64,000 nucleotides of DNA, taken from Methylobacterium sp. (GTDB lineage Bacteria > Pseudomonadota > Alphaproteobacteria > Rhizobiales > Beijerinckiaceae). The notes beneath the pieces are model-generated. The model did no database searches. It worked only from the letters and a program-made list of their open reading frames with translations, and was not told the DNA's origin. The translations under genes were made by a program, and so were the position numbers. The first letter of the stretch is position 1. Each line of letters begins with the position of its first letter. Shown here in pieces: positions 1-64,000 of the stretch. The stretch covers positions 104,319 to 168,318 of the forward strand of contig PNLY01000001.1 of NCBI GenBank assembly GCA_013823325.1, written 5' to 3'.

Positions 1-152
1 CGCGTCAGCCCGTGCGAGGAGCCCATGGCATGGCCGAGGTCGAAGCGCTCGAGGCCGAGTACCCTGAGCCCTCGCCTGGCCAGATGCCAGCAGGCGGCCG
101 AACCCATCGCTCCGACGCCGGCGACGATCACGTCGTAATGCGATGAACTCAT
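1..152 (-). CDS. FAD-dependent amine oxidase, sarcosine oxidase/N-methyltryptophan oxidase family (N-terminal fragment)
   Basis: The gene enters from the left edge, so only about the first 50 codons are visible, starting at an ATG at 150-152. The N-terminus holds a GxGxxG dinucleotide-binding motif (G12, G14, G17) and the segment [18 protein letters not shown] GSSHGxTR block next to the flavin is typical of monomeric sarcosine oxidase and N-methyltryptophan oxidase, which oxidatively demethylate N-methyl amino acids. An AGGGA ribosome site at 159-163 lies 6 nt before the ATG. The substrate cannot be told from this fragment. No partner gene is visible, because the gene to the right is divergent and unrelated. 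Confidence 0.8.
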
Positions 153-381
153 CGAACATCCCTGGAAGGAAGCGGCCGTCATTGCTGGCCAAATCTGCCT
201 GCAATCTAGGCGGGCGGGCGTTGGCGGTCCATCCCGCCCGGTAGGCGGGCGCATCTGCGTGGCGGGCAGGGGTGGCGGCAGCTCGATGCGTCGGGAAATC
301 GTGCCTTTCGCCGGCTGAAGCAGGGGTTTGTTAACCCTGCCTGTGCATGCTCCGGCATCCTGTCTCGCCCCGGGAATGCCT

Positions 382-2142
382 ATGCTTGCTCGCTCCGTCT
401 GGCGCCTGTTGGGCCGCGCCGGCCCCGCTGCCGCGCCGGCTGCGCCGCAAGCCGTGCCACAGACGCCTGCGCCGCCGCAGCCGCTCGCCGAGACCTCGAT
501 CAGCGAAGCGATCAACGAGCTGGAGAGCGATGTCGTCGCGGCGATGCGCCGCCTCAATGACGGGCTCGACCAGGCCGAGCATTGCTCCGAACGTTCGGAG
601 GTTCGCTCCCGCGAGATCCGCGGCGGCATGGCGGAACTCCGCGAAGCCGCCGTGCAGGCGAGTGACAACTCCGCAGCATTGGCGACGGCGACCTTGCAGG
701 TCTCGGAAGCGGCCGAGCGGGTCGGCGCCGCCATGTCCGGCGCCCGCGACATGCTCGACAACGCCGCCGAGCGCGCCGCGGAAGCGACCGAGATGATCAA
801 CGGGCTCGCAGCCGCGACCAGCGAGATCCGCTCGATCGTCGATGCCATCGCCGAGATCGCCCGCCAGACCAATCTGCTCGCCCTCAACGCCACCATCGAG
901 GCGGCGCGCGCCGGCGAGGCCGGCAAGGGCTTCGGCATCGTCGCGCAGGAAGTGAAGTCGCTTTCCCTCGGCGTGCGCGAGGCGGTCGACCACATCCGCA
1001 ACCGGGTCGACCGGCTGAACCAGGCGGCCCAGGGCTCGGCCGCCGTCGTCACCGACGCCTTCCGCCTGGTCGGCGAGGTCAATCCGGTGATGGCGACCGT
1101 CGGCGAGGCCTCGCAGGAGCAGGCGGCTGCCGCGGCGGAGCTTTCGCGCAGCGCCGAGGCGACCGCCCGCTTCATCGACACGGTGCGCGACCGCGTCGGC
1201 GAGGTCGATCGCGTCGCGCTCGCCGCGGCGCAGGAGAACATCGACGCCAGGCGGGCGCTAGCCGAAGGTGCGCGCCAGGCGGAGGGTTTGCTTGAGCGTT
1301 TCGTGCCGACGCTGCGCCATACCGTCTTCGCAGACCGGCGCCAGCACGACCGCTTTCCGGCGGAGTGTCCGGCCAGGCTCACATTCGGCGAGCGCGTCGC
1401 CTCCGGGCAGACGATCGATCTCGGCTTCGGCGGCGCGCTTCTGTCGGTCGCCGATCCCGAGATCAAGCCGCGGATGCGCGGCACGATCGCGATCGAGGGT
1501 ATGCCGCCCTTGCCGTGCCGGGTGATGGCGCGCAGCGATCTCGGCCTCCACATCGCGTTCGAACGCGGGGAGGACGAGGCGCATGCGGCGCTGCACCGGC
1601 GGCTGGCGCAGATCGAGGAAGGCTATCGCCCGCTGATCGAGCAGGCTCAGGAATTTGCGCATCGCGTCGCCGCCTTGCTCGAAGCGGCGCTGCGCACCGG
1701 CCGCCTCAGCGAGGAGGACCTGTTCGACACCGACTATGTGCCTGTACCGGACTCCAACCCCCGCCAGTTCTCCAACCGGGCACTGCCGGTGCTGCAGGCG
1801 ATCCTGCCGGCTGTGATGGAAGAGGCCAAGGCGAGCGATCCGCGCCTCGTCTTCACCCTGCCGATCGACCGCAACGGCTATGTCCCGGTGCACCACCCCG
1901 AATACTCGCAGCCGCAGCGACCCGGCGATCCCGATTGGGATCCCGCCTATAGCCGCGATCGCCGCATTTTCGACGACCGGGCCGGGATCACGGCCGCGCG
2001 TTCGGCGCGGCCCTTCATTATCCAGTCATATCAGCGCGACATGGGCAGCGCCGGCGTCCAGCTTATGCGCGAGGTCGACGCGCCCTTACGCGTCGCCGGC
2101 CGCCATTGGGGCGGTGTGCGCATGGCGTACAGGATGGCTTGA
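382..2142 (+). CDS. Soluble methyl-accepting chemotaxis protein with PilZ domain and C-terminal sensor-like domain
   Basis: The reading frame is open from a TTG at 328, but the ATG at 382 has a GGGA ribosome site 6 nt upstream, giving 586 aa. An Ala/Pro-rich N-terminus replaces the usual membrane anchor and no transmembrane segment is visible, so the receptor should be cytoplasmic. Residues about 40-305 form the helical signalling domain, with the MCP hairpin tip [21 protein letters not shown] PilZ c-di-GMP-binding domain follows at about 318-395; its RxxxR motif is present (RQHDR), but the second motif reads DLGFGG with Gly in place of Ser. Residues about 440-586 form a conserved end ([30 protein letters not shown]) seen in other soluble receptors. 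It probably links c-di-GMP or a cytoplasmic signal to CheA. No che genes are nearby. Confidence 0.88.
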
Positions 2143-3147
2143 TCAGCCTCGCCCAGCCAGCAGGATCGCGTCGATCCAGCGCTGCGAGGTCAGGGCTTCC
2201 TCGCCCGTCACCACCGGATCGCACTTGGCCTCGATCGCATCGAGGAAGTCGGCGATGACGGCGCGGTGGGCGTCGTGCGGGAAGTCCATGATATTGGCGC
2301 CGCTGCCGGTATTGCCCTCGGCCTCGACCACCTCCGAGCGCCCGTCGAGGAAGGAGAGCTGCAATCGCCCGCCGACGAGCGCGGCATGGCCCTTGCTGCC
2401 GATGATCTCGATGCGTTCGGGATGGCCGGGATGGGCTGCCGTGGTGGTCACCAGCGTCGCCGGCGCGCCGCTGCCGGTCTCCAGCAGGGCGCCGACATAA
2501 TCCTCGGTCTCCATGCGGTGCAGCGCGGTGGTGCGCACCTGCGCCGCGACCACCTTGGACACCCCGACCAGCGAGCGGAACAGATCGAAGGAGTGGATCG
2601 CCTGGGTCAGCAGCACCCCGCCGCCATCCCTGGCCATGGTGCCGCGGCCGGGCTCGTCGTAATAGCTTTGCGGGCGCCACCACGGCACCTGCAGCAGGCC
2701 GGCTTCGACCGTGCCGAGCTCGCCGCCGTCGAGCGCCGCCTTGAGGCGCAGGCTCGCCGGCCGGAAGCGGTGTTGCAGCACGACGCCGAAGGCCTTGCCG
2801 GCGCTCCTGGCGGCGGCGACCAGCTCTTCCCCGCGCGCTACTGTCAGCTCCAGCGGCTTCTCGACCAGCACATGCTTGCCGGCGGCTAGGCAGCGCGTCC
2901 CGACGTCGCGATGGCTCGCCGGCGGCGTCAGCACGATCACCGCCTCGACGGCCTCGTCGGCCAGGACCGCGTCGATATCGGTGGTGCCGGGGAAGGGGAA
3001 CTGGGCGCGATAGGCGTCGAGCCGCTCCTGCGAGCGGCTGGCGACATGGCGGACATCGACCCTGTCAGCCAGATCGAGCAGACTGCGCGAATGGGGCAGG
3101 GCGGCCGGCCCCAGCCCGATGACGGCGATGCCGAGCTTGCGTGTCAC
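2143..3147 (-). CDS. Gfo/Idh/MocA-family NAD(P)-dependent dehydrogenase (downstream copy)
   Basis: This 334-aa protein starts at a GTG (3145-3147) that overlaps the stop of the preceding gene (GTGA), which implies translational coupling. The N-terminal Rossmann fold carries IGLGPAAL near residues 10-17, followed by TPPASH and the family's EKP motif (VEKPLE), whose Lys acts in catalysis. The C-terminal half is the Gfo/Idh/MocA sheet domain. These enzymes oxidise or reduce sugars, inositols and related polyols. It is the last gene of an operon with a second dehydrogenase and a periplasmic binding protein, so the substrate is probably the imported solute. The exact sugar cannot be read from sequence. 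Confidence 0.87.
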   Translation of the reverse strand: MTRKLGIAVIGLGPAALPHSRSLLDLADRVDVRHVASRSQERLDAYRAQFPFPGTTDIDAVLADEAVEAVIVLTPPASHRDVGTRCLAAGKHVLVEKPLELTVARGEELVAAARSAGKAFGVVLQHRFRPASLRLKAALDGGELGTVEAGLLQVPWWRPQSYYDEPGRGTMARDGGGVLLTQAIHSFDLFRSLVGVSKVVAAQVRTTALHRMETEDYVGALLETGSGAPATLVTTTAAHPGHPERIEIIGSKGHAALVGGRLQLSFLDGRSEVVEAEGNTGSGANIMDFPHDAHRAVIADFLDAIEAKCDPVVTGEEALTSQRWIDAILLAGRG

Positions 3148-4166
3148 TGTGCCTCGGTTCCTCTGATCGGCAGGCGCACGGCCCGGTCCTGCGCATGCAA
3201 GGCGAGCCGGCAGACCGTGAACATGTGCCGCTGCGTCGCCGCCGTCTCGCTGCGATCCGCGACGTCGGCGATCAGGCTGCGGAAATAGGTGAGCGGTTCG
3301 CCCGAGGCGTCGATATGGCGTGTGCCGGCCTTGTCGACCAGGAAGACATGGTCGGTGCCAGGCCGGCCGGCGATGTCGACATATTTGCGCAGCTCGATCG
3401 TGCCTTCCGTGCCGAGGATGGTGAGCCGCCCGTCGCCCCAGGTGGGCAGGCCGTCGGCGGTGAACCAGTCGACGCGGATGAAGCCGTTGGCACGGTCGCT
3501 GCGCAGCAGGATCTCGCCGAAATCCTCGAAATCGGGCAGGTCGGCCAGGCCGAAATGGCCGGTGCCGGAGGCTGCGATCTCGGCATCGTCCGAGCCGGTG
3601 AAATGCAGGAACTGGTCGATCTGGTGCGAGGCGATGTCGGTAAGGATGCCGCCAAAAGAACGCCTGTCGAAGAACCAGCCCGGCCGGATCGCCCGGTTGA
3701 GACGGTGCGGGCCGAGGCCGACCGTCTGGATCACACGCCCGATCGCGCCGTCTGCGATCAGCTTGCCGGCGACGATCGTGGCCGGGACGATGAAGCGTTC
3801 GGAGAAGCAGACCGAGAAGATGCGGCCCGTCGCCGCGACGACCCGTTCGACCTCGGCGAGCTGCTCGAAGGTCGTGACGCCCGGCTTGTCGACCATCACA
3901 TCCTTGCCGGCGCGCATCGCCCTGACGGCGAGGGCGGCCCGCTCCGACGGGATGCCGGCGCAGACGACGAGGTCGATCGAGGGATCGTCGAGCAGCGCGT
4001 CGGCAGGCGCTTCCCGTAGTTGCGGAAAGCGCTCGCGGAAGCCGGCGAGCACGCGCGGATCGCTGGTCGCAGGGTCGAAGCCGGCGCAGTCCGCGCCGGC
4101 CTCCAGCAGGCCACCGACCATATGGTAGATATGGCGGTGGTCGAGACCGATAGCTGCGAAGCGCAT
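3144..4166 (-). CDS. Gfo/Idh/MocA-family dehydrogenase (upstream copy)
   Basis: A 340-aa protein with a short Rossmann N-terminus (MRFAAIGLDHRH) in which the usual GxGxxG is relaxed. It has a DKPG block in place of the more common EKP, and a C-terminal domain with GGILTDIASHQIDQF, the region that normally supplies the substrate-side His. It lies 1 bp from the stop of the binding-protein gene and overlaps the next dehydrogenase by 4 bp, so the three are one transcription unit. The two dehydrogenases are clearly diverged and probably catalyse successive or opposed steps on the same sugar or polyol. Confidence 0.85.
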   Translation of the reverse strand: MRFAAIGLDHRHIYHMVGGLLEAGADCAGFDPATSDPRVLAGFRERFPQLREAPADALLDDPSIDLVVCAGIPSERAALAVRAMRAGKDVMVDKPGVTTFEQLAEVERVVAATGRIFSVCFSERFIVPATIVAGKLIADGAIGRVIQTVGLGPHRLNRAIRPGWFFDRRSFGGILTDIASHQIDQFLHFTGSDDAEIAASGTGHFGLADLPDFEDFGEILLRSDRANGFIRVDWFTADGLPTWGDGRLTILGTEGTIELRKYVDIAGRPGTDHVFLVDKAGTRHIDASGEPLTYFRSLIADVADRSETAATQRHMFTVCRLALHAQDRAVRLPIRGTEAQ

Positions 4167-4167
4167 C

Positions 4168-5349
4168 TTACTTCGGTGCGTGACCGACGCCGATCTCCTG
4201 GTCCCAGCGCCGGAAGGCGGCGACCAGGCGTTCGGGCGTCAGGGGCAGGCGGGTCGGCAGGCTGGCGATCAGCCCGTCATATTCGGGCCGGCCGAACTCT
4301 TTCAGCACGTCCTGGCTTTCCTGCGGCGCCATCGCCAAAGTCACGCCCTTGATCGCCGGGCCAGGGTAGAAATAGCCCTTGTCGTAGGTCGCAGCCTGCG
4401 AATCCGGCTTCAGCAAATGCGACATCAGCGCCAGGATCACCGGGATCTTCTCCGCCGCCACACCTTTCGGGATGCACATGAACTGGGTGTCGGGGATCCA
4501 GTGCGTGTTGGCGATGGTGAAGACCTTGGCCTCCTTCGGCACGATGCCCAGCGCCCGCGGATTGATGTCCCAGCCCAGGGTCGAGACGATGCAGTCGCGC
4601 GTGCCGTCGCCGAGCTCCTTCATCGTCGCGGCGGTGCCGGTCGGATAATAGTCGATCGCCGTGCCGAGTTCCTTGAGATAGGCCCAGGTCTTGGCCCAGC
4701 CGTTCATCGGGTCGGTCGGGTCGCTGTCGCCGAGGATGTAGGGCATGCCCTGCAGGAAGGTCCAGCCGGGGCCGGAATTGAGCGGGCGGGCATAGGTGAA
4801 GCGGTTGGGGTTCTGCTTCACATAGGCGAGGAACTCCTCGGCCGTCTTCGGCACCGTCTTGACCTTGTCGGCCATGTATTCGAACAGCGGCCCGGACGGC
4901 GAATAGACGACGGCGACGCCTTCGTTCTGGCCGAAATTGCGCTGCATCATCAGCGCCGGCTCGTGATAGATCTCCTCGGCCTTGGGCAGGCTGGCGGTGT
5001 GAGACTTCCAGACATCGACCCATAGGCCCTGCTGGATGCCGTCCGACATCGCGCCCGGCCCCGTCAGCACCATGTCGATGTCGACGCGGTTGGCGTCCTG
5101 CTGGGCCTTGAGCTTGGCCGGCAGTTCGGGCGAGGGCGCCCGCGAGAAGTTCAGCCGCGAGATCAGCTTCGGATTATCCTTGGCGAACTTCTCGATCGAA
5201 GCCTGCGTCAGCTGCAGATTGCCGGCGACGTCGATGATGTTGAGCATCACCGGGCTTGCCGGTGCGCTTTGGGCGAAGGCGCCGCCGGCAGAGAGCGCGG
5301 CGAGGCTGGAAGCGCCGGCGATCACGCCGCGCCGTGTCGGATGGGTCAT
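4168..5349 (-). CDS. Extracellular solute-binding protein with Tat-type signal
   Basis: The 393-aa protein begins with a twin-arginine-like leader (TRRGVIAGASSLAALSAGGA) ending near AFA-Q, followed by a mature ABC-type family-1 binding protein of usual length. It should bind a sugar or related solute in the periplasm. A GGTACC/AGGGAGGTACC ribosome site sits just before the ATG. It heads an operon with two Gfo/Idh/MocA dehydrogenases, but no permease or ATPase gene is adjacent, so the membrane components must lie elsewhere. A GntR-like operator overlaps the predicted promoter about 42 bp upstream of the start. Confidence 0.87.
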   Translation of the reverse strand: MTHPTRRGVIAGASSLAALSAGGAFAQSAPASPVMLNIIDVAGNLQLTQASIEKFAKDNPKLISRLNFSRAPSPELPAKLKAQQDANRVDIDMVLTGPGAMSDGIQQGLWVDVWKSHTASLPKAEEIYHEPALMMQRNFGQNEGVAVVYSPSGPLFEYMADKVKTVPKTAEEFLAYVKQNPNRFTYARPLNSGPGWTFLQGMPYILGDSDPTDPMNGWAKTWAYLKELGTAIDYYPTGTAATMKELGDGTRDCIVSTLGWDINPRALGIVPKEAKVFTIANTHWIPDTQFMCIPKGVAAEKIPVILALMSHLLKPDSQAATYDKGYFYPGPAIKGVTLAMAPQESQDVLKEFGRPEYDGLIASLPTRLPLTPERLVAAFRRWDQEIGVGHAPK

Positions 5350-5390
5350 GGTACCTCCCTATGGCGGCCTGCTTTGCTGCGGCCTTGCCG

Positions 5391-5404
5391 GTATACTAGT
5401 ACAC
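5391..5404 (-). promoter_or_regulatory. GntR-type operator candidate before the binding-protein operon
   Basis: GTATACTAGTACAC is a near-perfect 14-bp palindrome (GTRTACTAGTAYAC). The TACTAGTA core is like operators of FadR/VanR-type GntR regulators. On the minus strand it overlaps a possible -10 (TAGTAT), placed 16 bp after TTGCCG, so binding would block RNA polymerase. No GntR gene is present in the window, so the regulator is unassigned. Confidence 0.5.
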
Positions 5405-5607
5405 AAGATCCTGTCGGCAAGATGCGACGAAAGCAGGGGAGAGCTGCGCGTCGAAGAGCTTCCCGGGGGCATGGGGACCGACCACTGCCGGCCGACAAGG
5501 CGTGCGGCAAAAGGCGGCCGCTTGGAACGGCGTGCTACCCTGCTCAGACGAGCGCCGAAGCAGGACGCTTGTTCCCCGATGCATTGTCAACGCGATTGAT
5601 CATCGCG

Positions 5608-5631
5608 GTTGCATCCGTTCGAACATGCAAC
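5608..5631. other. Nested inverted repeat downstream of the cNMP-binding gene
   Basis: GTTGCAT (5608-5614) and ATGCAAC (5625-5631) are perfect inverted repeats, and the interval contains the palindrome GTTCGAAC (5617-5624). The structure lies 15 bp past the stop of the minus-strand gene at 5646. It has no T-tract, so it may be a protein-binding site or an mRNA 3' hairpin. The rest of 5405-5645 shows no gene. Confidence 0.35.
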
Positions 5632-5645
5632 GATCTAGGTCGCGG

Positions 5646-6044
5646 TCACAAGGCCGAGTTCGTCGCGCGCAGCCGATCGACGACCTCCGAGAGCACATAC
5701 CAGACGAAATTCGGCGTCGTTTCGACCATGAAGCGGAACTGCTTTGCATCGACCAAAGCAATTTCGGATGGCTCCAACGCCTTGGCCGTGGCGGATCGCG
5801 GCTTCTTGTCGATCAGCGAGATGATGCCGAAGGCGCGCCCTGCATCGACCTGCTCGATGAGTTTCCCGCGGCTGCTGACCTCGATGCGGCCGGTGAGAAC
5901 GATATAGGCGTAGGCAGGTTCGTCGCCCTCGCGAAAGATCACGTCCCCCGCAGCATAGGTGATCACGGTTCCCAGACCGCGCGCGAGCTGGCGGAAATCC
6001 ATGGGCGCTGGCGCAAGCCTAGCCGTGGAAGCATGTTCGTTCAT
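5646..6044 (-). CDS. Cyclic-nucleotide-binding domain protein (Crp/Fnr sensor fold, no DNA-binding domain)
   Basis: Starting at the ATG at 6044, the 132-aa protein is a single cNMP-binding beta roll: GDVIFREGDEPAYAYIVLTG is the classic opening hairpin, and GRAFGIISLIDKKPRSATAKA takes the place of the phosphate-binding cassette. In true cAMP binders that cassette reads GELALLxxxPRxAT; here the Glu is replaced (FGIISL), so cAMP binding is doubtful. It ends after the C-helix with no helix-turn-helix, so it is not a transcription factor by itself. The frame is open further upstream, but the residues before MNEHAS look non-coding. It is a single-gene unit, divergent from the lipid operon. Confidence 0.75.
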   Translation of the reverse strand: MNEHASTARLAPAPMDFRQLARGLGTVITYAAGDVIFREGDEPAYAYIVLTGRIEVSSRGKLIEQVDAGRAFGIISLIDKKPRSATAKALEPSEIALVDAKQFRFMVETTPNFVWYVLSEVVDRLRATNSAL

Positions 6045-6274
6045 CGCTCGAACTCGCTCTCTGATCGGTGGCAGATCAATGTAGCGCAGGAACTTGGGCG
6101 CTCCAATCGATCCAGCAGGTTGTGGCCGGTGGATACGGGGTCTTTGGAGGCTCCCCCGAAAGGTGGTGAACGGACGCCTGCGGCCGGCTTTCGAATGTGC
6201 CCCAGACCCCTGCAATGTCGACAGCGTTCGCGATGAACGCTACGTCATCGTCAGGCTGGCAAACGGGTGGGGGA

Positions 6275-6913
6275 ATGCGCGAGATCGGAGCTGGCCTGGC
6301 TGGCGCGCTCATCCTGTTCTTCGCCCGCTTCATCACGGCGGTGCGCGGGCGCTGGGACGGCGTCGCGCCGACCGATGAGCAGCGAATCTACTTCGCCAAC
6401 CATGCCAGCCATGGCGATTTCGTCCTGATCTGGACCGTGCTGCCGCGGCGCATGCGCTTTTCGACCCGGCCGGTCGCCGGCAGCGACTACTGGTTGAAGA
6501 GCGGTTTGCGGCGCTTCATCGGCCGCGATGTCTTCAACGCCGTCCTGATCGACCGCGATGCCACCACCCGGACGGCCGACCCGATTGTTCAGATGACCGA
6601 AGCGCTAGACGCTGGTTCGTCCCTCATCGTCTTCCCAGAGGGCACGCGCAACACCACGGATGCGCCGCTGCTGCCGTTCAAGAGCGGGCTGTTTCATCTG
6701 GCGCGGGCACGTCCGAACGTGGCGTTCGTGCCGGTCTGGATCGACAATCTCAATCGCGTCATGCCGAAGGGCGAGTTCGTGCCGGTCCCGCTGGTCTGCA
6801 CCGTCACCTTCGGCGCGGCTCTGACCCTCGCCGAGACCGAGACGAAGCAGGATTTCCTGGCGAGGGCTCAAGCGGCGCTGCTCGCTCTGTCACCGAAGGC
6901 GAGCGCATCATGA
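6275..6913 (+). CDS. 1-acyl-glycerol-3-phosphate acyltransferase family protein (PlsC-like)
   Basis: The ATG at 6275 follows a GGTGGGGGA ribosome site and gives 212 aa. An ATG at 6197 in the same frame has no good site. After a short hydrophobic N-terminus comes the acyltransferase HX4D motif NHASHGD and the glycerol-phosphate-binding block FPEGTR. PlsC-type enzymes make phosphatidate from lysophosphatidate at the inner membrane. The stop overlaps the start of the CdsA-like gene (ATGA), so acylation and CDP activation are translationally coupled. It opens a four-gene lipid operon. Confidence 0.88.
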   Translation: MREIGAGLAGALILFFARFITAVRGRWDGVAPTDEQRIYFANHASHGDFVLIWTVLPRRMRFSTRPVAGSDYWLKSGLRRFIGRDVFNAVLIDRDATTRTADPIVQMTEALDAGSSLIVFPEGTRNTTDAPLLPFKSGLFHLARARPNVAFVPVWIDNLNRVMPKGEFVPVPLVCTVTFGAALTLAETETKQDFLARAQAALLALSPKASAS

Positions 6914-7860
6914 CGATGCCGCATCCCGATCTTCTCGCCGTATTGGCCGGCCTGCTCGGCGTCCTGATTGTGGCCTCCACGATCGGCTATGTCCTGGAGC
7001 GCCGGCTGTCGCCCGATGGCTCGAACGCCGTGGTCGAGAACCTCAACGACCGCATCCGCGCCTGGTGGATCATGATCGTGCTGATGGGCCTGGCGCTGAT
7101 CGGCGGCAAGACCGGCGTGACGCTGCTCTTCGGCTTCTGCTCGTTTGCCGCCCTGCGCGAATTCATCACGCTGACCGACACGCGCCGCGCCGATCACTGG
7201 GCGCTGGCGGCCGGCTTCTTCGTCGTGCTGCCGGTGCAGTTCTACCTGATCTGGACCGAGTGGTATGGCCTCTACTCGATCTTCATCCCCGTCTACGCCT
7301 TCCTGCTGATGCCGATCATCGCCTCGCTGCGCGGCGACACCGAGCATTTCCTCGTGCGTATCGCCGAGGTGCAGTGGGCGCTGATGATCTGCGTCTTCTG
7401 CATCTCGCATGTGCCGGCGCTGCTCAGCCTCGACATTCCAGGTTTTCAGGGGCGCAACGTCCTGCTGATCGCCTTCCTGGTCATCGTCGTGCAGATGAGC
7501 GACGTGCTGCAGTATGTCTGGGGCAAGCTGCTCGGCCGCACGAAGATCGCGCCCAGGCTGTCGCCGTCGAAGACGGTCGAGGGCTTCGTCGGCGGCGCGC
7601 TCAGCGCGACGGCGGTCGGAGCGGCCCTGTCCTGGATGACGCCGTTCACGCCGCTGCAGGCGGCTTTCCTGGCGCTGGTCATCGTACTGATGGGCTTCTT
7701 CGGCGGGCTGGTCATGTCGGCGATCAAGCGTGATCGCGGCATCAAGGATTGGGGCCATCTGATCGCCGGCCATGGCGGCTTCCTCGACCGGCTGGATTCG
7801 GTGGTATTCTCCGCGCCGATCTTCTTCCACCTCGTCCGCTATGGCTGGTCGAGCACGTGA
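6910..7860 (+). CDS. Phosphatidate cytidylyltransferase family protein (CdsA/YnbB-like)
   Basis: A 316-aa polytopic membrane protein that should convert phosphatidate and CTP to CDP-diacylglycerol. The CdsA signature is complete near the C-terminus: SPSKTVEGFVGG, then KRDRGIKDWGHLIAGHGG and LDRLDS. About eight hydrophobic segments are visible. It overlaps the PlsC-like gene by 4 bp and the next membrane gene by 4 bp. The longer N-terminal extension and the neighbours suggest the YnbB-like paralogue of E. coli's ynb cluster, not the housekeeping cdsA, which normally sits beside uppS, frr or dxr. Confidence 0.88.
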   Translation: MTMPHPDLLAVLAGLLGVLIVASTIGYVLERRLSPDGSNAVVENLNDRIRAWWIMIVLMGLALIGGKTGVTLLFGFCSFAALREFITLTDTRRADHWALAAGFFVVLPVQFYLIWTEWYGLYSIFIPVYAFLLMPIIASLRGDTEHFLVRIAEVQWALMICVFCISHVPALLSLDIPGFQGRNVLLIAFLVIVVQMSDVLQYVWGKLLGRTKIAPRLSPSKTVEGFVGGALSATAVGAALSWMTPFTPLQAAFLALVIVLMGFFGGLVMSAIKRDRGIKDWGHLIAGHGGFLDRLDSVVFSAPIFFHLVRYGWSST

Positions 7861-8264
7861 GCCCGCCGCTCGCGCGCCTGATGCGAAGCAGCATCGTGCA
7901 TGTCGGCTTCGCCTTCCTCGCCATGGGCAGCTGGGCGGCCTTCGCCAACCGTGCCCATCCGATGCCGGCGCCGCTTCTCGCCGGACTGATCCAAGGCACG
8001 CTGTCCGCTCTCATCACCCTGCTGCTGAAACGCGGCATCGAGTATCTCTCCAGCAGCTTCGCCGGCCTGGCCGCGCTGCTGGCGCCGCCGGTGATCGCCT
8101 GTCTTGTTTCGGCCAGCCTGCTGACCGTCATCCACACGATCGGCGGCACGCCCGAGATCGCCAGGACGATCGCCGTGCCGCTGACCGTCGCGACCAGCTA
8201 TGCGGCGCTCTACAATTTTTCGCTGTGGCGCAGCAGGAAGGCGATGAACCATGGCGCAGGATAG
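7857..8264 (+). CDS. Small polytopic membrane protein of the lipid operon
   Basis: The GTG at 7857 overlaps the preceding TGA (GTGA), giving 135 aa. Upstream in-frame ATGs would lie inside the CdsA-like gene. Four hydrophobic stretches are visible at about residues 13-27, 35-53, 62-86 and 95-118, with PMPAPLLAGLIQGTLSALIT among the conserved-looking parts. I do not recognise a named family or catalytic motif. Its place between CDP-diacylglycerol synthesis and the headgroup transferase suggests a subunit or lipid handler of that pathway. Confidence 0.75.
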   Translation: MSPPLARLMRSSIVHVGFAFLAMGSWAAFANRAHPMPAPLLAGLIQGTLSALITLLLKRGIEYLSSSFAGLAALLAPPVIACLVSASLLTVIHTIGGTPEIARTIAVPLTVATSYAALYNFSLWRSRKAMNHGAG

Positions 8265-8892
8265 CGATCGGCGGCCGCTCTCGAGCCGCGACACAAGCTG
8301 GGCTCGTGGCATCGCGCGCCGGCTGAGCGCCAGCGGCATCACGCCGAACCAGATCTCGATGGCGAGCATGGCGATGGCGGCCGTCGCCGGCGCCGCCTTC
8401 TGGCTCGCGGGCTCCGCGAGTTCGGGCTCACGCATCGCGTTGCTTCTCGCCGCGGCGCTGTTCTGCCAGCTCAGGCTGCTCTGCAATCTCTTCGACGGCA
8501 TGGTCGCGATCGAGGGCGGCAAGCAGGCTGCCGACGGGCCGTTCTGGAACGAATTCCCCGACCGGATCGCCGATATCCTGATCCTCACCAGCGTCGGCTA
8601 CGGGGTCGGCGCCCCGGCCCTCGGCTGGGCGGCGGCAGCTTTTGCGGTGCTGACTGCCTATACCCGCGAGCTCGGCCGCAATTGCGGTCTCCCAGCCGAT
8701 TTCTCCGGCCCAATGGCCAAGCAGCACCGCATGGCGACGATCACGGCAGCGGCGCTTGTCTCCCTGCTGGAGCCGCTCTGGCGTGGCCAGAACGAGGTGC
8801 TGACCGTTGCGCTCTGGCTGATCGCGCTCGGCGCGGCCGTGACAGCTCTCAGGCGGGCGGCGAACATCGTGCGCGGCTTGCGCGGGCGCTGA
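8251..8892 (+). CDS. CDP-alcohol phosphatidyltransferase family protein (YnbA-like)
   Basis: A 213-aa membrane protein overlapping the previous gene by 14 bp. The CDP-alcohol motif runs from NLFDGMVAIE to GPFWNEFPDRIAD. Against the canonical D-x2-DG-x2-AR-x8-G-x3-D-x3-D it has Asn at the first and third acidic positions and Ile in place of Arg. The two Asn changes are also found in E. coli YnbA as I recall it, so they mark this subfamily; the missing Arg is an extra difference. The enzyme should transfer a phosphatidyl group from CDP-diacylglycerol to an unknown alcohol, or act on another CDP-alcohol. Confidence 0.82.
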   Translation: MAQDSDRRPLSSRDTSWARGIARRLSASGITPNQISMASMAMAAVAGAAFWLAGSASSGSRIALLLAAALFCQLRLLCNLFDGMVAIEGGKQAADGPFWNEFPDRIADILILTSVGYGVGAPALGWAAAAFAVLTAYTRELGRNCGLPADFSGPMAKQHRMATITAAALVSLLEPLWRGQNEVLTVALWLIALGAAVTALRRAANIVRGLRGR

Positions 8893-9004
8893 CAACGCCG
8901 AGGCCCATGAGACGCTTTTGTCTGCGCGCCAGAATAGAAAACTAACGGCGTTCAGCTACTAGTCGGCGGGGGTGAGGCGCAGCAGGTGAGAGAGCGTCAG
9001 CGAG

Positions 9005-9952
9005 ATGGGTGAGGACGTCGGGGCGATCGAGACGCTGGAGCTCGACAAACTTGCCAACGAAGCCGTCGGCCAGGGCGAGCTCGACCGGGCTCTGCTGTAT
9101 TTCGACGAGTTGAGCCGGCGATATCCGGACATCGCGAGTCTGCACTACATGCGCGGACTCGCACAGAAATACCGCAGGCAATGGCCCGACTCCCTGCGCC
9201 ACAACCTCATGTCCCAATCGCTGCAGGACGAGTTCGACGAAGCCTCCGCCTGGAATGCGGGGATCGCGGCGACCGCGATCAGGGACTGGAACGTGGCGCG
9301 TGACCAATGGGCCAGATGCGGTATCGCGTTGCCTGGCGAAGAGGGGCCGATCCAGGCGGATTTCGGTGTCGTCAGCATTCGCCTGAACGCCTGGGGCGAT
9401 GGCGAGACCCTGTTTGCGAGGCGCATCGACCCGGTGCGCGCACGGCTCCTGAACATTCCTCTTCCTGAGAGCGGCTATTGTTACGACGATATCGTGTTGC
9501 ATGACGGAGCTGCGACGGGCCAGCGTAATCTTGGCGGCGAGGTCGTCCCCGTCTTCAACGCGCTGGAGCGCTGGGCGCCTTCACTGTTCCCGACATTCAC
9601 AGCCTTCGTGACCTGTGCCGACCAGGATGAGCTCGCGCCGCTGCTGAGATCGCAGGCGCCAGGTGTCGCCTACCTCGAAGACTGGACGGAGTCGCTGGCC
9701 TACATCTGCCTGAAATGCAGCTACGGCCTGCCACACCGCCATGATCACGAGCAGGCGCTGGCCGGATGGAAAGCAAGCAGGCACATCGGAATCGCTGCCC
9801 AGAGCCGCCATTCGGTCGAGAAGATTCTTGCTGAGTGGCAGGCGGGTGGCGAGCAGCGCTCTGTCGATGCGATCGAGACCCGCACCTTTCCGGTGCCGGC
9901 CCCTGCCGACGGTCATGTCTGGTGGCGAGCGCCGGACGAAGAGAGCGATTAG
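9005..9952 (+). CDS. TPR-containing protein of unknown function
   Basis: The 315-aa protein has TPR-like helical repeats near residues 12-110 ([19 protein letters not shown], then a second helix pair ending in a Trp-rich stretch). A second domain contains [34 protein letters not shown] and the block [20 protein letters not shown]. Similar two-domain proteins occur in actinobacteria as I recall them, which could mean transfer. The function is unknown. No signal peptide is seen, so it is cytoplasmic. Its stop overlaps the convergent moaA stop by 4 bp. Confidence 0.75.
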
Positions 9953-10977
9953 CCCCCGGTCACGCTCATATGCCGGCCGACGGCGGCTCGCGGCCGGCGC
10001 CGGTCGATGACGAAGTCGTGGCCCTTGGGCTTGCGCGAGATCGCCTCTTCCATCGCCCGGTAGAGCAGGGCGTCATCGGCCGAGGCGCGGATCGGGGCGC
10101 GCAGATCGGCCGCATCCTCCTGGCCGAGACACATATAGAGCGTGCCGGTGCAGGTCAGGCGCACGCGGTTGCAGCTTTCGCAGAAATTATGCGTCATCGG
10201 CGTGATGAAGCCGACGAGCCCACCGGTCTCGCGGACCCGGACATAGCGCGCCGGCCCGCCGGTCCGGTAGGGATCGTCGTCGAGCGTGTAGCGGTCCATC
10301 AGCTTGGCCCGCACCATGGAAAGCGGCAGGAACTGGTCGAGCCGCGCCGGCTCGATATCGCCGAGCGGCATCACTTCGATCAGCGTCAGGTCCATGCCGA
10401 GGCCATGGGCCCACCGCATCAGCCCCTCGATCTCGTCCTCGTTGACGCCTTTGAGCGCCACAGCATTGATCTTGACGCGCAGGCCGGCCTTGCGCGCCGC
10501 CTCGATGCCGCCGAGCACCTTCGACAGGTCGCCCCAGCGCGTGATCTTGCGGAATTTTTCGGGGTCGAGCGTGTCCATCGAGACGTTGACGCGGCGCACG
10601 CCGCAATCGGCCAGCTCCTGCGCATAGCGAGCGAGCTGCGAGCCGTTGGTGGTCACGGTCAGTTCGTCGAGCGCGCCCGACGTCAGATGGCGCGAGAGCG
10701 AGCGGAACAGGTTCATGATGTCGCGCCGCACCAGCGGCTCGCCGCCGGTGATGCGCAATTTGCGCGTGCCGCGCGAGACGAAGGCGCTGGCGACGCGATC
10801 GATCTCCTCGAGCGTCAGCAAATCGCGCTTCGGCAGGAAGGCCATGTCTTCGGACATGCAGTAGACGCAGCGGAAGTCGCAGCGATCCGTCACCGAGATG
10901 CGCAAATAGGAGATGTCGCGACCGAACGGGTCGGTCAGCGGCGCACGCATCAAGGGCTTGACGGGGTCATGCAGCAC
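9949..10977 (-). CDS. moaA: GTP 3',8-cyclase MoaA
   Basis: A 342-aa radical SAM enzyme that starts molybdenum cofactor synthesis by converting GTP to (8S)-3',8-cyclo-7,8-dihydro-GTP. The N-terminal radical SAM cluster motif is CDFRCVYC, followed by [12 protein letters not shown] for SAM binding. The C-terminal second 4Fe-4S site is [14 protein letters not shown] with a further Cys in YMCLG. It ends in a C-terminal Gly-Gly, which MoaA needs for catalysis. An in-frame ATG 9 codons downstream ([10 protein letters not shown]) is an alternative start. It stands alone here, divergent from a DUF971 gene. Confidence 0.96.
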
Positions 10978-11118
10978 GACGGCTGAAATCCTCGGGCGAT
11001 CGCGGTCTTGCGGCGCAGTGCGCCTGCCGTTGCTCTGATATAGGAAGGCAGCATTGTCGGCGGCAAGCCCGCGGTCAAGCCGGCTGATCGTCGCAAGCTG
11101 TTCTGGAGAAACACGAAG

Positions 11119-11487
11119 ATGTCAGATTGGCCGAGCGAGATCCGCCTGTCGAAGGATCGCCGCACCTTGCATGTCACCTTCGAGAGCGGCGAGACCCATG
11201 CGCTCTCCGCCGAATTACTGCGGGTCGAAAGCCCTTCGGCTGAGGTCCAGGGCCATAATCCCGCGCAGAAGCAGACCGTGCCGGGCAAGCGCGACGTCGA
11301 GATCATCAAGGTCGAGCCGGTCGGCCATTACGCCGTACGCCTGACCTTCGACGACATGCACGATACCGGCATCTACGGCTGGGACTATCTGCGCGAGCTC
11401 GGCCGGAACGGTGAGGCGAAGTTCCAGGCCTACGTCGATGAGCTGGCGGCGAAGGGCATGTCGCGGGAGCGGGTTAGAAGGGTTTAG
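11119..11487 (+). CDS. DUF971 (gamma-butyrobetaine hydroxylase-like N-terminal domain) protein
   Basis: A 122-aa protein made of one DUF971 domain: [38 protein letters not shown], then [24 protein letters not shown]. The same fold precedes the catalytic part of gamma-butyrobetaine dioxygenase and is found alone beside Mrp/ApbC-type iron-sulfur carriers. The molecular role of stand-alone DUF971 is not settled. It is divergent from moaA with 141 bp between the starts. An association with Fe-S or molybdoenzyme maturation is only suggested by position. Confidence 0.85.
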
Positions 11488-11574
11488 TGCCCGCCGCTTC
11501 GATAGAGCGAACCAAATCCGGGTTCTGGACGTAAATGCTCCTGACTGCGCCTCACGGGCACCAGGGAGAGTGTT

Positions 11575-12132
11575 ATGCACGCCAGGGTCATTGTCGTCGG
11601 CTTGGGTCTGGCCGTTTTTCTGTCGGGTTGCATGGCGATGGGCGGGCCGGCGAGCAAGGCGCCGGAACCGTTGAAAAAGATCGACGCTGGCCGCTTCTAC
11701 AGCGGTCTCTGGCACGAGATCGCCCGTCGCCCGATGGCGATCACCGATGGCTGCGTTGCTGGTGCGACGGAGTACAAGCGTGACGCCGGTGCCGGTATCG
11801 AGGTCCTCGACTCCTGCCGGATGGGCACGCCTGAGGGCGAACTCAAGACGATCGGAGGGCCGGGCCGTATCCTCGATCCCGGCACGAACGCCAAACTGAG
11901 GGTCGACTATCGCCTGTACGGCTTCATTCCGGTCACGCGTGACTATTGGGTGCTCGATCGCGCGAACGACTACAGCTGGTTCATCTCTGCCGATCCCGAG
12001 TTCCGCGACCTCTATATTTTCTCCCGCGACCCGCAGATCGGCGAGGCGCAGCGGCGCAGGCTTGTCGCGCGCGCCCGAGCGCTGGGCTATGACGTGAGCA
12101 AGCTCGAGTTTCCCGAGATGCCGCGGCGGTGA
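11575..12132 (+). CDS. Lipocalin family lipoprotein (Blc-like)
   Basis: The 185-aa precursor has a lipoprotein signal peptide with lipobox LSGC at residues 15-18. The mature part is a bacterial lipocalin: FYSGLWHEIARRP (the GxW strand), a Cys that can pair across the barrel (DGCVAG, DSCRMG), VDYRLYGFIPVTRDYWVLD, and the closing DYSWFISADPE. Blc-type proteins bind fatty acids or lysophospholipids at the outer membrane and help with envelope stress. It has Met after Cys in place of Asp, so sorting to the outer membrane is expected. It appears monocistronic. Confidence 0.85.
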   Translation: MHARVIVVGLGLAVFLSGCMAMGGPASKAPEPLKKIDAGRFYSGLWHEIARRPMAITDGCVAGATEYKRDAGAGIEVLDSCRMGTPEGELKTIGGPGRILDPGTNAKLRVDYRLYGFIPVTRDYWVLDRANDYSWFISADPEFRDLYIFSRDPQIGEAQRRRLVARARALGYDVSKLEFPEMPRR

Positions 12133-12464
12133 GCCTTTCCAATCCATGGAGAAGGGTCGGCGTGAGCCACCTTGGCGCTCGCAAGGCGATCACGTCTGGA
12201 TCGATCCCTTGCCGGCGCGTGCCTGATACCGGCTTCACGGCATCTGCTCCGATCCGCATCGAATCCTTATGTCGCCCGGCCTAGTTTTGGGTCCGTGTCG
12301 TGCTCGCTCGCATTCGGAGCCGGGACGCCATCGAACCCCGGCCGCCCCGTGGGGTTTGGCGGCCTTCCGCTTTCGTTTGGTGACTGTCCTGAGCCCGGCC
12401 GAGGCGCGGCGGAGCGTTCCGTTCCGCCGCGCCGCTATCATCGTGCCACTCTGCCGAGGTCGAC
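12133..12464 (+). other. Intergenic region with a GC-rich hairpin before the DapA-like gene
   Basis: No convincing gene is present in these 332 bases. An 11-bp perfect stem (12403-12413 with 12423-12433, 9-nt loop) ends 31 bp before the DapA-like ATG. It lacks a T-tract, so it is more likely a 5'-UTR structure than a strong terminator of the lipocalin gene. Confidence 0.5.
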
Positions 12465-13385
12465 ATGGATCACTGGCTTCATGGGATGTTCACTGCCCTC
12501 GTCACGCCCTTCAGCGCCGGAGCGTTGGACGAGCCGAGCCTGCTGCGCCTGGTCGATTGGCAGGTCCGGGAGGGCGCTGATGGCATCGTGCTCGGCTCCG
12601 CGAGCGGCGAATATTCGACGTTGACCCGCAATGAGCGCATCCGGCTCGTCAGGTTGGCACGCGCCGCGGCCGGGCCCGGCTATCCGATCCTGGCCGCCGC
12701 AGGATCCAACTCGACCGCAGACAGCATCGCGGAGGTCAAGGACGCTGCGGCTGCGGGCGCGAGCGCCATCCTGCTGCGGCTGCCCTACTACAACAAGCCG
12801 ACGCAGGCCGGTCTCGTCCAGCATGTCTTGTCGGTGGCGGAGACCACCTCGCTTCCGGTGATCGTCGATAACGATCCCGATCGCTGCGCCGTCGACCTCA
12901 CGCCCGAGGCGCTGGCCGAGATGGCGGCGCATCCGGCTGTCGTCGGCGTCCTCGAACGGCGCGGCGACATCGTCCGCTGCGATCGCATCATGCGCAGCTG
13001 CAGCCGGCATTTCCTGCGCCTCACCGGGGCCGGCGATGTCATTCCGCCCTACATCGCCGCCGGCGGCTGCGGCGCGGTCACCAGCATGGGCAACCTGGCG
13101 CCGCGCCTGCTGCGCCGCATCAGGGAAGCCTGCCGCGCCGGCGCATTCGAACAGGCCCAGACGCTGCAACGGCGTCTGATCCCACTCCACGGCCTGCTGT
13201 CCCGCGAGCCCGATCCCGTCGCGGTCAAGCTGGCCCTGTCGTTCCAGCATTCCGGCGTCGAGCCCACCTGCCGGCTGCCCTTGGTTGCGGCGCAGCCTTC
13301 GCTGGCTGAGGAGCTGAAATACGCGCTCGACGATCTGCCGCGGCCGGTCAACGGCCACGCGATAGCGCATCGCTCCGCCGCCTAG
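12465..13385 (+). CDS. Dihydrodipicolinate synthase-fold protein lacking Schiff-base Lys and catalytic Tyr
   Basis: The 306-aa protein aligns along its whole length with the DapA/NAL family: the opening FTALVTPF, GSASGE at 44-49 (canonical GTTGES), YYNKPTQAG at 108-116, and a GGCGAVTSMGN block. The two defining residues are changed. Where DapA has YNVPxR with the catalytic Tyr, this protein has DNDPDR (D135), and where it has GIKE with the Schiff-base Lys it has GVLE (L163). Standard aldolase chemistry through a lysine imine is therefore not expected. It may be a pseudoenzyme, a regulatory subunit or an enzyme with other chemistry. It is monocistronic and lacks lysine-pathway neighbours. Confidence 0.85.
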   Translation: MDHWLHGMFTALVTPFSAGALDEPSLLRLVDWQVREGADGIVLGSASGEYSTLTRNERIRLVRLARAAAGPGYPILAAAGSNSTADSIAEVKDAAAAGASAILLRLPYYNKPTQAGLVQHVLSVAETTSLPVIVDNDPDRCAVDLTPEALAEMAAHPAVVGVLERRGDIVRCDRIMRSCSRHFLRLTGAGDVIPPYIAAGGCGAVTSMGNLAPRLLRRIREACRAGAFEQAQTLQRRLIPLHGLLSREPDPVAVKLALSFQHSGVEPTCRLPLVAAQPSLAEELKYALDDLPRPVNGHAIAHRSAA

Positions 13386-13492
13386 GGACCGCCGTGAGTC
13401 CTTATGCGGGCCTGATGGCCGCAGCCAATAGCCGGCATCGCAAGCTGATGCGGACCTGACCGATCATCCTCCGACAGGTGATGGAGGGCGGC

Positions 13493-13663
13493 ATGGCCAC
13501 TTATGAAGCGTTCCCCAGACGGCGACGCCAGACGGCTTCCGGAACCGGGCCGGGCAGCGATCAGTCCGGCGGGATCGCTAAAGACCTGCTGCAGTCCCTC
13601 GTCCTTCTGCTCCTGCTCGCCGTCGTGCTGGCCATTCGGATCTACGTCACGGCCCCGATCTGA
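13493..13663 (+). CDS. Small single-pass membrane protein, unknown function
   Basis: A GGAGGG ribosome site (13483-13488) points to the ATG at 13493, giving 56 aa; an ATG at 13478 in frame precedes that site. Residues about 1-32 are polar with an RRRR cluster, and about 33-53 form one hydrophobic helix (LLQSLVLLLLLAVVLAIRIY). The Arg cluster in front suggests the N-terminus stays in the cytoplasm. I do not recognise the family. A strong hairpin terminator follows within 30 bp. Confidence 0.65.
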   Translation: MATYEAFPRRRRQTASGTGPGSDQSGGIAKDLLQSLVLLLLLAVVLAIRIYVTAPI

Positions 13664-13690
13664 TCGCCGCCGCGCCATTGACGCAAAGAA

Positions 13691-13715
13691 AAAGGCCGGC
13701 ACGAAGCCGGCCTTT
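13691..13715. terminator. Bidirectional intrinsic terminator
   Basis: A perfect 10-bp stem, AAAGGCCGGC (13691-13700) and GCCGGCCTTT (13706-13715), with a 5-nt loop, lies between two convergent genes. The A and T ends give a short T-run for either direction. Confidence 0.85.
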
Positions 13716-13738
13716 CCCAACTGCACGGACGTTATCGC

Positions 13739-14317
13739 TCAGCGGGCGACGACGACGCGGGTGCCGACCTTGGCGCGCTCGTAGAGGTCGATCACGTCCT
13801 CGTTCAGCATGCGGATGCAGCCCGAGGAGACCGCCTGGCCGATCGTCTCCGGCTCGTTCGAGCCGTGGATGCGGTAGAGGGTCGAGCCGAGATAGAGGGC
13901 GCGGGCGCCGAGCGGGTTCTCCGGGCCGCCGGGCATGAAGCGCGGCAGGTCGGGGCGGCGCTTCAGCATCTGCGCCGGCGGGGTCCAGCCCGGCCACTCG
14001 GCCTTGCGGGTGATGGTCTGCGAGCCGGCCCAGTCGAAGCCCGGACGGCCGACGCCGACGCCGTAGCGGACGGCCTTGCCATCGGGCAGCACATAGTAGA
14101 GCCGGCGCTCGCTCGTGTTGATCACGATGGTGCCCGGGCGTTGCTTGCCGTCATAGGAGACGATTTCGCGCGGGATAGCGGTCGCCTGCGCCTTGGCGGG
14201 GTCGACATAGGTGACGAGCGGCTGGCGGGTGAGCGGATCGATTTCGGCGACGGCGGCAGTCGCGGTGGCCGCGAGGGCCGTACCGGCGATCAGGGCCAAA
14301 CGGGAGAAGCGGAGCAT
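13739..14317 (-). CDS. L,D-transpeptidase (YkuD family), exported
   Basis: A 192-aa precursor with a signal peptide ending near residue 24 (AVA-EI). The YkuD catalytic motif is intact: H151 in YRIHGSNEP and SSGCIRM with catalytic C167 and R169. It carries only the catalytic domain. Such enzymes form 3-3 crosslinks in peptidoglycan or attach lipoproteins to it, acting in the periplasm. Short single-domain forms are numerous in Hyphomicrobiales, so the exact role is open. It is a single-gene unit, convergent with the small membrane gene. Confidence 0.92.
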   Translation of the reverse strand: MLRFSRLALIAGTALAATATAAVAEIDPLTRQPLVTYVDPAKAQATAIPREIVSYDGKQRPGTIVINTSERRLYYVLPDGKAVRYGVGVGRPGFDWAGSQTITRKAEWPGWTPPAQMLKRRPDLPRFMPGGPENPLGARALYLGSTLYRIHGSNEPETIGQAVSSGCIRMLNEDVIDLYERAKVGTRVVVAR

Positions 14318-14676
14318 GGCGGCCTCGGGGGCGTTTCGGGGATGGGCGGGCGCGAGGAAAGGTGACGGAAAAACGTCAACAATTCCCCAAATCTCTGGCA
14401 GAGCGGGGACGGCCGTTCAATCGATCGACGTTCACATCGACGCGACCTTTCGAGCTTTGCAGACGCCCGTTGCGGGGCTGCAACAGGCTCGGGCATCCGG
14501 ATGTCGCTTGGGCCGATCTGGGCGCTTTTCGGGCGGGAATGCGGCGGGTCGCACGACGGCTCCTCCGAATGAAGGACGAGGTTCGATTCGACGCGCGCTA
14601 AGAAGGCCGCCGGCCCTGGTTCGCAGCCGGAGCGGGTGAGACGCAAGCCGGGCATTGCCGCGAGAGGGAGAGATGC
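14318..14676 (+). other. Intergenic region without a recognisable gene
   Basis: These 359 bases separate the divergent starts of the L,D-transpeptidase and the 255-aa hypothetical. Short open frames on both strands look like noise. A GAGGGAG ribosome site at 14664-14670 serves the gene at 14677. I see no clear operator or hairpin. Confidence 0.5.
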
Positions 14677-15444
14677 ATGGCCAGGGAAGTCACAGTCCAT
14701 GCCGTCTATCTCCAGGACTCCACCATGATCCATGCCTTCAACCTGAGGCAGGGTGGGGCCGACTTATTGCCGACCGGGCACACCGGGATACCGAAGGGCT
14801 ATTCGCCCCAGAAGATCATCGACAAGATCCTGGCTGCTGCGAACGGAGGCAGGATCAAGATCCTGCGCCTGCTCGCACATGGCGATGCTGGCGAATTCGA
14901 TTTTCCCGGGATCGAGGACCGCAGCTCGGTCTCGTCGAAATATACACAGTTGCGCAAGGCGTTCGCTCCCATGGCCCGGATCGAGATCCATGGCTGCGGC
15001 TGCGCCAGCGAAAAGAAGCTGGATCGCGATATCGGCAAGTACAGCGGCGATCCGAAAGGGCGCGGTCTGCGCTTCCTCTGGGCCGTTGCGCAGACCTTCA
15101 ACGTCCCCGTCACCGGTGCGGTCGATTCTCAAGGGAACTGGGACGGCTGGGGCTATAGTGGCGTCACGGTCACCATCTCCCCCGCCGGCAAGTTCTACGC
15201 CGAGAAGCCAGGGCAGCGTTGGTGGGATCCTTCTTCGGCGGATGCGGAGGCCAAGGCGGAATTCTACCGGATCAAAAAGCAGTACATCGACAGGAAGCTC
15301 TATGTGGAAGCACGCATCGCGCTGCGCGTGCTGATGGCGAACTACCCCACCTCGGAGGCTGCTGGCTGGGCGGCGCAACTGGTGCCGCTGGGAGCGATGG
15401 AGAAGCCGGATCGCGGGTTGCAGAAGGAGTGGTCGGACAACTAG
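14677..15444 (+). CDS. Hypothetical protein with His/Cys motifs resembling DUF4347 (caspase-like fold)
   Basis: The 255-aa protein has no signal peptide or membrane segment. Strand-His motif RIKILRLLAHGDAGE (H68-G69) is followed by RIEIHGCGCAS (H105, C107, C109), which is the arrangement seen in DUF4347 and related clan-CD-like folds (HG, then GC about 35-40 residues later). The region between 140 and 180 is Trp/Gly-rich (NWDGWGYSGVTV). The last 60 residues form a helical hairpin with YPTSEAAGWAAQL, like half a TPR. Peptidase activity is not shown; only the motif order suggests it. It is monocistronic. Confidence 0.7.
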   Translation: MAREVTVHAVYLQDSTMIHAFNLRQGGADLLPTGHTGIPKGYSPQKIIDKILAAANGGRIKILRLLAHGDAGEFDFPGIEDRSSVSSKYTQLRKAFAPMARIEIHGCGCASEKKLDRDIGKYSGDPKGRGLRFLWAVAQTFNVPVTGAVDSQGNWDGWGYSGVTVTISPAGKFYAEKPGQRWWDPSSADAEAKAEFYRIKKQYIDRKLYVEARIALRVLMANYPTSEAAGWAAQLVPLGAMEKPDRGLQKEWSDN

Positions 15445-15598
15445 CAGCTGCGCCCTCGCGGGATCGTGCGCCGCTTGCGACGACCTCTCCGATTGCCGTT
15501 AACCGGCCGTTCGCCTAGCTTTCAGATCAAGGGGCAACTTCCGATTGCAAAGCCGGGCCGGCTCTGGTCCGCTTCTGCGACATGCCGGGAGGTTCGCC

Positions 15599-15877
15599 AT
15601 GGCCGCCTGCCAATTTGATGCCGGGCCCGAAGAACTTGCCGCCCTCGGGACGGCCTTTCACGAGGCTTGGCGGCATGTCGGCCCGATCTACGGGCCGTTC
15701 GAGACCTCCCATCGCGAGTGGCTGGCACGCCTGATCCTCGGTCTGCGCCGTTCCGGCCATTCCGGTGACATCGCCCTGCTCGCGATCGAGCAGTTCATGG
15801 CGACCGCCCCGCTGGCCGAATGGGCGAACGGCGCGCGGCAAGCGCAGCCGCATCCAGGGCGCACTGCCCAAAACTGA
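15599..15877 (+). CDS. Small hypothetical protein
   Basis: The ATG at 15599 follows GGGAGG at 15585-15591 and gives 92 aa. The frame opens earlier, but those codons look like leader. The sequence is helical and amphipathic (ELAALGTAFHEAWRHV, HREWLARLILGLRRSGHSGD, IALLAIEQFMA), with no cysteine pair, signal peptide or membrane span. I do not recognise the family. It stands alone before the beta-barrel gene. Confidence 0.55.
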   Translation: MAACQFDAGPEELAALGTAFHEAWRHVGPIYGPFETSHREWLARLILGLRRSGHSGDIALLAIEQFMATAPLAEWANGARQAQPHPGRTAQN

Positions 15878-16062
15878 CGGTTCCGCAGGCCTGCCGTTCC
15901 TCGGCTGCGGCGCTGGGGGCGAGCACGCGCGCCCTGCCAGGCAGGCAACGTTGCCGTAATCTTCGCCCGCAATGTGCACGGTGCTGACCCGGTCCGATGC
16001 GCGGACATGGGGTCGCAAGCCTGATGCGTCGGCGGCGACCTAGCCGCCGCAAGGAGTCCTTG

Positions 16063-16701
16063 ATGAAGCGTTTCATCCCGTTGGCAGGCCTCGGCCTGTC
16101 GGCCCTGCTCGCCGTCCCGGCCATGGCGGCCGATCGCCCCGTGCGTGGGCAGGAATGGCCGGCCTATTCGGCGCCGCGGCCCTATAACTGGAACGGCGTC
16201 TATGTCGGCGCCCATACCGGCGCTGGCTTCGACCGCTTTCAGGGAGCCGGCAAGAAGAGCCGGAGTGAAGTCCTGCTTGGCGGCCAGCTCGGCTACAATC
16301 TTCAGCTTGGCGGACTGGTTACCGGTGTCGAGGCCGACATTTCCATGAACGGCCTAGGCAAGGGCGCCAAGCGCACCGGCGGCACCAGCGCCGACATGCG
16401 CTATGTCAGCACCTTCAAGGCCCGCGCCGGCATCGCCTTCGACCGCGTGCTGGTCTACGGCCTCGGTGGTGTCGCCTATGGCAGCCTGAAAGCCAGCGAC
16501 GGCTTGGTCTCGAAGGAGAAGAGCAAGGTCGGCTATGTCGTCGGCGCCGGCGCCGAATACGGCATCACCGACAATCTCTCCGCCAAGCTCGAATACAACT
16601 ACGTCTCGCTCGGCAAGCAGAACTTCCAGTTCGCCAGCGGCCGTGCCCGCGTCGGCGTCAACGAGCACCTCGTCAAGGCCGGCCTGAACTACCGCTTCTG
16701 A
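16063..16701 (+). CDS. Outer-membrane beta-barrel protein (Omp25/Hbp-like)
   Basis: The AAGGAG site at 16051-16056 fixes the ATG at 16063, giving 212 aa. A signal peptide (MKRFIPLAGLGLSALLAVPA, cleaved after AMA) is followed by the typical opening NWNGVYVGAHTGAGF, alternating strand residues, a LEYNYVSLGKQNF block and a C-terminal NYRF. The terminal aromatic residue is the BAM-complex signal. This family of small barrels is abundant in Hyphomicrobiales and has structural roles; pore activity is uncertain. Confidence 0.9.
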   Translation: MKRFIPLAGLGLSALLAVPAMAADRPVRGQEWPAYSAPRPYNWNGVYVGAHTGAGFDRFQGAGKKSRSEVLLGGQLGYNLQLGGLVTGVEADISMNGLGKGAKRTGGTSADMRYVSTFKARAGIAFDRVLVYGLGGVAYGSLKASDGLVSKEKSKVGYVVGAGAEYGITDNLSAKLEYNYVSLGKQNFQFASGRARVGVNEHLVKAGLNYRF

Positions 16702-16847
16702 CCTCGAACTTCCTGGCCGGGAAACCGGCCCGGATCGCCTTGCGGCGTGAAAGCCGCGCCCAGGCATGGATGGAGCGTGATGCGTCTGGATATTTCGCCC
16801 CTATTCCGGCATCACGTTTCATCCGTGCACCCTGAATTGCTTCTTCC

Positions 16848-17531
16848 ATGCGCGCCCTGATCGTCGAGGACGAGCCACAATTGATGGCTTTCCTGTCCTC
16901 GCTCCTCACCAATGCCGGACTGATCGCCGATCGCACGACCACGATCGATGCGGCGCTCGCAGCCCTGCGCTCGACCCCGTTCGACATCGTGATCGTCGAT
17001 CGCCGCCTGCCCGATGGCGACGGCCTCTCGATCGTCAAGGCGCTGAGCAACGCCGAGACGCGGCCCGCCTTCCTCGTCCTCACCGCCCGCGATGCCAAGG
17101 CCGATGTGATCGAAGGCCTGAACGGCGGCGCCGACGACTATCTGGTCAAGCCGTTCGAGCCGGAGGAGCTGCTCGCGCGTCTGCGCGTCATCCTGCGCCG
17201 GCGCAACCCCAAGCGTTCGCTGGTGATCACCGCCGGCAATCTCTCGCTCGATCTCGAAGGGCGCAGCGCCTCCGTCGGCTCGGAGATGCTCGATCTGCGC
17301 CGGCGCGAGGCCCTGATCCTGGAGGCGCTCGTCCAGCGCGTCGGCCGCGTCGTCACCCGCGACGTCCTGATCGAGGCGGTCTACGGTTTCGACGACCTGA
17401 TCGAATCCAACACGCTGGAGGCGCAGATCTCGCGGCTGCGGCGCAAGCTCAAGGAGGCCGGTGCGGCGGTCGAGATCACTTCGCTGCGCGGCATCGGCTA
17501 TATGCTGCGGGTGTCCGAGCTGGCGCAGTAG
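16848..17531 (+). CDS. OmpR/PhoB-family response regulator
   Basis: A 227-aa two-domain regulator. The receiver has acidic residues E7-D8-E9, phospho-acceptor D51 (IVIVDRRLPDGDG), switch T79 and K101 (LVKPFEPEE). The C-terminal winged helix carries LRRREALILEALV and ISRLRRKLKEAGAAVEITSLRGIGYML. It should bind DNA as a dimer when phosphorylated. The likely partner kinase lies tail-to-tail 9 bp downstream on the other strand, not in the same operon. Confidence 0.93.
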   Translation: MRALIVEDEPQLMAFLSSLLTNAGLIADRTTTIDAALAALRSTPFDIVIVDRRLPDGDGLSIVKALSNAETRPAFLVLTARDAKADVIEGLNGGADDYLVKPFEPEELLARLRVILRRRNPKRSLVITAGNLSLDLEGRSASVGSEMLDLRRREALILEALVQRVGRVVTRDVLIEAVYGFDDLIESNTLEAQISRLRRKLKEAGAAVEITSLRGIGYMLRVSELAQ

Positions 17532-17540
17532 CGCCACCCC

Positions 17541-18881
17541 TCAGGCGCCGCCGCTCTCGCGCGGCGGGAAGACGAGGCGCACCATCGTGCCGCCGCCCGG
17601 CCGGCCGAGGATGGTGAGCGTGCCGCCATGAGCGGCCATGATGTCGCGCACGATCGTCAGGCCGAGACCGGCGCCGGTCGAATTCGGCGACATCCGGTTG
17701 AACGCCTCGGTCACCTGCGGGCGGTCGGACGGTGCGATGCCGACCCCGTCATCAGCGACCTCGACCACGGCGCCGTCGATCACCTTGACCAGGATCGTCG
17801 ATTTCGCCTGCGCGTGCCGCAGGGCGTTGTCGACGAGGTTGGCGATGGCCGCCCGCACAGTCGGCTCGTTGGCCTGGATCAGTGCGCGGCGCTCGCCTTC
17901 CTCCTCCAGGGCGACATCGGCGCCGTTGCTCAGGATCAGCGGCGCAAGGTCGGCGAGTACCGCGCGGGCGATGCCGTTGAGCTGCAGCGGCTCGAACGGC
18001 AGTTCGGTGCTGTGCAGCCGGGCGAGCTGCAGCATCGACGAGACGATCGTGGTCAGCCGGCTGACATCGGTGGTCAGCGCGAGCCGCATCTGGTCGTTCG
18101 GCAGCGCATCGATCCGGCCGCGCATGACGGTGAGCGGCGTGCGCAGCTCATGCGCGACGTTGTTCATGAAGCGGCGCTGCACCTCCATATTGCCGGCGAT
18201 CTTGTCGAGCGCGGCGTTGAGCGCCGTGGTCAGCGGCATCAGCTCGACCGGGGTCTCCTCGGTAGGCAGCAGGCCGCGCGGTGCCTTCGGGTCGATCTTT
18301 GCCGCGGCTTCCGCCGCACTGCGCAGGCGATCGCTGATATAGGACACCGACATTGCGATCGCGCCGGCGATCAGGAGGCCGAAGACCACCGAGATCGCCA
18401 GCGCCGAGCCCGCGATCGCCCGCAGAAAATGGGCGAGGATCAGGTCCCAGCCCGGCAGGCCGCCGCGGGTGGCGACGATGATCCTGCTGCCGTCCTTCTC
18501 GACCACGTCGAAGGCGAGCGGGTTCTCGCCGCCGACGCGCATCTGCGCCGCGATGGTCGGGCCGTCGAGCCGGATGTCGATCGGCAGGCCCGGCCGCAAT
18601 TCTGGCGCATACTCGACGACGGAACGTCCGTCCGAGACCAGGTACCAGAGCGAGGGGCTGGTGCGCTCGATCTGGCTGAGGCCGGCGGTCTTCTCGACCT
18701 GCACGGTGGTGGCGGAGGGCCGCACGCCTTGCTGGATGATCCGGGAGGTGACGTCATTGCGCAGGACGCCAGGATCCTCGGTGATCAGGGCAAAGGCGAT
18801 GACGGCGCCGATGAAGGCGGTGAACAGGACGATGCCGAGCAGCGACAGGCGGATCGTGAGGGCGCGCGACAGCGAGGTCAT
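17541..18881 (-). CDS. Sensor histidine kinase (two transmembrane segments)
   Basis: The frame is open far upstream, but coding character begins at the ATG at 18881, giving 446 aa. Residues 13-33 and 156-178 are transmembrane, with a periplasmic sensor of about 120 residues between. The HisKA motif NVAHELRTPLTVMRG carries H244. The ATPase has the N box (NLVDNALRH), G1 (DDGVGI) and G2 (GAGLGLTIV). It presumably phosphorylates the OmpR-type regulator encoded convergently. The signal is unknown. Upstream, EipA is divergent, which could make envelope state a relevant input. Confidence 0.93.
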   Translation of the reverse strand: MTSLSRALTIRLSLLGIVLFTAFIGAVIAFALITEDPGVLRNDVTSRIIQQGVRPSATTVQVEKTAGLSQIERTSPSLWYLVSDGRSVVEYAPELRPGLPIDIRLDGPTIAAQMRVGGENPLAFDVVEKDGSRIIVATRGGLPGWDLILAHFLRAIAGSALAISVVFGLLIAGAIAMSVSYISDRLRSAAEAAAKIDPKAPRGLLPTEETPVELMPLTTALNAALDKIAGNMEVQRRFMNNVAHELRTPLTVMRGRIDALPNDQMRLALTTDVSRLTTIVSSMLQLARLHSTELPFEPLQLNGIARAVLADLAPLILSNGADVALEEEGERRALIQANEPTVRAAIANLVDNALRHAQAKSTILVKVIDGAVVEVADDGVGIAPSDRPQVTEAFNRMSPNSTGAGLGLTIVRDIMAAHGGTLTILGRPGGGTMVRLVFPPRESGGA

Positions 18882-19082
18882 GGCAGGGCCTCGCCGCCAT
18901 GCCGCGCAGCCGGCCGCGGCCGGCCGGCCGGTCGCATTCGGCGCGGGATTGCTGCAGCGTTGCGGGTCGTCACGGAACCTCGATGCGGGTATGGCTTGTG
19001 GAACCGGGCGCTCGCCCCTTCCTGTCTCTGCATGGACCGTTTCGCCATTGCCGTTCAACTCTCTTCCGGAGCTGCCGGCCTG

Positions 19083-19751
19083 ATGCTTGCGCGGCGCGCC
19101 GTGTCGGGGTGGCTGGGCTTGCGCCTCGCGCTGGCCGTGCTGCTGGCCCTCTTTCCGGGTCTCGCACTCGGGCAGGGTGCGGTGACGAAGGGCGACGTGC
19201 GGGCCGGCCAGTTGCCGACGACCTCGCGGCAGGACATCTCCAGGCTGGTCGAAGATGTCTTCGACGCCGCTTCCAAGACGGTCAGCATCCCGATCGAGCG
19301 CTCGCTGGCGCTCTTCGGCGAGCCGAACGCCTATATCATCGGCGGCGAGCTCAGCGGCTCCTTCGTCCTCGGCGGGCGGCACGGCAGTGGCGAGTTGCGC
19401 TTCGCCGATGGGGTGCCGACCCCGGTGACCTGGTCGGCCCTGTCGGTCGGCATCGGCCTCGGCGCCGATTACGGCCGGGTGATCATGCTGGTCTACGGTC
19501 TCGACCGCCGCGAGGACGTCTTCGGCACCTATGCCAGCCTCGGTGGCAGCGCCCATTTCCTCGCCGGCGCCAACGCCACCATCCTGGCTTCGTCGCGGGC
19601 GCGGATCGTGCTGATCTCCTCCGGCCTCGGCCTGCGCTTCTCCGGCGACCTCAGCCGCATCGTGATCGAGCCGGCCGGGCCGCCGGAGCAGCTGCGCCCG
19701 CCCGGCATGATCTGCGCCACGCCGGCCGATTGCGCCGTGCCCGGCCGCTGA
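19083..19751 (+). CDS. DUF1134 / EipA-family periplasmic protein
   Basis: The ATG at 19083 gives 222 aa with a long signal peptide (RRAVSGWLGLRLALAVLLAL, cleaved near ALG-Q). An upstream in-frame ATG at 19032 is possible. The DUF1134 core is clear: FGEPNAYIIGGELSGSFVLG, TWSALSVGIGLGADYGRVIM, a LVYGL block and GGSAHFLAGANATIL. In Brucella the family member EipA is a periplasmic beta-barrel-like protein needed for envelope integrity. It is divergent from the histidine kinase, with 201 bp between the starts. Confidence 0.85.
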   Translation: MLARRAVSGWLGLRLALAVLLALFPGLALGQGAVTKGDVRAGQLPTTSRQDISRLVEDVFDAASKTVSIPIERSLALFGEPNAYIIGGELSGSFVLGGRHGSGELRFADGVPTPVTWSALSVGIGLGADYGRVIMLVYGLDRREDVFGTYASLGGSAHFLAGANATILASSRARIVLISSGLGLRFSGDLSRIVIEPAGPPEQLRPPGMICATPADCAVPGR

Positions 19752-19776
19752 ATTCCCGATAAGCAGAGCGCCGGTC

Positions 19777-20460
19777 CTAGCGACGCCGGTCGAGCAGGCG
19801 GTGTGCCGTGGCATGGAGCTCGTCGAGCTGGTTCGAGATGTCCAGTGCGATCAGGCCCATCTCGCGCTCATCGGCCGCCCGGCGGACATAGAGCGGCTCC
19901 GACCAGAGCACGCAGCCGCGGCCGAAGGGCAGGGCGATGCTGGCCTTGTCCCAGTTGGCGAGCTCGAGCCGGGCGCTGGTCACCGCCGCGAACAGGTAGA
20001 TCGGCCGGCCGGTGGCGCGGGCGAGCTGGATCGCCCCTTTGCCGGCGACGCGCGCGATCTTGGGAACGTCGGCCGTGAGGAGAAGGCTGGTGCCTTCGCG
20101 CAGCGCCTCTCGCATCTCGAAGAAGGCGGGGATGGCGCGCTTCGTCTTGATCTTCCGGGGGCTCTGCGTGCCCGAGCCGCGGATGGCGCGGAAGCCCGCC
20201 CGCTCCACCACCGAGGCGACCACCGTCCCGTCGAAATGCAGCGAGGTCAGGATCGCGACCTGCGCCGCGCCGTCGAGCGCCGCGAGACTCAGCATCTGCT
20301 GGCCGTGCCAGGTCAGGGCGATGAAGGGTTCGCCGCTACGCTCCCACGGCCTGACGCCGGGGAGCGCCGGCTTGAAGCGGGTCGTCCGCTGCACGAAGGC
20401 GAGATAGGCGTGCAAAGCGCGGCCGGCGAACGCCGCAGATTGCCCATTGCCGAATCGCAT
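19777..20460 (-). CDS. DUF374 lysophospholipid acyltransferase-like protein
   Basis: A 227-aa protein with the DUF374 order of motifs: FIALTWHGQQ, then LHFDGTVVASVVERAGF with IRGSG, then LLLTADVPK. In most members the last block reads TPDGPRGP; here Gly and Arg are replaced (DVPK), so acyl-acceptor binding may differ. DUF374 proteins are distant relatives of LpxL/PlsC acyltransferases, often next to kdtA. Here kdtA is absent. The start at 20460 has no strong ribosome site. Confidence 0.8.
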   Translation of the reverse strand: MRFGNGQSAAFAGRALHAYLAFVQRTTRFKPALPGVRPWERSGEPFIALTWHGQQMLSLAALDGAAQVAILTSLHFDGTVVASVVERAGFRAIRGSGTQSPRKIKTKRAIPAFFEMREALREGTSLLLTADVPKIARVAGKGAIQLARATGRPIYLFAAVTSARLELANWDKASIALPFGRGCVLWSEPLYVRRAADEREMGLIALDISNQLDELHATAHRLLDRRR

Positions 20461-20587
20461 GATCCGATCTCCACGGTGATTCCAATGGAGGGATCGGCGC
20501 GTCGGCTTGCTCCAACATTGCGCGGCCTGCGGCCGGCGCGCGTTCCGTTCGATCGAACGAAGAGAACTCGCGCAGAAGCGAGAAACG

Positions 20588-21334
20588 TCAGCGCATCATG
20601 AACTTGACGATGCGGGCGACGAACTCCTCGTCCTGCCCGGCGAAGCCGTGATGCGCGCTGGACCGGCAGGGGTTGGCCTCGTCGGCCTGCCCCCCGCTCA
20701 TCCATTCGACCTGGACGCGCCCGCCCGACCAGGTCTGGAACGGGAGGACGCCGGCGGGCAGCGTCCAGCGGCAGCGATCCTCGCGATGGTGCAAGGCCAG
20801 CGTGCGCGGCAGCCGGTTCGGTGTCCCCAGTATCGTCTGCACGGTGTCGTCGGGCCCCGACGCCTTGCTCAGGAAGCCCGAGGTCAGGACGAGCCTGTCC
20901 GGCGTGGCCCCGCCTACGAGCCCCTCTGCGGCGCGCTGCGTGCCCTTGCTCGTCGCAATCACGATGACCGGACGCTTGATCGCTGCCATGTGGTCGACTG
21001 CGGCCGACAGGTTGGTGCCGAGCTCGGCGAGCAGCACGTTGTAGCCATGCATGACGAAGGCGTCCCGGTTGCGGATCAGGACATTGTCGCCGGCCTTGCC
21101 GAAGCGCGCGCCGCTGCCGACCTCGAGGCGGCCATCGCCGCCGGTGAGCAGGATCACGCTGCCCTTGGGATGCGCGGCGCGGATGAGGATGCTGCGGACG
21201 CCGGCGATCGTGACGGTCTCGCCGCCCTTGACCGTGATCGGCGTCTCCGCCCGCCCCGCCGACGGAATGGCGAGCGACCATAGGATCGCGAGCGCGCCGA
21301 GGGCGCGCAGGATACGCTGCTGATATCCGATCAT
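20588..21334 (-). CDS. Exported alpha/beta-hydrolase-like protein
   Basis: A 248-aa protein with a signal peptide (LRALGALAILWSLAIPSAG, cut near GRA-E). The hydrolase elements are SVILLTGGDGRLE for the oxyanion loop, a nucleophile-elbow-like IATSKGTQRA with S129 (A-T-S-K-G, not strict GxSxG) and a late His in SAHHGFAGQDEEF. It should act in the periplasm on a small ester or amide, but no substrate is suggested by neighbours. Several Cys (C188, C223) could form a disulfide. Confidence 0.72.
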   Translation of the reverse strand: MIGYQQRILRALGALAILWSLAIPSAGRAETPITVKGGETVTIAGVRSILIRAAHPKGSVILLTGGDGRLEVGSGARFGKAGDNVLIRNRDAFVMHGYNVLLAELGTNLSAAVDHMAAIKRPVIVIATSKGTQRAAEGLVGGATPDRLVLTSGFLSKASGPDDTVQTILGTPNRLPRTLALHHREDRCRWTLPAGVLPFQTWSGGRVQVEWMSGGQADEANPCRSSAHHGFAGQDEEFVARIVKFMMR

Positions 21335-21461
21335 GTTGTTAAGTCACCCGTTCATCTGAAGCGGCGCAGAACGACGCGCGCCACCGTCACCGTGTCGCGC
21401 CTGCGCCTGCCGCCCAGGATTCGGTGGCTACATTGCACGAAATGTGCGGCCGACCTCATCG

Positions 21462-22862
21462 TCATCCGTCAAAAGGCGGAGATTTGACCGCCCGGCGATA
21501 ATCGGGATTGGCCGAGAGGAGCCGGCGGCCGAGATTGCTGAGGAAATCGACCTCGTCGGCCTTCAGGGTCAGCTTGTTGTGCAATTGCAGGATGCGCCTT
21601 TTCTCCTCGGGCGAATCGATGTCGGACAGGGACAGGCGCACCAGCGTGACCTGCAGTTGCCTGCAATGCCCCTCCGGTGCCGCGAGGCCGCAGCGCCAAC
21701 GGAGCAGCCGTTCCCGCCAATTCGCGGTCTCCCGTTCCAGCGCGTCGAGGCTGGCCCGGCTCGCATTATCGATCATGGCGTCGACCGAAGCGGTGATCGC
21801 CTCGCGCGCGTCCGGGCCGTCGATCGCCCGGGACATCCCGCCGCCGACCCGCATCGACGCATCGGCGACGATGACGACGACGCGGCGCAGCCGCTGCGCA
21901 GCCTGCGCCGAGACGAGCGCCGGCGCTGGCCGGCTCATCGCCCGGATCAGGTTGCGCACGGCGAGATTGTCGACGAGGCCGCCGTCGAGCAGCTTGAGAT
22001 AGTGCAGCTCCGGCTCGTTTGCGTAGCGCGTTTGAGATGCTTCGACATGGCGGGCGAAAGCCGAGCGCTCGTGTGATGGCGTGCCGTGGCCGGCGGCCGG
22101 GCAGGTCGGATTGAAGTTCTCCAGCACGATCGGGGAAAACAGCACCGGCACGGCCGACGAGGCCGCGACGGCATGAGCGAGCGGGAACGCATCATAGTCG
22201 CTGCAGATCGCCCGGAAGCTGTCGCGGTCGAACGGGAAAGGCGCGCGATTGTAGAGCTCGGTCGCATGCAGGAGCAGCCTTGGCCGCCCGGGCTGGTCGA
22301 GGTCGCCGAGTGACGCACCGCGGTAGAGATGTGCGTCGAGCCAGTCGGCGAGGCCCGAGAGATCGTTGACGCCGCCGCGGTAGCCGCGCAGCAGATTGAT
22401 CGGCGTGAAGCTGGTGCGCAATGCGCCTTCGGGATCCTGATCGAGGAAGTCGCGCCGGAAGGCCGGCAGGCCCTGCGGGCCCCGCAGGGCGAAATGCGCG
22501 GCGAGAATGCCGCCGCCCGACACGCCCGCGATCGCGGTGACTTCGTCGGCGAGCGAGCGGCCGGTACGGCCGGGCGCTCGCTGCTCCGCCAATGCCGACA
22601 AGACGCCGTATCCGAAGGCGGCCGACCGTGCTCCGCCGCCGGAAAGGGCGACAATCACGGCAGTGGAGCCGCCTTCGCTGGCCGAGGCGAAGGACCGGGC
22701 AACGGGCGCTGCCAGAGAGCGGCGCAGATTGGAAGGTCGGTTCGCCGGGTTGGCGCAAGCGGCGAGGCAGGCTGCGAACAGTATGAGCAGCAGGACGGTC
22801 GCAGCCGCATGCCGGCACGGCAGACGGATCGGATCTGTCCTGTGCGTTCGGGCCACGGCCAT
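21462..22862 (-). CDS. Patatin-like phospholipase lipoprotein
   Basis: A 466-aa lipoprotein with the lipobox LAAC after a hydrophobic stretch near residues 20-36. The patatin Ser-Asp dyad is intact: oxyanion loop ALSGGGARSAAFGYG, nucleophile elbow GVSGGG, and the Asp motif LLDGGLVDN. It is therefore likely an acyl hydrolase of phospholipids on the envelope side. It is about 130 residues longer than a minimal patatin domain, with a helical C-terminal part (WRERLLRWRCG). It is a single-gene unit. Confidence 0.88.
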   Translation of the reverse strand: MAVARTHRTDPIRLPCRHAAATVLLLILFAACLAACANPANRPSNLRRSLAAPVARSFASASEGGSTAVIVALSGGGARSAAFGYGVLSALAEQRAPGRTGRSLADEVTAIAGVSGGGILAAHFALRGPQGLPAFRRDFLDQDPEGALRTSFTPINLLRGYRGGVNDLSGLADWLDAHLYRGASLGDLDQPGRPRLLLHATELYNRAPFPFDRDSFRAICSDYDAFPLAHAVAASSAVPVLFSPIVLENFNPTCPAAGHGTPSHERSAFARHVEASQTRYANEPELHYLKLLDGGLVDNLAVRNLIRAMSRPAPALVSAQAAQRLRRVVVIVADASMRVGGGMSRAIDGPDAREAITASVDAMIDNASRASLDALERETANWRERLLRWRCGLAAPEGHCRQLQVTLVRLSLSDIDSPEEKRRILQLHNKLTLKADEVDFLSNLGRRLLSANPDYRRAVKSPPFDG

Positions 22863-22995
22863 GTCGCGCGCTCTCCGCCGCGCGACATCGAATCGCCTGA
22901 TGTCCTGCGAGCGCAGGACATCTCGTCACTGCTCATTGTCCGAGCATTGCCGCTTGCCGGGCGAGGTCGCCCCGGGACGCCGGCAATCGGCTTCC

Positions 22996-24006
22996 TCAAT
23001 TGACGGGCGGGATGCCGGCCGCCTTCACCAGCTTGCCGACATCGTCGATCTCGGCCCGCAGGCGCCGGCCGAATTGCTCGCGATCGAGCGGCATCGGCTC
23101 CATGCCGACGGTCCGCAGCTTCTCCTGGATCTCCGGCAGCCGCAAAGCCGTCTGCGCTTCCCGATAGAGGCGCTCGATCGCCCCCGGCGGCGTTCTGCTC
23201 GGCACGAACAGCCCGATCCAGAACTCGTAGGCGGAATCCGGCAGCCCGGCCTCCAGCGTCGTCGGGACATCGGGCAAGGCGGCGACCCGCCGGGAGGTGC
23301 TGACCGCGAGCGCGGTCAGCGTCCCCTCCTTGAGATGGGGGAGCGCCGCCGAGAGCGGCAGGAAATAGATGTCGATCTCGCCGGCGAGCAGGCCGGTGAT
23401 GGCGTCGATCGGGCCGCGATAGGGCACATGGTGCATCTGCAGTCCGGCGCCGGCCAGCATGCGCAGCGCCGCCAGATGCGAGGTGCTGCCGCTGCCGGCC
23501 GAGGCGTAGTTCAGCACGCCGGGCTTGGCTTTCGCCGCCGCCACCAGGTCGGCGACGGTCTTGAAACCCTTCTTGGGCGTGGTGACCAGCACGCTCGGCT
23601 GGATGCCGAAGGGTATCACCGCCGCAAGGTCACCCGTCGTGTCGTAGGGAAGCTTCGAATAGAGGGACGGCGCGATCGCGATCGACGAGGAGTGCACCAG
23701 GATCGTGTAGCCATCCGGCGTCGCCTTCGCCACCGTCGCGGCCCCGATCGTGCCGCCGGCCCCGACGCGGTTCTCGACCACGATCGGCCGGTCGAGCTGC
23801 CGCGACATCTGATCGAGCACGATCCGGCCGACCACGTCGATGGCGTTGCCCGCGGCGAGCGGGACGACCGCCGTGATCGGCCGCTCCGGCCAGGCTTGGG
23901 CGATGGAAGGGCTCGGAAGCGCTGCGGGCAACAGGGTGCAGAAGGCCAAAGCGAGCAGTCGCCTTGCCGGGCGGGCGAGGGGCGTCCGAAATCCGTCGTC
24001 GTTCAT
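22996..24006 (-). CDS. Bug/TctC-family tricarboxylate-type solute-binding protein (orphan)
   Basis: The 336-aa precursor has a signal peptide ending at SIA-Q and the standard Bug core: WPERPITAVVPLAAGNAIDVVGR, VVENRVGAGGTIGA and YRGPIDAITGLLAGEID. Bug proteins bind carboxylates in the periplasm for TctAB-type carriers. None is adjacent, so this is an orphan binding protein. A GGGAGA ribosome site precedes the ATG. Two perfect LacI-type operators lie in its promoter and a LacI gene is directly upstream on the same strand, so it is probably the regulator's main target. Confidence 0.88.
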   Translation of the reverse strand: MNDDGFRTPLARPARRLLALAFCTLLPAALPSPSIAQAWPERPITAVVPLAAGNAIDVVGRIVLDQMSRQLDRPIVVENRVGAGGTIGAATVAKATPDGYTILVHSSSIAIAPSLYSKLPYDTTGDLAAVIPFGIQPSVLVTTPKKGFKTVADLVAAAKAKPGVLNYASAGSGSTSHLAALRMLAGAGLQMHHVPYRGPIDAITGLLAGEIDIYFLPLSAALPHLKEGTLTALAVSTSRRVAALPDVPTTLEAGLPDSAYEFWIGLFVPSRTPPGAIERLYREAQTALRLPEIQEKLRTVGMEPMPLDREQFGRRLRAEIDDVGKLVKAAGIPPVN

Positions 24007-24096
24007 GGCGTTCTCCCGGTGGTGTCTGGGCCCTGGCCTCCGGCCGGCTGTTCTCGTGCTTCGGATATCGGGGCAGGGCGCGCGTGGTGAGCTTAT

Positions 24097-24108
24097 GCAA
24101 TCGATTGC
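24097..24108. promoter_or_regulatory. LacI-family operator O1 in the Bug promoter
   Basis: GCAATCGATTGC is a perfect 12-bp palindrome with the central CpG typical of LacI/GalR operators. On the minus strand it overlaps the -10 of the likely promoter, so binding would repress the Bug gene starting at 24006. Confidence 0.8.
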
Positions 24109-24133
24109 TATCGTGCGAAATCGTATCGGTCAA
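24105..24133 (-). promoter_or_regulatory. Predicted sigma-70 promoter of the Bug gene
   Basis: Reading the minus strand, TTGACC (24128-24133) is followed after 17 bp by TAGCAA (24105-24110). The -10 shares 4 bases with operator O1. This is a pattern match only. Confidence 0.5.
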
Positions 24134-24194
24134 TGCGATAGGAATAATAATCGAATGATAGGATCTCTGCCGACTTTTGAGCGCTAAAAGTACC

Positions 24195-24206
24195 GCAATC
24201 GATTGC
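24195..24206. promoter_or_regulatory. LacI-family operator O2
   Basis: A second identical GCAATCGATTGC lies 98 bp (centre to centre) upstream of O1 relative to the Bug gene, a spacing suited to DNA looping. The rest of 24007-24315 is A+T-richer than its surroundings and holds no gene. Confidence 0.78.
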
Positions 24207-24315
24207 TCACGAGCGCGGCTTTATGCGGCGATGTATGCCGGGGCGTCTCGGTGGAGGCGGTCCCGCTTTGGCCGTTCGCGCCTTTCGCGGTCCGTGCCGC
24301 GTGCGCGAGCCGCGT

Positions 24316-25362
24316 CTAGCGCTGCTCCGGTCGGGGAGCTGCGGTCGAGCCGCGCACGACGAGGCGAGGCGTCAGCATCACCATGCGCGTCGAGGCGTCC
24401 GCCCGCCGCATCCGCTGGACCAGCAGCTCGGCTGCCTCGCGGCCCATCGCCCGGTGCTCGATCCGCACGCTCGTCAGCGCCGGCGCGACCAGGTCCATCA
24501 GCGGCATGTCGTTGTGCCCGACGACGGAGATGTCCTCCGGGCAACGCAGCCCCCGCTCGCGCAGGGCATCGTAGGCACCGAGAGCCAGCAGGTCGTTCGC
24601 GGCCACGATGGCGGTGATCTGCGGCGCTGCTGCCAGCAGCCTGCCGGCAGCCTCGGCGCCGGCTTCGCGGGAATAGGCCGTCGCGCTCTGGCTGAAGCTC
24701 TCCAGCGGCGTGTCCTGGTCGCGGATCGCCGCCTCGAAGCCCCTCAGGCGCAGCAGGCCGGTCGACAGGGTCGGCGGCCCGGCGATGTGGCCGATCCTGC
24801 GATGCCCGAGCCCGACCAGATGATCGACGGCGAGCTGCATCCCCCGCATGTCGTCGGAGACCGCGGCGGAGACGCGCGCTTGCGCCTCGGCCCGATTGAC
24901 CAGCACGACCGGAACGTTGCGCTCAAGGCAGCGGCCGACGAGCGCATCGTCCCGCGTCGCCGTCGCCAGGACGAGCCCGTCGACGCGATGGGCGATCAGC
25001 CCGTCCAGCAATGTCGTGGCAGAGGGTGCGCCGGGCCCGGCATCGGCGACGATGGTGGAGTAGCCGTCTTCGATGAGGCGCTCGGTGATTCCGCTGAGGA
25101 TGGGGGCGAAGACCGGATTGGCGATGTCGGGGAGCAGCACGCCGACCAGCAGCGAGCGGCCGGTGCGCAGGCTCGCGGCCAGATGGTCAGGCTGGTAGCC
25201 GAGCTTCTGCGCAGCCCGAAGGATGCTGGCGGCGAGATCCTGCGCCACCATCGAGCGCGTTGCCGGGTTGAGGGCCCGCGAAACGGTCGAGGCATGCACG
25301 CCGGCGAGCTGGGCGACGTCCTTGATCGTGATCGGACGGGTCTTCGAGGGGGAGCGTGGCAC
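24316..25362 (-). CDS. LacI-family transcriptional regulator
   Basis: A 348-aa repressor with the LacI helix-turn-helix and hinge at the N-terminus (TIKDVAQLAGVHASTVSRAL) and a periplasmic-binding-protein-like sensor domain (LLVGVLLPDIANPVFAPIL, then GHRRIGHIAGP). It lies upstream of the Bug gene on the same strand. Copies of one palindrome occur twice before that gene and once before this one, which predicts repression of the target and autoregulation. The ligand is probably the Bug protein's substrate or a product of it. Confidence 0.92.
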   Translation of the reverse strand: MPRSPSKTRPITIKDVAQLAGVHASTVSRALNPATRSMVAQDLAASILRAAQKLGYQPDHLAASLRTGRSLLVGVLLPDIANPVFAPILSGITERLIEDGYSTIVADAGPGAPSATTLLDGLIAHRVDGLVLATATRDDALVGRCLERNVPVVLVNRAEAQARVSAAVSDDMRGMQLAVDHLVGLGHRRIGHIAGPPTLSTGLLRLRGFEAAIRDQDTPLESFSQSATAYSREAGAEAAGRLLAAAPQITAIVAANDLLALGAYDALRERGLRCPEDISVVGHNDMPLMDLVAPALTSVRIEHRAMGREAAELLVQRMRRADASTRMVMLTPRLVVRGSTAAPRPEQR

Positions 25363-25429
25363 CTGTCGGTCTCGCAGAGTCTCGAGCTCAACCTAGATGA
25401 CAGCGGAATCGTCAGCAATCGAGCACGCG

Positions 25430-25441
25430 GCAATCGGTTGC
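25430..25441. promoter_or_regulatory. LacI-family operator O3 (autoregulation)
   Basis: GCAATCGGTTGC differs from O1/O2 at one base and lies 68 bp before the LacI start. A half-site GCAATCGA occurs at 25415-25422. It predicts autoregulation. Confidence 0.65.
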
Positions 25442-25520
25442 GAGACCGAACCGATGGCGCAGCCCGGCCGGTTCGGCATCGACCGAAGCCACAGAGGCGA
25501 GACTGGATGTCCGAGGAAGA

Positions 25521-25595
25521 TGGTGGGCGGCACAGGGATCGAACCTGTGACCCCTCCCGTGTGAAGGGAGTGCTCTACCGCTGAGCTAGCCGCCC
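25521..25595 (-). tRNA. tRNA-Val(CAC)
   Basis: Read on the minus strand, the 7-bp acceptor stem GGGCGGC pairs with GCCGCCC and is followed by A and an encoded CCA (25521-25523). The D-arm (TAGCTCAGCGGTAGAGCA), an anticodon stem CTCCC/GGGAG with loop TTCACAC (anticodon CAC, reading GUG), and the T-arm with GGTTCGATCC are all standard. The gene is 75 nt including CCA. It lies between the LacI and gph genes; no integrated element is seen next to it. Confidence 0.96.
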
Positions 25596-25631
25596 GGACC
25601 GCGCTGTTCCTAGTGGCGCGCGCCGTCGCCG

Positions 25632-26330
25632 TCAAGAATGAGTAGCGAGGGCCGGCTCGCCACCGGTCAGTTGCCGCACCGCCTGGGGCAATTCGTCGAA
25701 ATGCTGGATCACCAGATCGGGCGCCAGCGCCTCGACCGGCACGTCGGTATAGCCGAACGGCACGCAAACCACAGGGATGCCGGCGGCGCGCGCCGTATCC
25801 ACATCGGTGCGCGAATCGCCGATCATCACCGCGCGGGTCGGGTCGGCGCCGGCCTGCGCGATCGTCTGCGTCAGATGGCGCGGGTCGGGCTTGAAGAACG
25901 GGAAGCTGTCGCGTCCGGCGATCGCGGCGAAGCGCTCGGTCAGGCCGACCGCATCGAGGAAGAGCCTGGTGTGCAGGATCGGCTTGTTGGTGCAGACGGC
26001 GAAGACAAAGCCGTCCGCCGCGAGCGCATCGAGCGCGGCGACGACGCCGTCATGGACATAGCTGTAATTCGCGATGCCGCCGGCATAGATCGTCAGGAAC
26101 TGCTGGAACAGCTGCTCCAGCGTTTCGGCATCGAGCGGCCGGCCGCTGACCTTGAAGCCGCGTTCGATCAGCGCCCTTGCGCCGGCACCGACCAGCTCGC
26201 GCGCCCGCTCGATCGGCAGGGCCGCCAGCCCTTCCTGTTCGAGGATGACGTTGAGCGTGCGCATGATGTCCGGGGCGGTCTCGGCGAGCGTGCCGTCAAG
26301 GTCGAAGACGACGATCGGGGGAAGCGACAT
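25632..26330 (-). CDS. gph: Phosphoglycolate phosphatase (HAD superfamily)
   Basis: The ATG at 26330 starts 232 aa at MSLPP; earlier in-frame codons look non-coding. HAD motif I is VFDLDGTLAET, motif II is the Thr in VCTNKP, motif III is a Lys near KPDPRHL, and motif IV is MIGDSRTDVDTARAAG. The helical cap between motifs I and II has the Gph form. It dephosphorylates 2-phosphoglycolate formed by oxygenation or DNA repair. Assignment to gph over other HAD phosphatases rests on overall similarity. Confidence 0.85.
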   Translation of the reverse strand: MSLPPIVVFDLDGTLAETAPDIMRTLNVILEQEGLAALPIERARELVGAGARALIERGFKVSGRPLDAETLEQLFQQFLTIYAGGIANYSYVHDGVVAALDALAADGFVFAVCTNKPILHTRLFLDAVGLTERFAAIAGRDSFPFFKPDPRHLTQTIAQAGADPTRAVMIGDSRTDVDTARAAGIPVVCVPFGYTDVPVEALAPDLVIQHFDELPQAVRQLTGGEPALATHS

Positions 26331-26507
26331 GATCCATCCTGTGACGTGGCCATCCGCATAAAGGCCGGCAGGCGCGGCTTGGCAAGGGTCTAGGCAAGGG
26401 CGCTGCGGCAACACCGGTTTCATCTCGTCATGACCTTGCCGCACTCGCGATGATAGGGCGGCCCCGGCATGATAGGGTGCGGGCGAATCGTCGAAAGGGG
26501 TCGTAGC

Positions 26508-26909
26508 GTGGCAAAATTGTCGGGCTGTTCCAGAGGCTCAAATCGCCGCTCCCTCGGCCGGGCGCTGGGCGCCGGCCTGTTCATCTTGCCGGTCTTCGGA
26601 GCGGCCGTTGCAGCGCCCTTCGAGTTCGCGCCGGCGCCACAGACCGATCTCAACCGCGTCTATCGCATCGACAAGGCGACCGGCGAGGTCGGGGCCTGCC
26701 AGTTCCAGCTCAAGGAGGGCGGCGTCGGCGTCACCGTCTGCTTCCCGGCGGGCGAGGGGGCCGGCCCGCAGGCGCCGAGCGACTATGTCCTGGTTCCTTC
26801 GCGCCATGAGCGCGAAGGCGGCATCTTCCGCGCCAATGTCCGCACCGGCGAGCTCAGCGTCTGCTACGTCTTCGATGACAAGGTCGTCTGCACGCCGATG
26901 GCGAAGTAG
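26508..26909 (+). CDS. Small exported hypothetical protein
   Basis: A GAAAGGGG site at 26493-26500 supports the GTG at 26508, giving 133 aa; an in-frame ATG at 26469 lacks one. The N-terminal signal (RALGAGLFILPVFGAAVAA) is preceded by a basic stretch. The mature part contains two similar strand units, RVYRIDKATGEVGACQFQ and RANVRTGELSVCYVFDDKVVC, each with a Cys. Both units read as x-TGE-x-x-x-C, so it may fold as a small repeated sheet. The function is unknown. Confidence 0.68.
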   Translation: MAKLSGCSRGSNRRSLGRALGAGLFILPVFGAAVAAPFEFAPAPQTDLNRVYRIDKATGEVGACQFQLKEGGVGVTVCFPAGEGAGPQAPSDYVLVPSRHEREGGIFRANVRTGELSVCYVFDDKVVCTPMAK

Positions 26910-27022
26910 CGCCGGGCGGTAACCGCTATCTCGTCACGGCCGGGATGCGGCTTTTGCGCTCGGCAAGCCGTCATTTGGCGTGCTAGACCCCCGGCGACCC
27001 GTTCATAACGCCGGAGGCCTAC

Positions 27023-28474
27023 ATGCTCGCGCTCAAGGATCCCTCGCTGCTGCGCTCGCAGTGCCATGTCGACGGCGCCTGGATCGGCGAGGGCGTCGAT
27101 GCGGTCGACAATCCCGCGACCGGCGAGGTGCTGGCGAAGGTGCCGCGCTTCGGTGCCGACGAGACCACCGCCGCGGTCGAGGCCGCCTCGCGCGCCTTCA
27201 AGCCCTGGGCGAAGAAGTCGGCCAAGGAGCGGTCCGTCATCCTGCGCAAATGGTTCGAGCTGATCATGGCGAGCCAGGAGGACCTGGCGCAGATCATGAC
27301 GGCCGAGCAGGGCAAGCCGCTGGCCGAGGCTAGAGGCGAGGTCGCCTACGCCGCCTCCTTCGTCGAGTTCTATGCGGAAGAGGCCAAGCGCATCTATGGC
27401 GAGACCATTCCCTCGCCCTTCCCGAATTCGCGCATCATCGTCGCCAAGCAGCCGGTCGGGGTCTGCGCCGCGATCACGCCCTGGAACTTCCCGGCGGCGA
27501 TGATCACCCGCAAATGCGCGCCGGGCCTGGCCGCGGGCTGCACCTTCGTGGTCAAGCCGGCGCCGGACACGCCGCTGACCGCGCTGGCGCTGGTCGCGCT
27601 CGCCGAGCAGGCGGGCTTCCCCAAGGGCGTGATCAACATCGTCACCGGCGATGCCCAGGCGATCGGCGGCGTGATGACATCGCATCCGGCGGTGCGCTTC
27701 ATCGGTTTCACCGGCTCGACCCCGGTCGGCAAGCTCTTGATGCAGCAGGCGGCCTCGACCGTGAAGAAGGTCGGGCTCGAGCTCGGCGGCAATGCGCCCT
27801 TCATCGTCTTCGACGATGCCGATCTCGACAAGGCGGTCGAGGGCGCGATCATCGCCAAGTTCCGCAACATGGGCCAGACCTGCGTCTGCACCAACCGCCT
27901 CTTCGTCCAGGACGGCATCCATGACGACTTCGTCGCCAAGTTCGCCGGCGAGGTCGCCAAGATGAAGGTCGGCAACGGCGTCGAGGTCGGCGTCGTGCAG
28001 GGTCCGCTGATCAACGAGCGCGCGATCGAGAAGGTCGAGCGCCATGTCGCCGACGCGGTCGCCAACGGTGCCAAGGTCATGGTCGGCGGCCACCGCCATG
28101 CGCTCGGCCGCACCTTCTACGAGCCGACCGTGCTCGCCGGCGTCACCACCAAGATGCTGGTGACGCGCGAGGAGACCTTCGGGCCGATCGCGCCGGTCTA
28201 TCGCTTCACCAGCGAGGACGAGGTCGTCGCCATGGCCAACGACACGCCCTTCGGCCTGGCCGCCTATTTCTACACCAGGGATCTCGGCCGCGCCTTCCGC
28301 GTCGCCGAGGAGCTCGAATACGGCATGGTCGGCATCAATTCGGCCATTCTCGGCACCGAGGTCGCGCCCTTCGGCGGGGTCAAGGAATCCGGCCTCGGCC
28401 GCGAGGGCTCGCTCCACGGCATCGAGGAGTTCGTCGAGATCAAGTACATGCTCATGGGCGGGCTCGGCGCGTGA
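27023..28474 (+). CDS. gabD: NAD(P)-dependent succinate-semialdehyde dehydrogenase
   Basis: A 483-aa aldehyde dehydrogenase, the usual GabD length, with a CGGAGG ribosome site before the ATG. It carries the [12 protein letters not shown] cofactor loop, the general base in LELGGNAPF, and the catalytic Cys in [11 protein letters not shown], which has a nearby second Cys typical of GabD. C-terminal [12 protein letters not shown] is also typical. It oxidises succinic semialdehyde to succinate in GABA degradation. The stop overlaps the rpiA start (GTGA), an unusual partner, and no gabT is nearby. Confidence 0.92.
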
Positions 28475-29181
28475 GCGAGGACCTGAAGAAGGCCGCCGCG
28501 CTGGCGGCGCTGGAGCTGGTGCGGCCGGGCATGCGCCTCGGCCTCGGCACCGGCTCGACGGCGAAGCACTTCGTCGACGGCCTCGGCGCCAAGGTCGCGG
28601 CCGGACTCAAAGTGATCTGCGTCGCGACCTCGGAGGCGACCCAGGCCCAGGCGGAGGGGCTGTCGATCCCGATGTCGACGCTCGACGAGACGCCGGAGCT
28701 CGACCTCACAATCGACGGCGCCGACGAGATCGACAGCGCCTTGCGGTTGATCAAGGGCGGCGGCGCCGCGCTGCTGCGCGAGAAGATCGTTGCCGCAGCC
28801 TCGAAGCGGATGATCGTGATCGCCGACACCGGCAAGCAGGTCGAGACGCTCGGCCGCTTTCCGCTGCCGATCGAGGTCGTGCCCTTCGGACTCGAGGCGA
28901 CGCGTCGCGCGGTCGCGGCTGCGGTGGCGTCGTCGGGTGCGAGCGGCGAGCTCAAGCTGCGCAAGCGTCCGGATGGTTCGACCTTGCTCACCGATGGCGG
29001 TCATTACATCCTCGACGCGCATCTCGGCCGTATCGAACTTCCCGAGGTCCTGGCGCTGGCACTCAACCAGGTGCCCGGCGTCGTCGAGCATGGCCTCTTC
29101 CTCGGTCTGGCGACGGCGGCTTTCCTCGCGGGCGCCGACGGCGTGCGTGTCCTCGGCGATCCGGCTGTGGAGCGCCGCTGA
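28471..29181 (+). CDS. rpiA: Ribose-5-phosphate isomerase A
   Basis: A 236-aa protein starting at the GTG at 28471, overlapping gabD by 4 bp. RpiA motifs are present: [13 protein letters not shown] phosphate loop, [11 protein letters not shown] with catalytic Asp, [14 protein letters not shown] with the Glu-Lys pair, and DGGHYILD. It interconverts ribose-5-phosphate and ribulose-5-phosphate in the non-oxidative pentose phosphate pathway. Coupling to gabD may reflect co-transcription only. Confidence 0.95.
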
Positions 29182-29195
29182 CAGCCTGTCCACCG

Positions 29196-29245
29196 GCATG
29201 TTTTGGTCGCAAAAGTGGTTTCCACTTTGGCTGGACATGTTCTAA
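29196..29245. repeat. Hairpin resembling a dispersed Hyphomicrobiales intergenic repeat
   Basis: A 7-bp stem, AAAGTGG (29212-29218) with CCACTTT (29222-29228), is flanked by GGTCGC on the left and GGACATGTTCTA on the right. This resembles a repeat of the form 'CGCAAAAGTGG...CCACTTTTGCG...ACATGTTCTA' that I recall between genes of many rhizobial-type genomes. Only one copy is in the window, so its repetitive nature is inferred. Confidence 0.45.
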
Positions 29246-29338
29246 GAGCGGCCGGCGGCTGCGCCCGGTCAGGGACGTTGCCGCAGCAGAACACATGGAC
29301 ATCGCCGCATGGCAGGCGAGCGACGAAGGGGTAACCGC

Positions 29339-29830
29339 ATGATCCGTCACAGCCTGGCAGGCGCGTTCCTGTCGCTGGCGTTGTTCGCCATGCCCGCGCT
29401 GGCGCAGCAGGTGCCGACGCCGGAGCACATCAAGGTCGCCCGCGAGGTCGTGGTCTCCTCCGGCCTGTCGCAGTCGATCGAGGCGCTCTACGCCGAGTTC
29501 GTCGCCGGCGTCAGGCAGACTTACGCGACCCGCCCCGAGCTCAAGAAGGACATGGAAGAGGTCCTGACCTCCCTCAAGGCCGAGGCCGATCTGCGCCGCG
29601 ACGAGATGGTCGACTCCTCGGCCCGAATCTTCGCCACCAAGATGTCGGAAGCGGATCTCAAGGAGGTCGCCGGCTTCTTCAACTCGCCGGTCGGCCAACG
29701 CTACAATTCCTTCCGTGCGCAGGCGCTCGACGAGATCTTCGCGCTGCTGCAGCCCTGGAGCACCGCAACCAGCAACCGGCTGTTCGACCTGTTCAACGCC
29801 GAGATGCGCAAGCGCGGCCACCAGCTCTGA
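29339..29830 (+). CDS. DUF2059 exported protein
   Basis: The ATG at 29339 follows GAAGGGGT and gives 163 aa; an in-frame ATG at 29309 precedes that site. A signal peptide (LAGAFLSLALFAMPALA) is followed by an all-helical DUF2059 domain: KVAREVVVSSGLSQSIEALY, ARIFATKMSEADLKEVAGFF and NSPVGQRYNSF. The family is periplasmic and of unknown function; the last block is its most recognisable part. It ends just before a strong terminator. Confidence 0.88.
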   Translation: MIRHSLAGAFLSLALFAMPALAQQVPTPEHIKVAREVVVSSGLSQSIEALYAEFVAGVRQTYATRPELKKDMEEVLTSLKAEADLRRDEMVDSSARIFATKMSEADLKEVAGFFNSPVGQRYNSFRAQALDEIFALLQPWSTATSNRLFDLFNAEMRKRGHQL

Positions 29831-29854
29831 GCCTGGACGCTGCCCGAATGTGAA

Positions 29855-29879
29855 AAGCCGCCGGCAGAGCCGGCGGCTT
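29855..29879 (+). terminator. Intrinsic terminator after the DUF2059 gene
   Basis: An 11-bp perfect stem, AAGCCGCCGGC (29855-29865) and GCCGGCGGCTT (29869-29879), with a 3-nt loop is followed by CTTTCGTTT. It lies 25 bp past the stop and also separates the convergent APC permease. Confidence 0.88.
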
Positions 29880-29893
29880 CTTTCGTTTGACGT

Positions 29894-31321
29894 TCAGTTC
29901 ACCGGTCCGCGTCCGCCGATATCCTCCATCATCGGATCGCTCGGGCGCACGCCGGTTGCCCGATTGACCATCACGGTGACGAACCAGAGCACGACGCCGA
30001 TGCCGAGCAGGATGCCGGCGATCTTGTACTGGACCGGATCGCGCCCGGTCCAGGGACCGGCAAAGAAGGCGCAGAAGACCGCTCCGGCGATTGGCAGGAT
30101 CGTCGGCGTGCGGAAATGCTCATGCTCGACCGTGTCCTTGCGCAGCATCAGCACCGCGATGTTGACGACGGTGAAGACGCAGAGCAGCAGCAGCGCCGTC
30201 GTGCCACCCAGCGCCGGCACCTCGCCGACGAAGGTGATCAGCGCGAAGGCGAGCAGGGTGGTGAAGCCGATCGCGACGTAAGGGCTGCGACGCGTCGGAT
30301 GGACCTTGCCGAGCACCGGCGGCAGCACGTGCTCGCGGCTCATGCCGTAGACCAGCCGGCTCGCCATCAGCATGTTGATCAGCGCGCTGTTGGCGACGGC
30401 GAACATGGTGATGAAGCCGAAGATCCAGATCGGAAAATTCGGCGCGCCGGCCGCGACCACCTTGAGCAGCGGCGTCTCGCCCTCGCCGAGTTGCTCGGGC
30501 GGGACCAACGTGATCGCCGAGACCGAGACCAGCACGTAGATCGTGCCGGTGATGACGAGGCCGGCGAGCAGGATCTTCGGGAAGGTCCGCGTCGGGTCCT
30601 TGGTTTCCTCGGCCATGTTGACCGAATCCTCGAAGCCGACCATGGCGAAGAAGGCGAGGGTGGTCGCCGCGATCACTGGCCAGAACAGGCCGCCATCGCC
30701 GGCGGGCTTGAACTGGGTGATGCGCGAGACGTCGCCCTGGCCGGCGGCGATCGCCCACAGGCCGACGAAGATCACGATCAGCAGGCCGGTCAGCTCGACG
30801 CAGGTCAGCACGACATTGGCCTTCACGCTCTCGCCGACGCCGCGGAAGTTGATCGCCGCGACCAGCGCCATGAAGGCGAGACCGACGATGGTGATGCCGA
30901 TGCCGCCGGCGAGGTTGAGCCCGAAGGCGTGTGACATGTTGGCGGCGAAGGCGCGCGAGGCGGTCGAAGCCGAGGTGATGCCCGAGCACATCACTGCGAA
31001 GGCGACGATGAAGGTGATGAAATGGATGCCGAAGGCCTTGTGCGCATAGAGCGCCGCGCCGGCGGCGCGTGGGTACTTGGTGACCAGCTCAAGATAGCTG
31101 AACGCCGTGATCATCGCGACGACGAAGGCGACCAGGAAGGGCAGCCAGACGACACCGCCGACCTGCTTCGCCACCTGCCCGGTGAGCGCGTAGATGCCGG
31201 TGCCGAGAATGTCGCCGACGATGAATAGCAGCAGCAGCCAGGGACCCATCACGCGATGGAGGCTTGGCTCGGCGGCTTCGGCTTGCGGTGCGGCGGAAGG
31301 GGACAGCGTAGCGTCGCTCAT
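29894..31321 (-). CDS. APC-family amino acid permease
   Basis: A 475-aa inner-membrane protein with about 12 hydrophobic segments. The first one carries the APC signature VGDILGTGIYALTG, where the unwound GxGIY segment binds the amino acid backbone. A GFEDSVNMAEETKDPTRTFP block is the typical cytoplasmic motif of the family, followed by KVHPTRRSPYVAI. The substrate is not readable; the sequence is closest to the CAT/YfnA-like branch by eye. It is a single-gene unit, separated from tctA upstream by a hairpin. Confidence 0.9.
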   Translation of the reverse strand: MSDATLSPSAAPQAEAAEPSLHRVMGPWLLLLFIVGDILGTGIYALTGQVAKQVGGVVWLPFLVAFVVAMITAFSYLELVTKYPRAAGAALYAHKAFGIHFITFIVAFAVMCSGITSASTASRAFAANMSHAFGLNLAGGIGITIVGLAFMALVAAINFRGVGESVKANVVLTCVELTGLLIVIFVGLWAIAAGQGDVSRITQFKPAGDGGLFWPVIAATTLAFFAMVGFEDSVNMAEETKDPTRTFPKILLAGLVITGTIYVLVSVSAITLVPPEQLGEGETPLLKVVAAGAPNFPIWIFGFITMFAVANSALINMLMASRLVYGMSREHVLPPVLGKVHPTRRSPYVAIGFTTLLAFALITFVGEVPALGGTTALLLLCVFTVVNIAVLMLRKDTVEHEHFRTPTILPIAGAVFCAFFAGPWTGRDPVQYKIAGILLGIGVVLWFVTVMVNRATGVRPSDPMMEDIGGRGPVN

Positions 31322-31393
31322 GGTTCATCCTCGCTCGACGGGCCGAAAGGCCGGTGAAGAGGAGAACACAGTCACGCCATATTTGTTCAAGCG

Positions 31394-31418
31394 CAACCGG
31401 GGCGTGCGGCCCCGGTTG
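31394..31418 (-). terminator. Hairpin terminator after tctA
   Basis: A 10-bp perfect stem, CAACCGGGGC (31394-31403) and GCCCCGGTTG (31409-31418), with a 5-nt loop, lies 12 bp past the tctA stop on the minus strand. The T-run is poor, so strength is uncertain. Confidence 0.6.
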
Positions 31419-31430
31419 TGCGTCGCGTGA

Positions 31431-32930
31431 TCAGTCCTCGGCCGCCTTGAACTTGTTCAGCCCGCTCATCACGAAGGGCGCGACCAGCGCGATGAAGGCG
31501 ATGCCGAGCAGCGTCGCCGAGATCGGGTTCTCGAGCAGGATCATCGGATCGCCCAGGCTGATCTGCAGGGCGCGCCGCAATTGCGCCTCCGCCATCGGCC
31601 CGAGGATCAGCCCGACCACCATCGGCGCGACGGGATAATCGTAGCGCCGCATCAGATAGCCGAGATAGCCGAAGCCGAAGAGCATGCCGAGCTCGACCGG
31701 GGACGGGTTGACCGCGAGCGTGCCCATGGTCGCGAAGACCAGGATGCCGGCATAGAGCCAGGGCTGCGGGATCGCCAGCAGCCGCACCCAGAGCCCGATC
31801 AGCGGCAGGTTCAGGATCACCAGCATGACGTTGGCGATGAAGAGCGAGGCGATCAGGCCCCAGACCAGGTCGGGTTTCTCGGCGAAGAGCAGCGGGCCGG
31901 GATTGAGCCCGTATTGCTGGAAGCCGGCCAGCATGATCGCGGCGGTCGCCGAGGTCGGCAGGCCGAGCGTCAACAGCGGCACCAGAGTACCCGCGGCCGA
32001 GGCGTTGTTGGCGGCTTCCGGCCCGGCGACGCCCTCGATCGCGCCCTTGCCGAACTCCTCCGGATATTTGCAGAGCTTCTTCTCGGTCGAATAGCTCAGG
32101 AAAGTCGGCACCTCGGCGCCGCCGGCGGGCAGCGCGCCGATCGGGAAGCCGAAGGCGGTGCCGCGCAGCCAGGGCGCCCATGAGCGCTTCCAGTCCTGCT
32201 TGTTCATCCAGAGCGAGCCCTTGATCGGGATGATCTCCTCCGGCTCGCGCCAGCGCTTGGAGGCGACGTAGAGCGCCTCGCCGACGGCGAAGAGGCCGAC
32301 CGCCAGCGTCGTCACTTCGACGCCGTTGAGCAGTTCGGGCACGCCGAAGGTCAGGCGCGCCTGGCCGGTCAGCTTGTCGATGCCGACGAGGCCGAGCAGC
32401 ATGCCGAGGAACAGGCTGGTCAGGCCGCGCAGGGGTGAATCGCCGAAGGTCGCCGACACCGTGACGAAGGCGACGATCATCAGCGCGAAATAGTCCCAGG
32501 GGCCGAACTTGACCGCGAGCTCGACCAACCAGGGCGCCAGGAAGGCGAGGCCGATCGTGGCGATCAGGCCGGCGACGAAGGAGCCGATCGCCGCCGTCGC
32601 CAGCGCCGGGCCGCCGCGGCCGGCCTTCGCCATCTTCGAGCCTTCGAGCGCGGTCGCTAGCGAGGCGCTCTCGCCCGGCGCGTTGAGCAGGATGGCCGTG
32701 GTCGAGCCGCCATACATGCCGCCATAATAGATGCCGGCGAACATGATCAGTGAGCCGGCCGGATCGAGCTTGAAGGTCACCGGCAGCAGCAGCGCGACCG
32801 TCAGCGCCGGGCCGATGCCGGGCAGCACGCCGACGGCGGTGCCGAGGAAGACGCCGATCAGGCAGAACAGCAGTTTCGAAGGCTCGAGAGCGACGGAGAA
32901 GCCGTTGGCGAGTGAGAGAAGGGTGTCCAT
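31431..32930 (-). CDS. tctA: Tripartite tricarboxylate transporter, large permease TctA
   Basis: A 499-aa inner-membrane protein of standard TctA length with about 11-12 transmembrane segments. Family motifs are [17 protein letters not shown] near the N-terminus, [32 protein letters not shown] and a second [13 protein letters not shown] block. TctA is the channel-forming subunit of a sodium-driven carboxylate importer with TctB and the binding protein TctC. It is the last gene of the tctCBA operon, 13 bp after tctB. Confidence 0.94.
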
Positions 32931-32943
32931 GTGCTTAGCTCCT

Positions 32944-33408
32944 TCAGCTCAGCAGCGCTTCGAGCGGCCCGGTCGGTAGCGACAGGGTCAGGAGCTTGAG
33001 GAAGACGATGTAGATCACGGTGCCGAGCACGGCGCCGATGACGATGTCGATGACCAGCGCATCCCGCCCGAAACCGCGCGCCGTGCAGGCGAAGATGATC
33101 GCGGTGGCGATGATGAAGCCACCGCCGAGCGCAATGCAGGCGACGAGACCTACCAATCCGCCGATGATCCAGAGCAGCGCCTTGCCGTCGGCCTCTTCCG
33201 GCTTCGGCAGGCCGTCCTTGAGCGCGACGATGAAATGCGCGAGCCCGAGCACGGCGAGACCGGCGCAGACCACATAGGGCATCGCGGTCGGTCCGACGCC
33301 GTAATTCGAGGTGATCGTCTGGCGCGAGGCGTCGAAGGCGACGATCGCCGCCGCAGCGAGCAGCAGGAGCCCGACGATGAGGGCCGGGCGGTCGATGGAG
33401 CGGGACAT
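32944..33408 (-). CDS. tctB: Tripartite tricarboxylate transporter, small permease TctB
   Basis: A 154-aa protein with four hydrophobic segments (about residues 7-26, 42-62, 80-108 and 120-145), the topology and length of TctB. These subunits are poorly conserved, so assignment rests on context between tctC and tctA. The ending [15 protein letters not shown] resembles the usual LP.G..E TctB tail. Confidence 0.88.
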
Positions 33409-33442
33409 GGGCGCGACCGTCTTCTCTGGAGCGAAGGTGACG

Positions 33443-33474
33443 AAGGGCGGGCGGCCTCGCGGCTGCCCGCCCTT
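33443..33474 (-). promoter_or_regulatory. Intercistronic hairpin between tctC and tctB
   Basis: A 10-bp perfect stem (33443-33452 with 33465-33474) extended by an inner GGC/GCT pair set lies after the tctC stop. It may stabilise the 5' part of the mRNA so that binding protein exceeds permease, as is known for other binding-protein operons, or be a partial terminator. Confidence 0.5.
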
Positions 33475-33495
33475 GATTGACGTCTCAGGAGGGCC

Positions 33496-34458
33496 TTACT
33501 TCACCAGGCCGACATCCTTCATGACCTTTTCGACGCGGACCGTCTCGTTCTTCAGGAAGCTGTCGAACTCGGCGCTGGCGAGATAGGCGTCATCCCAGCC
33601 CCGCGCCTTGAGGATCTCGGTCCATTCCTTCGACTTGACCATCTTGTCGACGGCGCCGGAGAGCTCGGTCTTCTGCGCGTCGCTGAGCCCCGGAGGCGCC
33701 ACGACCGAGCGCCAGTTCAGCAACTCGACATTGACGCCGCCTTCCTTGAGCGTCGGGGCGTCGGGAGCGTTCGCCAGGCGCTTGCTGGCGCTGACGCCGA
33801 CGACACGCAGCTTGCCGGCCTTGATCTGGCCTTCGAACTCGCCATAGCCGGAGATGCCGGCGGTGACACGCCCGCCGAGCATGGCCGCGAGCGCCTCGCC
33901 GCCACCGGAGAACGGGATGTAGTTGATCTTCTTCGCGTCGCCGCCGGCGGCATCGGTGAACAACGCGGCGAGGATGTGGTCGGCGCCGCCGGCCGAGCCG
34001 CCGGCCCAGGTCACCTTGGCCGGGTCGGCCTTGACGCGGTCGGCGAGATCCTTGGCGTTCTTGATCGGCGAATCCGTGGGCACGACGATGACCAACGCCT
34101 CGGCGGTCAGCCGGGCGATCGGCGTGGCCTGGGTCAGGTTCACCGGCGACTTGTTCAGCAGGATGGCGCCGACCATGACGAAGCCGTTGACCATCAGCTG
34201 GTGGCCGTCGCCCTTGGCGCCGATCAGCTGGGCGAGGCCGATCGTGCCGCCGGCGCCGGTGACGTTGGTCACCTGGACGCTCTTGGCGATGCCGGCCGCG
34301 GTCAGCGCCTGCTGCATCGAGCGGGCCGTGCCGTCCCAGCCGCCGCCGGGCGCGGCCGGAGCCATGATCTTCAATTCCATTTGGGCGAAGGCGGCCGTTG
34401 TGAGGCCCGCGAGAGCGACGGCGGCCACGGCCCCGCGCTTGAAGAAGGACGTGAGCAT
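33496..34458 (-). CDS. tctC: Tripartite tricarboxylate transporter substrate-binding protein TctC
   Basis: A TGGGAGG ribosome site fixes the ATG at 34458, giving 320 aa; the frame opens 33 codons earlier. The signal peptide ends at AFA-Q. The mature protein has Bug features: [37 protein letters not shown] and [17 protein letters not shown]. It binds a carboxylate in the periplasm and delivers it to TctAB. It heads the operon, and a dyad lies about 85 bp before the start. Confidence 0.92.
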
Positions 34459-34542
34459 AGTTACCTCCCAGATGGCGCGTTTGACGCGCCGATTGTCGAC
34501 GCCCGCCTGTGGCACCGCATCGGACCGCGGATCAATTGCGCC

Positions 34543-34556
34543 TGATTGCATAATCA
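34543..34556. promoter_or_regulatory. Dyad upstream of tctC
   Basis: TGATT (34543-34547) and AATCA (34552-34556) flank GCAT, in an A+T-rich patch 85 bp before tctC. It could bind a GntR- or LysR-type regulator. No tctDE two-component genes are nearby. The rest of 34459-34754 shows no gene. Confidence 0.35.
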
Positions 34557-34754
34557 CAAGTCAAGATGTTTCGCTTCGGCGGCCTATGCACGCAGGAAGA
34601 TTCGACGAGGGGTGGCCGTTGACATCGCCGAAGGTCGTAGGTCCTCAGGGCGCAGGGGAGGCCTCGGAACGGGCGGGAACGGCCTCGTCCAGGTCATGCC
34701 GAGGTGCCCGCCAGCCTCTAGGCGACACTTCCCGCATCGCGTAAGCCGCAGCGC

Positions 34755-36044
34755 ATGAGTCAGATCTTCCCGCCAGCCAGTTCGACTGCCTCGAATGCTC
34801 CGTCCGTGCGGGCAAACGAGCCCGCGGCAGTTGGGACCCTTCGGATCACCGGCGCGGTCTGCCTGGTGCTGATGCCGCTCGTCATGTGGCTGGCGAACCG
34901 TTCGGCCCCGCTCATGCTGGGGCTTGCCGCCACGGCCTTCCTGGGCGCTGGGCTGCTGGCGCAGCCGGCTTCGGCAGTTCTCGCGCGCCTGCGCGCCTTG
35001 CTCGCCACGCCGCTGGCCCTGACCGTCGCCGCATTCCTCGCCTGGGCGCTGGTCTCGATCAGCTGGAGCCACAAGGTGGTTCCGTCCCTTGAGTTCTGGG
35101 CGGAGCTGGTGCTGCCGATGGCCTTTGCGCTCGCGATCGCCGTGTCGGGCCAATGGCGCCCGACACCGGCGCTTCTACGCGCGCTGGCCGCCACGATCAT
35201 TCTGGCCGCCGGGCTGCTGGTGTTCGAGCTCGCCTCCGGCTTGTCCCAGCGCATGGCCCTTGGCACCGGCAAGATGATGGGCTTCATCTTCAACCGCCCG
35301 ACCATTGTGCTGTTCCTGCTGGCCGTGCCGGTGGTCCATGCGCTCTGGTCGAGACCGTCTTCGCCGACGCTGGACCGGCTCTTGGCAGCGATCCTGACCC
35401 TCGCGGTCGCGACCCTGGTGATCCGGGCCGAGAGCGGTGCGGCACGGCTCGGCTTCGCCGTCCTGACCCTCTGCTGGCTCCTGGCCAGCGTCGCGCCGCG
35501 GCTCGCCTCGGCGCTGGTCGCGAGCGTCTTCGTCCTGACGATGGCGATCGCGCCCGTGCTCGGGCCGAGCGCCGAGCGCTTTTTGCCTTCCATGATCCTT
35601 AATCGCTTCAACGCGATGACCGGCCAGGCCCGCATCGACATCTGGCAGAGCTTCGGCGAGGTGGCGCGCGCCAGGCCGCTCGCCGGCGCCGGCTTCGGCA
35701 CCTCGGCGACGATGCATGAACACCCGGTCGCGGCGCAGGTCTCGCCGGAACACCGGACCCTGTTGGCGGCGAGCCATCCGCATGACATGCCGCTGCAGGC
35801 CTGGGCCGAAACCGGCGTGGTCGGCGCCGGTCTGCTCACCTTGGCCGGCCTGCTGCTGCTGGCCAGGTTGCGGCGCCTGCCGGCGACAGAGCAGGCGCCG
35901 CGGCTCGCCTTGTTCGCGGCCGCCTTCTCGATCGCCACTGTCGGGCACGGCGCCTGGCAGGGCTGGTGGATCGCCGGGCTCGGCGCCGCCATTCTCTTGT
36001 TCTGCAGGGATGCCGCGGCGCGGCAGGGGGAAAGCCATGGCTGA
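34755..36044 (+). CDS. O-antigen ligase family membrane protein (Wzy_C/RfaL-like)
   Basis: A 429-aa protein with about 10-11 hydrophobic segments and one long periplasmic loop. The Wzy_C hallmark ASHPHDMPLQAWAETGVVG, with the HxHxxxLQxWxExG pattern, lies near residue 336. Upstream, RFNAMTGQARIDIWQ resembles the R-rich loop of the family. Such proteins join O-antigen or another polysaccharide to lipid A core, or polymerise it. There are no other polysaccharide genes here. Its stop overlaps the gor start by 8 bp. Confidence 0.85.
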   Translation: MSQIFPPASSTASNAPSVRANEPAAVGTLRITGAVCLVLMPLVMWLANRSAPLMLGLAATAFLGAGLLAQPASAVLARLRALLATPLALTVAAFLAWALVSISWSHKVVPSLEFWAELVLPMAFALAIAVSGQWRPTPALLRALAATIILAAGLLVFELASGLSQRMALGTGKMMGFIFNRPTIVLFLLAVPVVHALWSRPSSPTLDRLLAAILTLAVATLVIRAESGAARLGFAVLTLCWLLASVAPRLASALVASVFVLTMAIAPVLGPSAERFLPSMILNRFNAMTGQARIDIWQSFGEVARARPLAGAGFGTSATMHEHPVAAQVSPEHRTLLAASHPHDMPLQAWAETGVVGAGLLTLAGLLLLARLRRLPATEQAPRLALFAAAFSIATVGHGAWQGWWIAGLGAAILLFCRDAAARQGESHG

Positions 36045-37410
36045 GTTCGACGTCGACCTCTTCGTCATCGGCGCGGGATCGGGCGGCACGCGCGCCGCCC
36101 GCATCGCCGCCGGCCATGGCGCCCGGGTGATGATCGCCGAGGAGGACCGCATCGGCGGCACCTGCGTCATCCGCGGCTGCGTCCCCAAGAAGCTCTTCGT
36201 CTATGCCAGCCGCTTCGCCGACGAGTTCGAGGACGCCGCCGGTTTCGGCTGGCGCGTCGGCAAGCCGGAGTTCGACTGGCCGACCTTACGCGATGCCGTC
36301 GCCAAGGAGGTGACGCGCCTCTCCGGTCTCTATCGCAAGGGGCTGGACGGTGCCGGCGTCGCGATCCGCGAGGAGCGCGCCGTCGTCACCGGGCCGCATG
36401 AGGTCAAGCTGCAGAAGAGCGGGCAGACGATCCGCGCCCGCCACATCCTCGTCGCGACCGGCGGCTACCCGGCCTTCGACCCGCCGATCCCCGGCGGCGA
36501 GCTCGGCATCTCCTCGAACGAGGTCTTCCATCTCCCGAGCCTGCCGAAGCGCATGCTGGTCATCGGCGGCGGCTATATCGCGCTCGAGTTCGCCAGCGTC
36601 TTCGCCCGGCTCGGCGTCGCCGTCACGCTGCTGCATCGCGGCGACAATGTCCTGCGCGGCTTCGACGAGGATTTGCGCACCCGCCTGCGCGACGCGCTGG
36701 GCCATGCCGGGATCACCCTACGCCTCGGCTGCACCGTCGACCGCATCGAACTGCTGCCGGACGGCACGCGCCGGGCCCATTGCGCCCATGGCGCGCCGAT
36801 CGATGCCGATGTCGTGCTGGTCGCGACCGGCCGCCGCCCGAACACGGCCGGGCTCGGCCTGGAAGCCGCCGGCGTCAAGCTCGGCCCGGCCGGCCAGGTG
36901 CTGGTCGATGCTGCCTCGCTCTCCAATGTCCCGTCGATCGCCGCGGTCGGCGACGTCACCGACCGCGTCAACCTGACCCCGGTTGCGATCCGCGAGGGCC
37001 ACGCCTTCGCCGACTCCACCTTCGGCGGCAAGCCGTGGACCATGGACCACAGCCTCGTCGCCTCCGCGGTCTTCACCACGCCGGAGCTCGGCACCGTCGG
37101 CCTTACCGAGCAGCAGGCCCTCGCGACAGGCCGCGAGCTGCGCATCTTCGAGACCGGGTTCCGGCCGATGAAGGCGACGATCTCCGGTCGCGACGAGCGC
37201 ATCTACATGAAGCTGATCGTCGATGCGCAGACTGACAAGGTGATCGGAGTGCACATCCTCGGCCATGATGCCGGAGAGATCATCCAGTCGGTCGCCATCG
37301 CCGTCACCATGGGCGCGACCAAGGCCGATTTCGACCGCACCATCGCCCTGCATCCGAGCGCGGCTGAGGAGCTCGTCACGATGCGCACGCCGCGCAAGAG
37401 CGCGCTGTAG
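36037..37410 (+). CDS. gor: Glutathione-disulfide reductase
   Basis: The ATG at 36037 gives 457 aa; longer open frames upstream lie inside the ligase gene. The FAD motif GAGSGGTRAAR is followed by the redox disulfide GGTCVIRGCVPKK, the NADPH motif VIGGGYIALEFASVF, and the C-terminal His in HPSAAEELVTMR. It keeps glutathione reduced in the cytoplasm, using NADPH. Within the NADPH site the Arg-Gly set (LHRGDNVLRGFD) fits glutathione reductase. It overlaps the O-antigen ligase gene by 8 bp. Confidence 0.94.
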   Translation: MAEFDVDLFVIGAGSGGTRAARIAAGHGARVMIAEEDRIGGTCVIRGCVPKKLFVYASRFADEFEDAAGFGWRVGKPEFDWPTLRDAVAKEVTRLSGLYRKGLDGAGVAIREERAVVTGPHEVKLQKSGQTIRARHILVATGGYPAFDPPIPGGELGISSNEVFHLPSLPKRMLVIGGGYIALEFASVFARLGVAVTLLHRGDNVLRGFDEDLRTRLRDALGHAGITLRLGCTVDRIELLPDGTRRAHCAHGAPIDADVVLVATGRRPNTAGLGLEAAGVKLGPAGQVLVDAASLSNVPSIAAVGDVTDRVNLTPVAIREGHAFADSTFGGKPWTMDHSLVASAVFTTPELGTVGLTEQQALATGRELRIFETGFRPMKATISGRDERIYMKLIVDAQTDKVIGVHILGHDAGEIIQSVAIAVTMGATKADFDRTIALHPSAAEELVTMRTPRKSAL

Positions 37411-37428
37411 TCGCGCACGGCGCCAGCG

Positions 37429-38157
37429 CTACTTCTTGCAGACGAAGATGCGATCGAGGCCTTGCAGGTCGAGGCCGTGCTTCTCGGTCAGCCGGTGGCG
37501 CTCGCCTTCCTCCGGCGTGAAGCGGATCTCGTCGACGCTGAAGCCGACTGCTGCGAGCTTGTCGGGGAAGTCGCGGCCATAGAGCCGCACATGGTCCCAG
37601 CCGCAGATGCGCTCGATCTCGGCCGCCGGCATGCCCGGCGGCGGCTCCCAGGTCTTGGCTCTGTTCTGGTCGAGCGGCACGGAAAAGAAGGCGGTGCCGC
37701 CCGGCTTCAGCACCCGGAAGCACTCCTGCATGCCCTTGGCGTCGGCCGGGACATGCTCGAGGATGTGGTGGCAGATCAGATAGTCGAAATGCCCGTCGCC
37801 GAACTGGATGTTGGTGATGTCGACGACGGCATTGGCGACGCGGCTGAGCTTGACGTCGCCGGCGACGTAGTTCGGGTTGTCCTTCCAGAGCCGGAAGAAC
37901 GGCCGCTCCGGCGAAAAGTGCAGCAGCGCCTTGCCGTTCATCTCGATGCCGTTGCGGCGCAGATAGAGCCCCATGATCCGGTCGCGCTCCTTCGAGGAGC
38001 AGTTGGGGCAGCGCGCCTCCGGGCGGGGGCCGACATCGAGGAAGCGGCCTTCATAACCGCAGATCGTGCACTGCCGCGCCGGCCGCGCCTGCAGGAACTG
38101 CCCGGGCTTGCGCATGGCGGCGCGCGCATATTCCTGGGCGAAGACGCTGAGATTCAT
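37429..38157 (-). CDS. SAM-dependent methyltransferase with N-terminal zinc-binding motif
   Basis: A 242-aa protein. Residues about 27-60 hold two CxxC pairs (CTICGYEG and CPNCSSKERDR), likely a zinc knuckle. The methyltransferase core follows, with degenerate motif I (LLHFSPERPF), VDITNIQFGDGHFDYLICHH as motif II, and VLKPGGTAFFSVP as motif IV. It belongs to the class I Methyltransf_11-like group. The substrate is unknown. It is convergent with gor, with only 18 bp between the stops. Confidence 0.83.
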   Translation of the reverse strand: MNLSVFAQEYARAAMRKPGQFLQARPARQCTICGYEGRFLDVGPRPEARCPNCSSKERDRIMGLYLRRNGIEMNGKALLHFSPERPFFRLWKDNPNYVAGDVKLSRVANAVVDITNIQFGDGHFDYLICHHILEHVPADAKGMQECFRVLKPGGTAFFSVPLDQNRAKTWEPPPGMPAAEIERICGWDHVRLYGRDFPDKLAAVGFSVDEIRFTPEEGERHRLTEKHGLDLQGLDRIFVCKK

Positions 38158-38309
38158 GGACTGACCGAGCGGAACGACGAAAGGACAGGTTCCGGCTAGT
38201 GGGGCAGGGCAATGCTGTCAACGGCGCGAGCTGTCCTGCCCCTCTCCCATCGTCATCGAAAATCGTGTCGCCACAGACGATCGTGGTCTCGAAGCCATGG
38301 CCATGCAGA

Positions 38310-38525
38310 TCATTCTCCCCGATCAGAGGGGCGGCTGTCATAAATCAGGCTTGCATCATTCAGTCCAACGTCGCGCGCCATATGGGGGCTCAGCCCCTCG
38401 TGGTCGAGGCGATCGTCGAGCGCGACCAGGCGGTTGCGCCGGAACCGGCGAATAGCGGCCAACAGCACCTCCAACACGGGCGAGACGATGACATATCCAT
38501 TGCTTCTGCTGATTTCGGCCGACAT
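38310..38525 (-). CDS. Small DUF1127-like protein
   Basis: An ATG at 38525 with GGGAG 7 nt upstream gives 71 aa. The second half, RRFRRNRLVALDDRLDHEGLSPHMARDVGL, resembles the DUF1127 pattern (an Arg-rich helix, then LDD..L.DIGL). Small DUF1127 proteins bind RNA or act in phosphate and stress responses in related bacteria. It is divergent from the LysR gene, with 98 bp between the starts. The match is short and could be chance. Confidence 0.55.
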   Translation of the reverse strand: MSAEISRSNGYVIVSPVLEVLLAAIRRFRRNRLVALDDRLDHEGLSPHMARDVGLNDASLIYDSRPSDRGE

Positions 38526-38623
38526 GATGCGGCTCCCGGGGTGGATTTCGCTTGCCTCCAGGGATGCCGCCGATCAGTCCTTGGGACAAACTGGATTTCA
38601 CGCCTGATGCATAAGGTCAGCTG

Positions 38624-39595
38624 ATGAGTGGCATCGTGACCGGCCTGCCGCCGCTCAGTGCCGTCCGGGCCTTCGAGGCGGCGGCGCGCCATGGCAGCTT
38701 CACCCGCGCCGCGGCCGAGCTCGGCATGACGCAGGCTGCGGTCAGCTATCAGATCAAGCTGTTGGAGGAGCGTCTCGGCCTGCCGCTGTTCCAGCGCCAA
38801 GCCCGCCGCGTCGTCCTGACCGAGGCCGGCGAGCGCTTGGCCTCGTCGGTGATGGAGTCCTTCGACGGGTTGCGCGCGGCCTTCGCCGCGGTGACGCAGA
38901 CGGCCGAAGGCGTGCTCTCGATCCAGGCGCTGCCGACCATCGCCTCGAACTGGCTGGTGCCGCGGCTCGGCCTGTTCCAGTGCGAGAACCCCGGGCTGGC
39001 GGTGCGGATGACCACGAAGGTCGGCCCCAGCGACCCGCAGGCCGACGATTGCGACGTCGTCATTCGGCGCGGCAGCGGTCAGTGGCCGGGGCTGGAGGCG
39101 CATTGGCTGATGAAGAGCGAGTTCACCCCGCTCTGCGGGCCGAACCTGTTTCGCGATCTCGGCCGCCCGCCGCTGCCGGCCGACCTGTTGCGCGTAAAAC
39201 GCATCGGCAAGACGGAAGCCTGGGACCGCTGGTTCGCTGCGGCCGGCGTCAATTCCAAGGACACGTCGGGCGAGGCGCCCTTCGACCTCGCCGTGCAGCA
39301 GCTTGAGGTCACGGCCGCGCTCGCCGGCAATGGCGCGGCCATGTGCTCGCCGGTCTTCTTTCGGCGCGAGCTTTGTGACGGGCTGTTGATCCAGCCCTTC
39401 GACCTGATGCTCGACGGCGGCTATGATTATTGGCTGACCTATCCCGCGCGGCGCCGGACTGCGCGCAAGATCAGCGTGTTCCGCGACTGGCTGCTGGAGC
39501 AGGCGCGCGAGCCAGCGCCTATTTCGTCAGTCCCTTCTTCGCCAGCCAGTCCTGGATCAGCTGAGCGACAGCCAGATTATTCTTGTCCATCATGA
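38624..39595 (+). CDS. LysR-family transcriptional regulator (GcvA-like)
   Basis: A 323-aa regulator. The N-terminal helix-turn-helix is ARHGSFTRAAAELGMTQAAV with the following SYQIKLLEERLGLPLF. The effector domain begins near residue 92 and has the GcvA-like block AIGVN-type strands (LSIQALPTIASNWLVPRL). Its 3' 77 bp overlap the 3' end of the convergent esterase gene. Targets could be the divergent small gene or the esterase. No clear T-N11-A site was singled out. Confidence 0.9.
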   Translation: MSGIVTGLPPLSAVRAFEAAARHGSFTRAAAELGMTQAAVSYQIKLLEERLGLPLFQRQARRVVLTEAGERLASSVMESFDGLRAAFAAVTQTAEGVLSIQALPTIASNWLVPRLGLFQCENPGLAVRMTTKVGPSDPQADDCDVVIRRGSGQWPGLEAHWLMKSEFTPLCGPNLFRDLGRPPLPADLLRVKRIGKTEAWDRWFAAAGVNSKDTSGEAPFDLAVQQLEVTAALAGNGAAMCSPVFFRRELCDGLLIQPFDLMLDGGYDYWLTYPARRRTARKISVFRDWLLEQAREPAPISSVPSSPASPGSAERQPDYSCPS

Positions 39596-40556
39596 GCATG
39601 TGCGAATTGCCGGTGATGCCGACGGCGGGCAGGTTGACGACATCGACCGAGCCGCCCGCTGCCGTGATCTTGTCGCCGAAATCGGTCGCGGTCTTGCGAA
39701 TGGTCGGCCAGCGCGCGTCCTGTTCGATATAATCGCCGAAGACCATCAGGACGGGGATGTCTTTGAGCGCCGCCGCCTTGGCCGGATCGCCGATGCCGGC
39801 AGGCTCGACCGCGATCAGCGCCTTGACCTTGTCGGGCCGCGCCTGCGCCACCTTGAAGCCGAACTGGCCGGACTGGCTGTGGAACGAGATCACGCAGGGG
39901 CAGACCTTGTCGACCTCGGCGATATAGGCGTCGATGATCATCTGGTCGGTCGAGGTCCAGCGCGGCACGATCTGCTTGACGAAATTGTCGTAGCCCTCGG
40001 CCGGAAACTGGCTGCCCGGCAGATATTTGCGCTTGGCCGGGTCGGCGTCGTAGCCGCCGCCGGCGCCGATGCGGAAGCGCTCGAACGGGTTCGCCGTGGT
40101 CAGGAACAGCGGCTCGCCGGGGATCACGTCGGGGTACATCGCCCAGCCCGAGCGACCGCGCTCGACCGCGTCGGAGTTGTAGACCGACCAGCCCTTGCGC
40201 AGGAAGAATTCGAGCCAGCCCTGGCGGCCGTCCGGCGTCGTCTCGTAGTTGACGCCGGTCATGCCGCCGCCATGCCAGAGGAGCAGCGGCACCGAGCCCT
40301 TCTCGTTCTGCGGCAGGAAGTACTGCACATACATCTGCCCGGTCTGGTAGGTGCCGTTCGGGTCGACACGGGCGGGCGTGCCGCCGGGCGTGAACATCAC
40401 GTCCTTCACCGGTCGCCCGGAAATCTCGACCAGCTTGCCGCCGACATGGAAGGAGCCCATCCCGCGCAGGGAAATCGGCTCCTGCGCCTGCTGGGCCTGT
40501 GCCGTACCGAAGCTACAGGCCAGGCCGAAAGCGGCCGCCAGAACGTGACGTCTCAT
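39519..40556 (-). CDS. Exported alpha/beta-hydrolase (esterase)
   Basis: GGGAGGAACC fixes the ATG at 40556, giving 345 aa; the frame opens 45 codons earlier. A signal peptide ends near AQA-Q. The oxyanion motif HGGG is at 95-98, the nucleophile elbow is SFHSQSGQFG with S228 (S-x-S-x-G), an acid is likely at E251 (VEPAG) and the His at H319 in GNSHMLMMDKNN. It should hydrolyse small esters in the periplasm. Its stop lies 77 bp inside the convergent LysR gene, so the two mRNAs overlap. Confidence 0.87.
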   Translation of the reverse strand: MRRHVLAAAFGLACSFGTAQAQQAQEPISLRGMGSFHVGGKLVEISGRPVKDVMFTPGGTPARVDPNGTYQTGQMYVQYFLPQNEKGSVPLLLWHGGGMTGVNYETTPDGRQGWLEFFLRKGWSVYNSDAVERGRSGWAMYPDVIPGEPLFLTTANPFERFRIGAGGGYDADPAKRKYLPGSQFPAEGYDNFVKQIVPRWTSTDQMIIDAYIAEVDKVCPCVISFHSQSGQFGFKVAQARPDKVKALIAVEPAGIGDPAKAAALKDIPVLMVFGDYIEQDARWPTIRKTATDFGDKITAAGGSVDVVNLPAVGITGNSHMLMMDKNNLAVAQLIQDWLAKKGLTK

Positions 40557-40978
40557 GGTTCCTCCCGTCGCCGCGACCGGCGTTGTTGGTTGCGCGGCCA
40601 TCTTCGGCCGCGCCGCACGAGCGAGACAATGGTGTTTGCGGGCAGGTGTGAAATGCAAATGCCGGGGAGATTGATGCAGGGAGCGGATCAAAGGGGGGTG
40701 GTGCGTGACAGGCGGCTGCCCTCGTATGATTCAAAATCTCAACCAGTTGAATTAGGGGCTGAGCGGCTTGAATCGATATGGCAGGCGCCGGAATCTCCGC
40801 GGCAGCGGATCGCGCCAAGCGCCTGAGCCGATTCGCCCTTTTCGCACCACTTGGCGGAGTCGGGCCGCCCGTCCTTGCCGTAACGGTGGTCAGCGGCAGC
40901 TTGCGGGTGTATAGGCCCCCCTTCGCGCCAAGATGAGGTTAACGCAGGCGCGATGCGTGAAATCAGGAGCTAAGACCC
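40557..40978. other. Intergenic region between esterase and DAHP synthase
   Basis: These 422 bases hold no convincing gene. ATTCAA (40729-40734) and TTGAAT (40747-40752) form a spaced dyad in an A+T-rich patch that could be an operator. An AGGAG site at 40966-40970 serves the DAHP synthase. No aromatic-amino-acid leader peptide is visible. Confidence 0.45.
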
Positions 40979-42364
40979 ATGTCCGAGCGGTGGACGCCCG
41001 AGAGCTGGAGGGCAAAGCCCGTCCAGCAGATGCCGGAATATCCGGATCAGGCAGCCTTGAAGGCGGTTGAGCAGCAGCTCGCCGGCTTTCCGCCGCTGGT
41101 TTTTGCGGGCGAGGCGCGCAAGCTCAAACGGGCGTTGAGCAAGGTCGCGGCTGGCGAGGCCTTCCTGCTGCAGGGCGGCGATTGCGCGGAGAGCTTCGCC
41201 GAGCATTCGGCCGACAACATCCGCGACTTCTTCCGGCTGTTCCTGCAGATGGCGGTGGTGCTGACCTTCGCCGGCGGTTCGCCGGTGGTGAAGGTCGGCC
41301 GCATCGCCGGCCAGTTCGCCAAGCCGCGCTCGGCGCCGAACGAGAAGATCGGCGACGTCGAACTGCCGAGCTACAAGGGCGACATCATCAACGACAACGA
41401 GTTCACGGCGGAGTCGCGGATTCCCGACCCGCGCCGGCAGCTCGAGGCTTACAGGCAGTCGGCGGCGACGCTTAACTTGATCCGCGCCTTCGCGACCGGC
41501 GGCTACGCCAATCTCGACAACGCGCATCGCTGGATGCTCGGCTTCGTCAAGGATTCACCGCAGTCGCATCGCTATCAGGAATTGGGCGACCGCATCACCG
41601 AGTCGCTCGACTTCATGCGCGCCATCGGTGTGGATCCCGAAACGCATCCCGAGATGCGGACGACGGATTTCTACACCAGCCACGAGGCGCTGCTGCTCGG
41701 CTACGAGCAGGCCCTGACCCGTGTCGACTCGACCAGCGGCGACTGGTACGCCACCTCCGGCCATATGGTCTGGATCGGTGATCGCACCCGCCAGCTCGAC
41801 CACGCCCATGTCGAGTACTTCCGCGGCATCAAGAACCCGATCGGCCTGAAATGCGGCCCGTCCCTCAAGCCGGACGAGCTGCTCAAGTTGATCGACGCGC
41901 TCGATCCGCAGAACCAGGCTGGCCGCCTCGTCCTGATCGGCCGCTTCGGCGCCGACAAGGTCTTCGACCACCTGCCGGCTTTGGTGCGCGCCACCAAGCG
42001 GGAAGGGCGCAACGTCGTCTGGTCGTGCGATCCCATGCACGGCAACACGGTCAAGGCGGCGAGCGGCTACAAGACCCGTCCGTTCGACCTGATCCTGACC
42101 GAGGTGAAGAATTTCTTCGCCGTGCATCAGGCGGAAGGAACCCATGCCGGCGGCCTGCACCTGGAGATGACCGGCAAGAACGTCACCGAGTGCACCGGTG
42201 GTGCCCGCGGCATGACCGATGCCGATCTCAACGACCGCTACCACACGGTCTGCGATCCGCGCCTCAATGCCGAGCAGGCGCTGGAGCTCGCCTTCCTCGT
42301 CGCCGAGCTGGTCAAGCGCGAGCGCTCCGGCCGAGCCCGGCCCGAGGTCGAAGCGGCCGAGTGA
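40979..42364 (+). CDS. 3-deoxy-7-phosphoheptulonate synthase, class II (plant/mycobacterial type)
   Basis: A 461-aa class II DAHP synthase, the usual length for the type. Signature blocks are [52 protein letters not shown] and [15 protein letters not shown], which include the metal ligands and phosphate sites. It condenses phosphoenolpyruvate and erythrose-4-phosphate to start the shikimate pathway. It stands alone and ends in a very strong terminator. Confidence 0.96.
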
Positions 42365-42390
42365 GCCGCAAGGGCCTCACCAAAAAATTA

Positions 42391-42419
42391 GGGCCGCGGC
42401 ATCGCCGCGGCCCTTTTTT
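42391..42419 (+). terminator. Strong intrinsic terminator after DAHP synthase
   Basis: A 10-bp perfect G+C stem, GGGCCGCGGC (42391-42400) with GCCGCGGCCC (42404-42413), has a 3-nt loop and six T (42414-42419). The AAAAAATTA before it makes it work for the opposite strand as well. Confidence 0.95.
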
Positions 42420-42440
42420 GTTGTCCGGTGATCCGAGCCG

Positions 42441-43328
42441 TCAGAACTTCAGCGCGGCGGCGATGCGGCCGGTGTTGACCGTCGTCGTCGTGCCCTCGAC
42501 CTCCGCGAAGCGGACGAATTGGTACTCCGCGCGCAGGAACAGGTTGTCGGTCAGGGCCCAGTCGACGCCGGCACCGGCGCTAAGGCCGAAGGAGTAGGTG
42601 TTCTTCTTGCTGCCGCCGACGATGGACGGATTGGTCGGCGTATAGCCGGTGGCGTAGCTTGCTTCGGTCGCGCCGCTCACCGGATTGGTGCGGGTGAAGT
42701 ACCAGGTCGATTGGATCGTCGAGTTCGTGTTGAAACGGCCGACCGCGCCGCCGAATGTGGCATAGGGCATGATGCGCCCATAGGCCCAGCCCATGCGCAG
42801 CCGCAGCGTCGCATAGTCGTTCAGCTTGGCGCTCTGGTTGGTCGTCATCCGGATATCGTTGACGGCGCCGTCCGAGGTGGAAGCGCGCCGTCCGATATAG
42901 TCGTCGACGCGGTAATTGTGCCCGGATCGGGTGTAGTCGGCCTCGATGCCGAGAACGACATCGTCGAAGAGGTAATTATAGCCGATGATGCCGAAGAACT
43001 GCGCGCCGCTGTCGCGCTTCTCCGGCAGGTTGCCCACCCATGAGCCGAGATTGTTCTCCACGCCGAGCGCCGTGTTGCGGAAGGCGTAGTTCGCCAGTTC
43101 CTGCAGGCCTTCGCCGGGTTTGAACTTGGTGTCGGAGACACCCGCGCCGCCCCCGAGATAGAATCCGGACCAGTCGAAGCGGCCGCCTTCGAACATCGAT
43201 GGCGCCTCGACCGGCTGTTCGATCTGCGAGCCCCTGAGATAGTCGGCGCCCTGCGCCGCCTGCGGCAGCGCCAGCGTGCAGGCCATCGCGACGACGGGGG
43301 CGAGGGCGGCGATTGATGCAGCACGCAT
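42441..43328 (-). CDS. Outer-membrane beta-barrel protein
   Basis: Starting at the ATG at 43328, the 295-aa precursor has a signal peptide (VVAMACTLALPQAAQG, cut before AD). The mature part opens with FDWSGFYLGGGAGVSD, shows strands with alternating hydrophobic residues (LGIEADYTRSG, NDYATLRLRMGWAYGRIMP) and ends in IAAALKF with the terminal Phe required for barrel assembly. It is longer than the barrel at 16063 and has Thr/Asn-rich loops. It is Omp25/porin-like with an uncertain function. Confidence 0.88.
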   Translation of the reverse strand: MRAASIAALAPVVAMACTLALPQAAQGADYLRGSQIEQPVEAPSMFEGGRFDWSGFYLGGGAGVSDTKFKPGEGLQELANYAFRNTALGVENNLGSWVGNLPEKRDSGAQFFGIIGYNYLFDDVVLGIEADYTRSGHNYRVDDYIGRRASTSDGAVNDIRMTTNQSAKLNDYATLRLRMGWAYGRIMPYATFGGAVGRFNTNSTIQSTWYFTRTNPVSGATEASYATGYTPTNPSIVGGSKKNTYSFGLSAGAGVDWALTDNLFLRAEYQFVRFAEVEGTTTTVNTGRIAAALKF

Positions 43329-43497
43329 CGCGTGTCTCTCCGAGCAGCGGCCGAAGCAGCGGTTGCAGCGGCTCGGAGACGATTCATGCGCGGTTAACCC
43401 TAATACGCGGTTAATGCGGTTGCCGATCGGGCATGTCTCTGAAAAGGGTGCCTTGCGACGGACCCGCCGATTCCGGCTCGGGGCCGGAGGAGGGCGG

Positions 43498-43791
43498 ATG
43501 ATCCGGCACATCGTGTTCTTCACGGCCAAGCGGGCTGACGATGTCGAAACGATCCGGCGCCTGCTCGGCCGGCTCGGCGAGATCCCGCAGGCGCTCGCCT
43601 TCGAGGTCGCGGCCAATGCCAGGATCGATCCGATCGGCGAAGCCGCCGACATCGTCGTCTACGCCGAGTTCGTCGACGAGGCCGCGCTCGCCGCCTGGAA
43701 GGCGCATCCGCTCTATGACGAGACGACGCAGACGGTGCGTCCCTTGCGCGAACTGCGCTGGTCGGCCGATTTCCGCTCGATGCTCGCCTGA
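43498..43791 (+). CDS. Dabb-family (stress-responsive A/B barrel) protein
   Basis: GGAGGAGGGCGG leads to the ATG at 43498, giving 97 aa. The Dabb fold is a ferredoxin-like dimer; the hallmarks are MIRHIVFFTAK at the start, ADIVVYAEFVDEAALAAWKAHPLYDE in the middle and a closing strand. The usual form is HxxxxxK... with H4 and the HP near residue 73, present here. The family includes enzymes of polyketide cyclisation and stress proteins; a function is not suggested by context. Confidence 0.88.
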   Translation: MIRHIVFFTAKRADDVETIRRLLGRLGEIPQALAFEVAANARIDPIGEAADIVVYAEFVDEAALAAWKAHPLYDETTQTVRPLRELRWSADFRSMLA

Positions 43792-43868
43792 GCGCCCTTG
43801 CGAAAACGCAGGGGCGGGCCTGACGCCGCACCGTTGCTGGCGCGAGGGCCGCAAGCTACATCCAAGGC

Positions 43869-45608
43869 ATGACCAAGACGTCCCTCCGCCTGGCGCTCGC
43901 CCAGCTCAACCCGATCGTCGGCGACGTCGCCGGCAATGCTGAGAAGGTTCGGGCCGCCCGCCGCGAGGCGGCCGCCGGCGGCGCCGAGCTCGTGATGTTC
44001 CCCGAACTCTTCCTCTCGGCCTATCCGCCTGAGGATTTGGTGCTGAAGCCGGCCTTCCAGGATGCCTGCCGCAAGGCCTGCGAGGAGCTCGCGCGCGAGA
44101 CCGCCGATGGCGGCCCGGCCGTGCTCGTCGGACTGCCCTGGCTCGAGGACGGCAAGCTCTACAACGCCTATGCGCTGCTCGATGGCGGTCTGATCCAGTC
44201 GGTGCGCTTCAAGGTCGACCTGCCCAATTACGGCGTCTTCGACGAGAAGCGCGTGTTTGAGCCCGGCCCGCTGCCCGGCCCGGTCGTCTTCCGCAACCAT
44301 GTCCGCCTGGGCATTCCGATCTGCGAGGACATCTGGGGCGAGGAAGTCGTCGAGTGCATCGCCGAGACCGGTGGCGAGATCCTGCTGGTCCCGAACGGCT
44401 CGCCCTTCCGCCGCGGCGTGATCGAGGAGCGGCTCAACGTCGCCGTCGCCCGTGTCGTCGAGAGCGGCCTGCCGATGGTCTATCTCAACCAGCTCGGCGG
44501 CCAGGACGAACTCGTCTTCGAGGGCGCCTCCTTCGTGCTCAACGCCGATCGCAGCTTTGCCCACCAGCTTCCAGCCTTCCGCGAGGCCATCCGCATCACG
44601 GACTGGGAGCGCGGGCCCGATGGCTGGCGCTGCTTGCCGGGCGAGGTCGCCCCGGTCGAGGCCGGCGACGAGGCCGACTATGCCGCCTGCGTGCTCGGCC
44701 TGCGCGACTATGTCGAGAAGAACCGCTTCCCCGGCGTGGTGCTCGGCCTGTCGGGCGGCATCGATTCCGCCATCTGCGCCGCCATGGCGGTCGATGCGCT
44801 GGGTTCGCAGCGCGTGCGCTGCGTGATGATGCCCTATCGCTTCACCTCGCAGGAGAGCCTCGACGACGCGAAGAAGTGTGCCGACGCGCTCGGCGTGCGC
44901 TACGAGATCGTCCCGATCGCCGACCCGGTCCAGGGCTTCGAGCAGGCGCTGGCCGGGCTCTTCGCCGGTACCAATCGCGGCATCACCGAGGAGAACCTGC
45001 AGAGCCGCGTGCGTGGCACGCTACTGATGTCGATCTCGAACAAGTTCGGGCCGATGGTGGTGACGACCGGCAACAAGTCGGAGATGTCCTGCGGCTACGC
45101 CACGCTCTATGGCGACATGAACGGCGGCTACAACCCGATCAAGGACCTCTACAAGACCGAGGTCTTCAGGCTCTCGGCCCTGCGCAACCGCTGGAAGCCG
45201 GCGGGCGCGCTCGGGCCGGACGGCGAGGTGATCCCGCAGAACATCATCGTCAAGCCACCCTCGGCGGAGCTGCGCGAGAACCAGAAAGATCAGGACTCGC
45301 TGCCGCCCTATGAGGTGCTCGACGACATCCTCGCCTGCTTGATCGAGCACGAGATGCGCCTTGCCGACATTGTCGCCCGCGGGCATGACCTCGAGACGGT
45401 GCAGAAGGTCGAGCGGCTGCTCTATCTTGCCGAATACAAGCGCCGGCAGGCGGCGCCGGGCGTCAAGGTCACCCGCAAGAATTTCGGCCGCGACCGGCGC
45501 TACCCGATCGTCAATCGCTTCCGCGATCCCGGCGAGCCGGCGCATGAACCCGATCGATCACTGGTCAAGGGCGTCGGCAAGGCCGGCGGCGAGAGCTTCG
45601 ACTTCTGA
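43869..45608 (+). CDS. nadE: Glutamine-dependent NAD+ synthase
   Basis: A 579-aa two-domain enzyme. The N-terminal nitrilase-type glutaminase has the E-K-C triad (FPELF, FKVDLPNYGVFDE and IPICEDIW). The C-terminal ATP-pyrophosphatase has the P-loop GLSGGIDSA and the MVVTTGNKSEMSCGYATLYGD block, seen in parts. It amidates nicotinic acid adenine dinucleotide to NAD+. Ammonia passes between the domains. It is monocistronic. Confidence 0.95.
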   Translation: MTKTSLRLALAQLNPIVGDVAGNAEKVRAARREAAAGGAELVMFPELFLSAYPPEDLVLKPAFQDACRKACEELARETADGGPAVLVGLPWLEDGKLYNAYALLDGGLIQSVRFKVDLPNYGVFDEKRVFEPGPLPGPVVFRNHVRLGIPICEDIWGEEVVECIAETGGEILLVPNGSPFRRGVIEERLNVAVARVVESGLPMVYLNQLGGQDELVFEGASFVLNADRSFAHQLPAFREAIRITDWERGPDGWRCLPGEVAPVEAGDEADYAACVLGLRDYVEKNRFPGVVLGLSGGIDSAICAAMAVDALGSQRVRCVMMPYRFTSQESLDDAKKCADALGVRYEIVPIADPVQGFEQALAGLFAGTNRGITEENLQSRVRGTLLMSISNKFGPMVVTTGNKSEMSCGYATLYGDMNGGYNPIKDLYKTEVFRLSALRNRWKPAGALGPDGEVIPQNIIVKPPSAELRENQKDQDSLPPYEVLDDILACLIEHEMRLADIVARGHDLETVQKVERLLYLAEYKRRQAAPGVKVTRKNFGRDRRYPIVNRFRDPGEPAHEPDRSLVKGVGKAGGESFDF

Positions 45609-45616
45609 CAGTTTCG

Positions 45617-46396
45617 CTAGAGCCAGAACCCGCCGATCTGGTTCGCTGTCGGATTGGCAATGCAGGCCGTCATCCGGTCGAGCCAGATGCGCTGATATTT
45701 GGCATTGGCGCCGTGCTGGGTGTCGATGTCATAGCGGCGCTGGATCAGCTTGACGCGGCGCTTGATGTGCAGGTCGACGAGGCTGTTGAGCTGGGCGATC
45801 AGCCCGCCGATCGTCGGAGCGCGCGCGATGGTGAGCTGGTGCGCCAGCGCGCGGCAGACCACGAAGCCGACATCGTAGTGGAACTGCTCGTGAGCGAGCA
45901 GGCCTGCGTCCAGCGTCACGCCGATCCTGACTTGCGCATTCGGCCAGACCTCGATCTCGTTGGGCACGCCGAAGGCATAGTCGGTCCCGGTCATGCGGGC
46001 GCCCTTGTCGAAGATCTCGTATTCGAAGGCAGTGTAGGCGTCCTGCACCGTGCCGTCGGCAGGGTCCATCACCACCGGCACCTGCAAGAAATCGCCGGCC
46101 TTCAGCTTGACCGGAAGGCGCGAGGCGCTGACCACGACGCCGGCCGGAGCTGGATTATTGGCCATGTGCTGGACGGTCTGGCCGCCCGGGTCGACCCGCG
46201 AATCCGGGCTGGTCATCTTCAGAAAGACCTGCTGGTAGCGCTTGATCGCGCCCCGGGTCAGCGGCCCGCATTTTCCGTCGACCTCCAGAAGGTCGACGCC
46301 CAGCGCCTTGACATGCGGGTTGATGCTCGCCTGGATCAGGCGCGTATCCGCGACGGTATTCTTGCCGCCGAGACCGACTGAAGCCGTGATGCTCAT
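45617..46396 (-). CDS. Peptidoglycan-binding domain fused to DUF922-like HExxH metalloprotease-like domain
   Basis: A 259-aa protein. Residues about 8-70 resemble a peptidoglycan-binding domain, with [18 protein letters not shown]. Residues about 150-245 hold a zinc motif HEQFH (169-173) preceded by GLLA, and a later RYDIDTQHG block; both are typical of DUF922 putative metalloproteases. There is no signal peptide, so how it would reach the wall is unclear; secretion by a specialised system or lysis is possible. It is convergent with nadE, with 8 bp between the stops. Confidence 0.72.
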
Positions 46397-46533
46397 CCTC
46401 GCCTCCCAGCGCAGACATCGCCATCCCGTCGCCTTCTAACCTTGCGTCAATCTGGGCTGTTGTCGATCTCCTTTCTCCGGGGCCGCACCATGCCCTTGCC
46501 CTCGGCTCGTTCCCGCGCGACAAGCGGCCGGTC

Positions 46534-47874
46534 ATGACCACTCCCTTCGTCCGCACCGCCCCGTCGCCGACCGGCTATCTGCATATCGGCAATGCCCGCT
46601 CGCTGATGTTCAACTGGCTCTTCGCCGTCAGGCATGGCGGGCGCTTCCTGCTGCGTTATGACGACACCGATCAGGCGCGCTCGAAGCCGGAATTCGCCGA
46701 AGCCATCGCCGAGGACCTCGCCTGGCTCGGTGTCCTCCCCGATGCCAGCATCAAGCAGTCGGAACGGATCGCGCTCTATGACGCGGCGGCCGACAAGCTG
46801 CGTGCCGCCGGCCGCCTCTACCCCTGCTATGAGAGCGCCGACGAACTCGACCGCAAGCGCAAGCGCCAGCTCGCCCGCGGTCTGCCGCCGGTCTACGATC
46901 GCGCCGGCCTGAAGCTGACCGCCGAGGAGCGCGCCAAGCTGGAGGCAGAGGGCCGGAAAGCGCATTGGCGCTTCCTGCTCGATTGGGAGGAGGTCGGCTG
47001 GGACGACCTCGTTCGTGGTCCCTCGCATGTCGACTGCGCCTCGCTCTCCGATCCGGTGCTGGTGCGCGAGGACGGCACCTATCCCTATACGCTGCCCTCG
47101 GTCGTCGACGATCTCGATATGGGCATCACCCATGTCATCCGGGGCGAGGACCATGTCACCAACACCGCCGTGCAGATCCAGATCATGCAGACGCTGGGCG
47201 GCGCACTGCCGGCCTTCGGCCACCACAATCTCCTGACCACCGCGAGCGGCGAGGGGCTGTCGAAGCGCCTCGGCCATCTCTCGCTGCGGGGGCTGCGCGA
47301 ATCCGGCATCGAATCGCTGGCGGTGGCGGCGCTCGCCGTGCTCACCGGCTCGTCGGATGCGGTGCGTCCCGTGTCGAGCCTCGAGGAACTCGCCGGCCTG
47401 GTCGATCTCGCCCATGTCTCGCGCGCCCCGGCGAAGTTCGACGAGCATGAGCTCGAGACGCTCTCGGCCCGGACCCTGCACCAGCTCGATTTCGCCGCGG
47501 TCGAGGAGCGGCTGAAAGAGCTCGGCATTCCTGCCAGCGAGCCGTTCTGGCTCGCCGTGCGCGGCAATCTCGCCCGGCTCTCAGGCGCCAAGGACTGGTG
47601 GACAATCGTCGAGGGGCCGATCGAGACGCATATTGCCGATCCGGCGTTTGCTGCCGCCGCGGCGGCTCTGCTGCCGGAGGAACCTTTCGATCAGACGACC
47701 TGGAAGAGCTGGACGCAGGCCGTCGCTGCGCAGACTGGTGCGAAAGGCAAAGCGCTGTTCATGCCGCTGCGCCAGGCCCTGACCGGTCTCGACCACGGGC
47801 CGGAGCTGGCGGCGTTGTTGCCGCTGATCGGGCGCGAGAAGGCGCTGAAGCGCCTCGCCGGCGAAGCGGCGTAG
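46534..47874 (+). CDS. gltX: Glutamyl-tRNA synthetase
   Basis: A 446-aa class I synthetase. The HIGH motif appears as YLHIGNAR near residue 16 and the KMSKS motif as [10 protein letters not shown] near residue 248. The Rossmann-domain motif [16 protein letters not shown] is GluRS-like. It attaches Glu to tRNA-Glu. Hyphomicrobiales usually carry two gltX genes, one of which also charges tRNA-Gln for GatCAB; which one this is cannot be told. It appears monocistronic and ends before a hairpin terminator. Confidence 0.94.
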
Positions 47875-47887
47875 CTCTCAAGAAAAA

Positions 47888-47914
47888 CGCGCCGCCGAGG
47901 TGACCGGCGGCGCG
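47888..47914 (+). terminator. Intrinsic terminator after gltX
   Basis: A 10-bp perfect stem, CGCGCCGCCG (47888-47897) with CGGCGGCGCG (47905-47914), and a 7-nt loop is flanked by five A before and CTCTTT after. It separates convergent genes and may work both ways. Confidence 0.8.
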
Positions 47915-47931
47915 CTCTTTGAACAACGGGA

Positions 47932-49365
47932 TCAGGCGGCCGCGTAGCCGACCGTGCCCTTGATCTCGAGGAACTCCTCGAGGCCGAAATCAGCGTATTC
48001 GCGGCCGTTGCCGGACTGTTTGTAGCCGCCGAAAGGTGCGCCGGCGTCCCAGGCCGGGTAGTTGATGTAGACATTGCCGGAACGCATCTGCGCCGCGACC
48101 TTGCGCGCCCGCTCCAGCGAGCCGGACTGGACATAGGAGGCGAGGCCATAGGGCGTGTCGTTCGCCCGCGCGATCACCTCCGCCTCGCTCTCATAGGGCA
48201 GGATCGACAGCACCGGGCCGAAGATCTCTTCCCTGGCGATCGTCATCTCGTCGGTCACGCCGCCGAAGATCGTCGGGCGGACATAATAGCCGCGGTTGAG
48301 GTCCTCCGGCCGACCGGGGCCGCCGGTCACCAGGGTCGCACCTTCCTTGATGCCGCTTTCGATCAGGCGCTGGATCTTGTCGTATTGCGTCTCGCTGACG
48401 ACCGGACCGAGGAAGACGCTGTCAGTCGACGGCGCGCCGACCTTGAGCGGCTCAGCCGTCGCCTTGGCGATGGCGAGCGCGTCCTCATGCAGTTCGGCCG
48501 GCACGAACATCCTGGTCGGTGCGTTGCAGGACTGGCCGGAATTGCGCATCACGCTCTCGACGCCGAGCTTCACCGCCCGTTTCAGGTCGACATCGTCGAG
48601 CAGGATGTTGGCCGACTTGCCGCCGAGTTCCTGGTGGACGCGCTTGACCGTGTCGGCCGCTGCCTTGGCGACGAGGATGCCGGCGCGGGTCGAGCCGGTG
48701 AAGGAGACCATGTCGACTTGCTGGTGCCGGGCGATCGCCTCGCCGACCGTGGGCCCATCGCCATTGACGAGGTTGAAGACGCCCTTGGGCACGCCGGCCT
48801 CGTGCATCGCCTCGGCGAAGATGATGGCGTTGAGCGGCGCGATCTCGGACGGCTTCAGCACCATGGTGCAGCCTGCGGCAAGGGCGGGCGCGACCTTGCA
48901 CATGATCTGGTTGATCGGCCAGTTCCACGGCGTGATCATGCCGACGACGCCGATCGGCTCCTTCGAGATCAGGGTCGAGCCGCGCAGCTCCTCGAATTCG
49001 AAGTTCTCCAGCGTCTCGATCATCTTGGCGAGATGGGCCGTGCCCATCCCGGCTTGCGCCCGGTGGGCGAGCTCCTTCGGCGCGCCCATCTCGCGCGACA
49101 AGGTGTCGGCGACCTCGGCATAGCGGGCCTTGTAGGCTTCGAGCAGGCGGCGCATCAGGGCGAGGCGCTCTTCCTTCGAGGTCGCGGCGAAGGCGGGGAA
49201 GGCGGCGCGCGCTGCCGCGACCGCCCGGTCGACATCCGCCTGGCTGCCGAGCGCGATCTGCGCGAAGGCCTCTTCGGTGGAGGGATCGATCACGTCGAGC
49301 GTCTTCAGCCCGTTGGCAGGATCGACCCAGGCTCCATCGATGTAGAATTGAAGGGCATGGGACAT
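47932..49365 (-). CDS. Aldehyde dehydrogenase family protein
   Basis: A 477-aa NAD(P)-dependent dehydrogenase. It carries TPWNWPINQIMCK for the cofactor, the general base in QELGGKSANILLDDVDL, and the catalytic Cys in NSGQSCNAPTRM. The C-terminal APFGGYKQSGNGREY is standard. The sequence resembles the betaine/3-succinoylsemialdehyde-like ALDH group, but the substrate is not defined. It is a single-gene unit after the diguanylate cyclase on the same strand. Confidence 0.9.
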   Translation of the reverse strand: MSHALQFYIDGAWVDPANGLKTLDVIDPSTEEAFAQIALGSQADVDRAVAAARAAFPAFAATSKEERLALMRRLLEAYKARYAEVADTLSREMGAPKELAHRAQAGMGTAHLAKMIETLENFEFEELRGSTLISKEPIGVVGMITPWNWPINQIMCKVAPALAAGCTMVLKPSEIAPLNAIIFAEAMHEAGVPKGVFNLVNGDGPTVGEAIARHQQVDMVSFTGSTRAGILVAKAAADTVKRVHQELGGKSANILLDDVDLKRAVKLGVESVMRNSGQSCNAPTRMFVPAELHEDALAIAKATAEPLKVGAPSTDSVFLGPVVSETQYDKIQRLIESGIKEGATLVTGGPGRPEDLNRGYYVRPTIFGGVTDEMTIAREEIFGPVLSILPYESEAEVIARANDTPYGLASYVQSGSLERARKVAAQMRSGNVYINYPAWDAGAPFGGYKQSGNGREYADFGLEEFLEIKGTVGYAAA

Positions 49366-49544
49366 CGGCTTCTCCTCGCAGGCTGCGAACGACCGCGCTG
49401 CATGCGGCCGATATTCGACCTGTCATGCCGCGATCGCTATGTTGAGGTAGATATAGCGTAGCAGCGCGGGTTGCCGGCTGTCACTGCGCGGCCGGCGAAT
49501 GGGGGGAATGCCGGGCGCGGGGAGGTCGCAACGGCCGACAGCGG

Positions 49545-50774
49545 TCAGGCGGCGAATTGCACGTCGATCTCCGTCCCGGCCTTGCGCGCGATCTGGCAAG
49601 CGCGGGAGAAGGCGTCGGCCTCGATCGCAAGCTTGAAGCGCTCCGGCACACCGGCCGTGCTGGTCACCGCGAGGCTCGCGCCCTGTTCTGAGAGTCGCCG
49701 CACCGTGCAATCGATCACCGACTTGCCACCGTTGAAGACGATGCTGCCGGCCTTCAGCACGCGCCGTCCCAGCGAAGCGCCGGCAGAAAGACCGGTCTGG
49801 TTGACGACGCAGCGATTGCGACCGGTCTCCTTCGCGGCGTACAGAGCTTCGTCCGCGGCGCGCAGCAGGGCGTCGATATCGCCGCTGGGCGCGGCGGCGG
49901 CGATGCCGAAGCTGGCGGTGGCCGTGAATGGCCCGTCGGTCCCGTCGAAGCGTTGGGCGGCGATGGCCTCGCGCAGCTTTTCGGCGACGCCGAGTGCCGC
50001 ATCGCGGCCGGTATGCGGCAGCAGCACCGCGAACTCCTCGCCGCCGATGCGGCCGAACAGATCGCTCTGGCGCAGCAGGTTCCGGCAGGTCGCTGCGGTG
50101 CCAGAGAGGACCGCGTCGCCGGCAGCATGGCCGTGCGTGTCGTTGATCGTCTTGAAGTGATCGAGATCGAAGGCGATGCAGCTGACCTCGTGGCGATGAC
50201 GCTGGGCCAGCGCCAAGGCGCGGGCGGCCTCCTCGCGGAAGGCGCGGCGGGCGAGGGCGCCGGTCAGCCCGTCCGTCGAGGCGAGAAGCCTCAGTTCTAG
50301 CTCGTTCATCACGATCGATGCGAGATCGGAGAGGATCGCAATTTCGCCGGGGTCGATCGCGCGCGGCGTGGTGCCCAAGGCGCAGAGCGTGCCGATGTTC
50401 TGGCCTTCGGAGGTGCGCAGAGGGATGCCGGCATAGAAGCGCAAATGCGGCGGGCCAGTCACCAGCGGGTTGCTGGCGACGCGCGGGTCGGTGCTTGCGT
50501 CCGTCACGATCAGCGGGGCGTTCTCGCGGATGGTCATGTCGCAGAACGCGACACGGCGAGAATCCCCGTTGTTCGCGACGCCGTCATGCGCCTTGAACCA
50601 TTGCCGGTGGCCGTCGAGGAAGGTCACCGTCGCCATCGGCACCTTCAGGATCCGGCGCACAAGCCGCGTGATCCGGTCGAAGGCCTCCTCGCGCGGCGTA
50701 TCGAGGATGTCGTAGCGCGCGAGCGCATCGAGGCGCTTCTGCTCGCACTGCGCGTTGGATGCGGACATCTCCAT
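49545..50774 (-). CDS. GAF-GGDEF-PilZ diguanylate cyclase
   Basis: A 409-aa soluble protein with three domains. Residues about 20-160 are a GAF domain (VTFLDGHRQWFKAHDGV, FYAGIPLRTSEGQNIG). The GGDEF domain spans about 163-325 with an intact active site GRIGGEEFAVLL (244-248) and an inhibitory I-site RQSD (235-238). A PilZ-like domain occupies about 335-407 (VFNGGKSVIDCTVRRLSEQGA). It should make c-di-GMP, limited by product at the I-site and perhaps sensed by its own PilZ domain. The ligand of the GAF domain is unknown. Confidence 0.92.
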   Translation of the reverse strand: MEMSASNAQCEQKRLDALARYDILDTPREEAFDRITRLVRRILKVPMATVTFLDGHRQWFKAHDGVANNGDSRRVAFCDMTIRENAPLIVTDASTDPRVASNPLVTGPPHLRFYAGIPLRTSEGQNIGTLCALGTTPRAIDPGEIAILSDLASIVMNELELRLLASTDGLTGALARRAFREEAARALALAQRHRHEVSCIAFDLDHFKTINDTHGHAAGDAVLSGTAATCRNLLRQSDLFGRIGGEEFAVLLPHTGRDAALGVAEKLREAIAAQRFDGTDGPFTATASFGIAAAAPSGDIDALLRAADEALYAAKETGRNRCVVNQTGLSAGASLGRRVLKAGSIVFNGGKSVIDCTVRRLSEQGASLAVTSTAGVPERFKLAIEADAFSRACQIARKAGTEIDVQFAA

Positions 50775-50849
50775 GGACCGGCCTCGCGAGAACTGGCGGG
50801 CCAGATCAGCAAATGCCGGGTAAAGGGAGTGTTAACGCGCCCGGCGCCG

Positions 50850-52175
50850 TCACTCGTGCCGGTGCATCGCCGACTCGTGCTTGGTGTCGCGCATGGTCGA
50901 ATAGACCAGGAGCGAGATGAAGATCACCGCCGAGAGGTAGTAGTAGAACCACTGCTCGTGGCCCTGCTGCTTGAAGAACAGGGCGATCGCCGGCGCTGTG
51001 CCACCGAAGATCGAGACGGTCAGCGCATAGGGCACGGCGACGCCGGTGGCACGGATCGAGGTCGGGAACAGCTCGGCCTTCACCACGGCGTTGATCGAGG
51101 TGTAGCCGGCGACGAAGAGCCAGGCGCCGGAGATCAGCAGGAAGGCGACCCAGGGCGACTTGGTCTGCGCCAGCGTCGTCAGGATCGGCACGGTCAGCAG
51201 CGTCCCGGCAACGCCGAAGAAGATCAGCAGCGGCTTGCGGCCGATCCGGTCGGAAATCAGGCCATAGATCGGCTGCAGGATCGAGGCGAAGATCAGCGAC
51301 CCGGCGATGACATAGGTGGTGACGATGTCGGTGAGGCCGACGGTCTGCTTCACGAAGGTCTGCATATAGGTGGTGAAGGTGTAGAACGCGGCGGTGCCGC
51401 CCGCGGTCAGGCCGACCACGATCGCGACCTCGCGCGGGTACTTCAGCAGCCCGCGCAGCGAACTCTCCCTTTTCTTGGTCTTGTTGGCCTCGGTGAAGGC
51501 TTCCGTCTCGTGCATGTGCCGGCGCATAAACATGGCGGTGACCGCGAGCAGCGCGCCGATGACGAAGGGGATGCGCCAACCCCAGTCCACCAGTTGCTCA
51601 TGCGTCAGGAAGACGTTCTGGAGCAGGAGCAGCACCAGGATCGCGGTGAGCTGCCCGCCGATCAGCGTCACGTACTGGAAGCTCGAATAGAAGCCCCGAT
51701 GGTCCGGGTGGGCGATCTCGGTGAGATAGGTCGCGCTCGCCCCGTATTCGCCGCCGAGGCTGAGGCCCTCGATGATCCGGGCCAGCGCCAGCAGAACCGG
51801 CGCGGCGAAGCCGATCGTCTCATAGGTCGGCGTCAGGGCGATGATCAGCGAGCCGAAGCACATCATCAGCACCGAGACGGTCAGCGACAGGCGGCGCCCA
51901 TAGCGGTCGGCGATATGGCCGAACAGCCAGCCGCCGATCGGCCGCACGATGAAGCCGGCCGCGAACAGCGTCGCCGCGTTCAGTTGCTGCACGACGGGAT
52001 CGTGCGAAGGGAAGAACTTGGGCGCGAAATAGAGCGCGAAGGCTGTGTAGGCGTAGAAGTCGTACCATTCGACGAGGTTGCCGACCGAGCCGATGAAGAT
52101 CGCCTTAAGGCGCCGCGCCGTATCGGCGACGTCCATGCCGTGAGGGGCGGGGGTGGCGATTGCTGGATCCGACAT
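50850..52175 (-). CDS. MFS transporter, metabolite:H+ symporter (MHS) family
   Basis: GGAGCGAG precedes the ATG at 52175, giving 441 aa with 12 transmembrane segments. The MHS family signature is clear: GNLVEWYDFYAYTAFALYFA in helix 1, GGWLFGHIADRYGRR (MFS motif A), GLSLGGEYGASATYL and HPDHRGFYSSFQ. Related proteins import alpha-ketoglutarate, proline/betaine, shikimate or citrate with protons. The frame opens 79 codons upstream, but that part is not protein-like. It is monocistronic. Confidence 0.92.
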   Translation of the reverse strand: MSDPAIATPAPHGMDVADTARRLKAIFIGSVGNLVEWYDFYAYTAFALYFAPKFFPSHDPVVQQLNAATLFAAGFIVRPIGGWLFGHIADRYGRRLSLTVSVLMMCFGSLIIALTPTYETIGFAAPVLLALARIIEGLSLGGEYGASATYLTEIAHPDHRGFYSSFQYVTLIGGQLTAILVLLLLQNVFLTHEQLVDWGWRIPFVIGALLAVTAMFMRRHMHETEAFTEANKTKKRESSLRGLLKYPREVAIVVGLTAGGTAAFYTFTTYMQTFVKQTVGLTDIVTTYVIAGSLIFASILQPIYGLISDRIGRKPLLIFFGVAGTLLTVPILTTLAQTKSPWVAFLLISGAWLFVAGYTSINAVVKAELFPTSIRATGVAVPYALTVSIFGGTAPAIALFFKQQGHEQWFYYYLSAVIFISLLVYSTMRDTKHESAMHRHE

Positions 52176-52438
52176 GGCTCGCTCCGCGTTTGAAAGGCGG
52201 CGCGAGCAGCAGCGGGCGCCGGCAGCAGTACTCTGATCTAAGCCTCGCGTTCCCGGCGAGTCAGCAGAGAGAAAAGTGGTCGGAATTGCTCCTGGTGCAT
52301 GACGGGCTGCGCTTGCTCCAACGCTTCGACGCCCTGACAGGACGTCTTCTGTCCGTGCAGCGGCATCTCCACGAATGCCTGATTGACGCTTGAGCGACGA
52401 GCCGGCAATCACCTGTGCCCGTCAGTCCGGTCTCCGCG

Positions 52439-53068
52439 ATGCCCGCCTTCTCTCTTGCGATCTTCGATTACGACGGAACGCTGGCCGACAGCTTTCCCTG
52501 GTTCTGTTCGGTGCTCAACCAGACAGCAAGGCAGTTCGGCTTCCGCGAGGTTGCACAAGGTGAGGCTGACGAGCTTCGAGAGCTCGATTCGCGCCAGATC
52601 ATTGCCCGCCTCGGCGTTCCCTTGTGGAAGATGCCGGCGATTGCGCTGCACATGCGCAAGCTGAGCGCCGAGGCTGGGGACGCGGTGGCACTCTTTCCAG
52701 ATGCCGAGCAGATGCTCGCGAGCCTGGCTGCAAGCGGCGTTGCGGTCGCGATCGTGAGTTCGAACAGCGAAGCGGTCATCCGCCGGACGCTTGGCCGCGC
52801 TGCGGCTCATGTCAGTCATTTCAGCTGCGGCGCGTCGCTCTGGGGCAAGAGCGCCAAGTTCAAGACCGTTATCCGGCAGGCCGCTGTTGAGCGGCAGCAG
52901 ACGATCGCAATCGGCGATGAAATCCGTGACATCGACGCGGCGCGGCGAGCCGGCATCGCTTCGGGAGCGGTGACCTTCGGCTACAACACCGGCGAGTCCT
53001 TGCGAGCGCGCGAGCCCGACCTGATCTTCGACGACTATGGGCAGCTGCTGGCGACGCTGACAGCCTGA
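52439..53068 (+). CDS. HAD-superfamily phosphatase (Gph-like)
   Basis: Starting at the ATG at 52439, 209 aa; an in-frame GTG at 52415 is an alternative. HAD motif I is IFDYDGTLADSF, motif II the Ser in VAIVSSNSEAV, motif III the Lys in GKSAKFK, and motif IV IGDEIRDIDAARRAG. The Asp-x-Asp pair implies phosphomonoesterase activity. The substrate is unknown. The 263 bases upstream hold only a doubtful short frame. Confidence 0.87.
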   Translation: MPAFSLAIFDYDGTLADSFPWFCSVLNQTARQFGFREVAQGEADELRELDSRQIIARLGVPLWKMPAIALHMRKLSAEAGDAVALFPDAEQMLASLAASGVAVAIVSSNSEAVIRRTLGRAAAHVSHFSCGASLWGKSAKFKTVIRQAAVERQQTIAIGDEIRDIDAARRAGIASGAVTFGYNTGESLRAREPDLIFDDYGQLLATLTA

Positions 53069-53078
53069 GCCGAGGCGA

Positions 53079-54272
53079 TCACGGCCGCGCCGTCGCCCCG
53101 ACGCCGAGATTGGGAGCGAGGTTCGGCGCGACGATCCGCACGGTACGGCGCTCGCCGGTGACGCTCTTGCTCTCGCGCTTCAGCCCGTCGCCCTGCTGCA
53201 AGGTCTTCTCGCCGTCGATCCGCTGCGGGCCGACGCCGGCTGATTCGGTGCTGGCGGTCGGTACATTGGCGTCAGGCGTGGGCTCGTCGCCGGGGGCAGC
53301 CTGGAGCGCGGTCGGCGCCGGGGCGGCAGGCTTGACCTCCGCCGCGGCGGGCGTGGCCCCCTTCTTGCCCCGCTGCGGCTGTTCGGCTTTCGGCCGCGAC
53401 ATCTCCTGCGAGCGCTGCTCGGTGACGATGATGTCGCCCTTGCGCTGGTCGAGCATCTGCTCGGCATTCGCCAGCGCCTGAGCCCAACTCTGTCCGGGCG
53501 CCCGGCAGGTGCAGGCGGCGTCGAAGCTGCGGGTGTATTTCAGCGCGTTCGGCAGGGAGGTGTAGGGTTGCCCGGTGCCGCGCGCCACGGCGTTCTGGAT
53601 GTCGCCGCCGCTGCTCATGCCATAGGCCAGCGTCTCGGTGCCCGGGCAGAGCGACTGGCACATCTCATCCTGGCCTTCGCGTCCGCTCGGGCTGTTGGCG
53701 AGCGGGAAGAAAAAGCCGTCGCAGCTGCGCACGCAGACCGTATAGGGGCCGCCCTGGCGCGCTCCGCCCTCGGTTGGCTCGCGCGGTTCGTCCGGATCGA
53801 GCTCGGGCAGGGTGGAATCGATCTCGCCGCGGCGCGGCTCGATGCCGAAGATCGTCTCGAAGAAGCCGCGCGGCTGTGCCCGGCAATTATTGTTGATCAG
53901 GGCGGCGAGCTGGGCACGGCGCTGCTCGACGCCGCCGCCCTGGGCCTGCTGCTGCAGCTGCGCATATTGCGACTGGAGCGCACCCAATTGGGCGCGGATG
54001 CCGCCGCATTGCGGTGGTGGGGCGTCGCCGAAGAACAGGAAGCCGCCGCGATCGCAGCCCATGGCCCGGTACTGGTTCGACAGCTGCGCCAGCTGGCCGG
54101 CGACGCGCTGCGCCGCCTGGGCGGCACGTGCATCGCCGCCGCGCTGGCCCTGCAGGCTGGAGAGCTCGGCGCGCCAGTTGTCGCAAGCGGGGGACTGTGC
54201 CACGGCTGCGCTCGTCAGCGCGGCGAAAGCCAGCGCCGGAGCAAGCGCGCGTCGGAGCGAAGCGAAAATCAT
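53079..54272 (-). CDS. DUF2865 exported protein
   Basis: Starting at the ATG at 54272, 397 aa; the signal peptide is LAPALAFAALTSAAVAQ. A Gln-rich coiled-coil region (about residues 25-115) is followed by the DUF2865 domain, about 165-290: YTVCVRSCDGFFFPLANSPSG, EMCQSLCPGTETLAYGMSSG and TRSFDAACTCRAPGQSW. The many Cys suggest disulfides in the periplasm. The end is Pro/Ala-rich and low-complexity. The family is known mainly from Hyphomicrobiales; its function is unknown. Confidence 0.88.
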   Translation of the reverse strand: MIFASLRRALAPALAFAALTSAAVAQSPACDNWRAELSSLQGQRGGDARAAQAAQRVAGQLAQLSNQYRAMGCDRGGFLFFGDAPPPQCGGIRAQLGALQSQYAQLQQQAQGGGVEQRRAQLAALINNNCRAQPRGFFETIFGIEPRRGEIDSTLPELDPDEPREPTEGGARQGGPYTVCVRSCDGFFFPLANSPSGREGQDEMCQSLCPGTETLAYGMSSGGDIQNAVARGTGQPYTSLPNALKYTRSFDAACTCRAPGQSWAQALANAEQMLDQRKGDIIVTEQRSQEMSRPKAEQPQRGKKGATPAAAEVKPAAPAPTALQAAPGDEPTPDANVPTASTESAGVGPQRIDGEKTLQQGDGLKRESKSVTGERRTVRIVAPNLAPNLGVGATARP

Positions 54273-54476
54273 CGAAGGCAGAGTGCTATCCCTGTGACTC
54301 GTCCGGTGCAGGCAATGACCGCCCGCACCGGCAGAGCACATGCTAGAAACGCGACGGAACTAAGGAGGCGCGTGTCGGCCGGGTCGAAACGGCGATTCGA
54401 CGCACCGTCTATTTGCCTCAGCGCATGGCATATCGCGCCCCGGGCGGCAAATCAGGCCTCGATAACGCTTCCGCGA

Positions 54477-54965
54477 TCAGGCTTCCTCGGTCTGGTAGGC
54501 GCCGGCGAGATGGCGGCCGCGCTCGGTCAGCATTGCCAGAACGCGCTCGAAGACGCGCAGCTCCTCGGGCGCGATCCCCTCGATCCAGCGTTCTTCGAAG
54601 GCGAGTGCCAGCGGCACGATCTGGGCGTAGAGGCGTTGGCCGGCGGCCGTCAGGGCGACGAAGGCCTCGCGCCGGTCGGCCCGATTCTCGGCTCGCGTCA
54701 CCAGCCCGCGCTTATCGAGCTCCGAGACGGCCCGCGAGACCTTGGTCTTGTGCATCTGCGAGAGCTCGCCGATGTCGCGCGAGGTCAATTGCCCGAATTC
54801 GCCGAGCTGTGCGATCACCCGCCATTCCGGGATGCCGATGCCGAAGCGCGTGCCGTAGACGCGGCCGAGCGCGCGGCTGGCGAAAAAGCCGACGACGTTG
54901 AGTCGATAGGGCAGGAACTGCTCGAGATGCAGGGCGCGGTCGGCCGGCTTTTGCTTCGTTGACAT
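54477..54965 (-). CDS. MarR-family transcriptional regulator
   Basis: A 162-aa winged-helix repressor. The MarR core is clear: IAQLGEFGQLTSRDIGELSQ, HKTKVSRAVSELDKRGLV with the wing RAENRADRREAFVALTAAG. It should bind a phenolic or similar acid ligand. An inverted repeat overlaps its start codon, implying autoregulation. It lies 249 bp downstream of the TRAP binding-protein gene, near an aromatic-catabolic operon, which makes an aromatic-acid effector likely. Confidence 0.9.
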   Translation of the reverse strand: MSTKQKPADRALHLEQFLPYRLNVVGFFASRALGRVYGTRFGIGIPEWRVIAQLGEFGQLTSRDIGELSQMHKTKVSRAVSELDKRGLVTRAENRADRREAFVALTAAGQRLYAQIVPLALAFEERWIEGIAPEELRVFERVLAMLTERGRHLAGAYQTEEA

Positions 54966-54984
54966 TAGTTGCGCTTGTAACTAA
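54965..54984. promoter_or_regulatory. MarR operator candidate overlapping the marR-type start
   Basis: TTAGTT (54965-54970) and AACTAA (54979-54984) form a dyad with an 8-bp spacer, directly abutting the regulator's start codon. The span and sequence fit a MarR dimer. No second copy was found at the divergent 56301-56362 promoter region. Confidence 0.6.
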
Positions 54985-55214
54985 CTGGAGTGAAAGAAAG
55001 CCGCGGAGGCTGCGGCACGATCATTACCGAACGGCAGCGCCTGTCAAAGCCGCTGCGATGGGGGGAACAACGATGAGCTTGCAGGCTGCGGTTCGTCCAG
55101 GTTTCTGCCGTCGGATCGGGACTGTGCCTGTCCATGCGTGAGCCGGACATCTCCCGGCGGAGCAATCGGCCCCGGAAGCGCGCCGTCGGCACGCTCCGGA
55201 GCGATTGCTGGCCG

Positions 55215-56300
55215 TCAGCGCGAACGCAGCCGGTTCATGAAGGCGTCGTAGGAGAGCTCCGCCACCTGCCACCAGAGCAGGTTCTCGCCGCGGAAGGCGA
55301 CCATCGACTCATAGCCCTTCTTGAAGGCTTCGCTCTTGGCCGAGGTCTCGGCGTAGTACTCCTCCGCCGCTTTGAGCGAGGCTTCCATGATCGGCTGCGG
55401 GAAGGCTTTCAGCTGCGCCCCCTGGGCGATCAGCTTGCGCAGGCCGCCCGGATTGACGAAGTCGTACTTCGCCAGCATCCAGTTGTTCGCCGCCTCGCAG
55501 GCGTTCTGCACGATCGCCTGATAGTGCTTGGGCAGCTTGTTCCACTGATCCTGGTTGATCACGAGGTGCAGCATGGCGCCGCCCTCCCACCAGCCGGGGT
55601 AGTAGTAATAGGGCGCGACCTTGACGAAGCCGAGCTTCTCGTCGTCATAGGGGCCGACGAACTCGGCCGCGTCGATGGTGCCGCGCTCCAGCGCCGGATA
55701 GACGTCGCCTGCCGCGATCTGGGTCGGCACGACGCCGAGCTTGGCCAGCACCGCCCCGCCCATGCCGCCGATGCGGAACTTCAGGCCCTTGAGGTCGTCG
55801 AGCGTCTTCAGTTCCTTGCGGAAGAAGCCGCCCATCTGGCAGCCGGAATTGCCGCAGGGGATCGAGTAGGCGTTGAACTTGGCCAGCGCGCCGTTGACGA
55901 TCTGCTCACCGCCGCCGAAATACCACCAGCTGTGCTGCTGGCGGGCGTTGAGGCCGAAGGGGATGCCGGTGCCGAGCCCGAGCGCCGGCTCCTTGCCGAC
56001 ATAGAAATAAGTCGGCGTATGTGCGCATTCGACAGTGCCGGAGGTGACGGCGTCGAGCGCCTGCAAGCCCGGCACGATCTCGCCGGCCGAGAAGGTCTGG
56101 ATCTGGAACCTGCCGTCCGTGGCGTCGGACATGAACTTCGCGAACTGCTGGGCGGTGCCATAGATCGTGTCGAGCTGCTTGGGGAAGCTCGACGTCAGCC
56201 GCCATTTCACTTCGGGCATCGATTGCGCAATCGCGGGCATCGCGATCGGCGCGGCGGCCGCGGCGAGCGCGCCCGTCTTCAAAAACATACGGCGTTGCAT
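55215..56300 (-). CDS. TRAP transporter solute-binding protein DctP, Tat-exported
   Basis: A GGGAGGAAAG site precedes the ATG at 56300, giving 361 aa; the frame opens 25 codons earlier. The leader MQRRMFLKTGALAAAAAPIA fits Tat export (RRxFLK). The mature part is a DctP: FMSDATDGRFQIQTFSAGEI, GMGGAVLAKLGVVPTQIAAG and the family Arg in KFRIGGMG. It should bind a carboxylate. Such large TRAP proteins of the TakP type form dimers. The DctQM permease genes are not adjacent. It is divergent from the aromatic operon by 62 bp. Confidence 0.92.
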   Translation of the reverse strand: MQRRMFLKTGALAAAAAPIAMPAIAQSMPEVKWRLTSSFPKQLDTIYGTAQQFAKFMSDATDGRFQIQTFSAGEIVPGLQALDAVTSGTVECAHTPTYFYVGKEPALGLGTGIPFGLNARQQHSWWYFGGGEQIVNGALAKFNAYSIPCGNSGCQMGGFFRKELKTLDDLKGLKFRIGGMGGAVLAKLGVVPTQIAAGDVYPALERGTIDAAEFVGPYDDEKLGFVKVAPYYYYPGWWEGGAMLHLVINQDQWNKLPKHYQAIVQNACEAANNWMLAKYDFVNPGGLRKLIAQGAQLKAFPQPIMEASLKAAEEYYAETSAKSEAFKKGYESMVAFRGENLLWWQVAELSYDAFMNRLRSR

Positions 56301-56362
56301 GGACTTTCCTCCCGGGGACAGATTTGCTGCCATCATCACTGTTCGGCGAGGATTGAAAAGAG

Positions 56363-57376
56363 ATGAAACTAGCATCCCTCATGCACGGCCGGGATGGCCG
56401 CCTCGTCGTCGTCTCGAACGACCTGACCCGCGCTACCGATGCCTTCCCGGTGGTCGCGACGCTGCAGGGGGCGCTCGACGACTGGGATCGCTGCGCGCCA
56501 CGCCTCACCGATCTCGCCGAGAGCCTGGAGCACGGCTCGGTGCCGTCCTTCCGCTTCCATGAGCACGACTGCGCTTCGCCCTTGCCGCGTGCCTATCAGT
56601 GGGTCGATGGCTCGGCCTATGTGAACCATGTCGAGCTGGTCCGGAAGGCGCGGGGCGCTGAGATGCCCGAGAGCTTCTGGACCGATCCGCTGATGTACCA
56701 GGGCGGCTCCGATTCCTTCCTCGGCCCGCGCCAGGCGGTGAAGCTTGCCAGCGAGGATTACGGCATCGATCTCGAGGCCGAGATCGCGGTGATCACCGGC
56801 GACGTGCCGATGGGCGTCACGCCGGAGGAGGCGAGGGGGCTGATCCGTCTCGTCATGCTCGTCAATGACGTGAGCTTGCGGAATCTGATTCCGAACGAAC
56901 TGGCGAAAGGCTTTGGTTTCCTTCAATCAAAGCCGTCCTCGGCCTTCTCGCCGGCGGCGGTGACGCCGGACGAGCTCGGCTCGGCCTGGCAGGACGGCAA
57001 GCTCAGCCTGCCGCTGCTCGCCCAGGTCAACGGCAAGCCCTTCGGTAAGCCTGAGGCCGGCGTCGACATGACCTTCGATTTCGGTGTGCTGATCGCCCAT
57101 GCCGCCAAGACCCGTCCGCTCGTCGCCGGCACCATCGTCGGCTCCGGCACGGTTTCGAACCGCGACTCCGATGGCGGGCCGGGCAGGCCGGTGGCGGAAG
57201 GCGGGCTCGGCTATGCCTGCATCGCCGAGCAACGCATGGTCGAGACCATTCGGCACGGCGCGCCGAAGACGCCGTTCCTGCGCTTCGGCGACAGCATCCG
57301 CATCGAGATGAAGGACGCTGCCGGCCATTCGATCTTCGGCGCGATCGAGCAGGAGATCCTGCCGCATGCCGGCTGA
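56363..57376 (+). CDS. Fumarylacetoacetate hydrolase family protein
   Basis: A 337-aa protein of the long FAH type with an N-terminal extension domain (MKLASLMHGRDGRLVVVSND). The catalytic core has EAEIAVITGDVP with metal-ligand acids, VNDVSLRNLIPNE and GTIVGSGTVSNRD. It would hydrolyse fumarylacetoacetate to fumarate and acetoacetate, or a similar beta-diketo acid. It opens an operon with MBL, monooxygenase and DUF2783 genes, which points to breakdown through a homogentisate- or gentisate-like ring. No ring-cleavage dioxygenase is inside the window. Confidence 0.9.
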   Translation: MKLASLMHGRDGRLVVVSNDLTRATDAFPVVATLQGALDDWDRCAPRLTDLAESLEHGSVPSFRFHEHDCASPLPRAYQWVDGSAYVNHVELVRKARGAEMPESFWTDPLMYQGGSDSFLGPRQAVKLASEDYGIDLEAEIAVITGDVPMGVTPEEARGLIRLVMLVNDVSLRNLIPNELAKGFGFLQSKPSSAFSPAAVTPDELGSAWQDGKLSLPLLAQVNGKPFGKPEAGVDMTFDFGVLIAHAAKTRPLVAGTIVGSGTVSNRDSDGGPGRPVAEGGLGYACIAEQRMVETIRHGAPKTPFLRFGDSIRIEMKDAAGHSIFGAIEQEILPHAG

Positions 57377-57418
57377 CCGGCGCCGCGCCTGCCGTCAAAC
57401 GAGAATGAGGTTCTGACG

Positions 57419-58375
57419 ATGTCCTCCCCCGCTTTCGCCTCCACCGCCGATCTCGGCGAGAAGACCGTCTCCTTCGACGAGATCGGCAAGGGCGTCTACG
57501 CCTATACCGCCGAGGGTGACCCTAATAGCGGCATCGTCGTCGGCGACGACAGCGTGCTCGTCTTCGACGCGCAGGCGACGCCGACCATGGCCGAGCGCGT
57601 CATCGCCAAGGTGCGCGAGGTCACCGACAAGCCGGTCAGCCATGTCGTGCTCTCGCACTACCATGCCGTTCGCGTGCTCGGCGCGCCCGCCTATGGCGCG
57701 AAGGAGATCGTCGCGTCGGACGCGGCGCGGGCGATGATCGTCGAGCGCGGCGAGGAGGACAAGGCCAGCGAGATCGGCCGCTTCCCGCGGCTCTTCCAGG
57801 GTGCCGACTCGATCCGCCCCGGCCTGACCTGGCCGACCACGACCTTCTCGCACAACGCCTCGATCTGGCTTGGCAAGCGCGAGGTCCGGCTGATGAAGCT
57901 CGGCCGTGGCCACACCGCCGGCGACATCGTCGCCTGGATGCCGGACACCAATGTGATCTTCGCCGGCGATCTCGTCGAATACGGCGCGACACCCTATTGC
58001 GGTGACGCCCATTTCACCGATTGGCCGACGACGCTGGACGCGCTCGCCGCCTTTGCTCCCGCTGCGATGGTGCCGGGCCGCGGCGCGGCTCTGACCAACC
58101 GGGCGATGGTTGCCGACGGCATCAAGGGTACGCGTGCCTTCCTCACCGACCTCTACGAGGCGGTGAAGGGCCATGTCGCGGCCGGGCGCTCGCTGCGCGA
58201 GACCTTCGAGCGCGTCCACGAGACGCTGAAGCCGTCCTATGGCGACTGGGTGATCTTCGAGCACTGCCTGCCGTTCAACGTCACCCGTGCCTATGACGAG
58301 GCCGGCGGCCTCGACCATCCGCGCATCTGGACCGACGAGCGCGACCGCCAGATGTGGCTGGACCTGCGGGGCTGA
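57419..58375 (+). CDS. MBL-fold hydrolase with altered metal motif
   Basis: A 318-aa metallo-beta-lactamase-fold protein. The metal motif HxHxDH reads HYHAVR (80-85), so the second Asp-His pair is replaced by Val-Arg, losing ligands for one metal site. Later ligands remain: the His in GRGHTAGD and the Asp in IFAGDLVEYGATPYCGD. The same HYHAVR segment is conserved, as I recall, in relatives beside aromatic hydroxylases, so it is a family trait and not decay. It probably hydrolyses a thioester or lactone of the pathway with one metal. Confidence 0.85.
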   Translation: MSSPAFASTADLGEKTVSFDEIGKGVYAYTAEGDPNSGIVVGDDSVLVFDAQATPTMAERVIAKVREVTDKPVSHVVLSHYHAVRVLGAPAYGAKEIVASDAARAMIVERGEEDKASEIGRFPRLFQGADSIRPGLTWPTTTFSHNASIWLGKREVRLMKLGRGHTAGDIVAWMPDTNVIFAGDLVEYGATPYCGDAHFTDWPTTLDALAAFAPAAMVPGRGAALTNRAMVADGIKGTRAFLTDLYEAVKGHVAAGRSLRETFERVHETLKPSYGDWVIFEHCLPFNVTRAYDEAGGLDHPRIWTDERDRQMWLDLRG

Positions 58376-58387
58376 AGGCGGAGCCGC

Positions 58388-59956
58388 ATGCAGCCCTTCC
58401 GTCAGTTCGCCTATCGCCGCAGCCCGGATCAGGATGCGGCCACGCCCGCCCGACACCCCGTCGTCATCGTCGGCGCGGGTCCCGTCGGCCTGACGTTGGC
58501 GCTCGACCTGGCGCGCCGGCAGGTCCCGGTCGTGCTGATCGACGATGCCGACCGGATCGGCGAGGGCTCGCGCGCCATCTGCTTCGCCAAGCGCACGCTC
58601 GAGATCTTCGACCGGCTCGGTCTGGCGCAGGCGATGGTCGAGAAGGGCGTCACCTGGCAGAAAGGCCGGGTCTTCCGTGGCGAGACCGAGCTCTATGCGT
58701 TCGACTTGCTGCCGGAGGGCGGCCACAAGCAGCCCGCCTTCATCAATCTCCAGCAGTTCTACGTCGAGGCAGCGCTGGTCGATGCGGTTCTGGCCGAGCC
58801 GCTCGTCGATCTGCGTTGGAGTAATCGCCTGACCGGTCTCGACAACCGCGATGACGGCGCCACGCTGGCGATCGCCACCCCGGACGGCGATTATTCCCTG
58901 CATGCCGACTGGCTGATCGCCTGCGACGGCGCGCGTTCGCCGACGCGCGGGCTGCTCGGCCTGGAGTTCCGTGGCGAGGCCTTCGAGGACCGCTTCCTCA
59001 TCGCCGATGTGAAGATGACCGCGCCGTTTCCGACCGAGCGCTGGTTCTGGTTCGATCCGCCCTTCCATTCCGGCCAGTCGGCGCTGCTGCACAAGCAGCC
59101 GGACGATATCTGGCGCATCGACCTGCAGCTCGGCCCGGATGCGGACCCGGATCACGAGAAGCAGCCCGAGATCGTCCGGCCCCGGATCGAGCGCATGCTC
59201 GGCCATGCCGACTTCGCGCTGGAATGGGTCTCGGTCTATCGCTTCCAGTGCCGCCGGCTCGACAGGTTCCTGCATGGCCGCGTGATCTTCGCCGGCGACG
59301 CCGCCCATCAGGTCTCGCCCTTCGGCGCGCGCGGCGCCAATTCCGGCATCCAGGACGCCGACAATCTCGGCTGGAAGCTGGCGCTGGTCACGCAGGGCCG
59401 CAGCCCGGCCTCATTGCTCGACAGCTATGACAGCGAGCGCGTCGCCGCCGCCGACGAGAACATCCTGAACTCGACGCGGGCGACCGACTTCATCGCGCCG
59501 CGCTCGCCCGGCGAGCGCCTGCTGCGCGAGGCGGCCCTGTCGCTGGCGCCACTGACCGGCTTCGCCAAGCGCTTCGTCAATTCCGGACGGCTCTCGCTGC
59601 CCTCAGCCTATACCGGCTCGACATTGTCGAGCGACGACGAGAGCTGGGACAGGGGCTTGCAGCCGGGTGCGCCTTTCCTCGATGCGCCGCTGGCTGCCGC
59701 CACCCATACCTGGCTGAGCGAGGCTTTCTCGGTGGGGCAGGCGATCCTGCTCGGCGAAGATGCGACAAAGCTCGCACCCGCCGGCGTCCTCGCGATCGAA
59801 CCGACTGCTGTCGATGACACATTGCGCCAGCGTTATGCCCTTGAGCACGGCGCCGCGGTGCTGTTGCGGCCGGACGGGCACGTCGCCGCACGGTTCCGCA
59901 AGCCGCAGCGCGCTGAGGTCGAGGCTGCGATCGAACGGATGGAGGGCAGGGGATGA
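58388..59956 (+). CDS. FAD-dependent aromatic monooxygenase (MhpA/PheA-like, class A)
   Basis: A 522-aa flavoprotein hydroxylase. The ADP-binding GxGxxG is GAGPVG (29-34), the DG motif is LIACDGARSPTR (180-181) and the GD motif is IFAGDAAHQVSPFGARGAN (303-304). These three define class A phenol-type hydroxylases using NAD(P)H. A ring of 3-hydroxyphenylacetate or a similar phenolic acid is the likely substrate; the fumarylacetoacetase upstream would then act after ring opening. It has a ribosome site AAGGCGGAG and overlaps the DUF2783 gene by 4 bp. Confidence 0.92.
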   Translation: MQPFRQFAYRRSPDQDAATPARHPVVIVGAGPVGLTLALDLARRQVPVVLIDDADRIGEGSRAICFAKRTLEIFDRLGLAQAMVEKGVTWQKGRVFRGETELYAFDLLPEGGHKQPAFINLQQFYVEAALVDAVLAEPLVDLRWSNRLTGLDNRDDGATLAIATPDGDYSLHADWLIACDGARSPTRGLLGLEFRGEAFEDRFLIADVKMTAPFPTERWFWFDPPFHSGQSALLHKQPDDIWRIDLQLGPDADPDHEKQPEIVRPRIERMLGHADFALEWVSVYRFQCRRLDRFLHGRVIFAGDAAHQVSPFGARGANSGIQDADNLGWKLALVTQGRSPASLLDSYDSERVAAADENILNSTRATDFIAPRSPGERLLREAALSLAPLTGFAKRFVNSGRLSLPSAYTGSTLSSDDESWDRGLQPGAPFLDAPLAAATHTWLSEAFSVGQAILLGEDATKLAPAGVLAIEPTAVDDTLRQRYALEHGAAVLLRPDGHVAARFRKPQRAEVEAAIERMEGRG

Positions 59957-60174
59957 AGGCCGCGGCTGCCATGTCGCCTGTGGGCAAGCTCGCCCGCGAT
60001 TCGCGCTTCGCCGATCCCGACGCAGCTTTCCGCCTGCTCGCCCATGCGCACCGCGATCTGGACGAGCAGGCGAGCGCTGCACTCAATGCCCGGCTCGTCC
60101 TGATCCTAGCCAATCACATTGGCGACGAAGAGGTCCTGCGCGAGGCCGTGGCGCTGGCGCGCGAGGCAGGTTAG
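59953..60174 (+). CDS. DUF2783 family small protein
   Basis: A 73-aa protein whose start overlaps the monooxygenase stop (ATGA). The DUF2783 core is clear: FRLLAHAHRDLDEQASAALN followed by ARLVLILANHIGDEEVLREAV. It is a short helical protein with no catalytic residues. Strict coupling with the hydroxylase suggests an accessory or coupling subunit. In Pseudomonas putida the 3-hydroxyphenylacetate hydroxylase has such a small partner (MhaB, as I recall). Equivalence is an inference. Confidence 0.85.
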   Translation: MKAAAAMSPVGKLARDSRFADPDAAFRLLAHAHRDLDEQASAALNARLVLILANHIGDEEVLREAVALAREAG

Positions 60175-60209
60175 GGTCGGCGCACGACGCCTCCGGAGCC
60201 CTTCGCCCG

Positions 60210-60743
60210 ATGGAAGACCTTCCGACCTTCTACTCCACCCTGATCCCGCTCGGCTTCTTCTTCTGGGGGCCAGCGCTGGTGGTGCTGACGCTGCTGCTCT
60301 CCTGGCTCTGGGCCCGCAGCCTCAAGGTCGATCGCGCGCTCGAAAGCGATCTCGACGGCTTCACCAAGGACGATGTCGAGAAGCTGTTCTCGCTCTATGG
60401 CCCCGAGCGCCGGGCGATCTACCGCAACAAGCTGCTGCCGGCGGATCTCGCCTTCGCTCTGGTCTACGCCGTCGTCGGCGCGCTGATCGTCACCGGTCTC
60501 TCCATGCGCGGCTATCCCTGGTGGGTGGCGGCACTCTGCGGCGGCGGCTGGCTCATCGGCGGGCTCTGCGATGTCGTCGAGAACCTCGCCATCGCACGTC
60601 TTCTCGATCGTTTTCCAACTCTCGACGATGGCACCGTCGCGATCGCCAGCGGCTTCACCCGGCTGAAGCTCGTCTTCACCGGGCTCGGCTTCATCGGCGC
60701 GATCGCTGCCTATTACCTGGCGTTCAAGCCGATCGCCGGCTGA
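60210..60743 (+). CDS. Four-TM membrane protein, unknown function
   Basis: An ATG at 60210 with GGAG upstream gives 177 aa; the frame opens far earlier inside the monooxygenase. Hydrophobic helices lie at about 10-34, 79-97, 104-122 and 150-172. The helix-3 segment GGLCDVVENLAIARLL carries a polar D-x-x-E-N set, typical of a small family of uncharacterised membrane proteins. It stands 35 bp after the DUF2783 gene and may be in the same transcript, but no link to aromatic breakdown is evident. Confidence 0.75.
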   Translation: MEDLPTFYSTLIPLGFFFWGPALVVLTLLLSWLWARSLKVDRALESDLDGFTKDDVEKLFSLYGPERRAIYRNKLLPADLAFALVYAVVGALIVTGLSMRGYPWWVAALCGGGWLIGGLCDVVENLAIARLLDRFPTLDDGTVAIASGFTRLKLVFTGLGFIGAIAAYYLAFKPIAG

Positions 60744-60745
60744 GC

Positions 60746-61138
60746 ATGCGGGGCGCGGCAGGCGCTGCCGTGGCCGCAGGCATCCTCGGCGCGCTGGCCT
60801 TGCCCGCAGCGGCCGACGAAGCCTGGAAGCGTTGCATCGACAATTCGGACGGCACCAACCCCGCCGGGGCTGCCTGCGGCGGGGCATGGGTCGCGCGTGA
60901 GGACGCCAAGCTCAACGCCGCCTGGAAGCGCCTGCTGGCGGCGAGCGGGCCCACGACCCGGAAGGATCTGCTCGAAGAGCAGCGCGCCTGGAACGCCTTC
61001 ATGCAGAAGGCCTGCCGCTTCTACGACAAGGGCGAGTTCGGCCGGGAAGGGCAGGTTCTGCATTTTCCGGCCTGCCGCGCCACGCTCATCGCCCAGCGCA
61101 CCGCGACGCTCGACAGCTATGGCGCCGACCGGCGTTAG
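60746..61138 (+). CDS. LprI-family (DUF1311) exported protein
   Basis: An ATG at 60746, 2 bp after the previous stop, gives 130 aa with a signal peptide (AAVAAGILGALALPAAA). The DUF1311 pattern is present: CIDN..., CGGAWVAREDAKLNAAWKRLLA, LLEEQRAWNAFMQKACRFY and ACRATLIAQRTATLDSY, with four Cys for two disulfides. The family includes lysozyme-inhibitor-like proteins. It overlaps the convergent GNAT stop by 4 bp. Confidence 0.85.
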   Translation: MRGAAGAAVAAGILGALALPAAADEAWKRCIDNSDGTNPAGAACGGAWVAREDAKLNAAWKRLLAASGPTTRKDLLEEQRAWNAFMQKACRFYDKGEFGREGQVLHFPACRATLIAQRTATLDSYGADRR

Positions 61139-61662
61139 ACGGTGACCGGGCGTCCGAGGCGCAGGCGGATCGCCGGAACGGGCGGCTCTCCGATCAGCAT
61201 CTCGCCGCCTACCACCTGTTCGAAGCCAAGCCGTGCTGCGAGCCGCAGCGAGGCCGCATTCTGCGGGTGGGTCTGGATCAGGATGTCTGGCAGGCCGACT
61301 GCGCCGAAAGCGTAGCGGATCAACCGCGCCACCGCCTCTCGGGCAAAACCTTGTCCCCAGTGGCGGGCGGCGAAACGATAGCTGATCTGAGCCTGGTCCT
61401 GACCGTCGCCGTTCGGAATGAGGCCGACATAGCCGAGCGGTCCGTCTTCGGCGGCCCGGTCGAACGCAGTCCAGTAGCCGAGTCCGCGCCCGACATGTAG
61501 GAAGCTGCGCGCCGCGACGCCCTCGCGGCCCATCGTCGGGTCGCCGACCGCCGCGATGAAGCGCATGACCTCTGGATCGGCATTGAGCGCAGCGACGAAA
61601 TCGAGATCGGCCTCGGTCCGCGGCTTCAGGTACAGGCGCTCGGTTTCCAGCACCGGCAGCAT
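61135..61662 (-). CDS. GNAT-family N-acetyltransferase (RimJ/RimL-like)
   Basis: The ATG at 61662 starts at MLPVLETERLYL and gives 175 aa; an in-frame ATG at 61728 would add 22 residues. The RimJ/L fold is clear: ERLYLKPRTEADLDFVAALN, DGPLGYVGLIPN and the acetyl-CoA loop RHWGQGFAREAVARLIRYAF (Q/RxxGxG/A form). C-terminal PQNAASLRLAARLGFEQV matches the standard end. It acetylates an amine, perhaps of a ribosomal protein or a small molecule. It is divergent from creA. Confidence 0.9.
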   Translation of the reverse strand: MLPVLETERLYLKPRTEADLDFVAALNADPEVMRFIAAVGDPTMGREGVAARSFLHVGRGLGYWTAFDRAAEDGPLGYVGLIPNGDGQDQAQISYRFAARHWGQGFAREAVARLIRYAFGAVGLPDILIQTHPQNAASLRLAARLGFEQVVGGEMLIGEPPVPAIRLRLGRPVTV

Positions 61663-61775
61663 GGTCGTCGTCCTGTCGTCTTGCTCTAAGATTGCTCGCG
61701 CCTGCACTGGTGCGATCCGGCGCGCCATCCCATATCCTGCCCGCTGTCCCTCGGGAACGCTCTGGGAGATTTTGA

Positions 61776-62291
61776 ATGAGCTTTCGTCGTTGTCTTCTTG
61801 CCGCCGCGTCGGTGCTTGCGCTTGCCGGCGTCGTCGCCCCGGCCACGGCACAGGAGGACCTGATCTTCAAGAAGTCGACGGTCTGGAAGATGCTGACCCC
61901 GGACGACAAGCTCGCCGTCTACGGCGTTGACGATCCCGTGGTCGAGGGCGTCGCCTGCCATTACACCGTGCCCGAGAAGGGCGGCGTGTCCGGCATGTTC
62001 GGCGTTGCCGAGGAGGTCTCTGACGTCTCGCTGGCCTGTCGGCAAATCGGGCCGATCCGCTTCAAGGAGAAGGCCTCTCAGGGCGACGTCGTCTTCCGCG
62101 AGCGCCGTTCGCTGATCTGGAAGAAGATGCAGATCGTGCGCGGCTGCGACGCCAAGCGCAATGTGCTGATCTACATGGTCTACACCGACAAGCTGATCGA
62201 CGGCTCGCCGCAGAACTCGACCTCAAGCGTGCCGATCATGCCCTGGGGCAATAGCGGCGACGGGCCGAGATGCTCGGAATGGGTGAGGTGA
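61776..62291 (+). CDS. creA: CreA-family exported protein
   Basis: A 171-aa precursor with signal peptide (LLAAASVLALAGVVAPATA). The CreA family core is complete: KKSTVWKMLTPDDKLAVYGV, DPVVEGVACHYTVPEKGG, VSLACRQIGPIRF and LIYMVYTDKLIDGSPQNS. CreA proteins are periplasmic and of unknown function, conserved across Proteobacteria. The name is by similarity only. It is divergent from the acetyltransferase, with 113 bp between the starts. Confidence 0.92.
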   Translation: MSFRRCLLAAASVLALAGVVAPATAQEDLIFKKSTVWKMLTPDDKLAVYGVDDPVVEGVACHYTVPEKGGVSGMFGVAEEVSDVSLACRQIGPIRFKEKASQGDVVFRERRSLIWKKMQIVRGCDAKRNVLIYMVYTDKLIDGSPQNSTSSVPIMPWGNSGDGPRCSEWVR

Positions 62292-62303
62292 GCGGCGGCT
62301 CGC

Positions 62304-62633
62304 TCAGCCGCCGCAGGTGATCGTCAGCGGTAGCTCGGTCTGCGCCATATTGGCCGGGCGCGGCGTCGAGCCGGTGACATCCTCGCGGGCAGCGACGCCA
62401 TAGGCGGTCGCGGCACGGTGCCCTTGCGATTCGCACCAGGCATCGGCGACGATCTGGCCGCATTCCGATTTGCTGGAGATGCAGTCCGCCACGCCGTAGC
62501 CGTCGCCGGCCGGGATCAGATAGGTGCGCTCGGCCTTGGGGGCGGCGACGGTTCCGGTGGCGGGCAGCAGGGCCAGAGACATTCCGGCGCCGATGATTCC
62601 GACGAGCCCGACCAGAGCGACGGCGCGGCGCAT
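62304..62633 (-). CDS. Small exported hypothetical protein
   Basis: The ATG at 62633 with AGGGA upstream gives 109 aa; an in-frame ATG at 62675 would add 14 residues (MSQVQEPSKLRDII). One hydrophobic signal or anchor (VALVGLVGIIGAGMSLALLP) is followed by a short domain with three Cys (ADCISSKSECGQIVADAWCE) and a final TCGG. Disulfides are likely in the periplasm. I do not recognise the family, though the pattern resembles other small Hyphomicrobiales proteins. Convergent with creA. Confidence 0.7.
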   Translation of the reverse strand: MRRAVALVGLVGIIGAGMSLALLPATGTVAAPKAERTYLIPAGDGYGVADCISSKSECGQIVADAWCESQGHRAATAYGVAAREDVTGSTPRPANMAQTELPLTITCGG

Positions 62634-62679
62634 GATGATGTCCCTGAGCTTCGACGGTTCTTGAACCTGCGACATCTCA

Positions 62680-62697
62680 AATTGGTTCCAATTGGTT
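62680..62697. repeat. Tandem AATTGGTT repeat upstream of the small exported gene
   Basis: AATTGGTT occurs at 62680-62687 and again at 62690-62697, 10 bp apart, one helical turn. Together they contain the palindrome CCAATTGG. The A+T-rich pair stands out in a G+C-rich region and could be an operator for the gene at 62633. Confidence 0.4.
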
Positions 62698-62861
62698 AAG
62701 ACCGCGTGAACCGCGGCAAGGAAGGTTGCGCGCAAACCGGCGGACGCTTGTGGCGGCATTGCGGCGCTGAGAGCGCAAATCGCGGGAGGGCAGGGCGATG
62801 GCGCGCAGCCGTTGCCAAGCTGCCACTTGACGTAAGCGCACATGACAGGCATCACGGCAGG

Positions 62862-62987
62862 ATGACGCGAGCCCTCGCCATTACCTGCATTATTTGCCGC
62901 TAGCTTTCGCTGGCCGGCTGCTCACGTCCTCGTCCCAACGAAAAGACAGACAGCGCCCCGGCCAGCGGCCAGGATACGCCGTTTTTT
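62862..62987 (+). promoter_or_regulatory. Possible cysteine-responsive leader of cysS
   Basis: A 13-codon frame at 62862-62903 ends I-T-C-I-I-C-R-stop, with two Cys codons among the last six. Five nt past the stop, CGCTGGCCGG (62908-62917) pairs perfectly with CCGGCCAGCG (62958-62967). A competing short stem (62966-62969 with 62978-62981) is followed by six T (62982-62987). This has the layout of an attenuator before a cysteinyl-tRNA synthetase gene. The ribosome site is weak, and stalling as drawn would favour the small terminator stem, so the logic is unproven. Confidence 0.35.
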
Positions 62988-63015
62988 ATCGCTTTCTCGT
63001 CAGGACACCGCTTCG

Positions 63016-64000
63016 ATGCAGCCGACAATCAGGCTCTACAACACGCTGACGCGGACGAAGGAGGTCTTCACCCCCGTCGATCCCCTGAACGTGCGCATGT
63101 ATGTCTGCGGCCCGACGGTCTACGACTACGCCCATATCGGCAATGCCCGGCCGGTCATCGTCTTCGACGTGCTCTACCGGCTGCTGCGGCACGTCTATGG
63201 CGAGAGCCATGTCCGCTATGCCCGCAACCTCACCGACGTCGATGACAAGATCAACGCCCGTGCGGCGCGTGACTACCCCGATCTGCCGCTGAACGAGGCG
63301 ATCGCGAAGGTCACGCAGATGACGACGGCGCAGTTCCACGCCGATGTCGATGCGCTCGGCAACCTGCGCCCCGACGACGAGCCGCGCGCCACCGGCCATA
63401 TCGAGGAGATGAAGGCGATCATCGAGCGCCTGATCGCTCGCGGCATCGCCTATGTCGCCGAGGAGCATGTGCTCTTCCATGTGCCGGCCGTCGCCGGCCT
63501 GAAGGACGCGCCGAAATACGGCTCGCTCGCCCGGCGCTCGCTCGACGAGATGGTCGCCGGCGCCCGCGTCGATGTTGCGCCCTATAAGCGCGACCCGATG
63601 GATTTCGTGCTGTGGAAGCCGAGCCGCGATGGCATCGATCCGGGCTGGCCGTCGCCGGCCGGCATCGCCACGCCCGGCCGTCCCGGCTGGCATATCGAGT
63701 GCTCGGCCATGTCGATGGCCAAGCTGCTGACGCCCTTCGGCGGCGGCCTGCAATGCGACGATCCCGCCCGAAACGTCTTCGACATCCATGGCGGCGGCAT
63801 CGACCTCGTCTTCCCGCACCATGAGAACGAACTCGCCCAGAGCTGCTGCGCCTTCGGTGCTGCGGGCGGTGCGCCGCGCATGGCGAACTACTGGATGCAC
63901 AACGGCTTCCTGCAGGTCGAAGGCGAGAAGATGTCGAAGTCGCTCGGCAACTTCGTCACCATCAACGAGCTCTTGGCGACCGACACCTTCGGCGGGCGGA
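63016..64000 (+). CDS. cysS: Cysteinyl-tRNA synthetase (N-terminal part, cut by window end)
   Basis: The gene runs off the right edge; 328 codons are present from the ATG at 63016. The HIGH motif is YAHIGNARP, the KMSKS motif is [11 protein letters not shown] near residue 309, and zinc ligands are C32 (YVCGPTVYD), the Cys in WHIECSAM, and HHENE. It attaches Cys to tRNA-Cys. The 382 bases before it hold no other gene except a possible short leader. The first codons [12 protein letters not shown] are standard CysRS. Confidence 0.96.

Follow-up and report, generated by a model that had tools for sequence, protein, structure and literature searches.

The closest described relatives of the protein analyzed here are the DapA enzymes (DHDPS) and other NAL/DHDPS class I aldolases. 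In E. coli DapA, roles have been reported for Thr44, Tyr107, Tyr133, Arg138 and Lys161 (PMC3188589; PMC5109050; PMC11201819). Lys161 is the Schiff-base lysine and Tyr133 the catalytic tyrosine, with which Thr44 is reported to share a proton relay. Changing Lys161 to Arg or Ala is reported to lower the activity 300-800-fold, though not to zero (PMC3188589, citing its ref. 48), and loss of the lysine alone therefore need not equal a complete null. Human 4-hydroxy-2-oxoglutarate aldolase is described as using Lys196 and Tyr168, and the idea of a GxxGE carboxylate loop extends to this and other NAL/DHDPS class I aldolases (PMC3188589). A role beyond lysine synthesis, in iron homeostasis, is reported for DapA1 of P. 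pseudoalcaligenes, which that report treats as an active dipicolinate-making enzyme (PMC6989483). Among the matches listed from the open-access literature, no title or abstract opening reports a natural DHDPS without the Schiff-base lysine.

The protein described here, which we call DAPAL, is encoded in the window, i.e., the whole 64,000-nucleotide stretch of Methylobacterium DNA that was analyzed:

12456 to 12459, plus strand: GAGG, resembling a ribosome-binding site, 5 nt before the DAPAL ATG (read by eye)
12465 to 13385, plus strand: DAPAL, ATG start, 306 aa, a DapA-fold protein without the Schiff-base lysine and the catalytic tyrosine

DAPAL is a member of the DHDPS/NAL superfamily by profile and predicted structure, but it is not a class I aldolase by mechanism. 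Residues 6-288 match PF00701 (DHDPS) with an E-value of 1.8e-63 and 214.5 bits against a gathering score of 22.1. The top NCBIfam model is TIGR00674 (dapA), at 204 bits against a cut-off of 206.15, so that the equivalog threshold is not reached. The solved structures nearest by sequence are entries named DHDPS, and the nearest named DapA matches are mostly alphaproteobacterial. Identity to DapA is about 33-42%. An AlphaFold2 model made from the window protein and 29 DapA rows has a mean pLDDT of 92.1 and a pTM of 0.90. Its top Foldseek match is the Brucella DHDPS 6xgs (TM 0.91, 1.2 Å, 38% identity), and the best 50 of the 685 matches with E <= 0.001 comprise DHDPS and MosA entries only. The profile and the model agree with the view of the first-pass annotation, made from the sequence alone, that the whole DHDPS/NAL fold is kept. 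An antisense open reading frame at 12438-13370 on the minus strand is an unlikely candidate for the true gene, as the family match belongs to the plus frame and long overlapping frames on both strands are common in the window.

The differences from DapA include catalytic residues. These were compared between the 22 full DAPAL orthologues described below and 102 DapA-type sequences, with the following codons of the window gene as reference:

12600 to 12602, plus strand: codon 46, Ala at the DapA Thr column (E. coli Thr44); Ala in 20/22 orthologues, Val in 1, Ser in 1; Thr in 102/102 DapA
12777 to 12779, plus strand: codon 105, newly invariant Arg, located where strand 4 ends; Arg in 22/22; Val in 93, Ile in 8 and Ala in 1 of 102 DapA
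12867 to 12869, plus strand: codon 135, Asp at the catalytic Tyr column (E. coli Tyr133); Asp in 22/22, Tyr in 102/102 DapA
12873 to 12875, plus strand: codon 137, a new invariant Asp; Asp in 22/22; Ile in 90 and Val in 12 of 102 DapA
12882 to 12884, plus strand: codon 140, a retained Arg (E. coli Arg138), conserved in orthologues and DapA
12951 to 12953, plus strand: codon 163, Leu in place of the Schiff-base Lys (E. coli Lys161), close to the end of strand 6; Leu in 22/22, Lys in 102/102 DapA

The replacements of the lysine by Leu163 and of the tyrosine by Asp135, both proposed in the first-pass annotation, hold in a gap-free alignment, and no orthologue with Lys or Tyr at these positions was found. 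An alignment slip was considered and rejected, since there are no gaps near the two columns and the flanking motif residues agree: GVL(163)ERR of DAPAL lies on GVKDAT of DapA, and VD(135)NDPDR on IYNIPGR. A hydroxyl residue at the Thr44 column is missing in 21/22 orthologues, the exception having Ser. With Ala in this column, the threonine of the proton relay is therefore gone as well as the tyrosine. Nor was a substitute lysine seen in the barrel, in the alignment or in the predicted model. The lysines of DAPAL are at 92, 111, 255 and 285, and K255 alone is invariant; it is as conserved in DapA, and lies past the barrel strands in a C-terminal helix (252-261 in the model). In the same model, L163 lies in strand 159-164 and D135 in strand 132-136, while R105 ends strand 101-105.

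The motifs around these residues are kept in part. The first-pass annotation had listed the pyruvate-binding GxxSGE loop and YYNKP as intact. The DapA loop G-T-T-G-E aligns without gaps to S-A-S-G-E in DAPAL; its GE is retained, but the first Gly (column 45) is Ser or Thr in 22/22 orthologues and the Thr has been exchanged as listed above. YYNKP is present in DAPAL itself, but its lysine, K111, is Arg in 19/22 orthologues. E49, Y108, Y109, N136, P138 and R140 are common to both groups (at least 21/22 orthologues and at least 95% of the DapA set), and Tyr107 and Arg138 in E. coli numbering are thus retained as Y109 and R140. Other columns invariant in DapA have shifted throughout the orthologues, with G78 replaced by Ala (22/22) and D190 by Ala, Gly or Ser (22/22). 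The residues newly invariant in 22/22 orthologues include R66, R105, D137, C141, C172, R181, R185, A189, C202, R236 and H262. The columns of N82 and E86, which we take to be positions of lysine feedback (allosteric) control in E. coli DapA, have also changed, N82 being Tyr in 15/22 orthologues and E86 variable. H58 is likewise altered, with Arg in 20/22 orthologues; in E. coli DapA, His56 is described as an allosteric-site residue for lysine feedback (PMC5109050).

Compared with DapA, DAPAL therefore has the same fold and length, the E49 loop residue, the YY pair and the Arg138 equivalent, whereas it lacks the Schiff-base lysine, the catalytic tyrosine and, in 21/22 orthologues, the Thr44 hydroxyl, and forms a long-stemmed clade of its own. 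With human 4-hydroxy-2-oxoglutarate aldolase it shares the superfamily and the idea of the carboxylate loop, while its lysine column is Leu in every orthologue. A solved DapA without the lysine does exist: the E. coli K161A mutant, PDB 3i7q, is among the listed matches to the DAPAL model. That is an engineered single change, whereas the changes in DAPAL are natural, coordinated and conserved as a set. P. pseudoalcaligenes DapA1 also differs from DAPAL in that it is treated as catalytically active.

The window's genome encodes 12 PF00701 members, and the lysine column is kept in the other 11, i.e., the intact true dapA elsewhere in the genome (304.8 bits) and 10 distant paralogues, each of which was aligned singly with DapA. 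The catalytic tyrosine is less universal among the latter, five of the 10 having Gln or Trp. In a tree built by a quick method from 60 rows, the 22 DAPAL orthologues form one clade, with an SH-aLRT support of 100 and a long stem (2.39 changes per column). Seven of the 10 distant paralogues are included in this tree, the other three (L008, L009 and L011) having been removed by the blastp filter. The branching point of the clade is weakly defined, as the dapA group is supported at only 59 and long branches leading to paralogues meet.

The orthologues were found with a profile of nine of them (A1, threshold E <= 1e-85) in 22 of 67 genomes of the genus. They scored 493-620 bits, whereas the highest-scoring DapA in the scored sets reached 223, and the reading frame is intact in all 22. 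Residues 1-116 of a further orthologue, followed by masked bases, are present in G032, which was left out of the count. No orthologue was detected outside the genus: the family search matched 7/298 genomes and 1/43 genera, all in the window's genus, and the order (1/397), class (1/385) and phylum (1/398) searches each matched solely the window's own genome. The family, order, class and phylum samples overlap, and about 1 to 7 best candidates were scored per genome.

Within the genus, DAPAL is dispensable, yet conserved where it is kept. It is dispensable because it is absent from most of the genus and has been lost or truncated in four genomes. In G020 and G066, which have the malate-synthase locus described below, the neighboring membrane-protein gene is kept, and both DAPAL and the open reading frame upstream of it are absent. 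G035 (L210:3963-4100) is syntenic with the window and has no DAPAL, but a relic of the membrane-protein gene with an in-frame stop. At the malate-synthase locus of G011 (L131:7842-8537), only DAPAL residues 154 to the end are found, beside an intact-looking membrane-protein gene.

Where DAPAL is kept, the Nei-Gojobori method gives median dN/dS values of 0.147 for 6 pairs in the window's subclade and 0.200 for 78 pairs in the large one; the two small subclades have 0.130 (3 pairs) and 0.115 (1 pair). The median for canonical dapA is 0.129 (21 pairs from 7 of the 13 large-subclade genomes). Between the window DAPAL and its three nearest orthologues, dN is 0.07-0.08 and dS 0.45-0.53. These ratios indicate purifying selection on DAPAL, which in the large subclade is slightly weaker than on dapA; relaxed selection was not seen. 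This agrees with the argument of the first-pass annotation that the protein is not decaying and is probably under selection for another role. Decay of the paralogue could account for the loss or truncation in G011, G020, G035 and G066. We nevertheless reject it, since median dN/dS lies at 0.12-0.20 in four subclades compared with 0.13 for dapA, 22/22 frames are intact and novel residues have become fixed; among the explanations considered here it is the most improbable. Judged from sequence, with a conserved loss of catalytic residues in a fold under selection, DAPAL is a candidate pseudoenzyme.

The gene neighborhood offers a further clue to the role of DAPAL, starting from the gene downstream of it in the window:

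13493 to 13663, plus strand: small membrane protein of 56 aa with one helix (judged by eye from composition), separated from the end of DAPAL by 107 nt

A homologue of this protein adjoins DAPAL downstream on the same strand in 21/22 loci, the exception being G061. The homologues are 53-62 aa long, with a basic N-terminus followed by one hydrophobic helix, and have a dN/dS of 0.25-0.28. The two genes are separated by 16-51 nt at 15 loci and by 107-124 nt in the group of four to which the window belongs; the two remaining loci have spacings of 144 and 242 nt. Searches of Pfam, NCBIfam, PHROGs and PADLOC found nothing that matches the membrane protein. DAPAL and the small proteins beside it gave no PHROG or PADLOC match, and a phage or defence link is therefore not supported.

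The wider setting varies. In four genomes, including that of the window, DAPAL is flanked by moaA/DUF971 on one side and a YkuD gene on the other, and in 13 genomes (all 13 checked) by a DUF3616 gene and malate synthase. A third setting is partly shared by three genomes, and each of the last two is unique, with KdpD/KdpE-like genes next to DAPAL in one of them. The pairing of DAPAL with the membrane protein persists in the moaA/YkuD, DUF3616/malate-synthase, DUF4118 and kdpDE-like settings. This constant neighbor favors a role of DAPAL outside plain lysine biosynthesis. The membrane protein also occurs without DAPAL in genomes of the genus. Eight copies have no full DAPAL beside them (two in G007, two in G032, and one each in G020, G066, G035 and G011), the G032 pair being uncertain as its DAPAL is masked. 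One or both of D31 and R49 are lost in four of these copies, the G035 copy has the stop, and three keep both residues. Such erosion of orphan copies would lend weak support to a coupling with DAPAL.

Several observations concern individual loci. Just upstream of DAPAL in the window, near the DUF971 gene and moaA, is a lipocalin-like lipoprotein gene (11575-12132; PF08212, E 3.7e-38). A close relative (L123:9537-11563) has a metallo-beta-lactamase-fold gene and a LysR regulator in its place. In two of the four moaA/YkuD-type loci (L123:9273-9434 and L163:8593-8757), a 3' fragment of the YkuD gene that lies downstream recurs immediately ahead of DAPAL, and may be a scar of the arrival of the DAPAL piece. 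A DUF4118 membrane protein, resembling KdpD positions 402-648 and with no kinase domain match, adjoins DAPAL in G065, G087, G088 and G032 (L164:6404-7315, L165:6389-7366, L168:5837-6703 and L209:4045-4917). It was considered as a general partner and rejected, as it occurs in only 11/67 genomes and lies on another contig in the window's genome. KdpD- and KdpE-like genes adjoin DAPAL in G076 (L167), named from their best NCBIfam models, both of which score below cut-off.

Directly upstream of DAPAL, 15 of the 22 loci, and also G032, encode a protein some 70 aa long that contains the core GRDxEGHWLAVETHGRGGGIF; in the 12 loci measured, its stop lies 7-9 nt ahead of the DAPAL start. It is absent from the window's group and from the G065/G087/G061 group. 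Weak relatives of both small proteins adjoin each other at another locus in genomes without DAPAL (G004, G009, G016, G035, G036, G063 and G064; search thresholds E <= 0.01 and E <= 1e-6), and by eye this pair was also recognized on contig C12 of the window's genome. In this paralogous pair the one-helix membrane protein comes first, followed by a G(R/Q)S..GFWVARDLEG..GIF protein (L221:5752-6178, L222:5632-6031, L212:3923-4332 and similar). At the listed loci a small open reading frame follows that by eye resembles a recombinase fragment, the L221 copy of which has no NCBIfam match. As their pairing at a separate locus shows, the two small-protein families are connected independently of DAPAL, which is encoded between a member of each. 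DAPAL might be seen as a reused aldolase barrel with a rebuilt, imine-free pocket that serves a genus-specific signalling or ligand-sensing module, encoded between the 70-aa GHWLAVETHGRGGGIF protein and the one-helix membrane protein, whose families are paired elsewhere in the genus. We consider this more specific proposal possible but less likely than not.

The reading we tentatively prefer, at a little under an even chance, is that DAPAL is a neofunctionalised regulatory or ligand-binding module that forms no Schiff base, has a remodelled pocket and would work with the small membrane protein. An old DapA duplicate would have abandoned Schiff-base chemistry for a new role, with lysine synthesis remaining the task of the intact dapA encoded elsewhere. 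The pocket is probably still in use because retained residues and newly fixed ones both occur at the strand ends around it; the fixed new charged and Cys set comprises R105, D135, D137, C141 and C202, some of them at strand ends. It may bind a small ligand, probably a carboxylate, via the GE loop, R140 and R105 without a covalent imine. The basic N-terminus of the membrane protein is expected in the cytosol by the positive-inside rule, and the small protein could then hold DAPAL at the inner membrane as a ligand-dependent regulatory or scaffold module. Some observations fit this less well. DAPAL of G061 has no membrane protein beside it, and both the membrane protein and the paralogous small-protein pair exist without DAPAL and may not need it. 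Moreover, the gap in the window is 107 nt, and the distribution of DAPAL in the genus is patchy, four genomes having lost or truncated it.

The main rival is an enzyme with another, non-Schiff-base chemistry in the same pocket, where D135, D137 and R105, perhaps with an invariant Cys, would form a new acid-base or metal site. The new charged residues are just as compatible with a catalytic site of this kind. We regard this rival as a serious possibility, though again a tentative one: R105, D135, D137, C141, C172 and C202 are invariant, R105 and D135 lie at barrel strand ends, and E49, R140 and Y109 are retained. Against it, the settings vary, no pathway neighbor is constant, and the one constant neighbor is the small membrane protein, which is no enzyme. 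That DAPAL instead acts as a regulatory or structural partner of active DapA in mixed oligomers is unlikely. Tyr109 is kept in at least 21/22 orthologues though the protein's own Tyr/Thr relay is gone, the equivalent Tyr107 of E. coli DapA is described as protruding into the active site of the adjacent monomer (PMC3188589), and an intact DapA is encoded in the genome. But a DapA-like match (33-39% identity) is present in 37/37 genus genomes compared, whereas DAPAL is patchy and its clade long-stemmed. The incomplete loss of activity in the Lys161 mutants of E. coli leaves some room for a weak DapA-like aldol reaction without the lysine. Yet in DAPAL the Tyr133 equivalent is gone in 22/22 orthologues and the Thr44 equivalent in 21/22, and an intact dapA is present, which makes such residual activity very unlikely.

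Collectively, what defines the class I aldolases of this superfamily is their lysine, and DAPAL represents a natural, conserved subfamily in which the lysine, the tyrosine and the threonine are replaced in a fixed pattern. At 2 bits under the dapA cut-off, it could be mistaken for plain DapA by automatic naming. The first-pass annotation had listed a different reaction, a ligand sensor or a partner of an active paralogue as possible roles; new here is the small membrane protein conserved beside DAPAL, which was absent from that list and is a direct, testable candidate partner. DAPAL thus offers a clean system for studying how an aldolase barrel turns into a binder, a regulator or a different enzyme.
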